This document shows positions 1 to 64,000 of a stretch of 64,000 nucleotides of DNA, one piece after another. Each line of letters begins with the position of its first letter. The first letter of the stretch is position 1. The notes under the pieces were generated by a model. The model searched no databases. It worked only from the letters and a program-made list of their open reading frames with translations, and was not told the DNA's origin. The position numbers were made by a program, and so were the translations under genes. Location: positions 62,001-126,000 of the forward strand of contig NZ_JAPZSV010000010.1 of NCBI RefSeq assembly GCF_027532185.1, in the 5' to 3' direction. This DNA comes from Hylemonella sp. Its GTDB lineage: Bacteria > Pseudomonadota > Gammaproteobacteria > Burkholderiales > Burkholderiaceae_C.

Positions 1-1
1 G

Positions 2-1096
2 GTGGTGGGCCAGCTGCACTCCTCCACGGGAACGATGGCGATCTCCGAGACGGGCTCGATCCAGGCCGAGCAGCTGGCCATCGACCAGATCAACGCCATG
101 GGCGGCATCCTGGGCCGCAAGATCCGCGTGATCAAGGAGGACGGTGCCTCCGACTGGCCGACCTTCGCCGAGAAGTCCAAGAAGCTGCTGATCAACGACA
201 AGGTGGCCGCCGTCTTCGGCTGCTGGACCAGCGCCTCGCGCAAGGCCGTGCTGCCGGTGTTCGAGAAGGAAAACGGCCTGCTCTACTACCCCACCTTCTA
301 CGAAGGCCTGGAGCAATCCAAGAACGTGATCTACACGGGCCAGGAAGCCACGCAGCAGATCATCTACGGTCTGGACTGGGGCGCCAAGGAGAAGAAGGCC
401 AAGACCTTCTTCCTCGTGGGCTCGGACTACATCTGGCCGCGCACCTCGATGAAGATCGCGCGCAAGCACATCGAGTCCGTGGGCAAGCTGGGCAAGGTGG
501 TCGGCGAGGAGTACTACCCGCTGGGCAACACCAACTTCAACTCGCTGATCAACAAGATCAAGGTCGCCAAGCCGGACTGCATCTTCGCGGCCGTGGTGGG
601 TGGCTCCAACGTGGCCTTCTACAAGCAGCTCAAGGCCGCTGGCATCACCGGCGCCAAGCAGTTCCTGCTGACGCTCTCCGTCACCGAGGACGAGATGACC
701 GGTGTGGGCGGTGACAACTTCGAGGGCTTCTACAGCTCGATGAAGTACTTCCAGTCGCTGGACAACGAGAACAACAAGAAGTTCGTCGCGGCCTTCAAGG
801 CCAAGTACGGCAAGGACGCGGTGATCGGCGACGTGACACAGGCCGGCTACCTGGGCCCCTGGCTGTGGAAGGCCGCGGTCGAGAAGGCCGGCAGCTTCGA
901 CGTGGACAAGGTCGTGGCCGCCTCGCCCGGCATCGAGCTCAAGACCGCGCCCGAGGGCTACGTCAAGGTGCACCAGAACCACCACCTCTGGAGCAAGTCG
1001 CGCATCGCCGTGGGCAATAAGGATGGCACCTTCAAGGTGGTGGCCGAGTCGCCCAACCTGATCGAGCCCGATCCCTTCCCCAAGGGCTACCAGTAA
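2..1096 (+). CDS. urtA: Urea/short-chain amide ABC transporter substrate-binding protein (5' truncated by window edge)
   Basis: Translation reads as the UrtA/FmdD periplasmic binding protein family (GQLHSSTGTMAISETGS...LAIDQINAMGGILGRKI); followed by matching permease and ATPase genes. Confidence 0.93.
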   Translation: MVGQLHSSTGTMAISETGSIQAEQLAIDQINAMGGILGRKIRVIKEDGASDWPTFAEKSKKLLINDKVAAVFGCWTSASRKAVLPVFEKENGLLYYPTFYEGLEQSKNVIYTGQEATQQIIYGLDWGAKEKKAKTFFLVGSDYIWPRTSMKIARKHIESVGKLGKVVGEEYYPLGNTNFNSLINKIKVAKPDCIFAAVVGGSNVAFYKQLKAAGITGAKQFLLTLSVTEDEMTGVGGDNFEGFYSSMKYFQSLDNENNKKFVAAFKAKYGKDAVIGDVTQAGYLGPWLWKAAVEKAGSFDVDKVVAASPGIELKTAPEGYVKVHQNHHLWSKSRIAVGNKDGTFKVVAESPNLIEPDPFPKGYQ

Positions 1097-1103
1097 GCAG
1101 GTT

Positions 1104-1134
1104 CGAAGCCCCTCTCCTCGCGAGAGGGGCTTCG
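1104..1134 (+). promoter_or_regulatory. Intra-operon GC-rich hairpin between urtA and urtB
   Basis: 13-bp perfect stem cgaagcccctctc/gagaggggcttcg with 5-nt loop; no T-tract follows. Confidence 0.6.
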
Positions 1135-1200
1135 GGGTGGCGGCCAGGGCACAAGGGACGGCCGCCACCTCTTTCTTCAGACAGACAGGCAGGTGACGCC

Positions 1201-2115
1201 ATGGAATTCTCCGAAATACTCAACATCACCCTGATGCAGGGCTTTGCCGGACTGAGCCTGTTCTCGGTGCTGCTGCTCATGGGCCTGGGCCTGGCCATCA
1301 TCTTCGGCCAGATGGGCGTGATCAACATGGCGCATGGCGAGTTCATGACCATCGGCGCCTACACCATCTTCCTGTTCTCCACGCTGACAGAGAAGTACGC
1401 GCCGGGGCTCATGTCCTATTACTTCCTGCCGGCCATCGGCGTGGCCTTCATCCTGGCCTTCATCGCTGGCTGGCTGGTGGAGTGGGGGCTGATCCGCTTT
1501 CTCTACAAGCGCCCGCTGGACACGCTGCTGGCCACCTGGGGCCTGAGCCTGGCCATCCAGCAGATCTTCCGGTCGGCCATCGGCCCCAAGGAAGTGAGCC
1601 CCACGCTGCCCGACTGGCTCATGGGCTCCTGGGCACCGCAGGAGGGCCTGGACATCCCGATCAACGGCCTCTTCGTGCTGGCGCTGACCCTGGTGGTCAC
1701 CGGCGGCGTGCTGCTGGCGCTGTACAAGAGCCGCTGGGGCCTGCGTGTGCGCGCCACGGTGAGCAACCGCACCATGGCCAACGCCATCGGCATCAACACC
1801 AAAAAGACCGACCGCCTGACCTTTGCCATCGGCTGCGGCATCGCGGGGGTGGCGGGCGCGGCGTTCACCACCATCGGCTCCACGGGCCCGACCAGCGGCT
1901 CGCTCTACATCGTCGACTCCTTCCTGGTCGTGACCTTTGGCGGCGCGGCCAGCCTGCTGGGCACCGTGGCCTCGGCCTTCGGCATCGCGCAGACGCAGTC
2001 CATCAGCGAGTTCTTCATGACCGGCTCCATGGCCAAGGTGCTGACCCTATCGCTGATCGTCGTGATCCTGATGATCCGTCCGCAGGGCCTGTTCGCCAGC
2101 AAGGTGCGCCGCTGA
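1201..2115 (+). CDS. urtB: Urea ABC transporter permease UrtB
   Basis: LivH/UrtB-like membrane protein (INMAHGEFMTIGAYT); operon context. Confidence 0.93.
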   Translation: MEFSEILNITLMQGFAGLSLFSVLLLMGLGLAIIFGQMGVINMAHGEFMTIGAYTIFLFSTLTEKYAPGLMSYYFLPAIGVAFILAFIAGWLVEWGLIRFLYKRPLDTLLATWGLSLAIQQIFRSAIGPKEVSPTLPDWLMGSWAPQEGLDIPINGLFVLALTLVVTGGVLLALYKSRWGLRVRATVSNRTMANAIGINTKKTDRLTFAIGCGIAGVAGAAFTTIGSTGPTSGSLYIVDSFLVVTFGGAASLLGTVASAFGIAQTQSISEFFMTGSMAKVLTLSLIVVILMIRPQGLFASKVRR

Positions 2116-2143
2116 TCCCGTTTCTCACTTCCGGAGTCCCACC

Positions 2144-3337
2144 ATGAACAGCTTCAAAACGTGGATCAGCAGCAAAGGCCTGGGCAGCGTGCTCATCCTG
2201 GCCGTCGTGCTGCTGGTCGTCTTCCCGCTGCTCTTCGACATCTTCCGTCTCAACCTCGTCGGCAAGTACCTGACCTACGGCTTCGTCGCCCTGGGCCTGG
2301 TCATGCTCTGGGGCTGGGGCGGCGTGCTCAGCCTGGGCCAGGGCGTGTTCTTCGGCCTGGGCGGCTACGCCATGGCCATGTTCCTCAAGCTCGAGGCCAG
2401 CGATCCGGTCAGCACCAAGATCCAGTCGACCCCGGGCATTCCGGACTTCATGGACTGGAACCAGCTCACGGCCCTGCCGCTGTGGTGGGAGCCTTTCAAC
2501 CACCTGCCGTTTGCGCTGTTCGCTGTGGTGGCCCTCCCCACCCTGCTGGCCTTCATCGTCAGCTACGCCATGTTCAAGCGCCGCGTGGGTGGCGTGTACT
2601 TCGCGATCATCACCCAGGCCGTGGCGCTGATCCTCACCGTGCTCATCATCGGCCAGCAAGGCTACACGGGCGGCGTCAACGGCATGACCGACCTCAAGAC
2701 CCTGCTGGGCTGGGACATCCGCACCGACAGCGCCAAGTACATCCTCTACTACCTGTGCAGCTTCATGCTGCTGGGCACCATCGTGCTCTGCCTGTGGATC
2801 CAGAAGAGCAAGCTGGGCACCCTGCTGCTGGCCATGCGCGACAAGGAAGACCGGGTGCGCTTCTCAGGCTACGACGTGGCCATGTTCAAGGTCTTCGTGT
2901 TCTGTCTGGCGGCGGCACTCTCAGGCATCGGCGGCGCGCTGTTCACGCTGCAGGTGGGCTTCATGTCGCCCTCCTTCGTGGGCATCGTGCCCTCGATCGA
3001 GATGGTGATCTTCGCTGCCGTGGGCGGGCGCATGAGCCTGGTGGGTGCGGTCTACGGCGCCCTGCTCGTGAACTTCGGCAAGACCTACTTCTCCGAGAGC
3101 TTCCCCGACCTCTGGCTCTTCCTCATGGCAGCGCTCTTCATCGGCGTGACCATGGCCTTCCCCGAAGGTCTGGCCGGGCTGTGGTCGCAGAAGGTCGTGC
3201 CCTGGTGGCAACGCAAGCAAGCAGAACGTGCGGCGATCCGCGCCGCCGTGGCACGCGACCAGGCCACCCCTGGCGACGCGGCCCCGCCGCCCAGCACGCC
3301 CGCCGGCCCGGGCCAGCTCAGCGGCCAGAGCGCCTGA
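2144..3337 (+). CDS. urtC: Urea ABC transporter permease UrtC
   Basis: LivM/UrtC-like (LSLGQGVFFGLGGYAMAMFLKL); operon context. Confidence 0.93.
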   Translation: MNSFKTWISSKGLGSVLILAVVLLVVFPLLFDIFRLNLVGKYLTYGFVALGLVMLWGWGGVLSLGQGVFFGLGGYAMAMFLKLEASDPVSTKIQSTPGIPDFMDWNQLTALPLWWEPFNHLPFALFAVVALPTLLAFIVSYAMFKRRVGGVYFAIITQAVALILTVLIIGQQGYTGGVNGMTDLKTLLGWDIRTDSAKYILYYLCSFMLLGTIVLCLWIQKSKLGTLLLAMRDKEDRVRFSGYDVAMFKVFVFCLAAALSGIGGALFTLQVGFMSPSFVGIVPSIEMVIFAAVGGRMSLVGAVYGALLVNFGKTYFSESFPDLWLFLMAALFIGVTMAFPEGLAGLWSQKVVPWWQRKQAERAAIRAAVARDQATPGDAAPPPSTPAGPGQLSGQSA

Positions 3338-3360
3338 CCCCCGACACCCTGGAGCCCACC

Positions 3361-4104
3361 ATGAGCAACACCGACTTCGCCCTGGCCGTTGAAGACCTCA
3401 CGGTCTCCTTCGACGGCTTCAAGGCCATCGACAACCTGACGCTGTACATCGACAAGAACGAGCTGCGCGTGATCATTGGCCCCAACGGCGCGGGCAAGAC
3501 CACGCTGCTGGACCTGATCTGCGGCAAGACCAAGGCCAGCGGCGGCAGCATCAAGTTCAAGAACGAGGAGCTGACCCGACTCGACGAGCACATCCGGGTG
3601 CGCAAAGGCATCGGCCGCAAGTTCCAGACGCCGTCCATCTACGAGAACCTCTCCGTCTTCCAGAACCTGGAGGTGTCCTACCCCACGGGCCGCTCGGTCT
3701 TCGGCGCCCTGGGTTTCAAGTGCACCGACGAGGTCAAGGCGCGCGTGCAGGTGGTGGCCGAGGAGATCGGCCTGGCCGAGGTTCTGGACAAGGAGGCCGG
3801 CCTGCTGTCCCACGGGCAGAAGCAGTGGCTGGAGATCGGCATGCTGCTGATGCAGGACCCCGAGCTGCTGATGCTGGACGAACCCATCGCTGGCATGAGC
3901 GCGCGCGAGCGTGAGCTGACCGCCGAGCTGCTCAAGCGCATCTGCAAGAACCGCTCGGTGATCGTGATCGAGCACGACATGGAGTTCGTCAAGCAGATCG
4001 CGCACAAGGTCACGGTGATGCACCAGGGAAAGATCCTCGCCGAAGGCTCGATGGAAACGGTGCAAGCGGACCCCAAGGTCATCGACGTGTACCTCGGCCA
4101 CTGA
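3361..4104 (+). CDS. urtD: Urea ABC transporter ATP-binding protein UrtD
   Basis: Walker A GPNGAGKTT, DEPIAGM; ATG at 3361 within the longer ORF 2161..4104. Confidence 0.93.
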   Translation: MSNTDFALAVEDLTVSFDGFKAIDNLTLYIDKNELRVIIGPNGAGKTTLLDLICGKTKASGGSIKFKNEELTRLDEHIRVRKGIGRKFQTPSIYENLSVFQNLEVSYPTGRSVFGALGFKCTDEVKARVQVVAEEIGLAEVLDKEAGLLSHGQKQWLEIGMLLMQDPELLMLDEPIAGMSARERELTAELLKRICKNRSVIVIEHDMEFVKQIAHKVTVMHQGKILAEGSMETVQADPKVIDVYLGH

Positions 4105-4121
4105 TTTCAAAGGAGTAAGAC

Positions 4122-4811
4122 ATGCTCAAAGTCACCGATATGTACACGGCCTACGGCCAGAGCGAAGCCCTGCACGGCATCTCCTTTGAAGGCAACAAGA
4201 ACGAGACGGTGGCCATCATGGGCCGCAACGGCATGGGCAAGACCACGCTGTTCAAGAGCCTCATGGGGGTGCTGCCGCTCAAGTCCGGGCAGATCCTGGT
4301 CGACGGCCAGGACGTCTCGAAGGACGAAAGCTATCGCCGCGTGGCCAAGGGCATCGCCTACGTGCCCCAGGGCCGCATGATCTTCCCCACGCTGACCGTG
4401 GAAGAGAACATCCAGACCGGCCTGGAGAACGCTAAACACAAGCAGATCCCCGAAGAGATCTATGCCCTCTTCCCCGTGCTCTGGGACATGCGCCGGCGCA
4501 AGGGCGGCAACCTCTCCGGTGGGCAGCAGCAGCAGCTGGCCATCGCCCGTGCGCTGGTGACCAATCCCAAGGTGCTGCTGCTCGACGAGCCTACCGAGGG
4601 CATTCAGCCTTCGATCATCAAGGACATCGCCAAGGCGCTCAACGAGATCCGCAAGCTGCGCGAGATCACCATCGTGGTCTCCGAGCAGGTGCTGTCCTTC
4701 GCGATGGATGTAGCCGACCGCCTCTTCGTCATCGAAGGTGGGCGCCTGGTGCACGAGACCGCGCGCGCCCAGACCGACGTGCAGCGCATCAAGTCCTATC
4801 TCTCGGTCTGA
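4122..4811 (+). CDS. urtE: Urea ABC transporter ATP-binding protein UrtE
   Basis: Walker A GRNGMGKTT, LSGGQQQQLAIARAL, LDEPTEGIQPSII. Confidence 0.93.
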   Translation: MLKVTDMYTAYGQSEALHGISFEGNKNETVAIMGRNGMGKTTLFKSLMGVLPLKSGQILVDGQDVSKDESYRRVAKGIAYVPQGRMIFPTLTVEENIQTGLENAKHKQIPEEIYALFPVLWDMRRRKGGNLSGGQQQQLAIARALVTNPKVLLLDEPTEGIQPSIIKDIAKALNEIRKLREITIVVSEQVLSFAMDVADRLFVIEGGRLVHETARAQTDVQRIKSYLSV

Positions 4812-4855
4812 CCCATTTACCCACTTCACCCACCCCACCCACCAGGAGCAACGTC

Positions 4856-6088
4856 ATGGCTGAAACCCTAATCAAAGTCGACCTCACCAAGCCCGCACCG
4901 AGCAACGAGATGGTGCACAACCGCTGGCACCCGGACATCCCGATCGCCGTCTGGGTCAAGCCCGGTGACGACTTCATCCTGGAAACCTACGACTGGACCG
5001 GTGGCTATATTAAGAACAACGACAGCGCCGACGATGTGCGCGACATCGACCTGTCCACCGTGCACTACCTCTCGGGCCCCGTGGGCGTGAAGGGCGCCGA
5101 GCCCGGCGACCTGCTGGTGGTGGACCTGCTGGACATCGGCGCCAAGCAGGACAGCCAGTGGGGCTTCAACGGCTTCTTCAGCAAGCAGAACGGCGGCGGC
5201 TTCCTGACCGACCACTTCCCTCTGGCACAGAAGTCCATCTGGGACTTCAATGGTATGTTCACCAAGAGCCGCCATGTGCCCGGCGTGGAATACGCCGGGC
5301 TCATCCACCCCGGCCTGATCGGCTGCCTGCCCGACAAGAAGATGCTGGCCGAGTGGAACAAGCGCGAGGCCGAGCTGATCGCCACCGACCCGAACCGCGT
5401 GCCCGGCCTCGCGAACCCGCCCTTTGCCGCCACGGCGCACTGCGGCAAGGCCCAGGGTGAAGTCGCCAAGAAGGTGGCCACCGAAGGCGCGCGCACCGTG
5501 CCCCCACGTGAACACGGCGGCAACTGCGACATCAAGGACCTGTCGCGCGGCTCGCGCATCTTCTTCCCGGTCTATGTGGACGGCGGTGGCCTCAGCGTGG
5601 GTGACCTGCACTTCAGCCAGGGCGACGGCGAAATCACCTTCTGCGGCGCCATCGAGATGGCCGGCTGGGTGCACATGCGTGTCAACCTCATCAAGGGCGG
5701 CGTGGCCAAGTACGGCATCAAGAACCCGATCTTCAAGCCCAGCCCCATCACGCCCAACTACAAGGACTACCTGATCTTCGAAGGCGTCTCCGTCGACGAG
5801 CAAGGCAAGCAGCACTATCTGGACGTCACGGTGGCCTACCGCCAGGCCTGCCTGAACGCCATCGAGTACCTGAAGAAGTTCGGCTACAGCGGCGCCCAGG
5901 CCTATTCGATCCTGGGTACGGCGCCGGTGCAGGGCCACATCAGCGGCGTGGTGGACGTGCCCAACGCCTGCGCCACGCTCTGGCTGCCGACCGAGATCTT
6001 CGACTTCGACATCAACCCCACGGCGGCTGGTCCGGTGAAGTTCATCGACGGCAGCATCCAGATGCCGATCTCGCCCGACAAGAAGTGA
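4856..6088 (+). CDS. fmdA: Formamidase (FmdA/AmdA acetamidase-formamidase family)
   Basis: Full-length 410-aa ORF with FmdA-like N-terminus (HNRWHPDIPIAVWVKPGDDFILETYDWTGG) and GHISGVVDVPNACATLWLP; followed by fmdB. Confidence 0.93.
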   Translation: MAETLIKVDLTKPAPSNEMVHNRWHPDIPIAVWVKPGDDFILETYDWTGGYIKNNDSADDVRDIDLSTVHYLSGPVGVKGAEPGDLLVVDLLDIGAKQDSQWGFNGFFSKQNGGGFLTDHFPLAQKSIWDFNGMFTKSRHVPGVEYAGLIHPGLIGCLPDKKMLAEWNKREAELIATDPNRVPGLANPPFAATAHCGKAQGEVAKKVATEGARTVPPREHGGNCDIKDLSRGSRIFFPVYVDGGGLSVGDLHFSQGDGEITFCGAIEMAGWVHMRVNLIKGGVAKYGIKNPIFKPSPITPNYKDYLIFEGVSVDEQGKQHYLDVTVAYRQACLNAIEYLKKFGYSGAQAYSILGTAPVQGHISGVVDVPNACATLWLPTEIFDFDINPTAAGPVKFIDGSIQMPISPDKK

Positions 6089-6101
6089 GCAGGAGCCCCG
6101 C

Positions 6102-6452
6102 ATGCCGACCTATGACTACGACTGCCCGGACTGCGGGGGCTTCGAGGCGCTGCGCCCGGTATCGCAGCGCGACGAGCCCTGCAGCTGCCCGGACTGCGGC
6201 ACCGTGAGCACGCGCGTGTTCGTGGCCGGGCCGCGCCTGGCCTGCATGAGCAGCGACACGCGCAAGGCCTACGAGACCAATGAGCGTGCCTCTCATGCGC
6301 CGCGGTCCTCGCGGGATGGGTCGTATGGGCGGCTCAGGCATCCGGCGGGTTGCGGGTGTTGCTCTACGAGTGGCAAACGGGGTTCTACCGTGACGGCGGC
6401 TGATGGGAGCAAGTCGTTTGCGGGGAAGAGGCCTTGGATGATTAGTCACTGA
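6102..6452 (+). CDS. fmdB: FmdB-family zinc-ribbon protein
   Basis: MPTYDYDCPDCGGFEALRP...CPDCG zinc ribbon directly downstream of fmdA. Confidence 0.88.
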   Translation: MPTYDYDCPDCGGFEALRPVSQRDEPCSCPDCGTVSTRVFVAGPRLACMSSDTRKAYETNERASHAPRSSRDGSYGRLRHPAGCGCCSTSGKRGSTVTAADGSKSFAGKRPWMISH

Positions 6453-6476
6453 TTTTCTTAGTGCTGGCGTTTTTGT

Positions 6477-6868
6477 ATGGATGCTTTTCTTTCCACCCCC
6501 TATCCCCCCCCGCCGCCTTCCCACCCTCGCCAGGGCGGGAAGGGGGAGCCGGATTTTGTTTCGTCGCGCCGGCTACGCTTCTACGAGGGTGAGGTTGCGG
6601 CCTGCTTCTTCTCTCCGAGATTTCAGGGCTACGGTCGTAGTAAAGGGCTCGGTCGCTGGCGCGCAGCTGCCAGCCGGGGGCTCGCCTACCCCGATGCGGT
6701 CTCTACGACCGCTGGCCTGAAATGCAGGCAATCCAAACGCGGTGGCGACGCCACCCTCGTAGAAGCGTATCCATCCACCCACCACCAAATCGGGCTCCCC
6801 TTCCCGCCCTGGCGAGGGTGGGAAGGGGCGGGGGGGATAGGGGGTGGAGAAGAACAACCTCTATCCAC
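6477..6868. repeat. Large imperfect palindrome (MITE-like inverted repeat)
   Basis: Left arm ccaccccctatccccccc..cttcccaccctcgccagggcgggaagggg..agcc..tacgcttctacgagggtg recurs as reverse complement in right arm (6742-6850); centre near 6665 (gctggcgcgcagctgccagc). Confidence 0.85.
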
Positions 6869-6916
6869 TTAGCCCACAGCAAGAAACGACCCCAACACTT
6901 CCTAGGAGTACCAACC

Positions 6917-7954
6917 ATGATCCACGGCGATATCTCCAGCAGCCACGACACCGTCGGCGTCGCAGTCGTCAACTACAAGATGCCCCGCCTGCACACCAAG
7001 GCCGAAGTCCTGGCCAACGCGCGCAAGATCGCCGACATGGTGGTCGGCATGAAACAGGGCCTGCCCGGCATGGACCTGGTGATCTTCCCCGAGTACAGCA
7101 CCCACGGCATCATGTACGACGCCAAGGAGATGTACGAGACCGCCGCCGCCGTACCCGGCGAGGAGACGGCTATCTTCTCCGAGGCCTGCCGCAAGGCCAA
7201 GGTCTGGGGCGTGTTCTCGCTCACGGGTGAGCGCCACGAAGAGCACCCCAACAAGGCGCCCTACAACACGCTGATCCTCATGAATGACCAGGGCGAGATC
7301 GTGCAGAAGTACCGCAAGATCATGCCCTGGGTGCCTATCGAGGGCTGGTACCCGGGCAACTGCACCTATGTCTCTGACGGGCCCAAGGGGCTCAAGGTCA
7401 GCCTCATCATCTGCGACGACGGCAACTACCCCGAGATCTGGCGCGACTGCGCCATGAAGGGCGCCGAGCTCATCGTGCGCTGCCAGGGCTACATGTACCC
7501 GGCCAAGGACCAGCAGGTGCTCATGGCCAAGGCCATGGCCTGGGCCAACAACACCTATGTCGCCGTCGCCAATGCGGCCGGCTGGGACGGGGTCTACAGC
7601 TACTTCGGTCACAGCGCCATCGTCGGTTTTGACGGCCGCACCCTGGGCGAATGCGGGGAAGAGGAATACGGCATCCAGTACGCAGCCCTCTCCAAGAGCC
7701 TGATCCGCGACTTCCGCAAGAACGGCCAGAGCGAAAACCACCTCTTCAAGCTGGTGCACCGCGGCTACACGGGCAAGATCAATTCGGGCGAAGGTGATAC
7801 CGGCGTGGCCGCCTGCCCCTACGAGTTCTACGGCGAGTGGATCCGCGACCCCGAAGGCACGCGCAAGAAGGTGGAAGCTTTCACGCGCAGCACCGTGGGC
7901 ACGCCGGAATGCCCGATTGAAGGCATTCCGAACGCGCCCGCCGTCCACCGCTGA
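6917..7954 (+). CDS. amiE: Aliphatic amidase
   Basis: Near-continuous match to my recollection of AmiE ([29 protein letters not shown]); nitrilase triad contexts [26 protein letters not shown] at 6917 after an aggag-like RBS. Confidence 0.93.
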
Positions 7955-7963
7955 CGGACTATC

Positions 7964-8788
7964 GTGCAACGTGACCTGGACGCCGCCGACCCGCTGGCGG
8001 ACTATCGCGTGCGCACGTCGCCGTACTACCGGCCGGCGGCGCGCGAGGTGGCGCTCTACGAGCACGCCTACGACCACCGCCTGGCGCTGCTGCTCAAGGG
8101 TCCGACGGGCTGCGGCAAGACGCGCTTCATCGAGTACATGGCCTGGAAGCTGGGCCGACCGCTGATCACCCTGGCCTGCAATGAGGACATGACGGCGGCC
8201 GACCTCGTGGGCCGCTGGCTGCTCGACGAGCGTGGCACGGTCTGGCAGGACGGGCCGCTCACGCTGGCCGTGCGGCACGGTGCCATCTGCTACCTGGACG
8301 AGGTGGTGGAGGCGCGCCAGGACACCACGGTGGTCATCCATCCGCTGACCGACGCGCGTCGCCTGCTGCCGCTAGACCGCAAGGGCGAGCTGGTGCACGC
8401 CCACCCGGATTTCCAGCTGGTCGTGTCCTACAACCCGGGTTATCAGGGCCAGGCCAAGGAGCTCAAACCCTCCACGCGCCAGCGCTTCGCGGCCCTCGAC
8501 TTCGACTACCCGCCCGAGGATGTGGAGATCGAGATCGTCGCGCACGAAGCCGGCGTCACGCCGCACCTGGCCGCGCGGCTGGTGGGCCTGGCACGGCGCA
8601 CGCGCACGCTGCGCGAGCGCGGCCTGGCCGAGGGCGCCTCCACCCGCATGCTGATCTACGCAGCGACACTGATCCGTGACGGTGTCGACCCCCGCGATGC
8701 CTGCACGATGACGCTGACGAACGCCCTGACCGACGACCCCGACCTGGCCGCGGCGCTGCGCGATCTGGTCCATGCCAGCTTTGCCTGA
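7964..8788 (+). CDS. MoxR/CbbQ/NorQ-type AAA+ ATPase
   Basis: Walker A KGPTGCGKTRF, YLDEVVEAR Walker B, ITLACNEDMTAADLVGRW typical of the CbbQ/NirQ/NorQ group. Confidence 0.85.
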   Translation: MQRDLDAADPLADYRVRTSPYYRPAAREVALYEHAYDHRLALLLKGPTGCGKTRFIEYMAWKLGRPLITLACNEDMTAADLVGRWLLDERGTVWQDGPLTLAVRHGAICYLDEVVEARQDTTVVIHPLTDARRLLPLDRKGELVHAHPDFQLVVSYNPGYQGQAKELKPSTRQRFAALDFDYPPEDVEIEIVAHEAGVTPHLAARLVGLARRTRTLRERGLAEGASTRMLIYAATLIRDGVDPRDACTMTLTNALTDDPDLAAALRDLVHASFA

Positions 8789-10370
8789 GCCTCCCGCCGC
8801 ACTGACGCTCTTGCTGCAGGCGCTGAGCGCACGCCGGCTGACCCTGCAGACGCTGCCACCCGCTGGACCCGATCGGCCAGAGGTCCGCCCCATCCTGACC
8901 CCACAACACCTGCTGCTGCCCGCACGCGCGCCCGAGCTACAACGCGCCGCCGTGGCCCACGCCGCGGCCCATCTGCTGCACTCCGTCCCGTCTCAGCCCA
9001 CGGCCACGCTCAAACCCCTGGGCCTGGCCGTCGTGTCAGCGGTGGAGGACGCGCGGGTGGAGCAGCTGCTCGCAGGCCAGCTGCCTGGCGTGCGGGCCTG
9101 GTTCGATGCACCGCTACGCGACGCCCTCGACCCGCAGGGTCTGAGCGCCGCCGCCCTGCTCTCACGCCTGGACCTCGCCCTGCACGACGAGGACCACGCC
9201 GACGGCAACCATTGGGTGAACAAGGCGCGAACGCTGTTTGACGCGGCACGCCGCGCACACGGGCTGGAAGACGCCGCCGCCTTTCGCCGGCTCGCGAGCG
9301 TTCTGGCCCATGACCTGGGCCAGATGCGCGTGCGCTTCGAACCCCGCGCGTTCTGCGTGCCCTGCGCCTATCGCGACGACCACAGCTATCTCTGGAACCA
9401 TGGCGCGGCACGCGATGATGAGGCCCAGCCCCTGGAGCAGCCGCTCGCCACGCCCGGCGCCCCGCCGCGCGACAGCGACACCCGCCCCGCCCTGGAACCA
9501 GTGCGCATCCACCACTACCCCGAATGGGATGCGCGTAGCGGAGTGCTGCGGCGCGACTGGTGCACCTTGCACGATCACGGCACGCCGCCACCGACCAGCG
9601 ACGCCCCCGCGCAGCCACCACACCGGTCGCTGCCCCTGCATCGCCGCCAGGGCCTGGGGCGACGCCAGCGTCGCCAGCCCGAGGGGGTGCAGCTGGATCT
9701 GGACGCGCTGGTCGACGACGAAGTCCTCCGCCGCCTTCGGCTTGGCCCAAGTGGACGCGTCTTTCAACGCCCGGGCGTCGCGGCACCGGTGCTGAGCCTG
9801 CTGCTGCTGATCGACAGCTCGCAATCGACGGCCACCCACACCGGAACCGGCCCCAGCCTGCTGCAGCTCGAACAGGAGGCCGCGTTCCTACTGGCCCACG
9901 CGGCAGCCGACACCGGCAGCCGGCTGGCCATCCACGCCTTCAACTCGGACACCCGCGCCCGGGTGCACTACCGGCGCCTGCTGGACTTCGGCATGCGGCC
10001 CGAGGCCATGGCGCTGGCCCGCCTGCAGGCACTGCGCAGCGAGTACTCCACGCGTCTGGGCGCGGCGCTGCGTCATGCGGGCAGCGTGCTGGCCACCGAG
10101 GCCAGGACGCAGCGGGTATTGCTCGTGCTGACCGACGGCAGCCCCTCGGACGTGGACGTGCACGACCCCCACCATCTGGTCGAGGATGCACGCCACGCCG
10201 TGCTGCGACTCCGGGCCCAGGGTGTGGCGGTCCACGGCCTCGTGGTGGGCGAGGCTGCCGCCGATGATGCACGCCGCATCTTCGGGCCGGGACACTACCG
10301 CATCGCCCGCTCGGCCCTGCAGATCGCGCACCAGCTCACCGCATGGCACGCACAATTTGCAGGCAGATGA
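8772..10370 (+). CDS. VWA-domain protein (CbbO/NorD-like)
   Basis: C-terminal MIDAS DSSQS and LLVLTDGSPSDVD; overlaps preceding ATPase by 17 nt. Confidence 0.82.
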   Translation: MPALPEPPAALTLLLQALSARRLTLQTLPPAGPDRPEVRPILTPQHLLLPARAPELQRAAVAHAAAHLLHSVPSQPTATLKPLGLAVVSAVEDARVEQLLAGQLPGVRAWFDAPLRDALDPQGLSAAALLSRLDLALHDEDHADGNHWVNKARTLFDAARRAHGLEDAAAFRRLASVLAHDLGQMRVRFEPRAFCVPCAYRDDHSYLWNHGAARDDEAQPLEQPLATPGAPPRDSDTRPALEPVRIHHYPEWDARSGVLRRDWCTLHDHGTPPPTSDAPAQPPHRSLPLHRRQGLGRRQRRQPEGVQLDLDALVDDEVLRRLRLGPSGRVFQRPGVAAPVLSLLLLIDSSQSTATHTGTGPSLLQLEQEAAFLLAHAAADTGSRLAIHAFNSDTRARVHYRRLLDFGMRPEAMALARLQALRSEYSTRLGAALRHAGSVLATEARTQRVLLVLTDGSPSDVDVHDPHHLVEDARHAVLRLRAQGVAVHGLVVGEAAADDARRIFGPGHYRIARSALQIAHQLTAWHAQFAGR

Positions 10371-10477
10371 TCGATGCAAGCCCCAAACGCGTGCATATCA
10401 ATCAGATCCCGAAACATTCCGCACCAGAAAAAGGCGTCATCGATCCCCCCCCGGGCCAGACCACCCGTGCGGCACAA

Positions 10478-10492
10478 GGCACGTCTATTGCA
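10478..10492 (+). promoter_or_regulatory. Candidate sigma-54 (-24/-12) promoter upstream of ureA
   Basis: GGCACGtctaTTGCA with exact GG-N10-GC spacing (GG 10478-10479, GC 10490-10491); matches TGGCACG-N4-TTGCW except the first T. Confidence 0.7.
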
Positions 10493-10528
10493 TGGCAGAG
10501 CCTCAAACCCGAACCGACAGAACACACC

Positions 10529-10678
10529 ATGGAACTCAAGCCCCGCATTCGGCCTGCCTTGGCGACCGCACGGGCTGATTGGGAAGCGACATGGAACTGA
10601 CTCCCCGCGCTCGGCCTGCCTTGGCGACCGCACGGGCTGATTTGGAAGCGATATGGAACTGACTCCCCGCGAAAAAGA
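10529..10678 (+). repeat. 62-bp tandem repeat (two full units plus start of a third) covering the ureA start region
   Basis: ATGGAACT at 10529, 10591 and 10653 (exact 62-bp period); units 1 and 2 share ...cggcctgccttggcgaccgcacgggctgatt-ggaagcga with about 7 differences; third copy is the ureA start itself. Confidence 0.95.
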
Positions 10679-10955
10679 CAAGCTGCTGATCTTCACCGCC
10701 GCCCTGTTAGCCGAACGGCGTATGGCGCGCGGGCTCAAGCTCAACTACCCTGAGGCCGTGGCCTTTCTGAGTGCCGCGGTGATGGAAGGTGCGCGCGACG
10801 GCAAGAGCGTGGCCCAGCTCATGAGCGAGGGCCGCAACCTGCTCAAGCGCAGCGACGTGATGGAGGGCGTGCCCGAGATGATTCCCGACATCCAGGTCGA
10901 AGCCACCTTCCCCGACGGCACCAAGCTCGTCACCGTGCACCAGCCCATCGCCTGA
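10653..10955 (+). CDS. ureA: Urease subunit gamma
   Basis: [37 protein letters not shown] canonical UreA. Confidence 0.97.
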
Positions 10956-10975
10956 ACACCTGCCAGACCTCTGCC

Positions 10976-11131
10976 ATGCGACCCGTCCTGCTCTGCCTTG
11001 TCCTGCTGCTGACCGCCGGCGCCGCCTGGGCCGGTCTGGGTTCCCTGCCGCGCCTGCCCCTGCGTGAGCTCGTGGGCCTGGCCTCTTTCGGCGCACTGGG
11101 TGGCATGCTGTACTGGCATCTGCGCAAGTGA
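10976..11131 (+). CDS. Small putative membrane/secreted protein (51 aa) in urease operon
   Basis: Read directly: MRPVLLCLVLLLTAGAAWAGLGSLPRLPLRELVGLASFGALGGMLYWHLRK*; signal-like N-terminus, second hydrophobic segment; co-oriented between ureA and ureB. Below the supplied ORF length cutoff. Confidence 0.6.
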   Translation: MRPVLLCLVLLLTAGAAWAGLGSLPRLPLRELVGLASFGALGGMLYWHLRK

Positions 11132-11156
11132 CCCCATTCCAACCGGAGACTTCGAC

Positions 11157-11327
11157 ATGAAACGACTGCTGTCACCCCTCATGGCCTGCGCCGCCCTGCT
11201 GCCCCTGCTGGCGCAGGCCCACGAGGGCCACGGCCTGATGGGCGCGCATTGGCACGCCACGGACGTGCTGGGCTTCATCGCCGTGGCCGTGATCGTGGGC
11301 GTGGCGATCTGGACGCTGCGCAAATAA
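11157..11327 (+). CDS. Small His-containing membrane protein (56 aa) in urease operon
   Basis: MKRLLSPLMACAALLPLLAQAHEGHGLMGAHWHATDVLGFIAVAVIVGVAIWTLRK*; predicted signal/TM plus His cluster; ATG internal to ORF 11064..11327. Confidence 0.7.
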   Translation: MKRLLSPLMACAALLPLLAQAHEGHGLMGAHWHATDVLGFIAVAVIVGVAIWTLRK

Positions 11328-11342
11328 GCCGGGGCAACCGCC

Positions 11343-11648
11343 ATGATTCCCGGTGAACTGCTGATCGACGACGGCGCGCACCCGCTCAACCCGGAGCGCC
11401 GTACGTACACGCTGGTGGTGAGAAACACCGCCGACCGGCCGATCCAGGTCGGCTCGCATTACCACTTTGCCGAGACCAATGGCGCGCTCGACTTCGACCG
11501 CAAGGCCGCACACGGCATGCGCCTGAACATCGCCAGCGGTACGGCCGTGCGCTTCGAGCCCGGCCAGCAACGCACCGTGGAGTTGGTGGACCTGGCCGGC
11601 GAACGCAAGGTCTACGGCTTTCGCGGCCTGGTCCAGGGAAAACTCTAA
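11343..11648 (+). CDS. ureB: Urease subunit beta
   Basis: [20 protein letters not shown]...SHYHFAETN canonical UreB. Confidence 0.96.
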
Positions 11649-11663
11649 ATAAGCGAAACGATC

Positions 11664-13382
<1,719 letters not shown>

Positions 13383-13389
13383 TCGCGGC

Positions 13390-14004
13390 ATGATCACCGT
13401 TTCCAAACTTCTGCCCCAGGGCCAGGGCCTGGCTCCTGTGCTCGTCAAGCGCGCCGCCATCGTCGAACTCGACTGGGACATACGACAGAAAAGCCGCTTT
13501 GCCGCAACCGACAGCGAGGACCGCGAGCTCGGCATCTTCCTGCCGCGCGGCACCGTGGTGCGCGGCGGCGATGTGCTGGTGGCCGAGGACGGCTCGCTGA
13601 TCCGCGTGGTCGCCGCACCCCAGGCCGTGCTGCGCATCACGGCCTGTGCCGAACACGGCTCGCCCTTCGATCTCACGCGCGCGGCCTACCACCTGGGCAA
13701 CCGCCACGTGCCCATCGAGCTCCAGCCCGACCACCTGAAGATCGAACCCGATCATGTGCTGGCCGACATGCTGCGCGCCATGCGCCTGACCGTGGTCGAG
13801 GCGCAGGAGGCTTTCGAACCCGAGGGCGGCGCCTACAGCGCAGGCGGACATCACCACGCTCATGGCCATGACCACACGCATGATCACGGCCACACGCACG
13901 ATCATGGACATGCGCACAAGCACGACCATGAACACGGCCCGGGCTGCGGGCACGATCACGACCATGGGCATGACCATGGACATGCGAACCAGCCTTCCCA
14001 CTGA
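13390..14004 (+). CDS. ureE: Urease nickel metallochaperone UreE with long His-rich tail
   Basis: UreE core plus C-terminal [53 protein letters not shown]. Confidence 0.95.
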
Positions 14005-14704
14005 GGCGGACGTCCCGCCCGCCACGCTGCAGCCCGCCAGCCTGCTGCAGCTGCTGTGGCTGGCCTCACCCGCACTGCCCGTGGGTGGCTTCTCGTATTC
14101 CGAAGGGCTGGAAGCGGCAGTGGATGCAGGCCATGTACGCGACGCGGACAGCGCGGCCCATTGGCTCACACAGCAGCTGCAGCTCACCCTCGCCCGCTCC
14201 GACCTCGCCGTGATCGCGCAGGCCCTGCGGGCCTGGCGCGCCGGTGACGCAGCGCGTGTGCATGCCCTCAACGACTGGCTGCTGCAGACGCGCGAGAGCG
14301 CTGAGCTGCGCCTGCAGACCGAGCAGATGGGCCGCTCGCTGCGCGAATGGCTGCGCAAGCTGCCACAGACCGATGCCGCCGTGCTGGACTTCGCCGCGGG
14401 CCTGGACCCGAGCTACCCCGTCATGTTTGCCCTCGCGGCTGCCGGCAGCGGTGCGCCCGAGCGCGACGTGCTGCTGGCCTACGCCTTCGGCTGGGCCGAG
14501 AACCTCACGCAGGCCGCGCTCAAGGCGGTGCCCCTGGGCCAGACCGCGGGCCAGCTCATCCTCTCGCGCCTGGCGGCCGAAATTCCCGCCGCTGTCGAAC
14601 ACGCGCTGGCCCTGCCCGACAGCGAGCGCCAGGCCTACAGCCCCATGCTGGCCATCCTGAGCAGCCGGCACGAAACCCAGTACTCACGACTGTTCCGCTC
14701 CTGA
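13982..14704 (+). CDS. ureF: Urease accessory protein UreF
   Basis: [27 protein letters not shown] canonical UreF; start chosen inside ORF 13862..14704, overlaps ureE 3' end. Confidence 0.93.
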
Positions 14705-14723
14705 GAGCGACAAGGACTGCACC

Positions 14724-15374
14724 ATGAACGCACCCGCCCTGCACCACATCCCGAACCGCAGCAAACCCCTGCCTCCCCTGCGCGTGGGCGTGGGCGGCCC
14801 GGTGGGTTCGGGCAAGACCACGCTGCTGGAGATGCTCTGCAAGGCCATGCGCGAGCAGTACGACCTGGTCGCCATCACCAACGACATCTACACCAAGGAA
14901 GACCAGCGCCTGCTCACGGTCAGCGGCGCGCTGCCGGCCGAGCGCATCATGGGCGTGGAAACGGGCGGCTGCCCGCACACCGCCATCCGCGAGGACTGCT
15001 CGATCAACCTCGAAGCCATCGACCGTATGCTCAAGGAGTTTCCGAACGCCGATGTGGTGTTTGTCGAATCCGGCGGCGACAACCTGGCCGCCACCTTCAG
15101 CCCCGAACTCAGCGACCTGACGATCTATGTGATCGACGTGGCCGCGGGCGAAAAGATCCCACGCAAGGGGGGGCCCGGCATCACCAAGAGCGACCTCTTT
15201 GTCATCAACAAGACCGACCTGGCCCCGCATGTGGGCGCCAACCTGGACGTCATGAAGGCCGACACCGAACGCATGCGCGGCGCCAAGCCCTTTGTGATGA
15301 CCAATCTCAAGACGCTCGCGGGTGTGGATGAGGTGGTGGCATTCATCGAGAAGCGGGGGCTGCTGAAGACCTGA
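14724..15374 (+). CDS. ureG: Urease accessory GTPase UreG
   Basis: [47 protein letters not shown] canonical UreG. Confidence 0.97.
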
Positions 15375-15387
15375 GGTCTTGGCGGCT

Positions 15388-15777
15388 TCAGGTCTGCACT
15401 TTCGCGCCCTGCTCCTTGAGCAGCTCCCGCAATACCGAACGGTGACAGTGCGCCTCGTCCTCGCAATAGCAGCCCACGGAGAAGCTGCTGTCTTTCGACA
15501 ACGCCGACAGCAAGGCCAGCGCCTGGGCAGCCTCGGGTGCGGCCATCTCCTTGCGGTAGCGCTTGACGAAAGCCGTCCACTGCGCTGGCGTCTCAGCCGC
15601 CTGGCCCAGCTTCATAGTCTCGACGCTGGGCGCGAGCACGGGGAACCAGACGTCGTACCAGTTCTGACGTGAAAACTCGCTCTTGGGCACACCGCGCGGC
15701 GGGCGCCGCACGGTGCCGATGCGCGTGCCTTCGTCGGGTGCGCGCGGGCTGCCGAGGCGGACGATGCGGATGCTCAT
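15388..15777 (-). CDS. DUF488 family protein
   Basis: VRRPPRGVPKSEFSRQNWYDVWFPVLAPS...YCEDEAHCHRSVLRELL, typical DUF488. Confidence 0.8.
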   Translation of the reverse strand: MSIRIVRLGSPRAPDEGTRIGTVRRPPRGVPKSEFSRQNWYDVWFPVLAPSVETMKLGQAAETPAQWTAFVKRYRKEMAAPEAAQALALLSALSKDSSFSVGCYCEDEAHCHRSVLRELLKEQGAKVQT

Positions 15778-15790
15778 GTTCGCTCCGCCA

Positions 15791-16147
15791 TCAAGCTGCA
15801 CGACGCAGCAGGGTACGGATGTCCTCCCGCCCGATCCAGCCGCGCCAGAAGCCCAAGGCCATGATGGCCGAGGCCAGCCCCATCATGGGCCATTCGGTAT
15901 GCACGGCATGCGTGGCCACGGCACCGATCATGAAGCAGCCCAGTCCTGCGGCCACCAGGGCCGTGAAACGTCCCCAGAGCAGCGCCAGCCCGCCCAGCAC
16001 CTCGATCACGCCGGTGAGGTACATGAACCAGAGCGGATAGCCCCAACGCGCAAACGCGGCCAGCTCGTACTCCAGGCTGGCGAGCTTCGCGAGGCCGGAG
16101 CCCAGGAAGACGATGAGCAGCAGCGCCGTGGGGATGGGGTACTTCAT
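15791..16147 (-). CDS. DoxX family membrane protein
   Basis: Four-TM small protein (GSGLAKLASLEYELAAFARWGYPLWFMYLTGVIEVLGGLALL). Confidence 0.75.
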   Translation of the reverse strand: MKYPIPTALLLIVFLGSGLAKLASLEYELAAFARWGYPLWFMYLTGVIEVLGGLALLWGRFTALVAAGLGCFMIGAVATHAVHTEWPMMGLASAIMALGFWRGWIGREDIRTLLRRAA

Positions 16148-16167
16148 GAACGGCCTTTCATGCGTCG

Positions 16168-17352
16168 TCACACCGCGGTGCCGTAACGCGCCAAGATCTC
16201 GCCACGCCGCGACGGTTCGATGTTGACCTTGTTCAGGTCACCCTGCACGTGCGGCAGCGCCAGCAGGCGCGGGTCCATGACCCTGAACCAGAGCGGCGGG
16301 ATATAGGCCAGCGGGAACATGCCGAAGTAGCCGCTGGGCAGCTGCGGCAGATCGGGGAAGTGCCGCAACGACTGGTAGCGTCGCGAAGGATAGGCGTGAT
16401 GGTCCGAATGACGCTGCAGATGGAAGAGCGCCAGATTGGTGACCAGGTGGTTGGTGTTCCACGAGTGGTGGGGTTGCGGTGACTCGTAGGCGCCGCTGGG
16501 CAGGCGAGCCCGCAGCAGCCCGTAGTGCTCGACGTAGTTGGCCGACGTCAGCTGCCACCAGGCCACGACGTTGTGTACGGCCAGGAAGGGCAGCATGATC
16601 CAGCCGAAGGCCGCGATCAGCCCAAGCTGGAGCACGGCGGTGATGGCATAGGACTGCAGCAGGGTGTTGTGCACGCTCCAGACACTGCGCCCCTCTTTCT
16701 GCAGGCGCTCCTTCTCCAGCTGCCAGGCGCGGCGGATGCCGCCGGGCAATTCGCGCAGCGCGAAGCGGTAGATGTTCTCGCCCATGCGCGAACTTGCGTG
16801 ATCCTCGGGGGTCGAAACCCAGCGGTGGTGGCCGCGCCCGTGCTCCACGGTGAAGTGGCCATAGGCCGGCACCGCCAGCACCAGGCGCGCCAGCCACTGT
16901 TCGAGGCGCGTGCGCTTGTGGCCCAGCTCATGGCCGGTGTTGATGCCCAGGCCCGAATCGGTGCCGGCAATATAGGCCATCATGAACACGGCCCACCAGG
17001 AGAGGTCCTGGGTGCCGACCCACCAGGCGCAGCCGATCAGGGCCACGAAATGCAGGGGCACGGTGAGCCAGGTGAGCCAGCGGTAGTAGCGGTCTTCCTC
17101 CAGCTGCGGGACCACGGCCTCGGGTGGGTTGTTCTCGTCCTCACCGATGAAGTAATCCAGCAAGGGCATCAGTCCGTAGCTGATCAGCAGCGGCAGCCCC
17201 AGGGCGATCTGCGCGCCGGTGTATGCGTGCAAGGCCATGCCCGTGAACGGCAGCAGCGGGTAGACCACCGAGAGCAGCCACCAGACGCGCTTGCGGTCGC
17301 GGTACTGCACGCGGCCAAGCTGCGGATCGTCGGCGACATAAACCTTGCCCAT
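16168..17352 (-). CDS. alkB: AlkB-type alkane 1-monooxygenase
   Basis: Membrane di-iron His motifs HELGHK, VEHGRGHHRW, NYVEHYGL, LQRHSDHHAYPSRRYQSLR. Confidence 0.85.
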   Translation of the reverse strand: MGKVYVADDPQLGRVQYRDRKRVWWLLSVVYPLLPFTGMALHAYTGAQIALGLPLLISYGLMPLLDYFIGEDENNPPEAVVPQLEEDRYYRWLTWLTVPLHFVALIGCAWWVGTQDLSWWAVFMMAYIAGTDSGLGINTGHELGHKRTRLEQWLARLVLAVPAYGHFTVEHGRGHHRWVSTPEDHASSRMGENIYRFALRELPGGIRRAWQLEKERLQKEGRSVWSVHNTLLQSYAITAVLQLGLIAAFGWIMLPFLAVHNVVAWWQLTSANYVEHYGLLRARLPSGAYESPQPHHSWNTNHLVTNLALFHLQRHSDHHAYPSRRYQSLRHFPDLPQLPSGYFGMFPLAYIPPLWFRVMDPRLLALPHVQGDLNKVNIEPSRRGEILARYGTAV

Positions 17353-17382
17353 GCGCTCCATTCCTGTGGGGGTGCCAGCCAT

Positions 17383-17571
17383 TATGGAGGGACGAGCGGG
17401 GCGGATCAACGCCCCGCAAGCTGCCCCCTGGAACTTGCAAAGAAATCGTAGCGAGCGGCCCGAGCGCAAGGCGGACGGAGCGCAGGAACCGGAACGTACT
17501 TGGGTACGTGAGGATTCCGAGCACCGCCCAACGCGGCGATCGGGTCGCGCAGTAGATTTATTCGTAAGTTC
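17383..17571. repeat. Candidate dispersed intergenic repeat with internal hairpin
   Basis: Non-coding stretch between alkB and slyD-like gene with ggaacc.gaACGTACttggGTACGTgaggattcc palindrome; resembles repeats I recall from related genomes, not verifiable here. Confidence 0.45.
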
Positions 17572-18051
17572 TCAATGATGATGCCCGTGGGCGCCGTGCA
17601 CGTGGCCATGGGCGATTTCCTCGGCGCTGGCGGCACGCACGTCCAGCACCGTGAGCTCCACGCGCAGGGCCTGGCCGGCCAGCGGGTGGTTGCCGTCCAG
17701 ATGCACTTCGGGGCCTTTGATCTTCTTGACGGTGAAAACGTGCACCTGCCCGTCCTCGCCCCGGCCTTCGAGCTGGCCACCAACCTTGACGCCCGGCGGG
17801 AACTGGGTCTTGGGAATGACCTGCACCAGGCTTTCATTGCGCTCGCCAAAGGCATCGGCCGGCTGCAGCTCCAGCGTGACCTGGTAACCCGGGTCTTGCC
17901 CTTCCAGGGCCGCTTCCACCTTGGGGAAGGTATTGCCGTAGCCACCATGCAGGTAAGCGCTGGGCTCCTTGCCGTCTTCGAGCAGCTTGCCGGTGGCCCG
18001 ATCGGTGATGCGGTAGCGCAGGGTGACGGCGGTGTCTTTGGTGATTTTCAT
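17572..18051 (-). CDS. SlyD-like FKBP-type peptidyl-prolyl cis-trans isomerase
   Basis: MKITKDTAVTLRYRITDRATGKLLED...YLHGGYGN...PLAGQALRVELTVLDVRAASAEEIAHGHVHGAHGHHH*. Confidence 0.88.
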   Translation of the reverse strand: MKITKDTAVTLRYRITDRATGKLLEDGKEPSAYLHGGYGNTFPKVEAALEGQDPGYQVTLELQPADAFGERNESLVQVIPKTQFPPGVKVGGQLEGRGEDGQVHVFTVKKIKGPEVHLDGNHPLAGQALRVELTVLDVRAASAEEIAHGHVHGAHGHHH

Positions 18052-18123
18052 GGTATGGACACGGGCCGTGCAGCGACCCGGCAGAAGTGAAATAATCGGG
18101 GCATTCTCCCAGAGGAAACCATT

Positions 18124-18444
18124 ATGAGTGACACCCAGCAACGCATCGCCGAACTCGTCAAGAACAACGAGGTCCTGCTCTTCATGAAGGGCAGCGCCAG
18201 CTTCCCCATGTGCGGCTTCTCCGGCCGTGCGATCCAGATCCTCAAGGCCAGCGGCGTGGACCCCAAGACCGTGGCCACGGTCAATGTGCTGGAGGACGAC
18301 GAAATCCGCCAGGGCATCAAGGAGTTCAGCAACTGGCCGACCATCCCCCAGCTCTACGTCAAGGGCGAATTCATCGGCGGCTCCGACATCATGATGGAGA
18401 TGTACGAGAGCGGTGAACTGCAGAAGGTGCTGGGCAAGGCCTGA
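18124..18444 (+). CDS. grxD: Monothiol glutaredoxin, Grx4 family
   Basis: [24 protein letters not shown]...[23 protein letters not shown]. Confidence 0.95.
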
Positions 18445-18464
18445 GCACGCACGGTCCCTGCACC

Positions 18465-18498
18465 GCCACCGCCAGCCTCGTGCTGCCGGTGGCTTTTT
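18465..18498 (+). terminator. Rho-independent terminator after grxD
   Basis: gccaccg...cggtggc stem followed by TTTTT. Confidence 0.7.
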
Positions 18499-18566
18499 CA
18501 TGCCCGGTCGATTGTGAAAAAAAGACCACAGACCGGGCCTTGTTTGCGGCTTCCACGTCTTGAGCG

Positions 18567-18583
18567 CGGGCACGCCTTGTGCT
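18567..18583 (+). promoter_or_regulatory. Possible sigma-54-like promoter upstream of Lon-like AAA ATPase
   Basis: gGGCACGccttgTGCT with GG-N10-GC spacing (GG 18569-18570, GC 18581-18582); weaker match than at 10478. Confidence 0.35.
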
Positions 18584-18624
18584 TGAATATTTTCATGCGA
18601 GTGAGTCTCTGCATGGAGTGAACG

Positions 18625-19620
18625 ATGGAGTCGCATTCTCTGGTACCCCAAGGACAGCCCTTCCGCCTGCCGATTGCGCGCATGCGCAGCGTGTTCCAAC
18701 CCGACGAGGTGGAGCGCAAGCTGGCCAAGTTGCCCGAGCGCGAACACGAGAGCCTGCGCGGCACCTACCAGCGCATGCTGGAGCGCGGCCCGGATCGCTT
18801 CCAGGTCAAGCCCGCAGGCGTGCCCGACATGAGCGCGCTCTATGACGATCTGCCCAATTTCACCGAGGTGCTCGACGACGTGAAGCGCCATGTGGCGCTG
18901 AGCCAGGACAGCCGTGACGGCCTGGAGCTCACGCCCATGCTGCTGCTGGGCGCGCCGGGCATAGGCAAGACCCACTTCGCCCGCCAGCTCGCGGCACTGC
19001 TGGGCACAGGCATGAATCTGGTGCCCATGAGTTCCATGACGGCGGGCTGGCTGCTCTCGGGCTCGTCCTCGCAATGGAAGGGCTCGCGCCCAGGCAAGGT
19101 CTTCGAGGCCCTGGTCGATGGGCAGTACGCCAACCCGGTGCTGGTGGTCGACGAGATCGACAAGGCCAGCAGCGACGCCCAATACGACCCGCTGGGCGCA
19201 CTCTACAGCCTGCTGGAGCATGACACGGCCCACGCTTTTGTCGACGAGTTCGCCGAGGTGGCGATCGACGCCAGCCAGGTGATCTGGATCACCACCGCCA
19301 ACGACGAGCGTGCCATTCCCGACCCCATCCTCAACCGCATGAACGTGTTCGAGGTACCGGCGCCCACGCGCGAGCAGGCCCGTGCCATCGCCCAGCGTCT
19401 GTACCAGGGCATCCGCCGTGACCATGGCTGGGGCGAGCGCTTCGCGCCTGACCCGGCCGACGAGGTGCTCGACACCCTGGCCGAGCTGGCGCCGCGCGAG
19501 ATGCGGCGCGCGCTGATGACAGGCTTTGGCAACGCTCGCCTGGCGGGGCGCGACACGCTGGAGCCCGCCGATCTGCCGCGCGCCAGCGGCAACAAGACGC
19601 GCGTGGGCTTTCTCCAGTAG
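18625..19620 (+). CDS. AAA+ ATPase, Lon-like ATPase domain without protease domain
   Basis: Walker A GAPGIGKTHF, Walker B VLVVDEIDK, ITTANDERAIPDPILNRMNVFEV; ORF ends after the AAA lid. Confidence 0.8.
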   Translation: MESHSLVPQGQPFRLPIARMRSVFQPDEVERKLAKLPEREHESLRGTYQRMLERGPDRFQVKPAGVPDMSALYDDLPNFTEVLDDVKRHVALSQDSRDGLELTPMLLLGAPGIGKTHFARQLAALLGTGMNLVPMSSMTAGWLLSGSSSQWKGSRPGKVFEALVDGQYANPVLVVDEIDKASSDAQYDPLGALYSLLEHDTAHAFVDEFAEVAIDASQVIWITTANDERAIPDPILNRMNVFEVPAPTREQARAIAQRLYQGIRRDHGWGERFAPDPADEVLDTLAELAPREMRRALMTGFGNARLAGRDTLEPADLPRASGNKTRVGFLQ

Positions 19621-19690
19621 GGGATCAACGCGCGGCACGGGCCGCCGCTACACTACTTGGCGCACGGGTCCCTGAGGCCCTGCGCGCGCC

Positions 19691-20989
19691 ATGAGCCTCA
19701 CACAAAGCCTCTTCATCATCGCCCTGCTGATCGGCGCCAGCGCCTTCTTCTCGATGGCCGAGATGTCGCTGGCCGCTTCGCGGCGGCTGCGCCTGCGCCT
19801 GCTCGCCGACGAGGGCGACGCGCGTGCGGCCGCCGTGCTGCGCGTGCAGGAACAGCCGGGCCACTATTTCTCGGTGGTGCAGATCGGTCAGAACGCCGTG
19901 GCCATCCTCGGTGGCATCGTGGGCGAGGGAGCCTTCAGCCCCGTGCTCAGCGAACTGCTGGGGCGCTGGCTGCCAGCTGGCGTGGCCGCCGATGTGGGTT
20001 TCGTGCTGTCCTTCGCGCTGGTGACCTCGCTCTTCATCGTCTTCTCCGACCTCTTCCCCAAGCGCCTGGCCATGGCCGAGCCGGAACGACTGGCCTTGCG
20101 CCTGCACGCGCCCATGCGCCTGTGCATGAGCGTCTTCAAGCCCGTGGTCTGGCTCTACAGCCGCATCACCGATGGGCTGTTCTCTCTGCTGGGCCTGTCA
20201 TCCCAGCGCGACGACCGCGTCACGCCCGACGACATCCTGGCCCTGGCTGAGGCCGGCGCGCAGGCCGGCGTGCTGGCGCGCGACGAGCAGCAGGTGATCG
20301 CCAACGTCTTCGAGCTCGACACCCGTACCGTCAGCAGCGCCATGACCGCGCGTGACCGCATCGCCTGGTTCGACAAGAGCGACAGCGATGCCATCGTGCG
20401 CGCACGCATCGCGGCCGAGCCCTTCTCCACCTACCCGGTCTGCGACGGCGACATCGACCACGTTATAGGCTATGTGGACGCCAAGGACCTGTTCCAGCGG
20501 GTGATGAAGAACCAGCTCATCAAGCTGGACGATCCCACCCTGCTGCACAAAGCCGTAGTGGTGCCCGACCGCCTGACGCTGGCCGAGGTGCTGGCGCAGT
20601 TCCGCCAGGCCCACGAGGACTTCGCCGTGATCGTCAACGAGTACAGCCTGGTGGTGGGCGTGGTCACGCTCAACGACGTGATGAGCACAGTGATGGGCGA
20701 CCTCGTCGCGCCGACCGACGAGGAACTCATCGTGCAGCGCGAGGAGGGCTCCTGGCTCATCGACGGCATCACACCCATGACCGATGTGCAGCGCGCCCTG
20801 GGCCTGGAGCAGTTGCCCCAGCCGGAAGACTACGAGACACTGGCTGGCTTCCTCATGGTGATGCTGCGCCGCGTCCCGCGCCGCACGGACCGCGTGCAAT
20901 GGGAAGGCTACAGCTTCGAGGTGATGGACGTGGACAGCTACCGCATCGACCAGGTCATGGTGACTCGGCTGGCCGTGCATCCGGGCTAG
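19691..20989 (+). CDS. HlyC/CorC-type CNNM and CBS domain protein
   Basis: N-terminal TM domain (FFSMAEMSLAASRRLRLRLLADEGD), CBS pair, C-terminal CorC_HlyC domain. Confidence 0.9.
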   Translation: MSLTQSLFIIALLIGASAFFSMAEMSLAASRRLRLRLLADEGDARAAAVLRVQEQPGHYFSVVQIGQNAVAILGGIVGEGAFSPVLSELLGRWLPAGVAADVGFVLSFALVTSLFIVFSDLFPKRLAMAEPERLALRLHAPMRLCMSVFKPVVWLYSRITDGLFSLLGLSSQRDDRVTPDDILALAEAGAQAGVLARDEQQVIANVFELDTRTVSSAMTARDRIAWFDKSDSDAIVRARIAAEPFSTYPVCDGDIDHVIGYVDAKDLFQRVMKNQLIKLDDPTLLHKAVVVPDRLTLAEVLAQFRQAHEDFAVIVNEYSLVVGVVTLNDVMSTVMGDLVAPTDEELIVQREEGSWLIDGITPMTDVQRALGLEQLPQPEDYETLAGFLMVMLRRVPRRTDRVQWEGYSFEVMDVDSYRIDQVMVTRLAVHPG

Positions 20990-21635
20990 GTCTCGCCTGC
21001 GCCGGCGGCACGTCCTGGTATTCCCACTGCTTGCGCGCTGCGGCAACGGCGTTCGGGTACTTGGGCTTGCCACGCGAGCCGTTGTAGCGTCCCAGGGCCA
21101 TGAAGAGGTTGCCGCGTTCGCGGTCCAGGTAGTGGCGCAGGATCACGCAACCGAAACGCAGATTGGTCTGCATGTGAAAGAGGTTGCCGGCGTCCCCGTT
21201 GCCGATCAGACGCGCCCAGAAAGGCATGACCTGCATATAGCCACGCGCACCGACGCTGGACACGGCAAACTTGCGGAAATTGCTCTCGACCTGGATCAAC
21301 CCCAGCACCAGCGCGGGCTCCAGGCCGGCGCGTCGGCTTTCGTACCAGACGGTCTGCAGCAGGTCGCGCCGCTCGGGCCAGGCGTGGATCTTCTTCTGCA
21401 GCCGCTCGCTCATCGCGCCCAACCAGCGCAGATAGGCCAGGCGGGCTTCGGTGTCGGCGAAGACGGGAACGGGCGGCGCGGTGTTGGCGATGGCGGCAGA
21501 CAGTGCCGTGCGCACCGAATCGGCCAGCGGCTCTTCGATCTGGCCGCCGGCTCGCGCCTGGGGCCAGACCAGCAGGCCCGCCACGGCCAGCAAGGCCTGC
21601 AGCCCCGCACGCCGCTGCATGGCCGGACCGTCCAT
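20955..21635 (-). CDS. Lytic transglycosylase domain protein
   Basis: VLGLIQVESNFRKFAVSSVGARGYMQVMPFWARLIG SLT motif. Confidence 0.88.
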   Translation of the reverse strand: MDGPAMQRRAGLQALLAVAGLLVWPQARAGGQIEEPLADSVRTALSAAIANTAPPVPVFADTEARLAYLRWLGAMSERLQKKIHAWPERRDLLQTVWYESRRAGLEPALVLGLIQVESNFRKFAVSSVGARGYMQVMPFWARLIGNGDAGNLFHMQTNLRFGCVILRHYLDRERGNLFMALGRYNGSRGKPKYPNAVAAARKQWEYQDVPPAQARPSPDARPAESP

Positions 21636-21637
21636 GC

Positions 21638-23383
21638 TCAGACGCCGAGTTTCGACTGGATCAGGGCCGCAACCTCGCTCAGTGCCACGGGCGTAGCCGC
21701 CGCGTCGCGACGGTGCTGGTACTCGACCTTGCCTTCCTTGAGCGCGCGGTCGCCGATGGTCACGCGGTGCGGTACGCCGATCAGCTCCCAGTCGGCGAAC
21801 ATGGCGCCCGGACGCTCACCGCGGTCGTCGAGGATGACGTCCACGCCAGCCGCGAGCAGCTCGGCGTAGAGATTGTCGGCAGCCGCTTTCACCTCGGGGC
21901 TGCGGTCCGGGTTGATGGGGCAGATGACGACGGTGAAAGGCGCGATGGCGTCGGGCCAGATGATGCCCTTGTCGTCATGGTTCTGCTCGATGGCCGCAGC
22001 CGGTAGGCGGGTGATGCCGATGCCATAGCAGCCCATCTCCATGAACTGGGGCTTGCCGTTCTCGTCCAGGAAGGTGGCGTTCATGGCGCGGCTGTACTTG
22101 GTGCCGAGGTAGAACACATGGCCGACCTCGATGCCGCGCTCGATGGCGAGCGGGCCCTGGCCATCGGGGGAGAGATCGCCCGCGACCACGTTGCGGATGT
22201 CGGCCACGAGGTCGGGCTCGGCCAGGTCGCGACCCCAGTTCACGCCGGTCAGGTGGAAATCCGCCTCGTTGGCACCGCAGACCCAGTCGGCCATGACCGC
22301 GACCTCGCGGTCGGCGATGATGCCCACCGGCTGTTTCAGGCCCACGGGCCCCAGGTAACCGGGTTTGCTGCCGAAGTGCGCGACGATTTCGGCTTCGGTG
22401 GCGAAGCGGTAGCCCAGGTCCAGGCCCGGCAGCTTGCCGACCTTGACCTCGTTCATGTCGTGGTCGCCGCGCAGCAACAGCAGCCAGATGCGGGTCTTGC
22501 CCACCTGATCCTTGTCGGTGATCTCGTCGGTGGCCAGCACGATGGACTTGACCGTGCGGCTCAGCGGCAGGCCCAGCAGCCCAGCGACATCGGCGCAGGT
22601 GCTCTTGCCCGGCGTGGCGACCTTCTGCATCGTCTGTGCAGCAGCCGGGCGCGGCTGCTGCGGGGCCAGGGCCTCGGCCTTCTCGATATTGGCCGCGTAC
22701 TCGCTCTCGGGGCAGTAGACGATGGCGTCCTCGCCCGTGGCGGCGATGACCTGGAACTCCTCGCTCAGATCGCCGCCGATGGCGCCGCTGTCGGCCGCGA
22801 CGGCGCGGTAACGCAGGCCGAAGCGATCGAAGATCTTGCGGTAGGCCTGCGCCATGACCTGGTAGCTGGCCTTGGCCGAGGCCTGGTCACGGTCGAAGGA
22901 ATAGGCGTCCTTCATGATGAACTCACGCCCGCGCATCAAACCAAACCTCGGACGGCGCTCGTCGCGAAACTTGGTCTGGATCTGGTACAGGTTCTTGGGC
23001 AGCTGCTTGTAGCTCTTGATTTCCTGCCGCGCGATGTCGGTCACCACCTCTTCGCTGGTGGGCTGGATCACAAAGTCACGGTCGTGCCGGTCCTTGATAC
23101 GCAGCAGCTCGGGGCCCATCTTGGCGAAACGCCCCGTCTCCTCCCACAGCTCGGCGGGCTGCACCACGGGCATGGTCAGCTCCACGGCACCCGCGCGGTT
23201 CATCTCCTCGCGCACGATGGCTTCCACCTTGCGGATCACACGCAAGCCCATGGGCATGTAGTTGTAGATGCCGGCACCGAGCTTCTTGATCATGCCGGCG
23301 CGCATCATGAGCTTGTGACTCACGATCTCGGCGTCGGCCGGAGCTTCCTTGAGGGTGGAGACGAGAAATTGGGAGGCTTTCAT
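21638..23383 (-). CDS. proS: Proline--tRNA ligase
   Basis: [44 protein letters not shown] canonical ProS. Confidence 0.97.
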
Positions 23384-23475
23384 GGGGGGCTTTTTCGCTG
23401 GAGCGGGGGAGTCCTGTGGTCTGGCGCGGCGCGGGCCGTGCATAATGGACTCAGTTCAAAAATTTGGGGTTGATT

Positions 23476-24123
23476 ATGCTTGACCGGGACGGTTTTCGGC
23501 CCAACGTCGGCATCATTCTGCTCAACCAGAGAAACCAGGTTTTCTGGGGTAAACGGATACGCACCCACTCGTGGCAGTTCCCGCAGGGTGGCATCGACCG
23601 GGGCGAGACTCCGGAACAGGCCATGTACAGGGAACTGGGCGAGGAAGTCGGGCTCAAGCCCGAGCATGTGCGCATCGTGGCCCGGACCCGTGACTGGTTG
23701 CGCTACGAGGTGCCGGACCGCTACATCCGACGTGAAGCGCGCGGCCACTACAAGGGCCAGAAGCAGATCTGGTTCCTGCTCCAGCTCATGGCGCAGGACT
23801 GGAATCTCAACCTGCGCGCGACCGACCACCCCGAGTTCGACGCCTGGCGCTGGAACGACTACTGGGTGCCGCTGGACATGGTGGTGGAGTTCAAGCGCGG
23901 CGTCTACGAGATGGCACTGACGGAACTGGCCCGCTTTCTGCCGCGTCAGGACCACCGCAACCGCTACCTGCGCCAGGGCCACCGGCCGCGCGATCACGAG
24001 CATCTCCACCACGCTGCAGCGGCGCCGGGTCAGGGCATGGAGTTGCCGCCAGGGGCGAGCTTCGATCCGGATCCTCAGTCTGCCCAGCAGTCCACGGATC
24101 GGCCCGAGTCGCTGGATCGCTGA
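23476..24123 (+). CDS. rppH: RNA pyrophosphohydrolase
   Basis: [39 protein letters not shown] and Nudix box. Confidence 0.95.
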
Positions 24124-24136
24124 TTTCTGCGCCGGC

Positions 24137-25273
24137 TCAGCGGCTCACCATCACCAGGTTGTCCCGGTGCACCATCTCCGGCTCGCCGGTGTAGCCCAGT
24201 AGCTTCTCGAACTCGCTCGATGGCTTGCGGCAGAGCAGCCGCGCCTCCGCGCTGGCGTAGTTGGCCAGGCCACGGGCGATCTCTTGGCCCTGCGCGTCGC
24301 GCACGGCGATGACCTCGCCCCGCGAAAACTCGCCCTCCACCGCTGTCATGCCGATGGGCAGCAGGCTCTTGCCCTCGTCGCGCAGCTTGGCGGCTGCCCC
24401 TGCGTCCACAACCACAGCGCCGCGCAGTTGCAGGTGGTCGGCCATCCACTGCTTGCGCGCCTGGGTCTTGGCCGTCTGGGCCACCAGCAGGGTACCGATG
24501 GACTCGCCCTGGCTCAGGCGCACTAGGGCATCAGGCTCACGCCCCCAGGCGATGACGGTGGACGCACCCGAGCCCGCGGCACGCTTGGCCGCGAGGATCT
24601 TGGTGATCATGCCGCCCTTGCCCAGGCTCGAGCCGGCGCCGCCCGCCATGGCCTCGAGCGCCGGATCACCGGCCTGGGCCTCGTGGACGAACTTCGCTGC
24701 CGGTTCCTTGCGCGGGTCGGCCGTGTACAGGCCCTTCTGGTCGGTCAGGATGATCAGCGCGTCGGCTTCGACGAGGTTGGCCACCAAGGCGCCCAGGGTG
24801 TCGTTGTCGCCGAACTTGATCTCGTCGTTGACCACGGTGTCGTTCTCGTTGATCACCGGCACCACGCCCAGCTGGAGCAAGGTGAGCAAGGTGGAGCGGG
24901 CGTTGAGGTAGCGCTCGCGGTCGGCCAGATCGGCGTGGGTGAGCAGCACCTGGGCACTGCCAAGGCCATGGGCCTTGAGGCGTGTCTCGTACATCTGGGC
25001 CAGGCCCATCTGACCCACGGCAGCCGCGGCCTGCAGCTCATGGATCTCCTTGGGGCGTCGGGTCCAGCCCAGGCGCTTCATGCCTTCGGCGATGGCACCG
25101 CTGGAGACCATGATGACCTCACGCCCGTCGCGAACCAGGGCCGCAATCTGGCGACTCCACTCCTCGATGGCGGCCTCGTCCAGACCCCGGCCCTCGTTGG
25201 TGACGAGGCTGGAGCCGACCTTGACCACGATGCGCCGCGCCTGGCGCAGAACGGAAGCGGATGTCTGATTCAT
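24137..25273 (-). CDS. proB: Glutamate 5-kinase
   Basis: [22 protein letters not shown]...[17 protein letters not shown] plus PUA domain. Confidence 0.96.
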
Positions 25274-25329
25274 CTTGAGGTGCGGATGGCTGCAGGACAG
25301 GCCGACAACCATGAATGAAACCGGAGATT

Positions 25330-26427
<1,098 letters not shown>

Positions 26428-26434
26428 CTATAAA

Positions 26435-26466
26435 CAAAAAACCCTGCGCGGCCGGCGCAGGGTTTT
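26435..26466 (-). terminator. Rho-independent terminator downstream of rpmA
   Basis: ccctgcgc-ggccg-gcgcaggg hairpin with T-rich tract on the minus strand. Confidence 0.85.
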
Positions 26467-26486
26467 GCGGGAAAGCCAGCCAGCGC

Positions 26487-26744
26487 TTAGGCGGCCGTAA
26501 CGTTCACCGTGTGCTTGTTCAGCGCGCCCTTGACGGAGAACGACACCTCGCCGTCCACCAGAGCAAACAGGGTGTGGTCCTTGCCCACGCCGACATTGGT
26601 ACCGGGGTGGAACTTGGTGCCACGCTGGCGCACGATGATGCCACCAGCACTGATCTGCTGGCCACCGAACACCTTCACGCCGAGCATCTTGGGCTGCGAA
26701 TCGCGCCCGTTACGCGTAGAGCCGCCGCCTTTTTTCTGTGCCAT
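26487..26744 (-). CDS. rpmA: 50S ribosomal protein L27
   Basis: [29 protein letters not shown]. Confidence 0.98.
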
Positions 26745-26756
26745 GACTCGTGCTCC

Positions 26757-27068
26757 TTATGCGGAGATGGCGCCGATTTGCAGCTCGGTGAACTGCTGGC
26801 GGTGCCCTTGACGTTTCTGATAGTGCTTGCGACGGCGCATCTTGAAGATGCGAACCTTGTCGTGCAGACCGTGCGCCACAACCGTGGCTTTGACAGTCGC
26901 GCCGGACACCAGGGGCGTACCAACCTTGAGCTCAGCGCCGTTGCCGACAGCCAGAACCTGGTCGATCACGATCTCCTGGCCTACGTCCGCAGCAATCTGT
27001 TCTACTTTGATTTTCTCGCCAGCAGCAACACGATACTGTTTGCCACCGGTTTTTATGACCGCGTACAT
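26757..27068 (-). CDS. rplU: 50S ribosomal protein L21
   Basis: [25 protein letters not shown]...[16 protein letters not shown]. Confidence 0.98.
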
Positions 27069-27226
27069 GGATGACCTCTTGGATTGATCCTCTACGGACG
27101 GATTTCCGCAGAGCCCGAAATTGTAGCACGGTTTGCGCTTACTGACATCCCCTACCTCGGGGCCGGGCATCCCTCGGCTGGCCCTTCCTATAATGCCACT
27201 TCCTCCGGTCTCCCCGCCCTGCTGCC

Positions 27227-28204
27227 GTGAACTCCCCCCAACCTGTTTCCCCGCTTGCCCTGGTTGCCGATGACATGCGGGAGGTAGACCGGGTCATCAG
27301 CGAGCGGCTCGACTCCGGTGTACCGCTGGTGGGCCAGGTGGCCCGCTACATCATCAGCGCTGGCGGCAAGCGCCTGCGACCGGCCCTGCTCCTGCTGGCC
27401 TGCGGCGCCCTGGGCTACCGCGGCACGCACCGCTACAACCTGGCAGCGGTGGTGGAGTTCATCCACACGGCCACGCTGCTGCACGACGACGTGGTGGACG
27501 ACTCCACGATGCGCCGCGGCAATGCTACGGCCAACGAGACCTTCGGCAACCCCGCCAGCGTGCTGGTCGGGGATTTCCTCTACTCCCGCGCCTTCCAGAT
27601 GATGGTGGAAGCCGAGAGCATGCGCATCATGCAGGTGCTGGCCGACGCGACCAACGTGATCGCCGAAGGCGAGGTGCAGCAGCTCATGAACATGCACAAC
27701 GCCGACCTTGACGAGGCCGGCTATCTGCAGGTGATCCGCTCCAAGACCGCCAAGCTCTTCGAGGCCAGCGCGCGCTGCGGCGCCATCCTGGCCGGCGCCG
27801 AACCCCGGCTCGAAGAGGCCTGCGCCGAGTACGGCCAAGCCCTGGGCACGGCTTTCCAGGTCATCGACGATGTGCTGGACTATGCGGGAGACGCCGCCGT
27901 CATGGGCAAGAGCCTGGGGGACGACCTGCGGGAAGGCAAGGCCACGCTGCCGCTGATCGCAGCCATGCAAAGAGGCACGGAACAGGAGCGCCAGCTCATC
28001 CGCAGCGCCATAGAGAACGGCTCGGTATCCGCCCTGGAGGACGTGATCGCCGTCGTGCGGCGCACCGGCGCTCTGGACGTCGCTCGCCATGCGGCGGCCC
28101 GGGAAGCGGAACGTGCTGTCCAGGCCGCCCAGCAACTGCCCGACGGGCCCCATGCCGCCAGTTTGATACAATTGGCGTCTCAGTTGCTAACGCGTCAATC
28201 CTGA
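27227..28204 (+). CDS. ispB: Polyprenyl (octaprenyl) diphosphate synthase
   Basis: [15 protein letters not shown] and DDVLDYAG aspartate-rich motifs. Confidence 0.94.
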
Positions 28205-28228
28205 TGTGTCTCTGGCAACTCGAGATGT

Positions 28229-28305
<77 letters not shown>

Positions 28306-28486
28306 ATCTTTCCCATGCACCTCTGGTCCCAGCCCATGCCCTCCTGCGAGGGCTGGCGTGCTGCACTTGCGATCATGTTGCGCCGCAACGTCTGCTTGCA
28401 AAATGGGGGCGGCCTTTCGTTTACATCCCGGAGGCAATCGGCGATGATTTGTGGGTTTTCCCCCGGAATTCCTACAAACATAGTCC

Positions 28487-30223
28487 ATGGCCGCCGTTGA
28501 CACTGCCATCCACCGCGAGAATGCCCCCGTGGCCCTGCCCGGGCTGGGTCGGGCCCTGATCCTCGCGGGCAAACTGGAACAGAAGTCGGCCGAGGAGATC
28601 TACCGCCGGGCGGCCGGCAACAAGACCAGCTTCATCGCCGAGCTCACCGGTTCCGGCGCTGTTTCGGCCGCCGATTTGGCCCACACCATGTCGGCGGCCT
28701 TCGCGGCACCCCTGATCGATCTGGATGCGGTGGACATCCACCGCCTGCCCAAGGAGCTGCTCGACCCGCGGATCTGCCACGACTACCGCGTGGTGGTACT
28801 GGGCAAGCGCAGCAACCGGCTCGTGGTGGCCACGGCCGACCCTTCGGACCAGGCCGCGGCCGAGAAGATCAAGTTCGCCAGCCAGATGGGGGTGGACTGG
28901 GTCATCGCCGAGTACGACAAGCTGCTCAAGCTGGTCGAGACCCACGCGACTTCGGCCTCCGAGGCCATTGACAACATCGTCGGCGGCGACATCGAGTTTG
29001 ACGAGTTCACGACCGAAGCCGACACAGACAGCGCTGATTCCACGACTTCGGAGGTCGAGGATGCGCCGGTCGTCAAGTTCCTGCACAAGATGCTGATCGA
29101 TGCGATCGGCATGCGGGCCTCGGACCTGCACTTCGAGCCCTATGAGCACAACTATCGCGTCCGCTTCCGCATCGATGGCGAGCTGCGCGAGATTGCTTCT
29201 CCCCCCGTGGCCATCAAGGACAAGCTCGCCTCGCGTATCAAGGTGATCTCCAAGATGGACATCTCGGAGAAGCGGGTGCCGCAGGACGGCAAGATGAAGC
29301 TCAAGGTCGGTCCGGAACGCGTCATCGACTTCCGTGTCAGCACCCTGCCCACGCTGTTCGGCGAGAAGATCGTGATCCGTATCCTCGACCCGAGCAGCGC
29401 CAAGCTCGGCATCGACGCCCTGGGCTATGACCCCGAAGAGAAGGCGCGCCTGCTCAATGCCATCGGACGCCCCTACGGCATGATCCTCGTCACCGGCCCG
29501 ACCGGTTCGGGCAAGACGGTGTCGCTGTACACCTGCCTGAACCTGCTGAACAAGCCTGGCGTCAACATCGCCACCGCCGAAGACCCCTCCGAAATCAACC
29601 TGCCGGGCGTGAACCAGGTCAACGTCAACGACAAGGCCGGCCTGACCTTCGCGGCGGCACTCAAGTCCTTCCTTCGCCAGGATCCGGACATCATCATGGT
29701 CGGCGAAATCCGTGATCTGGACACCGCCGACATCGCCATCAAGGCCGCGCAAACTGGCCACTTGGTGATGTCGACGCTGCACACCAACGATGCGCCGACC
29801 ACGCTGACCCGGATGCGCAACATGGGCATCGCGCCCTTCAACATTGCCTCCAGCGTGATCCTGATCACCGCCCAGCGCCTGGCACGCCGGCTGTGTCCCA
29901 ACTGCAAGGCGCCAATCGAGATTCCGAAGAAGACGCTGCTCGACGCCGGCTTCAGGCCCGACGAGCTGGATGGCTCCTGGATCGCCTACCGCCCCGTGGG
30001 CTGCTCGGCCTGCAACAACGGCTACAAAGGGCGTGTGGGCATCTACCAGGTCATGCCCATCAGCGAGGAGATGCAGCGCATCATCCTGCGCGATGGCTCC
30101 GCGCTGGAGATCGCCGAACAAGCCCAGGCCGAGGGCGTGCGCAATCTGCGCCAATCCGGCCTGCACAAGGTCAAGCAGGGTCTGACTTCGCTCGAGGAAG
30201 TCCTGGCCGTCACCAACGAATAA
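28487..30223 (+). CDS. pilB: Type IV pilus assembly ATPase PilB
   Basis: [56 protein letters not shown] zinc motif. Confidence 0.96.
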
Positions 30224-30248
30224 ACACACGGGAGCATCAGGGGACACC

Positions 30249-31463
30249 ATGGCAACTGCACAACCCAAAGCCAAGGAACTGGTCTTCGAATGGGAAGGCA
30301 AGGACCGCAACGGCAAGCTGATGCGCGGCGAGATGCGCGCTGCCGGCGAAAACCAGGTGATGGCCTCGCTGCGCCGCCAGGGCATCCTGCCCGGCAAGGT
30401 CAAGAAGCGCAGGATGCGCTCGGGCAAGAAGATCACGCCGAAGGACCTCACGCTCTTCACGCGTCAGCTCGCCACCATGATGAAAGCCGGTGTGCCGCTG
30501 CTGCAGGCCTTCGACATCGTGGCACGTGGCAACTCCAACCCCAGCGTGACACGCCTGCTCAACGACATCCGCAACGATGTGGAGACCGGCACTTCGCTGA
30601 GCACGGCCTTCCGCAAGTACCCGCTCTACTTCGACAACCTCTACTGCAACCTGGTCGAGGCCGGGGAGGCCGCCGGTATCCTGGACCAGCTGCTCGACCG
30701 CCTGGCCGTTTACATGGAAAAGACCCAGGCCATCAAGCAGAAGATCAAGTCGGCCCTGATGTACCCGATCTCGGTGGTCGTCGTGGCTTTCGTCGTGATC
30801 GCCGTGATCATGATCTTCGTGATCCCGGCCTTCAAGGAGGTGTTCTCCTCTTTCGGCGCGGACCTGCCCGCCCCTACCCTGTTCGTGATCGGCATGAGCG
30901 AGTTCTTCGTGCAGTGGTGGTGGCTGATCTTTGGTGGCATAGGCGGCGGCTTGTACTTCTTCTTCCAGGCATGGCGACGCAACCGAGAAATGCAGCGCGT
31001 CATGGACCGGATGATGCTCAAGCTGCCCGTCTTCGGCGTGCTGATCGACAAGTCCTGCATCGCCCGTTGGACCCGCACCCTGTCCACGATGTTCGCCGCC
31101 GGCGTACCGCTGGTGGAGGCGCTGGATTCTGTCGGCGGCGCCTCGGGCAACTCGGTCTATGAAGAAGCCACGGTCAAGATCCAGCAGGAAGTTTCAACGG
31201 GCACCAGCCTCACGGCCGCCATGACCAATGTCCACCTGTTCCCGACCATGGTGCTGCAGATGTGCGCCATCGGCGAGGAGTCGGGCTCGATCGACCACAT
31301 GCTGGGCAAGGCGGCCGACTTCTACGAGGCCGAGGTCGATGACATGGTCGCCGGCCTGTCCAGCCTGATGGAACCCATCATCATCGTCTTCCTGGGCACC
31401 ATCATCGGCGGCATCGTGGTCTCTATGTACCTGCCGATCTTCAAGCTGGGCCAGGTGGTCTGA
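30249..31463 (+). CDS. pilC: Type II secretion/type IV pilus inner-membrane protein PilC
   Basis: DLTLFTRQLATMMKAGVPLLQAFDIV, T2SSF domains. Confidence 0.96.
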   Translation: MATAQPKAKELVFEWEGKDRNGKLMRGEMRAAGENQVMASLRRQGILPGKVKKRRMRSGKKITPKDLTLFTRQLATMMKAGVPLLQAFDIVARGNSNPSVTRLLNDIRNDVETGTSLSTAFRKYPLYFDNLYCNLVEAGEAAGILDQLLDRLAVYMEKTQAIKQKIKSALMYPISVVVVAFVVIAVIMIFVIPAFKEVFSSFGADLPAPTLFVIGMSEFFVQWWWLIFGGIGGGLYFFFQAWRRNREMQRVMDRMMLKLPVFGVLIDKSCIARWTRTLSTMFAAGVPLVEALDSVGGASGNSVYEEATVKIQQEVSTGTSLTAAMTNVHLFPTMVLQMCAIGEESGSIDHMLGKAADFYEAEVDDMVAGLSSLMEPIIIVFLGTIIGGIVVSMYLPIFKLGQVV

Positions 31464-32305
31464 TGCTGGTCTCGCAGGGTTTCGACGCCGGCCTCGCCGG
31501 CGTCCTGGGGCTGATGATCGGCAGCTTCCTCAACGTCGTCATCTACCGTCTGCCCAAGATCATGGAGCGCCAGTGGGCTGCCGAATGTGCCGAACTGGTC
31601 GGCAAGGAGCCCGAGACCACAGAGACGTTCAATCTCGTCGTACCGCGCTCGCGTTGCCAGAAATGCGGCCACCAGCTCCACGCGTACGAAAACATCCCGG
31701 TGCTCAGCTACCTGTTTTTGCGCGGCAAGTGCTCTGCCTGCGGCACCCGAATCAGCCCGCGCTACCCGCTGGTCGAGCTGGTCACTGCCGCACTCTTTGC
31801 GTGGTGCGTCTGGCGCTGGGGCGTCACCCCTACCGGACTGGCCTGGTGCGGCTTCTCGGCGGCCATCGTGGCGCTGGCCATGATCGACTGGGATACCACC
31901 CTGCTGCCGGATGACATCACCCTGCCCCTGCTCTGGGCAGGCCTGATCGTCGCTGCACTGCGGTGGAACACCGTCAGCCTGCCCGATGCCCTCTGGGGGG
32001 CCGTTGGTGGCTACCTCTCCCTGTGGCTGGTCTACTGGAGCTTCAAGCTCGTGACCGGCAAGGAGGGCATGGGCTACGGCGACTTCAAGCTGTTCGCTGC
32101 GCTCGGTGCCTGGTTCGGCTGGACGGCCCTGGTGCCCATGATCCTCATGGCCTCGGTCATCGGCGCCATCGTGGGCATTGCGCTCAAACTCAACAGCAGC
32201 TTGCGTGAGGGGGGCTATGTGCCCTTTGGCCCCTTCCTGGCCGCGGCCGGCCTCACGGCCATGATCTTCGGGCCGCAAAGCATCCTGCGCGCCGTCGGAC
32301 TCTGA
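31463..32305 (+). CDS. pilD: Prepilin peptidase PilD
   Basis: GSFLNVVIYRLPKIMER, CxxC pairs, KEGMGYGDFKLFAALGAW. Confidence 0.95.
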   Translation: MLVSQGFDAGLAGVLGLMIGSFLNVVIYRLPKIMERQWAAECAELVGKEPETTETFNLVVPRSRCQKCGHQLHAYENIPVLSYLFLRGKCSACGTRISPRYPLVELVTAALFAWCVWRWGVTPTGLAWCGFSAAIVALAMIDWDTTLLPDDITLPLLWAGLIVAALRWNTVSLPDALWGAVGGYLSLWLVYWSFKLVTGKEGMGYGDFKLFAALGAWFGWTALVPMILMASVIGAIVGIALKLNSSLREGGYVPFGPFLAAAGLTAMIFGPQSILRAVGL

Positions 32306-32308
32306 GTG

Positions 32309-32917
32309 ATGCGGGACGTGCTGCGTCTGGGCCTCACGGGAGGTATCGGCAGCGGCAAGAGCACCGTGGCGGGCCTGCTGGCCCGGCATGGCGCCGTGGT
32401 CATCGACGCCGACGCCATCTCGCGCCAGACCACCGCCCGCGGCGGTGCGGCGATCGGGGCCATCCGCCAGGTTTTCGGGCCCGAACTCATCGGTCCCGAC
32501 GGCGCCCTCGACCGCGGACGGATGCGCACCCTGGCCTTCAGTGATCTCACGGCCCGGCAGCGGCTGGAACAGATCATCCATCCTTTGGTGGGACAGGAAA
32601 CCCAACGCCAGGCTGAAGCAGCCGCGCGTGCGGGCGCGCGCTGCATCGTGTTCGACATCCCCTTGCTGGTGGAGTCGTCGCGCTGGCGCACCCAGCTCGA
32701 CCAAGTGCTGGTCATCGACTGCCACCCCGAAACGCAGATCGCGCGGGTGATGCAGCGCAGCCAGCTGCAGCGCGCCGAGATCGAGCGCATCATGGCTCAG
32801 CAGGCCAACCGGCTGCAGCGCCTGCAGGCGGCCGACCATGTGATCTGCAATGACGGGAATGACCTCTCCCAACTCACCTCGCTTGTGGCCGGGTCGGCCT
32901 GCCTCTTCGGGCTATGA
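32309..32917 (+). CDS. coaE: Dephospho-CoA kinase
   Basis: LGLTGGIGSGKSTVAGLLARHGAVVIDADAISR. Confidence 0.95.
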   Translation: MRDVLRLGLTGGIGSGKSTVAGLLARHGAVVIDADAISRQTTARGGAAIGAIRQVFGPELIGPDGALDRGRMRTLAFSDLTARQRLEQIIHPLVGQETQRQAEAAARAGARCIVFDIPLLVESSRWRTQLDQVLVIDCHPETQIARVMQRSQLQRAEIERIMAQQANRLQRLQAADHVICNDGNDLSQLTSLVAGSACLFGL

Positions 32918-32939
32918 TCGGGCGTCGGGAAGCAGCAGC

Positions 32940-33695
32940 GTGATCACCTACGAATACCCCTTCAACGAGCGTATCAGGACCTATCTCCGGCTGGAGAGCC
33001 TGTTTCGCCGCCTGCTGGAGCTGGTGGCTCGTGATCAAGCACTGGACCACCATTACGCCCTGGCCAGCCTGTTCGAAGTCATGGACGTCGGTGCCCGGGC
33101 CGACCTCAAGTCCGACGTGCTACGGGATCTGGACAAGCAGAAACAGGTGCTCAACGGCTACCGGGGCAACCCCAGCATTGCGCAAGGCGTGCTCGACGAG
33201 GTGTTGCAGCAGATCGAACAGAGCTACAGCCAGCTCAACAGCCTCTCTGGCAAGGTCGGCCATGTGCTGACCGAGAACGACTGGCTCATGAGCATCCGCA
33301 GCCGCATCGGCATCCCCGGCGGCACGTGCGCCTTCGACCTGCCGGCCTACTATGCCTGGCAGCACGAAGTCCCCGAGCAACGCCGCGCCGACCTGCAGCG
33401 CTGGGTTGCCAACCTCACACCGCTGGCCGATGCCATCGGCCTGCTGCTGACCTTGCTGCGCGACTCGGGCGTGCCACAGAAAGTGCTGGCCCAGGCCGGT
33501 CAGTTTCAGCAGGCCTTGCCGCAGGGTCGCACCTTCCAGCTCCTGCGCCTGGCCATCGATCCAGCCCTGGGCCTGATCCCCGAAATCAGCGGCAACCGCC
33601 TCATCGTCTCCATCCGGCTCATGCAGCTCGGAGAGGACGAGCGCCTGCATGCCGGCAACCAGGACGCCAGCTTCGAACTGACCTTGTGCTCCTGA
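32940..33695 (+). CDS. zapD: Cell division protein ZapD
   Basis: ITYEYPFNERIRTYLRLESLFRRL; GTG start at 32940. Confidence 0.93.
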   Translation: MITYEYPFNERIRTYLRLESLFRRLLELVARDQALDHHYALASLFEVMDVGARADLKSDVLRDLDKQKQVLNGYRGNPSIAQGVLDEVLQQIEQSYSQLNSLSGKVGHVLTENDWLMSIRSRIGIPGGTCAFDLPAYYAWQHEVPEQRRADLQRWVANLTPLADAIGLLLTLLRDSGVPQKVLAQAGQFQQALPQGRTFQLLRLAIDPALGLIPEISGNRLIVSIRLMQLGEDERLHAGNQDASFELTLCS

Positions 33696-33712
33696 ACACA
33701 CTTGGTGTGAGC

Positions 33713-33934
33713 ATGTCCCGTCCCGACGATCCCTACCCCATCGCCAAGCCACGTCTGGTCAGCTGCCCGAACTGCGGCGGTGACAGCGTCTACGGCTCGA
33801 GCAATCCACATCGGCCTTTCTGCAGCGAACGCTGCAAGAAGATGGATCTCGGCGCCTGGGCCAGCGAGAGCTTTCGCGTCCCCGCCGAAGCACCGCCGGA
33901 CGCGCAGGAATTCGGCGATCCGAAACTTCAGTGA
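33713..33934 (+). CDS. yacG: DNA gyrase inhibitor YacG
   Basis: VSCPNCGGDSVYGSSNPHRPFCSERCKKMDLGAWASE. Confidence 0.93.
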   Translation: MSRPDDPYPIAKPRLVSCPNCGGDSVYGSSNPHRPFCSERCKKMDLGAWASESFRVPAEAPPDAQEFGDPKLQ

Positions 33935-34410
33935 GCCGCGGTCTGGATGGGGCCGGCGTGGCCTCCTTCCTCGGCCAGCCAGTGCAGTACCGGTATAGCG
34001 CCTGGCAGCACCGGCGCAGGCTGCACCGGCAGCTGCGCCCAGGTGCAGGATTGCCCCTCACGCATCTGCAGCTCACCCTGCCAGCGCAGCACCTTGCAGA
34101 AATTCAGCCGCACGAGTGCATGGGGATAGTCGACCACCTCGGTCTTCCAGGGAAAGACGTCACCAACCTCCAGGGTGATGCCCAGCTCCTCATGCAGTTC
34201 GCGCCGCAGGGCCTGGGCCACGGTCTCGCCAGCCTCGAGCTTGCCACCCGGGAACTCCCAATAGCCCGCATAGACCTTGCCCTCGGGGCGCGAGGTCAGG
34301 AGGAAGCGCCCGTCGGGCTGCAGCAGGATGCCCACAGCGACTTCCGTGATGGGACGGTCGGCCCCCCCCTGGCGCGGGCGGTCGGCATCGGCAACCAGCG
34401 GCGGCTTCAT
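33928..34410 (-). CDS. NUDIX hydrolase (MutT-like 8-oxo-dGTP diphosphatase)
   Basis: GYWEFPGGKLEAGETVAQALRRELHEELGI Nudix box. Confidence 0.9.
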   Translation of the reverse strand: MKPPLVADADRPRQGGADRPITEVAVGILLQPDGRFLLTSRPEGKVYAGYWEFPGGKLEAGETVAQALRRELHEELGITLEVGDVFPWKTEVVDYPHALVRLNFCKVLRWQGELQMREGQSCTWAQLPVQPAPVLPGAIPVLHWLAEEGGHAGPIQTAAH

Positions 34411-35282
34411 GCGCCGGCGTGCCTGCCCGCGTAGTCCTTGGCGAACTGGTAGGCCACGCGCCCGCTGCGTGAGCCGCGCTCCAGCGCCCAGACCAATGCT
34501 TCGGGCTGCGCCGCCGCGATGGCTGCAGCGGGCACCCCGAAGGACGACAACCACTGCGCCACGATGCTCAGGTATTCATCCTGGCTGAACGGATAGAAGC
34601 TCACCCAGAGGCCGAAGCGCTCGGACAGGGAGATCTTCTCCTCCACCACCTCGCCCGGATGGATCTCGCCATCCTCGGTGTGCTGGTAGCTGAGGTTGTC
34701 CTTCATGTACTCAGGCAGCAGATGGCGTCGGTTGCTGGTCACATAGATCAGCACATTAGGCGTGGCGGCCGCCACCGAGCCATCGAGGATGGACTTGAGC
34801 GCCTTGTAGCCGCCCTCGCCATCCTCGAAGCTCAGGTCGTCACAGAAGACGATGAACTTCTCGGGCCGTTGCGAGACGACCTCCACGATGTCGGGCAGGT
34901 CGGTCATGTCGGCCTTGTCGACCTCGATCAGGCGCAGGCCCTGACCTGCATAGGTGTGCAGGCAGGCTCGGATCAGGGAGGACTTGCCGGTGCCGCGCGC
35001 GCCGGTCAACAGCACGTTGTTAGCCGGCAGGCCGCGCACGAACTGCTCGGTGTTGCGCTGGATCTTCTCTTTCTGCTGATCGATCTCCTTGAGCTGGTCC
35101 AGCTTCATCGCGGCGACATGGCGCACGGGCTCGATGACCCCATGCCCGGAGCTGCGCTTGCGGTAGCGAAAGGCAAGGGATGCCTCCCAGTCCGGCTGGC
35201 TCAGGGGCTGCGGCAAGATGGCCTCGATGCGCAGCATCAGCTGCTCGGCGCGATCGATCAGACGTTCAAATTTCTCGTTCAT
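34407..35282 (-). CDS. DUF815-type ATP-binding protein
   Basis: NNVLLTGARGTGKSSLIRACLHTY, FCDDLSFEDGEGGYKALKSILDG. Confidence 0.88.
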   Translation of the reverse strand: MNEKFERLIDRAEQLMLRIEAILPQPLSQPDWEASLAFRYRKRSSGHGVIEPVRHVAAMKLDQLKEIDQQKEKIQRNTEQFVRGLPANNVLLTGARGTGKSSLIRACLHTYAGQGLRLIEVDKADMTDLPDIVEVVSQRPEKFIVFCDDLSFEDGEGGYKALKSILDGSVAAATPNVLIYVTSNRRHLLPEYMKDNLSYQHTEDGEIHPGEVVEEKISLSERFGLWVSFYPFSQDEYLSIVAQWLSSFGVPAAAIAAAQPEALVWALERGSRSGRVAYQFAKDYAGRHAGA

Positions 35283-35312
35283 GCGTAGGCGGACCGATGT
35301 CCCGTCCAGGAC

Positions 35313-36542
35313 TCAGGACCGGTAATCGGCGTTGATCGACACGTAATCGTGACTGAAGTCGCAGGTCCAGACCGTGTCCTCGGCCGAGCCGCGGCCCAGC
35401 ACCACGCGCACCGTGATCTCGCTCTGCTTCATCACGCGCTGACCGTCCTCTTCGCGGTAGGTGGGGTTGCGCCCGCCCTGCACAGCCACGTGTACATCGT
35501 CCAGATAGAGATCGATCTTGCTCTGGTCCAGGTCGGCAATACCGGCATAGCCCACGGCCGCCAGGATACGGCCCAGATTGGGATCGCTGGCATAGAAGGC
35601 CGTCTTGACCAGGGGCGAATGCGCGATCGCATAGGCCACCAGCCGGCATTCCTCGGCTGATCTGCCGCCTTGCACGCGCACGGTGATGAACTTGGTGGCC
35701 CCCTCGCCGTCGCGCACGATGGCCTGGGCCAGCCGGCGCGCGACATCGAGCATGGCGGCCTTGAGCGTTCGCCCGTCAGCGCTGTCCAGGGTATCGATGA
35801 CGGGATGCGCAGCCTTGTTGCTCGCGATCACCACAAAGGAATCGTTGGTCGAGGTATCGCCATCGACCGTCACGCGGTTGAAAGAACCCTCGGCCAGCTC
35901 GCGCGCCAGCTGCTGCATCACGGAGGGGCTCACGAGCGCATCGGTCGCCATATAGCCCAGCATGGTGGCCATATTGGGGCGGATCATGCCAGCACCCTTG
36001 CTAATGCCGGTGATGCTGACCTTGACGCCACCGATCATGACCTGGGTGCCGAATGCCTTGGGCACGGTGTCCGTGGTCATGATGCCCTCGGCCGCACGCG
36101 CCCAATTGTCCTCGCGCGCATCGGCGATGGCGGCGGGCAGGCCAGCCACGATACGCTCTGAAGGCAGCGGCTCCATGATCACGCCGGTGGAGAAAGGCAG
36201 CACCTGCTCAGGTGCAATCTTCAGATGGGTCGCCAGCGCGGCACAGGTGCTGCGCGCACGCTGCAGACCTTCGGCCCCCGTGCCGGCATTGGCATTACCG
36301 GTGTTGATGACCATGGCACGGATACCCTTGCCGGCCGCAAGATGTTCACGACAGATCTGCACCGGCGCGGCACAAAAGCGGTTCTGCGTGAAGACGCCGC
36401 CAACGCTAGCCCCCTCGTCCAGCAGGACGACGGTCAGATCCTTGCGGTTGGCCTTGCGTACCCCGGCCTCGGTGACGCCGATACGCACGCCAGCAACAGG
36501 AAAGAGTTCAGCCGGGTTGGGAGCGGACAGGTTGACGGGCAT
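35313..36542 (-). CDS. argJ: Bifunctional glutamate N-acetyltransferase/ornithine acetyltransferase
   Basis: [44 protein letters not shown] autocleavage motif, DGDTSTNDS. Confidence 0.96.
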
Positions 36543-36560
36543 GGTGCAACTCGATGGATT

Positions 36561-39305
<2,745 letters not shown>

Positions 39306-39404
39306 GAACGCTGTACCGCCCTGCCGCTCCGATGGAGAGACGGGGCCGTGCAATCCTTATCAGTCTAGATCGATGAGTGTTGCCCTGTGCCGGCAACAGC
39401 GAAA

Positions 39405-39426
39405 CCCGGTGCCTGTGGGCACCGGG
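39405..39426 (-). terminator. Putative terminator after the M23 peptidase gene
   Basis: Perfect 9-bp stem cccggtgcc/ggcaccggg with 4-nt loop; short T-tract on minus strand. Confidence 0.6.
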
Positions 39427-39444
39427 AGCGCGAAGCGCTTGATT

Positions 39445-40638
39445 CTACCGTTGCGCCGCCGAGGGGGCCTCGGAGGCCAGGGCGGCAGCGGGCTGGGCCG
39501 ACGCCGTCCTGGCGGTTGCGACTGCAGGGGTCGCGGAAGACGACAGAGGTGCCGGCGGGGCGCCGGGCTGAACGGCCGGGGGCACCTGTGCCGCGGGCGG
39601 TGCTGCAGGCTTGGGGGAGACGGGAGCCGTGGGTACCACGACGGTAGGCGTCAGCGCTGGGCGCTGCACGGGGGGCGGCACCGCCGCGACCGGGGTTTTG
39701 GTCAGCGGCGCCGCAGCCACCTGGACCGGCTGGCCACGGTTCGCATTCATGAACTTGTTCGGATCCTGGGGCACGCCACGCACCAGCACCTCGAAGTGCA
39801 GATGCGGACCGGTCGAGCGGCCGGTGCTGCCGACTTCGGCGATCTTCTGTCCACGCTTGACCAGATCACCTTTCTTGACCATGACCTTGGACGCGTGGGC
39901 ATAGCGCGTGACGAGATCCTTGCCATGGTCGACCTCGACCATATTGCCGTAGTCGGGCCGGAACTCCTGCGTGACCACCACCCCGCCAGCGGCAGCCAGT
40001 ATGGCCGTTCCCGCGGAGGACTGGTAGTCGATTCCGGTGTGCAGCGCCGAACGGCCGGTGAAGGGGTCGATGCGCCAGCCAAAGCCCGAACCCGCCCCAC
40101 CGAAAGCCACCGGGTGCTGGGTCGGGATCATCATGGACTTGACCTTCTGCTCGAACAGCCGGGACTCGACCACCGACATCAGGTCGGTGCGCTGGCCCGC
40201 CACGCGGTCCAGATCTTCCAGCGTCTTCTGCAGCTCTTCCATGGTCAGCGGGCGACCCGAGACCAGCGCGCCGCCCTGCCCGGGCCGGGCCTTGATATCT
40301 GAGGGGTTGATGCCGGCCAGACCGGAAACGCGCTCACCCAGAGATTCCAGCTGCAGCAGTTTCGCTTGCATCTCGCCAATGCGGCGAGCCATCACATCCA
40401 GGTTCTCCCGCATGAAACGGTCACGCAGGGCAAATTCATCCTTGACGACCAGCTTGACCAGCGCCCCGATCACGGGCCAGCCTTCGCGGGCGCCCTTGAG
40501 AAACACCCAGTGGTACAGGCCGGCAGCCACCAGCATCAGCGCAAACGACAGGCTCAGGCCGGCCAGCAGCAGCTTGGTACCACTCAGATGTATTGCACGG
40601 CTTCTGGCCAGCCATGCATCCGTGATAATCAAATGCAT
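39445..40638 (-). CDS. M23 family metallopeptidase with Pro/Ala-rich C-terminal tail
   Basis: GWRIDPFTGRSALHTGIDYQSSAGTAILAAAGG, VDHGKDLVTRYAHASK, STGRSTGPHLHFEV. Confidence 0.92.
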   Translation of the reverse strand: MHLIITDAWLARSRAIHLSGTKLLLAGLSLSFALMLVAAGLYHWVFLKGAREGWPVIGALVKLVVKDEFALRDRFMRENLDVMARRIGEMQAKLLQLESLGERVSGLAGINPSDIKARPGQGGALVSGRPLTMEELQKTLEDLDRVAGQRTDLMSVVESRLFEQKVKSMMIPTQHPVAFGGAGSGFGWRIDPFTGRSALHTGIDYQSSAGTAILAAAGGVVVTQEFRPDYGNMVEVDHGKDLVTRYAHASKVMVKKGDLVKRGQKIAEVGSTGRSTGPHLHFEVLVRGVPQDPNKFMNANRGQPVQVAAAPLTKTPVAAVPPPVQRPALTPTVVVPTAPVSPKPAAPPAAQVPPAVQPGAPPAPLSSSATPAVATARTASAQPAAALASEAPSAAQR

Positions 40639-40667
40639 CTTTCTTCCTCTACGCCCGCCACCGGATC

Positions 40668-40982
40668 ATGACCCGTCGCCACCAGCCCTACAGCTTGCTG
40701 CAGGCCACGCAGGAGTCACCCGTCCTCGCCCGGCTGAGTGAACTCAGCAGGGACTCTGTTGCTCGGCTCAGGGCTGTTGAACCGATGATACCGGCCGTCC
40801 TGCGCAGCGCAGTCACGGCGGGGCCGATCGACGGCCCCAATTGGTGTCTGATTGTTAACAGCAATGCTGCTGCCGCCAAGATCCGACAACTGCTGCCGGC
40901 CATGGCGGCCCATCTGCGCAGCAAGGGCTGGGAGGTTAGCGCAATTCGCCTCAAAGTACAAATTCCCAGCTCTTTTCGATAG
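40668..40982 (+). CDS. DUF721 (DciA-like) protein
   Basis: Small protein divergent from the M23 gene near secA; ILPAVLRSAVTAGPIDGPNWCLIVNSNAAAAKIRQLLPAMAAHLRSKGW pattern. Confidence 0.65.
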   Translation: MTRRHQPYSLLQATQESPVLARLSELSRDSVARLRAVEPMIPAVLRSAVTAGPIDGPNWCLIVNSNAAAAKIRQLLPAMAAHLRSKGWEVSAIRLKVQIPSSFR

Positions 40983-41016
40983 CAGGAACCGTACCAGAAG
41001 AGGCCTACTGAAAGGC

Positions 41017-41092
41017 TGGTGCCGATTGTCGGATTCGAACTGACGACCTACCGCTTACAAGGCGGGTGCTCTACCAACTGAGCTAAATCGGC
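41017..41092 (-). tRNA. tRNA-Thr (anticodon TGT)
   Basis: Reverse complement GCCGATTTAGCTCAGTTGGTAGAGCACCCGCCTTGTAAGCGGTAGGTCGTCAGTTCGAATCCGACAATCGGCACCA. Confidence 0.95.
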
Positions 41093-41160
41093 GTGGTCTG
41101 AATTCTAACGGAGCCCTGTGCGCCCAGGCTGCTCGGAACGCCTCGGAGGACGGGGACGCC

Positions 41161-41655
41161 TCACTTGACGCGCTTGAGCGCGGGCCGACCCGCAGGTCCG
41201 GACGGACGGGGCGGCTCGGGCGCGTCGTCCGACGGAGCCCCCGCAGCGCCGTCCTGTCCTGGCGGTGGCTCTACGGAAGGCCCTGACAGTGCTCCGCCCG
41301 GAGCGGGCGCGCCGGCGGGGTCGGCGTCATCCAGCGGGAAGGCCATACCTTGCCCGTTTTCACGGGCGTAGATGGCCATCACCCGTCCCAGCGGGATCAT
41401 GATGTCGCGGGCGACGCCGGCAAAGCGGGCCTTGAACTCGATGTAGTCGTTCCCGAGCTTGAGCGCACTCGTCGCATCCATGCTGATGTTGAGCACGATC
41501 TCGCCGTCCTTGACGTACTCACGCGGTACGCGCACCGTGTCATCGACGCGCACTGCCACGTAGGGCGTCAGGCCGTTGTCGGTGCACCACTCGTAGAGCG
41601 CCCGGATCAGGTAGGGGCGGGTCGAGCTCGTCCCGCTGTCAGTCATGGAGGACAC
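41161..41655 (-). CDS. sspB: ClpXP protease specificity-enhancing factor SspB
   Basis: RPYLIRALYEWCTDNGLTPYVAVRVDD canonical SspB; next to sspA. Confidence 0.93.
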   Translation of the reverse strand: MSSMTDSGTSSTRPYLIRALYEWCTDNGLTPYVAVRVDDTVRVPREYVKDGEIVLNISMDATSALKLGNDYIEFKARFAGVARDIMIPLGRVMAIYARENGQGMAFPLDDADPAGAPAPGGALSGPSVEPPPGQDGAAGAPSDDAPEPPRPSGPAGRPALKRVK

Positions 41656-41667
41656 CTGGCATCAGCC

Positions 41668-42279
41668 TTACTTGCGCATCACCTTCTCGGAAGGCGTGAG
41701 CGCCTCGATATAGGCCGGACGCGAGAAGATGCGCTCGGCGTACTTGAGCAGGGGTGCGGCGTTCTTGCTGAGCTCGATGCCGTAGTAGTCCAGACGCCAG
41801 AGCAGCGGCGCGATGGCCACGTCCAGCATGGAGAAGTTCTCGCCCAGCATGTACTTGTTCTTGAGGAACACCGGGGCCAGCTGGGTGAGGCGGTCACGGA
41901 TGTGGGTACGGGCTTTCTCCAGCGCCTTTTCATTGCTCTTGCTCGCACGGTTTTCCAGCGTCGCCACATGCACAAACAGCTCCTTCTCGAAGTTGAGCAG
42001 GAACAGGCGCACGCGGGCACGGTCCACCGGATCGCCAGGCATGAGCTGCGGATGCGGGAAGCGCTCGTCGATGTACTCGTTGATGATGTTGGACTCGTAC
42101 AGGATCAGATCGCGCTCGACCAGGATGGGAACCTGGCCGTAGGGGTTCATGACGCTGATGTCTTCGGGCTTGTTGTAGAGGTCGACATCGCGGATCTCGA
42201 AATCCATGCCCTTCTCGAACAGGACGAAGCGGCAGCGGTGGGAGAAGGGGCAGGTCGTGCCCGAGTACAGCACCATCAT
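41668..42279 (-). CDS. sspA: Stringent starvation protein A (GST fold)
   Basis: MMVLYSGTTCPFSHRCRFVLFEKGMDFEIRDVDLYNKPEDI. Confidence 0.92.
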   Translation of the reverse strand: MMVLYSGTTCPFSHRCRFVLFEKGMDFEIRDVDLYNKPEDISVMNPYGQVPILVERDLILYESNIINEYIDERFPHPQLMPGDPVDRARVRLFLLNFEKELFVHVATLENRASKSNEKALEKARTHIRDRLTQLAPVFLKNKYMLGENFSMLDVAIAPLLWRLDYYGIELSKNAAPLLKYAERIFSRPAYIEALTPSEKVMRK

Positions 42280-42435
42280 GGTGGGAAGCTCCTAAAGAAC
42301 GGATCCGGTTGGGATGGAGACCTCGCTGCAGCTCAGCGAAGGGCCAAATGAAAAGAGTGGGCTGCATTGTCGCAAACCCACTCCCTCAATTGCAAGTTTT
42401 GCACTACTTTGGTGCAAAACTTGCAGCACAGCAGC

Positions 42436-43194
42436 TTACTTGATGTCTTTCCAGTAAGCCGCGTTGAGACGCCAAGCGAAGATGGTAAAGACCAGCAGGA
42501 ACAACATGACCCACACGCCGATGCGCACGCGGGTGTTCTGAGCCGGTTCGCCCATCCATTGCAGGAAGTTCACCAGATCACCGATGGCCTGGTCGTACTG
42601 CAGGGGGGTCATGGTGCCCGGCGTCAGCTGCTTCCAGCCGGTGGGGACTTCGACTTCATGGCCACGCTGCATGCGCTTCTCGTAAACCGGGACGCGCTGG
42701 CCCTGCAGTTCCCACAGAACGTGCGGCATGCCCACGCTGGGGAAGGCCAGGTTGTTCCAGCCCGTGGCCTTGGTCTCGTCCGGATAGAAGGTGCGCAAGA
42801 AGGTGTAGAGGTAGTCGGCGCCCGAACCCTTGCCGGCGGCCGAGCGCGAGCGCGCGATCAGGGTCAGATCGGGGGGATTGGCACCGAACCATTCCTTGGC
42901 CTGCTTGGGATCAATCGCCGCCTTCATGGTCTCGCCGACCTTGTCGGTGGTGAACAGCAGGTTGTCCTTGATCTGCTCGGCCGTGAAACCGATGTCCTGC
43001 AGGCGGTTGTAGCGCATGAAGGCTGCCGAGTGGCAGTTCAGGCAGTAGTTGACGAAGAGCTTGGCGCCGTTCTGCAGCGAGGCATGGTCGCTGGTGCGGA
43101 TCGGTGCCTTGTCCCAGGCGATGCCGCCTTCGGCAGCCAGCGCGCCCGAGCTCAGCGCAAGAAAGGTGGTCAGGGCAAGAATGATCTTTTTCAT
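42436..43194 (-). CDS. petC: Cytochrome c1
   Basis: NYCLNCHSAAFMRYNRL heme motif; C-terminal TM; bc1 operon. Confidence 0.95.
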   Translation of the reverse strand: MKKIILALTTFLALSSGALAAEGGIAWDKAPIRTSDHASLQNGAKLFVNYCLNCHSAAFMRYNRLQDIGFTAEQIKDNLLFTTDKVGETMKAAIDPKQAKEWFGANPPDLTLIARSRSAAGKGSGADYLYTFLRTFYPDETKATGWNNLAFPSVGMPHVLWELQGQRVPVYEKRMQRGHEVEVPTGWKQLTPGTMTPLQYDQAIGDLVNFLQWMGEPAQNTRVRIGVWVMLFLLVFTIFAWRLNAAYWKDIK

Positions 43195-43209
43195 GTTGTT
43201 GTCTCCGGC

Positions 43210-44622
43210 TCAGTGCGCCTCGAAAGTCACGCGGCTGGGGACCGGCTTGGGCTCACCCAGGCGGCTCCACCAGGGCATCAGCAGGAAGAAGCCGAAATAG
43301 AACAGGGTGCCGACCTGCGACACGCGCTCGCCGATCGGCGAAGGCGGCTGCACACCCAGGTAAGCCAGGATCACGAAGTTGATCACGAAGATGCCGTAGA
43401 GGTACTTGTGCCAGTCCGGACGGTAGCGGATGGACCTGACCGGGCTGTTGTCCAGCCAGGGCAGGAAGAACAGGATGATGACGGCGCCGCCCATGACGAC
43501 CACGCCCCAGAACTTGGCGTCAATGGCCAGCATCAGGGCGATCAGCACCACAGCACCACCGCCGATCACGGCCTTGAACATGGCATTGAGCTGGCCCTTG
43601 ATCACGGCCAGCGCAGCCGCGACCACCACGCACAGGATCAGCGCGTACATCATCTCGGTGGTGATGGCACGCAGCATGGAGTAGAAGGGCGTGAAGTACC
43701 AGACCGGAGCGATGTGGGCCGGCGTCTTGAGCGGATCGGCCGGGATGAAGTTGTTGTACTCCAGGAAATAGCCGCCGAACTCGGGCGCGAAGAACACCAC
43801 AGCCGAGAACACCATCAGGAACACACCCACGCCCATGATGTCGTGCACGGTGTAGTAGGGATGGAAGGGAATGCCGTCCAGCGGCTTGCCCTTGGCATCC
43901 TTGGGCGCGTTCGGGCCCTTGATCTCGACGCCGTCCGGGTTGTTGGAGCCAACGTCGTGCAGGGCCAGCAGGTGGGCCACCACCAGACCCAGCAGGACCA
44001 GAGGCACGGCGATCACGTGGAAGCTGAAGAAGCGGTTCAGCGTCGCGTCACCCACCACGTAGTCACCGCGGATCAGCAGGGCCAGGTCCGGGCCGACGAA
44101 GGGAATGGCGGCAAACAGGTTCACGATCACCTGGGCGCCCCAGTAGGACATCTGGCCCCAGGGCAGCAGGTAGCCCATGAAGGCCTCGGCCATCAGCACC
44201 AGGAAAATGGCGCAGCCGAAAACCCAGACCAGCTCACGCGGCTTGCGGTAGCTGCCGTAGATCAGGCCGCGGAACATGTGCAGGTAGACCACCACGAAGA
44301 AGGCGGAAGCCCCCGTGGAGTGCATGTAGCGCACCAGCCAGCCCCAGGGCACATCGCGCATGATGTACTCGACCGAGCCGAAGGCCAGGGCCGCATCGGG
44401 CTTGTAGTGCATGACCAGGAAGATGCCGGTCACGATCTGGATCACCAGCACCAGCATGGCCAGCGAGCCGAAGAAGTACCAGAAGTTGAAGTTCTTCGGT
44501 GCGTAGTACTCGGACATATGGACGCGGTAGGCGTCGAATGCCGTCGGGAAACGGTTCTCGAACCAGTTCAGCACCTTGGCGCCGGCGGGCGCGTCGGCGG
44601 GGAGTTCCTTGAATTCAGCCAT
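43210..44622 (-). CDS. petB: Cytochrome b
   Basis: NFWYFFGSLAMLVLVIQIVTGIFLVMHYKP, GYLLPWGQMSYWGAQVI. Confidence 0.97.
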   Translation of the reverse strand: MAEFKELPADAPAGAKVLNWFENRFPTAFDAYRVHMSEYYAPKNFNFWYFFGSLAMLVLVIQIVTGIFLVMHYKPDAALAFGSVEYIMRDVPWGWLVRYMHSTGASAFFVVVYLHMFRGLIYGSYRKPRELVWVFGCAIFLVLMAEAFMGYLLPWGQMSYWGAQVIVNLFAAIPFVGPDLALLIRGDYVVGDATLNRFFSFHVIAVPLVLLGLVVAHLLALHDVGSNNPDGVEIKGPNAPKDAKGKPLDGIPFHPYYTVHDIMGVGVFLMVFSAVVFFAPEFGGYFLEYNNFIPADPLKTPAHIAPVWYFTPFYSMLRAITTEMMYALILCVVVAAALAVIKGQLNAMFKAVIGGGAVVLIALMLAIDAKFWGVVVMGGAVIILFFLPWLDNSPVRSIRYRPDWHKYLYGIFVINFVILAYLGVQPPSPIGERVSQVGTLFYFGFFLLMPWWSRLGEPKPVPSRVTFEAH

Positions 44623-44633
44623 GTTCTTGTTCC

Positions 44634-45245
44634 TCAAGCCTTCTTGTCTTCGCCGATCAGCAGCTTGCTGTCGGACAGGTACATATGCGGCGGCACTTCC
44701 AGGTTGTCCGGGGCCGGCTTGTTCTTGAACACGCGGCCGGCCATGTCGAAGGTCGAGCCGTGGCAGGGGCAGAGGAAGCCGCCTTGCCAGTCATCGGGCA
44801 GCGAGGGCTGTGGCCCGGGGGTCAGCTTGTCGCTGGGCGAGCAGCCCAGGTGCGAGCAGATGCCCACGCCGACGAAGACGTCGGGCTTGATCGAGCGGTG
44901 CTGGTTCTTGGCGTACTCGGGTGTCGGATAGGCCTTGCGATCGGACTTGGGGTCGGCCAGCTGGGACTCGACCTTGTCCAGGGAAGCGAGCTGCTCGGGC
45001 GTGCGGCGCATGATCCACACCGGCTTGCCACGCCACTCCACCACCACCTTCTCGCCCGGCTTGAGCGCGGAGATATCCACTTCCACCGCGGCTCCGGCGG
45101 CCTTCGCGCGCTCGGAGGGCTGGAAGGTGCTGACAAAGGGAATGGCGGCGGCCACGCCACCTACGGTACCTGCACAACCCGTGGCAATCAGCCACGTCCG
45201 TTTGCTCGGGTCCATCTGACTCTTATCGGCAAGCGTGTCGCTCAT
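44634..45245 (-). CDS. petA: Ubiquinol-cytochrome c reductase Rieske iron-sulfur subunit
   Basis: CSHLGCSP...FLCPCHGSTFD Rieske motifs. Confidence 0.97.
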   Translation of the reverse strand: MSDTLADKSQMDPSKRTWLIATGCAGTVGGVAAAIPFVSTFQPSERAKAAGAAVEVDISALKPGEKVVVEWRGKPVWIMRRTPEQLASLDKVESQLADPKSDRKAYPTPEYAKNQHRSIKPDVFVGVGICSHLGCSPSDKLTPGPQPSLPDDWQGGFLCPCHGSTFDMAGRVFKNKPAPDNLEVPPHMYLSDSKLLIGEDKKA

Positions 45246-45343
45246 GGAGTTCCTCAATCAAATCTACCGGGTTCTGGAATCTTGTCGCGCCCCGTCCTTG
45301 ACCGGGCGATCAACAGGGTATTCTAGCCGACTCGAATGCCCCG

Positions 45344-46357
45344 TCAGCCTCTGCGGGCGAGTCGCTGCGCCATACGCACCGCCTCGACCAGGCTGGAAGC
45401 GTCGGCCTTCCCTGTGCCCGCGATGTCGAAGGCCGTGCCATGGTCCGGACTGGTTCGCACCAGGGGCAGCCCCAGGGTGACATTGACGCCCTGCTCCACA
45501 CCCAGGTATTTCACAGGGATCAGGCCCTGGTCGTGGTACATGGCCACCACCACGTCGAACTCCCCGCGTCGCGCCCGCATGAACACGGTGTCGGGTGCAA
45601 GGGGGCCATGCACGTCCAGCCCTTCCGCACGCGCCTCCATCATGGCCGGCACGATGGCCTCGATCTCCTCGCGCCCGAACAGCCCGCCCTCGCCGGCATG
45701 GGGATTGAGCCCGGCCACGGCGATACGCGGCTTACGGCCCAGCAGCAGCGACAGGGCTCGGTGGGTAATACGCAGCGTCTGCAGCACGTTGTCCTGCGTC
45801 ACGGCGTCCAGAGCTGCGCGCAGCGAGACATGGATGCTGACCAGCACCGTGCGCAGCTCCTCGTTGGCCAGCATCATGCGCACCGGCACCTCGGTCACCG
45901 GTTTGCCCAGGAAGGCGGCCGCCTCGGCCTGCAGCAATTCGGTATGGCCGGGAAAGGCGTCGTAGGGTGCGCCCGCAGCGGACAGAGCCTCCTTGTGCAA
46001 GGGGGCCGTGACCAAGCCCGCGATCTCACCCCGCAAGGCCGCCTGCGCCGCCCAGCTCACGCAGCGCCCGGCTAGGCGCCCGGCCGCGGCACTGACCTGC
46101 CCGACGGCTGCTTCGCCATCGAGCGTGGCCACCTGCAACACCGGCACGGTCTGCGAGGCCTGTACCCCTGCCTCTCGCGGCGCCTGGATCAGCGCGAGCT
46201 CAACCCCAGGCACCCAGGAGGCCGCCCGGCGCAGCACCGCCGCATCGCCTGCCACGAAGCAGCCGCGCAAAATATCGGGGGCATCGCGAAAAGCCTTGAG
46301 GATGATCTCCGGGCCGATGCCTGCCGCATCGCCCAGGGTGATGGCCAGGGGTTTCAT
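45344..46357 (-). CDS. pdxA: 4-hydroxythreonine-4-phosphate dehydrogenase
   Basis: ITLGDAAGIGPEIILKA, VVAMYHDQGLIPVKYLG. Confidence 0.94.
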   Translation of the reverse strand: MKPLAITLGDAAGIGPEIILKAFRDAPDILRGCFVAGDAAVLRRAASWVPGVELALIQAPREAGVQASQTVPVLQVATLDGEAAVGQVSAAAGRLAGRCVSWAAQAALRGEIAGLVTAPLHKEALSAAGAPYDAFPGHTELLQAEAAAFLGKPVTEVPVRMMLANEELRTVLVSIHVSLRAALDAVTQDNVLQTLRITHRALSLLLGRKPRIAVAGLNPHAGEGGLFGREEIEAIVPAMMEARAEGLDVHGPLAPDTVFMRARRGEFDVVVAMYHDQGLIPVKYLGVEQGVNVTLGLPLVRTSPDHGTAFDIAGTGKADASSLVEAVRMAQRLARRG

Positions 46358-47112
46358 GCCGGGTTGTCGATCTCGATGAATTCGTGGGACAAGCCCAGCT
46401 GCGCCGCCACATGCGCGGCCACGGCCGGTGCGCCGTAGCGCTCGGTCGCATGGTGGCCGCAGGCCAGATAGGCCACGCCGCATTCGCGTGCATAGTGGGC
46501 TTGGGGCTCGGAGATCTCACCGGTCAGATAGGCGTCGGCACCCGCAGCGATGGCCGCCTCGAAATAACCCTGGGCCCCGCCGGTGCACCAGGCGATCTTG
46601 CGGATCGGACGCCGCGCGGCGTCAACCAGGGTGACCGGACGCCCGAGCACCTGCTCGATACGCTGCGCCAGCGCGGCGCCGTCGGCATAGGCTGCGTCAC
46701 CGGCGGGCACACCCAGCCAGCCCAGCTCCTGCTCTCCAAAACGACCCTGAGCCTGCAGACCCAGGCGGGCACCGAGCTGGGCGTTGTTGCCGAGCTCGGG
46801 GTGCGCATCCAGCGGCAGGTGGTAGGCATAGAGGTTGATGTCATGCGCCAGCAGGAGACGCAGGCGCTCCTTCATCCAGCCTGTCACGCGCCCGTCCTGG
46901 CCACGCCAGAACAGACCATGGTGCACGAACATGGCGTCGGCCCCCGCCTCGATGGCCGCCTCGATCAGGGCCCGGCTGGCCGTGACGCCGGAAACGATCT
47001 TGCGCACCCCGACCCGGCCCTCGACCTGCAGGCCGTTGGGGCCGTAGTCACGAAAACGCTCGGGTTGAAGCAGGCTGTCGAAAGCCTGCAGAAGCTCGGT
47101 TCGATCGGTCAT
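46354..47112 (-). CDS. Nif3-like dinuclear metal center protein
   Basis: DYGPNGLQVEGR, MFVHHGLFW, GHHATERYG. Confidence 0.92.
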   Translation of the reverse strand: MTDRTELLQAFDSLLQPERFRDYGPNGLQVEGRVGVRKIVSGVTASRALIEAAIEAGADAMFVHHGLFWRGQDGRVTGWMKERLRLLLAHDINLYAYHLPLDAHPELGNNAQLGARLGLQAQGRFGEQELGWLGVPAGDAAYADGAALAQRIEQVLGRPVTLVDAARRPIRKIAWCTGGAQGYFEAAIAAGADAYLTGEISEPQAHYARECGVAYLACGHHATERYGAPAVAAHVAAQLGLSHEFIEIDNPA

Positions 47113-47474
47113 GGACTGGATTGTCGATCAGATTGCGCGGAACGCTCCACCTCTAGACTGCAGTCGCAGCCCCGTCCGGCAGCGATCCAGCGCCCCGCCA
47201 GGCGCCGCAACAGAGGCGACAGCAATGACGAGAGCCAGCGCCCGGGCACGGCCGCGCGTAGCACCTCGTTCGGCGCGAGCAGGGCACCGCAGCGGTACAG
47301 GCCCGCACCGTCCTCCCAACGCAGAGCGGCACAGGCGCCGCGTCGGCGACGCGACAGCAACTGACCGAGAGGACAGGGTTCCACCAGACAACAGACCCCG
47401 CAACCGTTGCAAGGCTGCCCCAGCGCAGGCTTGCGGGGCGCATCCGGCTGGATATGGATGATGTGCTGCGGCAT
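47109..47474 (-). CDS. YkgJ-like Cys-cluster protein
   Basis: CNGCGVCCLVEPCPLGQLL cluster; start uncertain. Confidence 0.55.
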   Translation of the reverse strand: MPQHIIHIQPDAPRKPALGQPCNGCGVCCLVEPCPLGQLLSRRRRGACAALRWEDGAGLYRCGALLAPNEVLRAAVPGRWLSSLLSPLLRRLAGRWIAAGRGCDCSLEVERSAQSDRQSSP

Positions 47475-47511
47475 GATGTGGGGTCTGCCCCCACACTCTA
47501 CAATTTCCCGC

Positions 47512-48651
47512 ATGAAACGCTACTGGCTGCTGTTCTCGCAGGCTGTCACCGTCCTCCTGGCGGCATATTTCGTCGTCGCCACGCTCAAGCCCGCCTGGTT
47601 CTTGCAGTCCGGCGAGACACCGGCTGTCGCCCTGTTCCAGGCGCCGTCAGACCGCGCTGCCGCACCGGTACCGGGCAGTTTCCGCATGGCCGCGCAGAAG
47701 GCCTCGGCCGCAGTCGTGAGCATCAACACCAGCAAGGCTGCGCGCCGCAATCCGCACAGCAACGACCCCTGGTTCCGCTTCTTCTTCGGCGATCAGGACA
47801 ACGAGCCCCAGGTGGGCCTGGGCAGCGGCGTCATCGTCAGCCCCAATGGCTACATCCTGACCAACAACCATGTGATCGAAGGTGCGGACGAGATCGAGGT
47901 CATCCTCAACGACAGCCGGCGCAGCCGCGCCCGCGTGATCGGCACCGACCCCGACAGCGATCTGGCTGTACTCAAGGTGGAGCTCGACAAGCTGCCCGTG
48001 ATCGTGCTCGGCGACTCCGACACACTGCAGGTCGGCGACCCGGTGCTGGCCATCGGCAACCCCTTCGGTGTGGGCCAGACCGTGACCAGCGGCATCGTGA
48101 GCGCCCTGGGCCGCAACCAGCTGGGCATCAATACCTTCGAGAACTTCATCCAGACCGACGCCGCGATCAACCCCGGCAATTCGGGCGGGGCCCTGGTGGA
48201 CGCCAGCGGCAACCTGCTGGGTATCAACACGGCCATCTACTCCCGCTCGGGCGGGAACATGGGCATCGGCTTTGCGATTCCTGTGGCGACGGCCCAGCAG
48301 GTGCTGGAAAGCATCGTCAAGGAAGGCCAGGTGACACGCGGCTGGATCGGCGTCGAGCCCAGCGATCTATCGCCAGAACTCGCCGAGACCTTTGGCGTCA
48401 AGTCCGACGAGGGCGTGATCATCACGGGCGTGCTGCAGAACGGCCCGGCCGCACAGGCCGGCATCCGCCCGGGTGACGTGATCACCCGCGTGGGCAATCA
48501 GCCGGTGCAGAACGTCACGGAGCTGCTGAGCAAGGTCGCGGCGCTCAAGCCGGGCAAGGCGGTCGACTTTGTGGTGCGCCGCCAGGACCGTAGCCTGACC
48601 GTCAGCATCACGCCGGGCGTGCGACCCAAGCCGCGCCGGGCCCAGCAATAA
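47512..48651 (+). CDS. degQ: Deg/HtrA-type serine protease (single PDZ)
   Basis: GSGVIVSPNGYILTNNHVI, NPGNSGGALVD, one C-terminal PDZ. Confidence 0.92.
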   Translation: MKRYWLLFSQAVTVLLAAYFVVATLKPAWFLQSGETPAVALFQAPSDRAAAPVPGSFRMAAQKASAAVVSINTSKAARRNPHSNDPWFRFFFGDQDNEPQVGLGSGVIVSPNGYILTNNHVIEGADEIEVILNDSRRSRARVIGTDPDSDLAVLKVELDKLPVIVLGDSDTLQVGDPVLAIGNPFGVGQTVTSGIVSALGRNQLGINTFENFIQTDAAINPGNSGGALVDASGNLLGINTAIYSRSGGNMGIGFAIPVATAQQVLESIVKEGQVTRGWIGVEPSDLSPELAETFGVKSDEGVIITGVLQNGPAAQAGIRPGDVITRVGNQPVQNVTELLSKVAALKPGKAVDFVVRRQDRSLTVSITPGVRPKPRRAQQ

Positions 48652-48681
48652 CGCAGCAGCCCGAACAACCGACGAGGGTCT

Positions 48682-49470
48682 CTAGCTGTTGTCGACCGGT
48701 TCGGCGTCCGGCGCGCGGGTGTGGCGAATGAAAAGCTGAGCCGCCCAGATCCCCACCTCGTAGAGCACGCACATGGGAATCGCCAGCGCGAGCTGCGAAA
48801 CCACATCGGGCGGCGTCACGATGGCCGCGATGATGAAAGCCAGCACGATGAAGTAGCCCCGGAAATCCTTGAGCTTCTGGATGCTCACGATGCCCATGCG
48901 GGCCAGCACGATGACCACGATGGGGACCTCAAAAGCCAGACCGAAGGCAATGAACATGGTCAGTACGAAGCTCAGGTAGGCCTCGATATCCGGCGCAGCC
49001 GTGATGCTCTTGGGCGCAAAACTCTGGATGAAGGCGAAGACCTGGCCGAAGACGAAGAAATAACAGAAGGCCACACCGATGAAGAAAAGCACGGTGCTCG
49101 ACACGACCAGCGGTAGCACCAGCTTCTTTTCGTGGCTGTAGAGTCCCGGCGCCACAAAGGCCCAGAGCTGGTAGAGCAGCACCGGCAGGGCCAGCATGAA
49201 GGCCGCCATCAGCATGATCTTGAGCGGCACCATGAAGGGCGAGATGACCGAGGTGGCGATCAGCGTGGTCCCCTTGGGCAGGTGCGCCACCAGCGGCGCG
49301 GCCAGCAGGTCATAGAGTGCGCCCGGGCCCGGATAAAGCGCGAAGACAGCCGTCGCGACCGCCATGGCGATCACGCACTTGAGCAGGCGGTCCCGCAACT
49401 CGATCAGGTGCTGGACAAAGGGCTGCTCGCTGCCGGCCAGCTCGTCGTCTTTGCTTTGTGGGTCTGCCAT
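48682..49470 (-). CDS. tatC: Sec-independent protein translocase TatC
   Basis: FVQHLIELRDRLLKCVIAMAV; multi-TM; next to tatB. Confidence 0.96.
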   Translation of the reverse strand: MADPQSKDDELAGSEQPFVQHLIELRDRLLKCVIAMAVATAVFALYPGPGALYDLLAAPLVAHLPKGTTLIATSVISPFMVPLKIMLMAAFMLALPVLLYQLWAFVAPGLYSHEKKLVLPLVVSSTVLFFIGVAFCYFFVFGQVFAFIQSFAPKSITAAPDIEAYLSFVLTMFIAFGLAFEVPIVVIVLARMGIVSIQKLKDFRGYFIVLAFIIAAIVTPPDVVSQLALAIPMCVLYEVGIWAAQLFIRHTRAPDAEPVDNS

Positions 49471-49538
49471 GCGTTTCGCTTGTATGCCGGCCCCAACCGG
49501 GCCGTGGCTTCAGGGATAAGGGCCGTGGCCCCAGGTAT

Positions 49539-50006
49539 TCAGCTGGTCTTGCGAGGCCGGTAGCGGGCCACGCGCGCAGCACCGGAGAGGGCCCGTGTCC
49601 GCACCCCCTGACGCGCCTTGTACCAAGCGGGGGTCGCCCCGCGCTTGAGGCGCCAGTTCTTGCCCGGATGCCGGTACTCGGGGACGCTCACCAGGCTGGA
49701 CGAGAGACCGGAGGCCGTGTCCAGCCCCGAGGTGGCCGAGGACCATTCCTTCTCGAAATCCGAGGTGGTGGTCTGGATCGAACTCTGGACTTCCTGCGCC
49801 GCTCCCTCGACCGTGCTCTTCATCTTTTTGAGCTCTTCGAGTTCCATGGAGCGGTTGACCTCGGCCTTGACATCAGACACATAGCGCTGCGCCTTGCCCA
49901 GCAGGGTGCCGATGGTGCGCGCCACACGCGGCAGCTTCTCCGGCCCGATGACGATCAACGCCACCGCGCCGATGAGCGCCATCTTGGAAAGACCCAGATC
50001 GATCAT
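49539..50006 (-). CDS. tatB: Sec-independent protein translocase TatB
   Basis: [31 protein letters not shown]. Confidence 0.95.
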
Positions 50007-50026
50007 GCCGGACTACCTGGCACCGA

Positions 50027-50275
50027 TCAGGACTTGGGCTTGGCTTCGACGTCGATGGTGTTCTTGTCGGCGGCCGGCGCAGCAGCGGCATTGGCGACCT
50101 GCTGGGGGGGTGCGGCCGCCTTGTCTTCGCTGGCGGAACCGTCCTTCATGCCGTCCTTGAAGCCCTTGACGGCGCCACCCAGGTCGCTGCCCAGGTTCTT
50201 GAGCTTCTTGGTGCCGAACACCATGACCACGATCAGCAGCACGATCAGCCAGTGCCAGATGGAAAAGGTACCCAT
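50027..50275 (-). CDS. tatA: Sec-independent protein translocase TatA
   Basis: [44 protein letters not shown]. Confidence 0.96.
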
Positions 50276-50341
50276 GTTTCTCTCCTAAGGAATGGTGGAT
50301 TTTAATCCCCGCGCCGCCGACCAGACGGCGCCACGGGAAAT

Positions 50342-50713
50342 TCAGCCCTTGAGCCAGGGGCGGGGGCCGCCGATCACATGGATGTGCAGGTGGTGGACTT
50401 CCTGGCCGCCGTCGCCCCCCGTGTTGCAGACAATGCGAAATCCCCCCTCCGGGTAGGGCCTGCAGCCTTCCTGGGCCGCCAGCTTGGGCGCCAGGGCCAT
50501 CATGTGCCCCAGCAGGGCGGCATGCTCCGGACCCACCTGGGCCATGGACGGGATATGCCGCCTGGGGATGAGCAGGAAATGCACCGGCGCCCAGGGGTTG
50601 ATGTCGTGGAAGGCATAGACCTGCTCGTCCTCGTAGACCTTCTTCGAGGGGATTTTCCCGGCCGCGATCTTGCAGAAGATGCAGTTGGGGTCGCTGTGTG
50701 TCACGTCCGTCAT
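50342..50713 (-). CDS. HIT-family protein (HinT-like)
   Basis: CIFCKIAAGKIPSKKVYEDE, HHLHIHVIGG. Confidence 0.94.
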   Translation of the reverse strand: MTDVTHSDPNCIFCKIAAGKIPSKKVYEDEQVYAFHDINPWAPVHFLLIPRRHIPSMAQVGPEHAALLGHMMALAPKLAAQEGCRPYPEGGFRIVCNTGGDGGQEVHHLHIHVIGGPRPWLKG

Positions 50714-51087
50714 TGCGCAAACTCCATGGGCTGACGCTGGTTCATGGCCGCCATGCCCCGCACGATGCGGTAGAGGAACCAGACCGAAATGCAGAGCCAG
50801 GCCAGCCAGCCCGGCAGCACGAAAAGTAGCCAGAGCGGGGCCGTCACAAGGTAGAGCGCCCCGGCGATCAGAACCGTACGGATGCGCCAGCGGAAATGCG
50901 AAGCCTGCCAGGTGCCGGCCGCAGCCGGTCGCTGGATGGCGTCGATGACGAGCGCCACGATCAGCAGCAAGGGACTGACCTGCCCACCGGGGATCAATGC
51001 CGCCACGGCCACGATCAGGTGCAGCACATAGCTGACCGTGCCCCAGACCGTCAAGCTGTGCAGACGCTCGTCCTGCGCCACGGTCAC
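50710..51087 (-). CDS. DUF4870-like membrane protein
   Basis: Multi-[29 protein letters not shown]; inside his/tat operon. Confidence 0.65.
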
Positions 51088-51464
51088 GATGCGCCGCCCT
51101 CGCGCGCCAGCGCCTTGCGCAACGCCTTTTCCTCGATGCCGCTGGTGCCCTCGCGGCGCTCCAACTCGGCGATCACATCGGCCGGCTTCAGGCCGTAGTG
51201 CGCGAGCGCGATCATGCAGTGGAACCAGAGATCGGCCACCTCGCCCACGATCTTGCTGCGTTCGCCGCCGTGGTCGGCATCCTTGGCGGCCATGACCACC
51301 TCGGTCGCCTCCTCGCCCACCTTCTTGAGAAAGGCATCAGGTCCTTTGTGCAGGAGGCGAGCGACATAGCTTTTCTCGGGGTCGCCGCCACGCGCGGGCA
51401 GGCGGCTTTCGATCACGGCCGCGAGGCGGGCCAGTGCGTCAGCAGAATTCACGGGCTCGGCCAT
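51084..51464 (-). CDS. hisE: Phosphoribosyl-ATP diphosphatase
   Basis: [27 protein letters not shown]. Confidence 0.95.
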
Positions 51465-51469
51465 GCTTT

Positions 51470-51859
51470 TCACTTGTAGATGGTTTCAGGGTCCTTGAGC
51501 ACGGGGTCGACCGCCGTCCACACGCCGTCGCGCAGCACGCTGAAGAAGCAGCTGTGGCGACCCGTATGGCAGGCGATACCGGGCTCGTGGCCGAGCTGGG
51601 TAACGGTGAGCAACACCACATCGTTGTCGCAGTCCAACCGAATCTCGTGCACCGTCTGCACATGGCCCGACTCCTCGCCCTTGAACCACAGCTTGCCGCG
51701 GGAGCGGCTGTAGTAGACCGCACGGCCGAGCTCGGCCGTCTTCTGCAGGGCCTCGCGGTTCATCCAGGCGAACATCAGCACGTCCTTGCTGCCTTGTTCC
51801 TGGGCGATGACCGGCACCAGGCCCTGGGCATCCCATTTCACATCGTCGAGCCAGTTCAT
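51470..51859 (-). CDS. hisI: Phosphoribosyl-AMP cyclohydrolase
   Basis: [40 protein letters not shown]. Confidence 0.95.
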
Positions 51860-51879
51860 GCAGCGATTGTCCCGCGAAT

Positions 51880-52668
<789 letters not shown>

Positions 52669-52685
52669 GGCGTGGATTGTAGGTC

Positions 52686-53534
52686 TCAGCGCGCGGTCAG
52701 GCGCTGCCAGCCCGACCACGCACCGCCGGCCGGCACTTGAATAGGCGCCAGCACCTGGGCTGCCTCGACGCAGAGCATGCGCAAGTGGCCATCGGCCGGC
52801 ATATCGGCCAAGGTGGCGCACAGGGCCGCGCCCGGGTTCCAGACCACGGTCTGGCCCCAGGATGGGCTTTGCGCGATCTCCAGCGCCTGCCCTCGCTCGC
52901 GCAGGAGCAAAGGCCGCGGGGCGGCGGTGTAGACCCGGTCGAATTCACCGTCGAAACGCAGGGTTCCGGACGCCTGACCATGGTAGTCGCGCACCGCATC
53001 CCATTCGGCCTGGCCCTGCAGGCCCTCCAGCATGGCCTGACCTATGTCGTCCACGGCCAGATAACTGTGCAGCGCACCACTGAACGCCAGCGGCCGGGTG
53101 TCGGTGTTGCGCACGCTCAGCGTGATCTGCAGGCTGCCCGGGCTCAGATCCAGACGCAGGCGCGCCTCGAAAGCCTGCGGCCAATGGGCACGTGTGGCCT
53201 CGCTGTCCCGCAGGCACAGGGTGAGGCTCGCCGACTCGGCAGAGCACACAGGCGGGCCATCCATCTCCCAGGGCAGATTGCGCGCGAAGCCGTGCTTGGG
53301 CAGCGGACCGCGCTGGTTGAACTGGGGAAAGCAGACGGGCACGCCGCCGCGGATGGCGGACTGGCAGTCGAATCGGGCCCGGGGGCTCAGGAAGAAGCGT
53401 TCTCGGCCGCCCGTAACCCAGGACACGGTGTGTGCGCCATGTTGCAGCACGCGCACCTGATCGCCCTGGGGCAGGCGCAGCACATGGGACGGCAGACCAT
53501 GGAACAGCGCTCGGCTGTCCACCGCCTCAGCCAT
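52686..53534 (-). CDS. D-hexose-6-phosphate mutarotase (aldose 1-epimerase superfamily)
   Basis: [36 protein letters not shown]; embedded between hisA and hisF. Confidence 0.88.
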
Positions 53535-54267
53535 TGAGTTCGTCGGCGCGGATCTGGGCGGCTTCGAAATCAAGGTCGCCGGTGTAGATGGCGCGACCGC
53601 AGATCACGCCCTCGACACCCTCGCCCTCGACCGCGCACAGGGCCTCGATGTCGGCCATATTGCTCAGGCCGCCCGAGGCGATGACGGGAATGGTCAGGGC
53701 CTGGGCCAGCTTGACCGTCGCCTCGATGTTGATGCCCGAGAGCATGCCGTCGCGGCCGATGTCGGTGTAGATGATGGACTCGACCCCGTAGTCCTGGAAC
53801 TTCTTGCCCAGGTCCACAACCTCGTGTCGGGTGAGCTTGCTCCACCCATCCGTGGCGACCTTGCCGTCCTTGGCGTCCAGGCCCACGATGATGTGGCCGC
53901 CAAAGGCTGTGCAGGCGTCCTGCAGAAAGCCCGGGTTCTTGACCGCTGCAGTGCCGATGATGACGTAGCGCAGGCCGGCGTCCAGATAGCGCTCGATGGT
54001 GTCCAGGTCACGGATGCCGCCGCCGAGCTGCACGTCGATCTCACTGCCCACTTCCTTGAGGATGCTACGGATGGCCTGCTCGTTCTTGGGGTGTCCCGCA
54101 AAGGCGCCGTTGAGATCCACGAGGTGCAGGCGGCGCGCACCCTTGTCCACCCACTTGCGGGCCATCTGGGCCGGGTCCTCGCCGAAGGTGGTGGACTGGT
54201 CCATATCGCCCTGCTTGAGGCGCACACAGTGACCGTCTTTCAGATCAATCGCAGGAATGAGAAGCAT
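53527..54267 (-). CDS. hisA: ProFAR isomerase HisA
   Basis: [32 protein letters not shown]. Confidence 0.97.
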
Positions 54268-54300
54268 GATGCGGGAACGCGTTCAGTCCGAGCCGAAAGG

Positions 54301-54978
54301 TCAGGGATTCCAGTGGAGGAAGTTGCGGTAGAGAGCCAGGCCGTGGGCAGCACTTTTCTCTGGGTGGAATTGTGTCGCGAAAATATTATCTCGTGCAATG
54401 GCTGCCGTGAAGCGGGCCCCATAATCGGCCTCGCCCGCGCTGTGGCGTGCATCCGACGGTCGCGCATAGTAGCTGTGCACGAAATAGAAGTAGCTGCCAT
54501 CGGGCACACCAGCCCAGACCGGGTGGCGTCCGGCGCCATGGTCCATCTGCTGCACGCGATTCCAGCCCATCTGTGGCACCTTGTAGCGGCTGCCGTCCGC
54601 CTGGGTGCGTCCCGCGAGATCGAACTTGATCACCTGCCCCGGGATCAGCCCCAGGCCCGGCGTGTCGCCCTCGGCGCTGTGGTCCAGCATCATCTGCATG
54701 CCCACGCAGACACCGAACAGGGGCTTGCTGGCCGCCGCTTCGAGCACGGCCTCCTGCATGCCCGAATCACGCAGCTCGCGCATGCAATCGGGCATGGCGC
54801 CCTGGCCCGGCAGCACCACACGGGCTGCGGCGCGCACCTCTTCGGGGCGCTGGGTGATGAGCACATGCCAGCCACTGCCCGCAGCAGCAGCCTGCACGGC
54901 CTGCGAGACCGAGCGCAGATTGCCCATACCGTAGTCGACGACGGCAACCGTCCGGGCCGGAAGTCCAGCAGTGGTCAT
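54301..54978 (-). CDS. hisH: Imidazole glycerol phosphate synthase subunit HisH
   Basis: [27 protein letters not shown] glutaminase motif. Confidence 0.96.
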
Positions 54979-54982
54979 GGGC

Positions 54983-55579
54983 TTAGAGCGAACCTTTGGT
55001 CGAGGGAATCACCCCAATGGAGCGCGGGTCGATCTCCAGCGCAGCGCGCAGGGCGCGGCCAAAGGCCTTGAACACGGTCTCGGCCTGGTGATGCGCGTTC
55101 TCGCCCTTGAGGTTGTCGATGTGCAGGGTAACGAAGGCGTGATTCACGAAGCCCTGGAAGAACTCGTAGGTCAACTGGGTGTCGAAGGCGCCGATCATGC
55201 CGCTCTTGAACGGCACGTGCATGTCCAGCCCCGGACGACCCGAGAAATCGACCACCACGCGCGACAGCGCCTCATCGAGCGGCACATAGGCGTGGCCATA
55301 GCGGCGTATGCCCTTCTTGTCGCCCACGGCCTTGGCCACGGCCTGGCCCAGGGTGATGCCCACGTCTTCCACCGTGTGGTGGCCGTCGATGTGCAGATCG
55401 CCCTTGGCCTGAATGTCCAGGTCGATCAGGCCATGACGCGCGATCTGGTCCAGCATGTGGTCGAAGAAGCCGATGCCGGTGGACAGGCGCGAGACGCCCG
55501 TGCCGTCGAGGTTGACTTTGATCGTGATCTGGGTCTCGGCAGTGTTGCGAGAGACTTCGGCGGTGCGTGCAGTGCTCAT
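54983..55579 (-). CDS. hisB: Imidazoleglycerol-phosphate dehydratase
   Basis: [32 protein letters not shown]. Confidence 0.96.
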
Positions 55580-56673
55580 AAGGATTCTTTCAAGGCGGCC
55601 AGCATGAGCTGGTTTTCCTGCGGGGTACCCACGGTCAGGCGCAGGCAGTTGGCCAGCAGCGGATGCAGTTTGGACACATTCTTGACCAAGACCTTGCGCG
55701 CCTTCATGCCCTCGAAGGTTTTCCCAGCGTCCGCCACGCGTATCAGGATCATGTTGGCGTCGCTGTTCCAGACCCGGACCTCGGGCAGCGCCTTCAGCGC
55801 TTCCAAAAGCATAGCACGCTGGACCTGAATCTCTGCGGCCTGGGCAGCAAAGACGTCGGCGTGTTCGAGCGCGAACAACGCGCACTCGTAGTTCAGCACG
55901 CTGACGTTGTAGGGCGGGCGCACCTTGTCCACCTCGGCGATCAGCTCGGCCGGGCCCATCATGTAGCCTAGCCGCACACCCGCCAGACCGAACTTGGACA
56001 GCGTGCGCATCAGCAGTACGTGGCGGTTGGCAGCGGGGTTGGCGCGGATGCGGTCTATCCAGCTGCGCGAGGCAAAGGGCTGGTAGGCCTCGTCCATCAC
56101 GACCAGGCCGCCCTGCTCGCCCACGGCGGCAATGATCTTCTCGATCGCCGTGTCATTCCAGAGATTGGCTGTGGGGTTGTTCGGGTAGGCGATATAGGTG
56201 ATCGTGGGCTTGTGCCGCGCGATCGCACCCAGCATGGCGGTGACGTCGAGCTCGAACTCGGCCGTCAGGGGCACACCATGGAAGGCCAGGCCCTGGAGCT
56301 GCGCGCTCATGGCGTACATCACAAATCCGGGCACAGGCGCCAGGATGGAAGCGCCGGGCACATCGCAGGCCATGGCCAGCAGGGAGATCAGCTCGTCGGA
56401 GCCGTTACCGAGCATCAAGGCGTAGCCCTCGGGCATGCCCGCATAGGCTGCCAGCGCGGCACGCAGATCTTCCACACGGCCATCGGGATAGCGGTTCAGG
56501 GCCAGACGGCCCAGGCGCTGGCCCAGCGCAGCCTGCAGCTCAGACGGCAGGCTGTAGGGGTTCTCCATGGCATCGAGCTTGACCATGCCGGCCGATGCCT
56601 GCACGGCGTAGGCCGACATACCCTGGACGTCCTGGCGGATCAGGCCTTTGAGCCTGGGATCGAGTGCGGTCAT
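55576..56673 (-). CDS. hisC: Histidinol-phosphate aminotransferase
   Basis: [30 protein letters not shown]; start at 56673. Confidence 0.95.
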
Positions 56674-58046
56674 AGCTTGCGGTTTTTCAGGCGCATCTCG
56701 GCGGCGCGCGCATGGGCCTGCAGGCCCTCGCCATGGGCCAGCACGGAGGCAATCCGCCCCAGGGTCTGGGCGCCGGCCTCGCTGACCTCGATCAGGCTGC
56801 TGCGCTTCTGGAAGTCGTACACGCCCAGCGGCGAGGAGAAACGCGCCGTGCCCGAAGTGGGCAACACGTGGTTGGGGCCGGCGCAGTAGTCGCCCAGCGA
56901 TTCGCTGGTGTAGGCACCCAGGAAGATGGCGCCGGCGTGCTTGAGCAGCGGCTCCCACCGCTGCGGATCACGGCTCGACACCTCCAGGTGCTCGGGCGCG
57001 ATGCGGTTGCTGATGGCGCAGGCCTCTTCCATGCTGCGGGTGTGGATCAGCGCGCCACGGCCCGTGAGCGACTTGGCGATGATCTCGGCCCGCGGCATCT
57101 CGTTCAACAAGCGATCGATCTCGCGCTGCACGGCGTCGATATAGGCGGCATCGGGGCAGAGCAGGATGCTCTGCGCGAGCTCGTCGTGTTCGGCCTGGCT
57201 GAACAGGTCCATGGCCACCCAGTCGGCCGGCGTGCTGCCATCGGCCAACACCAGGATCTCACTCGGGCCGGCAATCATGTCGATGCCGACCTTGCCAAAC
57301 ACGTGCTTCTTGGCGCTGGCCACATAGGCATTGCCGGGGCCCGTGATCTTGTCGACGCCAGGCACGGTGGCTGTGCCGTAAGCCAGAGCCGCTACGGCCT
57401 GGGCACCGCCGATGGTAAAGGCGCGCGTCACGCCAGCCACGTAGGCAGCAGCGAGTACAAGTTCATTGCGTTCCCCGCGCGTGGCCGTGGCCGCACCGCT
57501 GCCGCCGGTAGCCACGCTGCCACGGACAGGCGTGGGCACGACCATGATGATCTCGGAAACACCGGCCACATGTGCTGGCACCGCATTCATGATGAGGCTA
57601 GAGGGATAGGCCGCTTTGCCGCCCGGCACATAGATGCCCACGCGATCCAGCGGCGTGACCTTCTGGCCCAGCAGGGTGCCGTCGGCGTCGCGGTAACTCC
57701 AGCTCTCACCACTCGCGCGCTTCTGCGCTTCGTGATAGCTGCGTACGCGCTGCGCGGCGGCCTGCAGGGCCTCGCGCTGCGCTTGCGGCAGGCCATCGAA
57801 TGCTTGTTTGAAGTCGGCCTGCGTCAGCTCCAGTTCAGCCATGGAAGCCGCCTGCACGCCGTCGAAGCGCGCGGTGTACTCCAGCACCGCCGCGTCGCCA
57901 CGCTGCTGCACATCGGCCAGTATTTCGGCCACGCGCTGCTCGATGGCGGCATCGGTCTCACCCGACCAGTGCAGCCGCTCCTTGAAGCGCGCTTCGAAAT
58001 CGGTTTGCGCGGTCGACAGGCGCAGGGGCGCAGCCTTGAAGCTCAT
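56670..58046 (-). CDS. hisD: Histidinol dehydrogenase
   Basis: [45 protein letters not shown]. Confidence 0.97.
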
Positions 58047-58687
58047 GCCGTGGCCTCCAGAGCCTTACCGAAGGCGTCGATGATCTGGCGCATGGGTTCG
58101 CGCTTGAGCTTGAGCGCGGCCTGGTTGACAACCAAGCGCGAGGAGATGTCCATGATGCGCTCGACCTCGACCAGCTGGTTGGCCTTGAGCGTATTGCCCG
58201 TGGAGACCAGGTCCACGATGGCGTCGGCCAGCCCGGTCAGCGGGGCCAGCTCCATGCTGCCGTAAAGCTTGATCAGGTCCACGTGCACGCCTTTGGCGGC
58301 GAAAAAATCACGCGCGATCGCCACGTACTTGGTGGCCACGCGCAGGCGCGCGCCCTGGCGTACGGCGGCGGCATAGTCGTAGCCTTCGCGCACAGCCACA
58401 CTGACGCGACACTTGGCTATTCTCAGGTCCAGCGGCTGGTACAGGCCCTCATTGCCATGCTCGATCAATGTGTCCAGACCGGTGATGCCCAAGTCGGCAC
58501 CGCCATACTGCACATAAGTGGGCACATCGGTGGCGCGCACAAGCACCACCCTTACATCGGGCTGGTTGGTGGCCAGGATGAGCTTGCGGGTCTTCTCGGG
58601 ATCGTCCAGCACCTCGATACCGGCCGCCTGGAGCAGGGGCAGGGTCTCGTCGAAGATGCGGCCTTTGGAAAGAGCGAGGGTGATCAT
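58043..58687 (-). CDS. hisG: ATP phosphoribosyltransferase (short form)
   Basis: [26 protein letters not shown]. Confidence 0.96.
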
Positions 58688-58791
58688 GGCGGGCTTTCAG
58701 GGCCTCGATTTTCTCATGCCGGACGCCCATGTCCGGCCCTGGGGAAGCAAAAGCCCCGCAGCCCATTCCGCACGGGACCGGCCGACAGGAC

Positions 58792-60057
58792 TTATTTGAT
58801 GCGCTCGATGTCCGCCCCGATGGCCGCCAGCTTGGCCTCCATGCGGTCGTAGCCCCTATCGAGGTGATAGATGCGGTCCACCACGGTCTCGCCCTGGGCC
58901 ACGAGGCCGGCGATGACCAGGCTGGCCGAGGCCCGCAGGTCCGTGGCCATGACGGTCGCCCCCGAGAGCTGCTCCACGCCCTCGACCACGGCCACCTTGC
59001 CATCGATCTGGATCTTCGCCCCGAGGCGTACCAGTTCGTTGACGTGCATGTAGCGGTTCTCGAAGATGGTCTCGGTCACCTTGGCCGTGCCTTGGGCGAT
59101 GCAGTTGAGCGCCATGAACTGGGCCTGCATGTCGGTGGGGAAGCCCGGGTATTCGGTGGTACGGAAGCTCTGCGCCTGCAGACGGCCTTGGGACTGCACA
59201 CGGATGCCGTCGGGCAAGGCCGTCACCGTCGCGCCGGCCGCGACCAGCTTTTCGATCACCGCGTCCAGGTGGTCGGCGCGGCCATGCTTGAGCGTCACAT
59301 CACCACCCGTCGCCGCCACGGCGCAGAGGAAGGTGCCAGCCTCGATGCGATCGGCCACCACGCGGTGGTCACAACCGTGCAGGGCCTCCACGCCCTGAAT
59401 GCGGATGCGGCTCGTGCCATGGCCCTCGATCTTCGCGCCCATCTGAATGAGCATTTCGGCCAGATCAGGGATCTCGGGCTCCTGCGCAGCGTTTTCCAGG
59501 ATGGTCTCGCCCTCGGCCAGCGTCGCGGCCATGAGCAGGTTCTCGGTGCCCGTCACAGTGACCATGTCGGTTGTGATGCGTGCGCCCTTCAGGCGTTTCT
59601 GACCCTTGGGCAGCTTGGCCAGGATGTAGCCGTGCTCGACCTTGATGTCCGCACCCATGGCCTGCAGGCCCTTGATGTGCTGGTCCACGGGCCGCGAACC
59701 GATGGCACAGCCACCGGGCAAGGACACCGTGGCTTCGCCAAAGCGCGCCAGCAACGGCCCCAGGGCCAGCACCGAGGCGCGCATGGTCTTGACCAGTTCG
59801 TAGGGGGCTTCGGGGCTGCTGAGTTTGGCGGCGTCGATGCGCACCGTGCCGTCCTGGCCCTGCTCCACGGTCACGCCCATGTTGCGGATCAGCTTGAGCA
59901 TGGTGGCCACGTCCTGCAGGCGCGGCACATTGCGCAGCGTGACGGGCTGCTCGCTCAGCAGGGCCGCGCAGAGTTCGGGCAGCGCCGCGTTCTTGGCACC
60001 GGAAACCAGCACCTCGCCGCGCAGCTCGCGCCCGCCACGGATCAGCAGTTTGTCCAT
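58792..60057 (-). CDS. murA: UDP-N-acetylglucosamine 1-carboxyvinyltransferase
   Basis: [49 protein letters not shown]. Confidence 0.97.
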
Positions 60058-60063
60058 CTGTGT

Positions 60064-60306
60064 TTACTTCGCTTGCGCCGCCCACTCAGCCGGCGTGTAG
60101 GTTTTCATGGAGAGGGCGTGCACCTCGTCGGTGTGCATCTTCTGTCCCAGCGTGGCATAGACCCGCTGATGGCGCTGAATGGCGCGCTTGCCCTCGAACT
60201 CAGGTGACACGATGGTCGCATACCAGTGGCGGCCGTCGCCGGTCAGCTCAATGTGGTCGCATGGGAGGCCAGCGGCGATGAGTGCCTGGAGCTGTTCTGC
60301 CGTCAT
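60064..60306 (-). CDS. BolA/IbaG family protein
   Basis: DHIELTGDGRHWYATIVSPEFEGKRAIQRHQRVYATLG; upstream of murA. Confidence 0.92.
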   Translation of the reverse strand: MTAEQLQALIAAGLPCDHIELTGDGRHWYATIVSPEFEGKRAIQRHQRVYATLGQKMHTDEVHALSMKTYTPAEWAAQAK

Positions 60307-60309
60307 GTC

Positions 60310-61065
60310 TTACCCCCGAATCTTGTAGCCAATACGCAGCAGGCGCACGGCCAGCCCGCCCACGGCCAGCAGGGCCGTGACGACGATCACCAGGCTGAGC
60401 CAGGGCGAGACGTCGCTGACACCGAAGAAGCCGTAGCGGAAACCGTCGATCATGTAGAAAAACGGATTGAGATGACTCACACCCTGCCAGAAGGCCGGCA
60501 GCGAGTGGATGGAATAGAACACACCGCTGAGAAAGGTCATGGGCATGATGAGGAAGTTCTGGAAGGCCGCGAGCTGGTCGAACTTCTCGGCCCACAGCCC
60601 CGCAATCAGGCCCAGCGTACCCAGCAGGGCCGCGCCCAGGATGGCGAACAGCAGCACCCATAGCGGCGAGACCACCGTCAGCTGCGTGAACCACACCGTG
60701 GCCAGCAGCACACCCGAACCCACCACCAGGCCACGCAGTACCGAGGAACCCACGTAGGCGAAGAACCAGGCCCAGTGCGACAGCGGCGTGAGCAGCAGGA
60801 AGACCAGGTTGCCCATGATCTTGCTCTGGATCAGCGAGGAGGAGCTGTTGGCAAAGGCGTTCTGCAGCAAGCTCATCATCACCAGGCCGGGAATCAGGAA
60901 AGCGGTGTAGCTGATGCGGTCATAGACCTTGACGTGGTCTTCGAGCACATGGCCGAAGATCAGCAGGTAGAGCACGGCGGTGAGCACAGGCGCGGCGATG
61001 GTCTGGAAGCTAACCTTCCAGAAGCGCAGCACCTCCTTGTAGAGCAGGGTCTGCCAGCCGTTCAT
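60310..61065 (-). CDS. ABC-2 type transporter permease (YadH-like)
   Basis: WQTLLYKEVLRFWKVSFQTIAAPVLTAVLYLLIFG. Confidence 0.9.
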   Translation of the reverse strand: MNGWQTLLYKEVLRFWKVSFQTIAAPVLTAVLYLLIFGHVLEDHVKVYDRISYTAFLIPGLVMMSLLQNAFANSSSSLIQSKIMGNLVFLLLTPLSHWAWFFAYVGSSVLRGLVVGSGVLLATVWFTQLTVVSPLWVLLFAILGAALLGTLGLIAGLWAEKFDQLAAFQNFLIMPMTFLSGVFYSIHSLPAFWQGVSHLNPFFYMIDGFRYGFFGVSDVSPWLSLVIVVTALLAVGGLAVRLLRIGYKIRG

Positions 61066-61979
61066 TGCTTGCCCCCCATGACCTCGAGGAACACGTCTTC
61101 GAGATCGGCCTTGGTGATCTCCACATCATCAACGGTCACGCCGGACTCCCTGACCGCTGCCAGATAGCGCTCGATCTCTCGCGCGTCATGCGCGGGGAAC
61201 TGGACCACACGCCCGGTCACGCGCGCGCGCGCGGCCAGCTCGCCTGGCAGTTCGCCTGTAATCTTCATGCGCAGCACATGGCTGGACGCGGCCTTGAGCA
61301 GCTCGCTGGTACGTTCCAGCGCCACCACCTTGCCGGTCTTGAGCATGGCGATGCGGTTGCACAGGGCCTCGGCCTCTTCGAGGTAGTGCGTGGTCAGCAG
61401 CACGGTGTGGCCCTGCTTGTTGAGCTTGGACACAAAGGCCCAGAGTGTCTGGCGCAGCTCCACGTCGACACCCGCCGTGGGTTCGTCCAGCACGATGACG
61501 GGTGGCTTATGCACCAGGGCCTGGGCCACGAGCACACGGCGTTTCATGCCCCCCGAGAGCTGGCGCATATTGGCGCTGGCCTTGTCGGCCAGGCCCAGAC
61601 TTTCGAGCAGCTCGTCGATCCAGGCCTCGTTGTTCTTCACACCGAAGTAGCCGGACTGGATGCGCAAGGTCTCGCGCACATTGAAGAAGGGGTCGAAGAC
61701 CAGCTCCTGCGGCACCACACCGAGCTGCTGGCGCGCTCGGGCGTAGTCGGCCTGCACATCGTGACCCAGCACGGACACGCGGCCGCTGCTGGCGCGCACC
61801 AGACCGGCCAGGATGCTGATCAGGGTGGTCTTGCCGGCACCGTTAGGGCCCAGCAGGCCGAAGAATTCGCCCTCTTCGATGTCGAGGCTGACATCGTCAA
61901 GTGCGGCAAAAGTGGCGCCCTTGGGACCGCGGGCCAGCGGGTAGTGTCGGGTGACCGACTGTAAGGAGATGGCGGGCAT
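61062..61979 (-). CDS. ABC transporter ATP-binding protein (YadG-like)
   Basis: GLLGPNGAGKTTLISILAGL, LSGGMKRRVLVAQAL. Confidence 0.92.
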   Translation of the reverse strand: MPAISLQSVTRHYPLARGPKGATFAALDDVSLDIEEGEFFGLLGPNGAGKTTLISILAGLVRASSGRVSVLGHDVQADYARARQQLGVVPQELVFDPFFNVRETLRIQSGYFGVKNNEAWIDELLESLGLADKASANMRQLSGGMKRRVLVAQALVHKPPVIVLDEPTAGVDVELRQTLWAFVSKLNKQGHTVLLTTHYLEEAEALCNRIAMLKTGKVVALERTSELLKAASSHVLRMKITGELPGELAARARVTGRVVQFPAHDAREIERYLAAVRESGVTVDDVEITKADLEDVFLEVMGGKQ

Positions 61980-62026
61980 GGAAGTCCGCCATTTTAGCGG
62001 GCTACCCGCAGCCCTGCAGGCGCCGC

Positions 62027-62296
62027 TCAGGCAGGCAGCAGGAGGCCGTCCACACCATAGAGGCGGGCCAGATCGGTCAAGCGCGCGCTGAGATGGCGAA
62101 TTTCAAAGCCCTTGCCGCGCGCCAGACTGGCACGCCGGAACTCCAGCAGCACCGACAGGGCCGAAGAGTCGAAGCGCTGCAAGGAGGCGGCGTCCACCAC
62201 CACGGCGGCGCCATTCTGCGAGGGCAAGCCCTGCACCAGCATGCGCAGACAGGCCGCAGCCTGCTTGTGGGTCAACTCGGAAGGCAGCACCAGCAT
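62027..62296 (-). CDS. mlaB: STAS-domain protein MlaB
   Basis: AAVVVDAASLQRFDSSALSVLLEFRR STAS motif; next to mlaC. Confidence 0.85.
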   Translation of the reverse strand: MLVLPSELTHKQAAACLRMLVQGLPSQNGAAVVVDAASLQRFDSSALSVLLEFRRASLARGKGFEIRHLSARLTDLARLYGVDGLLLPA

Positions 62297-62299
62297 GGC

Positions 62300-62950
62300 T
62301 CAGGCCTTCTTGGCGTTGGACTTGTTGCGCTCGACCAGCGAGGCGATCAGGCCGTCGATGCCCTTGGCATTGACCTCCTGAGCAAACTGGCTGCGGTAGG
62401 TCTCGACCAGCCACACGCCCATGACGTTGAGGTTGTAGATCTTCCAGCCGCGGCCTTCGCCGGGCGTCTTCTCCAGCCGGTAGTCGAGCTGGATGGGCTC
62501 GGGATTGCCCTGGCCGCGCACCTCGGTGCGCACCACGACTTCCTTGTCCTCGGGGGCAGTACGCATGGGCTTGGCCGTGACGGTCATGTCATTGACCTGG
62601 GCCAGGGCGCCCGCGTAGGTGCGTACGAGCAGGATCTTGTACTCCTCCTGCAGGCGCTTGCGCTGCTCGGGCGTGGCTTGGCGCCAGCCGGGGCCGACCG
62701 AGGCCGCGGTCATACGCTGGAAGTTGACGTTGGGCATGATCTTGCTGTCGACCAGCGCGATGATGCGGTCGACGTTGCCCGCCTTGATGGCCGGGTCGGC
62801 CTTGATGCTGTCGAGCACCTCGGTCGAGAGCTTGAGGATCATGGCGTCGGCCGCGTCGTCGGCAGCCCGCGCAGGCAAGAGGGCCTGAACGAGAACGATC
62901 AGCCCCGTGGTGCTGGCCGCCAGCAGGCGGTGGAACAGACGTCGATGCAT
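62300..62950 (-). CDS. mlaC: Phospholipid-binding protein MlaC
   Basis: Signal peptide, MPNVNFQRMTAASVGPGWRQATPEQRKRLQEEYKILLVRTYAGAL. Confidence 0.92.
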   Translation of the reverse strand: MHRRLFHRLLAASTTGLIVLVQALLPARAADDAADAMILKLSTEVLDSIKADPAIKAGNVDRIIALVDSKIMPNVNFQRMTAASVGPGWRQATPEQRKRLQEEYKILLVRTYAGALAQVNDMTVTAKPMRTAPEDKEVVVRTEVRGQGNPEPIQLDYRLEKTPGEGRGWKIYNLNVMGVWLVETYRSQFAQEVNAKGIDGLIASLVERNKSNAKKA

Positions 62951-63034
62951 GGTGAATTCACTCCTCTTGCAACGCAGCCGCCAGGCTGCCTTTACTCAAC
63001 GCGGCCAGAAGACATCCGGCCGACAGGCCCGACC

Positions 63035-63799
63035 CTACTTGGCTGGTTCGGGTTCGGCCTCGTAGTCCTCTTCGATCATCGGCTCTTCCGGCGGATTCCC
63101 GTCGTAGACCAGGTTGCGACGATGCTGCAGGTAGGCATCGCGCAGAAAAGTATATTTGTCGAGCGCGGCCTCTTCAAGCAGGCCCTCCTGCTTGAGCAGG
63201 CCGGCCCGCACGTGCACCACGCGCGTCGCCGTCAGCGTATTGCGCACGGGAACATCCTCGATCTGAGACAGCAGGTTGCCCTTGAAGTCCACCGGCAAGG
63301 CCGCCGTGTCCCGCACGGTCGAGGGGCCCAGCAGGGGCAGCACCACATACGGACCGGCGCCGACACCCCAGTAACCCAGGGTCTGGCCGAAGTCTTCGCT
63401 GTGGCGCGGGATCTGCATCTCGCTGGCCACGTCGAGCACGCCGCCCAGGCCCATCAGGGTGTTGACCCAGAAGCGCGTGAAGCTCTCGGCCGCTGCCTGC
63501 CCCTTGAGCTGCAGCACGCTGTTGACCGTGGTCCAGGCGTCGCCCAGGTTGCCAAAGAAGTTGCCCACACCCTTGCGCATCATCTCGGGCACGGTGTCCT
63601 GGTAGGCCGTGGCAACGGGCTTGAGCACCGCGCGGTCAACGGCATCGTTGAACTTGTAGACGCCACGGTTCCAGGGCTCCAGCGGGTCCGCTGGATTAGC
63701 CTGTGGGCCGGTGGCGCAACCGGTCAGCAGTACGCCAAGCGCAAGCGCGCACAGGCGCAGGGCGCTGGTGCGCCACATCCATGAAACGCCGAGCTTCAT
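63035..63799 (-). CDS. mlaA: VacJ/MlaA lipoprotein
   Basis: LTGCATG lipobox, DPLEPWNRGVYKFNDAVDRAVLKPVA. Confidence 0.94.
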   Translation of the reverse strand: MKLGVSWMWRTSALRLCALALGVLLTGCATGPQANPADPLEPWNRGVYKFNDAVDRAVLKPVATAYQDTVPEMMRKGVGNFFGNLGDAWTTVNSVLQLKGQAAAESFTRFWVNTLMGLGGVLDVASEMQIPRHSEDFGQTLGYWGVGAGPYVVLPLLGPSTVRDTAALPVDFKGNLLSQIEDVPVRNTLTATRVVHVRAGLLKQEGLLEEAALDKYTFLRDAYLQHRRNLVYDGNPPEEPMIEEDYEAEPEPAK

Positions 63800-64000
63800 T
63801 TCTTGGCGGCGCCTTCCTCTGACTTGCTGTAGAGGAACTGTCCGATCAGGTTTTCGAGCACGATGGCCGACTGCGTGCTCGAGATCACATCACCCGCTGC
63901 CAGCAGCTTCTCGTCGGCACCGGCCTCGATGCCGATGTACTGGTCCCCCAGCAGACCACTGGTCAGGATCTTGAGCGAGCTGTCCTTGGGAAACTTGTAG
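63796..64000 (-). CDS. mlaD: MlaD-type MCE-domain protein, 3' part (truncated by window edge)
   Basis: C-terminal ...LLENLIGQFLYSKSEEGAAKK* read on minus strand; stop overlaps mlaA ATG. Confidence 0.75.
   Translation of the reverse strand, partial: YKFPKDSSLKILTSGLLGDQYIGIEAGADEKLLAAGDVISSTQSAIVLENLIGQFLYSKSEEGAAKK

Follow-up and report, generated by a model that had tools for sequence, protein, structure and literature searches.

Why is the start of a urease gene written three times in succession, and does the repetition do anything? In the window analyzed here, a stretch of 64,000 nucleotides from Hylemonella sp., the start of ureA (10653..10955, encoding the urease gamma subunit; Pfam Urease_gamma E = 2.6e-47) is reiterated at 10529, 10591 and 10653 by an exact 62-bp tandem repeat at 10528-10671. 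The sequence ATGGAACT is present at all three positions, and Tandem Repeats Finder reported 10528-10671 with a period of 62, 2.3 copies, 91% matches, zero indels and a score of 239, which confirms the triple start that an earlier note had read from the letters. The first two copies agree at 56 of 62 positions. The two 23-amino-acid ORFs noticed at the time (10529-10600 and 10591-10662) are as described, each with its TGA within the next ATGGAACTGA, and the purine-rich stretches said to precede copies 2 and 3 were found as gggaagcgac and tggaagcgat, respectively. We scanned 200 kb of the window genome and 200 kb of a relative for start codons with near-perfect upstream copies of themselves (at most one mismatch in 19). 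ureA was the sole case among 3604 candidate start codons in these 400 kb, which rules out a chance repeat. An upstream copy of the ureA start is called a mimic below; all features with coordinates in the leader lie on the + strand, as does ureA.

The repeat is located within genes for the use of urea and amides. Upstream of it the window carries urea transporter genes (1-4.8 kb, named from their sequences), a formamidase, a nitrilase-family amidase, a NorQ/CbbQ-type ATPase and a VWA protein, and after it follow ureA, ureB, ureC, ureE, ureF and ureG. The CbbQ/NorQ-type AAA ATPase and the VWA protein between the amidase and ureA (7964-10370) are unusual in a urea/amide operon and are possibly a metal or enzyme activation pair. 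The C-terminus of ureE (13849-13984) is a histidine-rich tandem repeat region overlapping a long ORF that runs on into ureF. ureD was not noticed beside the other urease genes at 1-16000.

A sigma54-type promoter box, AGGCACGTCTATTGCA (GG-N10-GC, 10477..10492), scores 14.5 of 15.5, ends 37 nt upstream of the first mimic and has a predicted transcript start near 10503. Boxes scoring at least 13 precede the first start in 81% of the element-bearing loci compared to 0.6% of shuffled sequences. According to a study of Burkholderia cenocepacia H111, the urease genes of that bacterium require NtrC and are among the shared sigma54 targets (PMC5491218). Because of this control and because a sigma54-type box precedes the array, the array probably forms part of the leader of a nitrogen-controlled mRNA, whose predicted start was placed from the position of the box. 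Some species of the window genus without the element (L010-L012) have a sigma54 box directly before ureA. In seven loci (L135, L230, L198, L199, L201, L232, and L138) the first mimic ATG is located only 12-16 nt after the -12 GC of the box, and the first mimic would therefore be nearly leaderless there.

To describe the distribution of the element we used a covariance model of the unit (R1, with a cut-off of E below 1e-4 in the family survey). The unit was found upstream of ureA in 28 of 401 genomes of the family, representing 17 genera. UreA itself is present in 308 of the 401, and approximately 9% of the ureA-bearing genomes carry the element. All family matches whose loci were read adjoin ureA directly upstream. 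In one of these loci (L207 of G285), leader-like units persist although ureA is an internally deleted remnant. Twelve of the 21 ureA-bearing species in the window genus carry one to three units and nine carry none, while 17 of 47 species carry the element in one further genus. The element is dispensable, since it is found in only about 9% of the ureA-bearing genomes of the family and is absent from nine of the 21 species in the window genus. Among 399 genomes sampled from the order, none of the covariance model matches outside the family was located at ureA. A dispersed mobile repeat is ruled out, as genus pattern matches (at most three mismatches) were found at ureA only, bar one weak match with three mismatches elsewhere.

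We aligned 78 units from 54 genomes. Leaving out one irregular genome, 36 genomes have one unit, 13 have two, two have three, one has four and one has five. The repeat period ranges from 58 to 77 bp among the carriers, one of which is Simplicispira metamorpha (L067). Many bacteria related to Comamonas carry one to five extra ureA starts before the first urease gene. Two loci from different genera, L230 (G849) and L135 (G261), share a near-identical leader, a frameshifted mimic (ATGGAACCGCCCCCGCG) and the nearly leaderless promoter spacing, which suggests that the urease region was exchanged between their lineages.

The units share a common anatomy. The mimic ATGGAACTNACNC is followed by a left arm CNCGNG at codons 5-7, usually by TT, and then by an inner hairpin and the six-base right arm CNCGNG; a spacer and a purine-rich, weak ribosome site (GAGTGAAACGA or GAAGCGAAGCGA) lead to the next start. 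Compensatory variants of the inner hairpin include CGGCC/GGCCG, CAGCC/GGCTG, CGACC/GGTCG, CAACC/GGTTG, CTGCC/GGCAG, and CAAGC/GCTTG, and its pairing survives changes in loop length. Plain RNAalifold gave only four pairs on the first alignment, and the structure was therefore tested by counts of named pairs. The inner hairpin has 18 compensatory double-change cells, and its covariation score exceeds those of all 500 shuffles and all slid controls. For the full hairpin model we counted 82 double-change cells; none of 500 shuffles scored as high and the slid controls were far lower. Automatic hairpin finding mis-set the arms in some units, while curated and model-based arms gave the same result.

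The right arm can pair with two different starts. Pairing back to the mimic was found in 83.7% of cells with a covariation of 0.228, whereas pairing forward to ureA codons 5-7 was found in 91.7% of cells with a covariation of 0.344, compared to 0.119 upon shuffling, and with 47 double-change cells. Both pairings exceed shuffles and the next start is the better partner, even with the arm alignment fitted to the mimic pairing and so biased against the forward result. The right arm hence has two mutually exclusive pairings, as is expected of an attenuator. The two pairing positions that vary are the third bases of ureA codons 5 and 6, where the changes are synonymous. The right arm matches these in 48 and 49 of the 54 genomes, respectively (shuffled means about 22), and at least seven pair types covary. 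At 36 informative sites, where the mimic differs from the next start, the right arm fits only the next start in 32 cases and only the mimic in three. Parsimony on a tree built from the downstream region placed 14 double changes on the same branches, all ending complementary, where about three were expected. Relatedness therefore does not explain the match. Among 75 ureA genes without the element, a right-arm-like complement was found upstream in four against 3.1 expected, and it can be rejected as a general feature of ureA leaders.

A folding model gave a pairing probability of 0.38 for the right arm with the mimic and 0.12 with ureA in naked RNA. When a ribosome was masked over the mimic start, the predicted pairing of the right arm with ureA increased to 0.50. 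The ureA ribosome site and AUG were mostly unpaired in either state, and the stem between the right arm and ureA may for that reason not block initiation. The covariation indicates that the right-arm pairing is conserved; that ribosomes would open it is suggested by modelling.

The window units are poor examples of this anatomy. Unit 1 (10529..10590, R1 match E = 2.1e-10) has its left arm, CCCGCA, at 10542..10547 as positioned from alignments A1 and A3. Its inner hairpin (10550..10568, CGGCC...GACCG), placed by inner-stem covariation in the relatives, is degraded by a C-A mismatch, and its right arm CACGGG (10569..10574) can form five of six pairs with codons 5-7 of the start that follows. Unit 2 (10591..10652, E = 8.0e-13) has its left arm, CCCGCG, at 10604..10609 (alignment A3) and an inner hairpin at 10612..10630, placed by alignment and by covariation in the relatives, with the same CGGCC...GACCG stem and one C-A mismatch. 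The right arm of unit 2, CACGGG (10631..10636), forms five of six pairs with ureA codons 5-7 (CCCGCG, 10666..10671), the codons whose wobble positions covary with the right arm across the carriers. The candidate ribosome site of ureA is the purine-rich TGGAAGCGA at 10643..10651, with an anti-SD duplex of about -3.3 kcal/mol compared to 0.1 for the first mimic. A stable fold within the window leader was rejected, as it was no better than that of shuffled sequence (z = +1.7). Any function may be fading in the window species.

Across the carriers the mimic mostly retains a start codon. The first unit starts with ATG in 44 of 53 cases and with CTG or TTG in four more. Compared to the ureA of the same genome, the mimic differs at 44.5% of third positions and at 10.5% of first or second positions. 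Change at positions 1 and 2 of mimic codons 3-6 was estimated at approximately 0.34 of the neutral expectation (95% range 0.24-0.46), a figure that takes account of third-position changes in both the mimic and ureA and of which array turnover could mimic a part. The wobble positions of the mimic vary freely. Anti-SD pairing is usually poor at the first mimic, which weakens the case for its putative translation, and modest at the ureA start. The uORF crosses the right arm in frame 0 in 53 of 54 genomes. In 50 of 54 its stop falls between -30 and +25 nt relative to the next start, so that the upstream ORF ends near or overlaps the downstream start as in coupled ORFs; as the control frame +2 gives 44 of 54, this is weak evidence for the frame. 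Where the unit adjoining ureA lacks an ATG, the ureA pairing is perfect over the inner five pairs in two of seven cases compared to 37 of 46 with an ATG (p = 0.01). This suggests that mimic and stem work together, and general decay could give the same pattern.

Of the uORF peptide only MELTPR is retained and later residues vary with the hairpin and the frame, and neither a conserved stalling or regulatory peptide nor a regulatory codon run was found. A conserved peptide beyond codon 6 was rejected on account of frameshifts and hairpin-driven change. A fused N-terminal extension of UreA was also rejected, as stops precede ureA in the in-frame cases listed.

The earlier proposal of a start/stop-overlap cascade into ureA does not hold in general. 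The cascade is confined to the 62-bp version; unit lengths across species occupy all three frames, the exact position of the uORF stop is not conserved, and elsewhere the stops range from some 30 nt upstream of the following start to positions within it. What survives of that proposal is the leader device as such, in favor of which are a unit kept in 17 genera, the constraint on mimic codons 3-6 and a hairpin arm that covaries with ureA.

We consider it about an even chance (roughly 0.5) that the repeat belongs to a family-wide, cis-acting RNA element for translational control in nitrogen-regulated urease leaders, in which ribosomes on the uORF and the alternative pairing of the right arm would set access to the ureA start. 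The anatomy, the conservation, the covariation and the promoter box were observed; the direction of control, the part played by ribosomes and any signal are inferred. Each unit would provide a copy of the ureA start as a short uORF with a usually poor ribosome site, then a hairpin and the six-base right arm, and would lead via a weak ribosome site to the next start. This arm would pair either back to mimic codons 5-7, giving a compact hairpin, or forward to those of the next start and finally to those of ureA, where a stem at +14 to +19 would place the ureA ribosome site and AUG in its loop. A ribosome initiating on the mimic would cover the backward partner and favor the forward stem, and initiation at ureA would be hindered. 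Upon translating further through the hairpin and the right arm, the same ribosome would open the forward stem and terminate near ureA, making ureA translation dependent on translation of the leader. A leader in which the ribosome sets the partner of the right arm is favored by the increase in predicted forward pairing upon ribosome masking. More tentatively, and with less confidence than in control as such, the units may represent a class of RNA switch in which the start of a gene is duplicated upstream as a decoy and one hairpin arm picks the decoy or the real start depending on ribosome position, the choice being written into synonymous codons of the gene under control and repeated in tandem, thereby setting urease output in nitrogen-limited bacteria.

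Much of the variation in copy number could arise with no function at all, if start and hairpin were once duplicated and copies were gained and lost by slippage or recombination as in a neutral, hairpin-driven minisatellite. Turnover between one and five copies, near-identical species-specific copies in some arrays (G277 and G221), the truncated remains of older units ahead of some arrays, the patchy presence in the window genus and the degraded copy in the window all agree with this. It accounts for the copy turnover but not for the forward covariation, since correlated substitutions extend beyond the hairpin of the unit itself: the right arm changes in step with synonymous substitutions in ureA codons 5 and 6, through its seven or more pair types, and fits ureA rather than the adjacent mimic, although correction templated by the hairpin should favor the adjacent arm. 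Mimic codons 3-6 are moreover constrained, and we find such a functionless origin rather unlikely. For the same reason slippage alone is insufficient, as it does not predict that the key pairing is maintained by paired changes. The suggestion of a recent slippage frozen upstream of ureA was too narrow; the copy number varies, but the element is old.

A serious rival, since the ureA ribosome site is largely open in both predicted states, is a purely start-presenting role, where the hairpin and the stem with ureA would keep the ureA ribosome site and AUG accessible within a loop, insulated from the G + C-rich sequence, and the mimic would be a scar of the founding duplication. No pairing is better supported than that between the right arm and ureA, and the predictions leave the start mostly unpaired in the loop, in agreement with such a role. 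A scar should however not keep its ATG in 44 of 53 first units or have constrained codons, nor should the ureA pairing be worse where the mimic start is lost, and we regard this role as unlikely on balance. Units that start close to the predicted transcript start, several with the first mimic ATG 12-16 nt from the -12 GC, could instead shield the urease mRNA from decay as 5'-end hairpins. This is improbable, because protection does not require pairing with ureA codons and some arrays lie away from the 5' end. The literal repetition of the start region could also provide extra or decoy sites for a regulator protein, for CsrA at the repeated AUGGA motifs, which by inspection include a GGA motif, or for an antisense RNA against the ureA start. 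The GGA is imposed by the UreA N-terminus, however, and freely varying mimic wobble positions and covarying stems are unexpected for sequence-specific binding of what is a putative factor only; we find this very improbable.

The proposed leader control resembles known systems in part. Translational coupling by RNA unfolding or by termination-reinitiation has been reviewed (PMC12548453), and here too an upstream ORF traverses a paired element and stops near a downstream start, so that its translation could open the structure. The upstream ORF is, however, no gene in itself and reiterates the first codons of the downstream gene, the structure targets codons 5-7 and not the ribosome site, and the units iterate one to five times. 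With uORF attenuators of the erm and topAI types it shares a short uORF, alternative pairings that compete for one arm and ribosome position as the presumed switch, but not a conserved stalling peptide, since after codon 6 the peptide is dictated by the hairpin and is subject to frameshifts. By analogy, the element would act like translational coupling or attenuation, except that its leader ORF reproduces the start of the regulated gene itself. The 5'ureB-sRNA of Helicobacter pylori (Rfam RF02514) also controls a urease operon at the RNA level, but it is a separate antisense RNA inside the urease coding sequence, and its Rfam matches here are outside the leader. Matches to RF02514 (5_ureB_sRNA) above threshold were found on the antisense strand of the downstream urease genes in L193, L138 and L146, where the model probably follows conserved urease coding sequence. 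The NtrC/sigma54 control of urease in B. cenocepacia H111 provides a similar transcriptional layer with a sigma54-type box before ureA, whereas neither a leader repeat nor an RNA element is described in the accessible part of that study (PMC5491218). Rfam covariance models gave no match in the window leader or in the leaders of six relatives, and the element was not found in the open-access literature searched on urease leaders, coupling and RNA motifs.

Altogether, the repeat has the appearance of an RNA control element not described before, and not of a single copying error. Thanks to the covariation a direct test is simple, as one or two synonymous bases in ureA can be set against one or two bases in the leader, and the carriers and their relatives offer a natural series of zero to five units of a possible translational control device. 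If the proposed control is true, pairing would tie synonymous codons 5 and 6 in the gene of a conserved protein to its leader, which is unusual, and urease, which is central to how soil and freshwater bacteria use nitrogen and release ammonia, would have an undescribed layer of RNA control.
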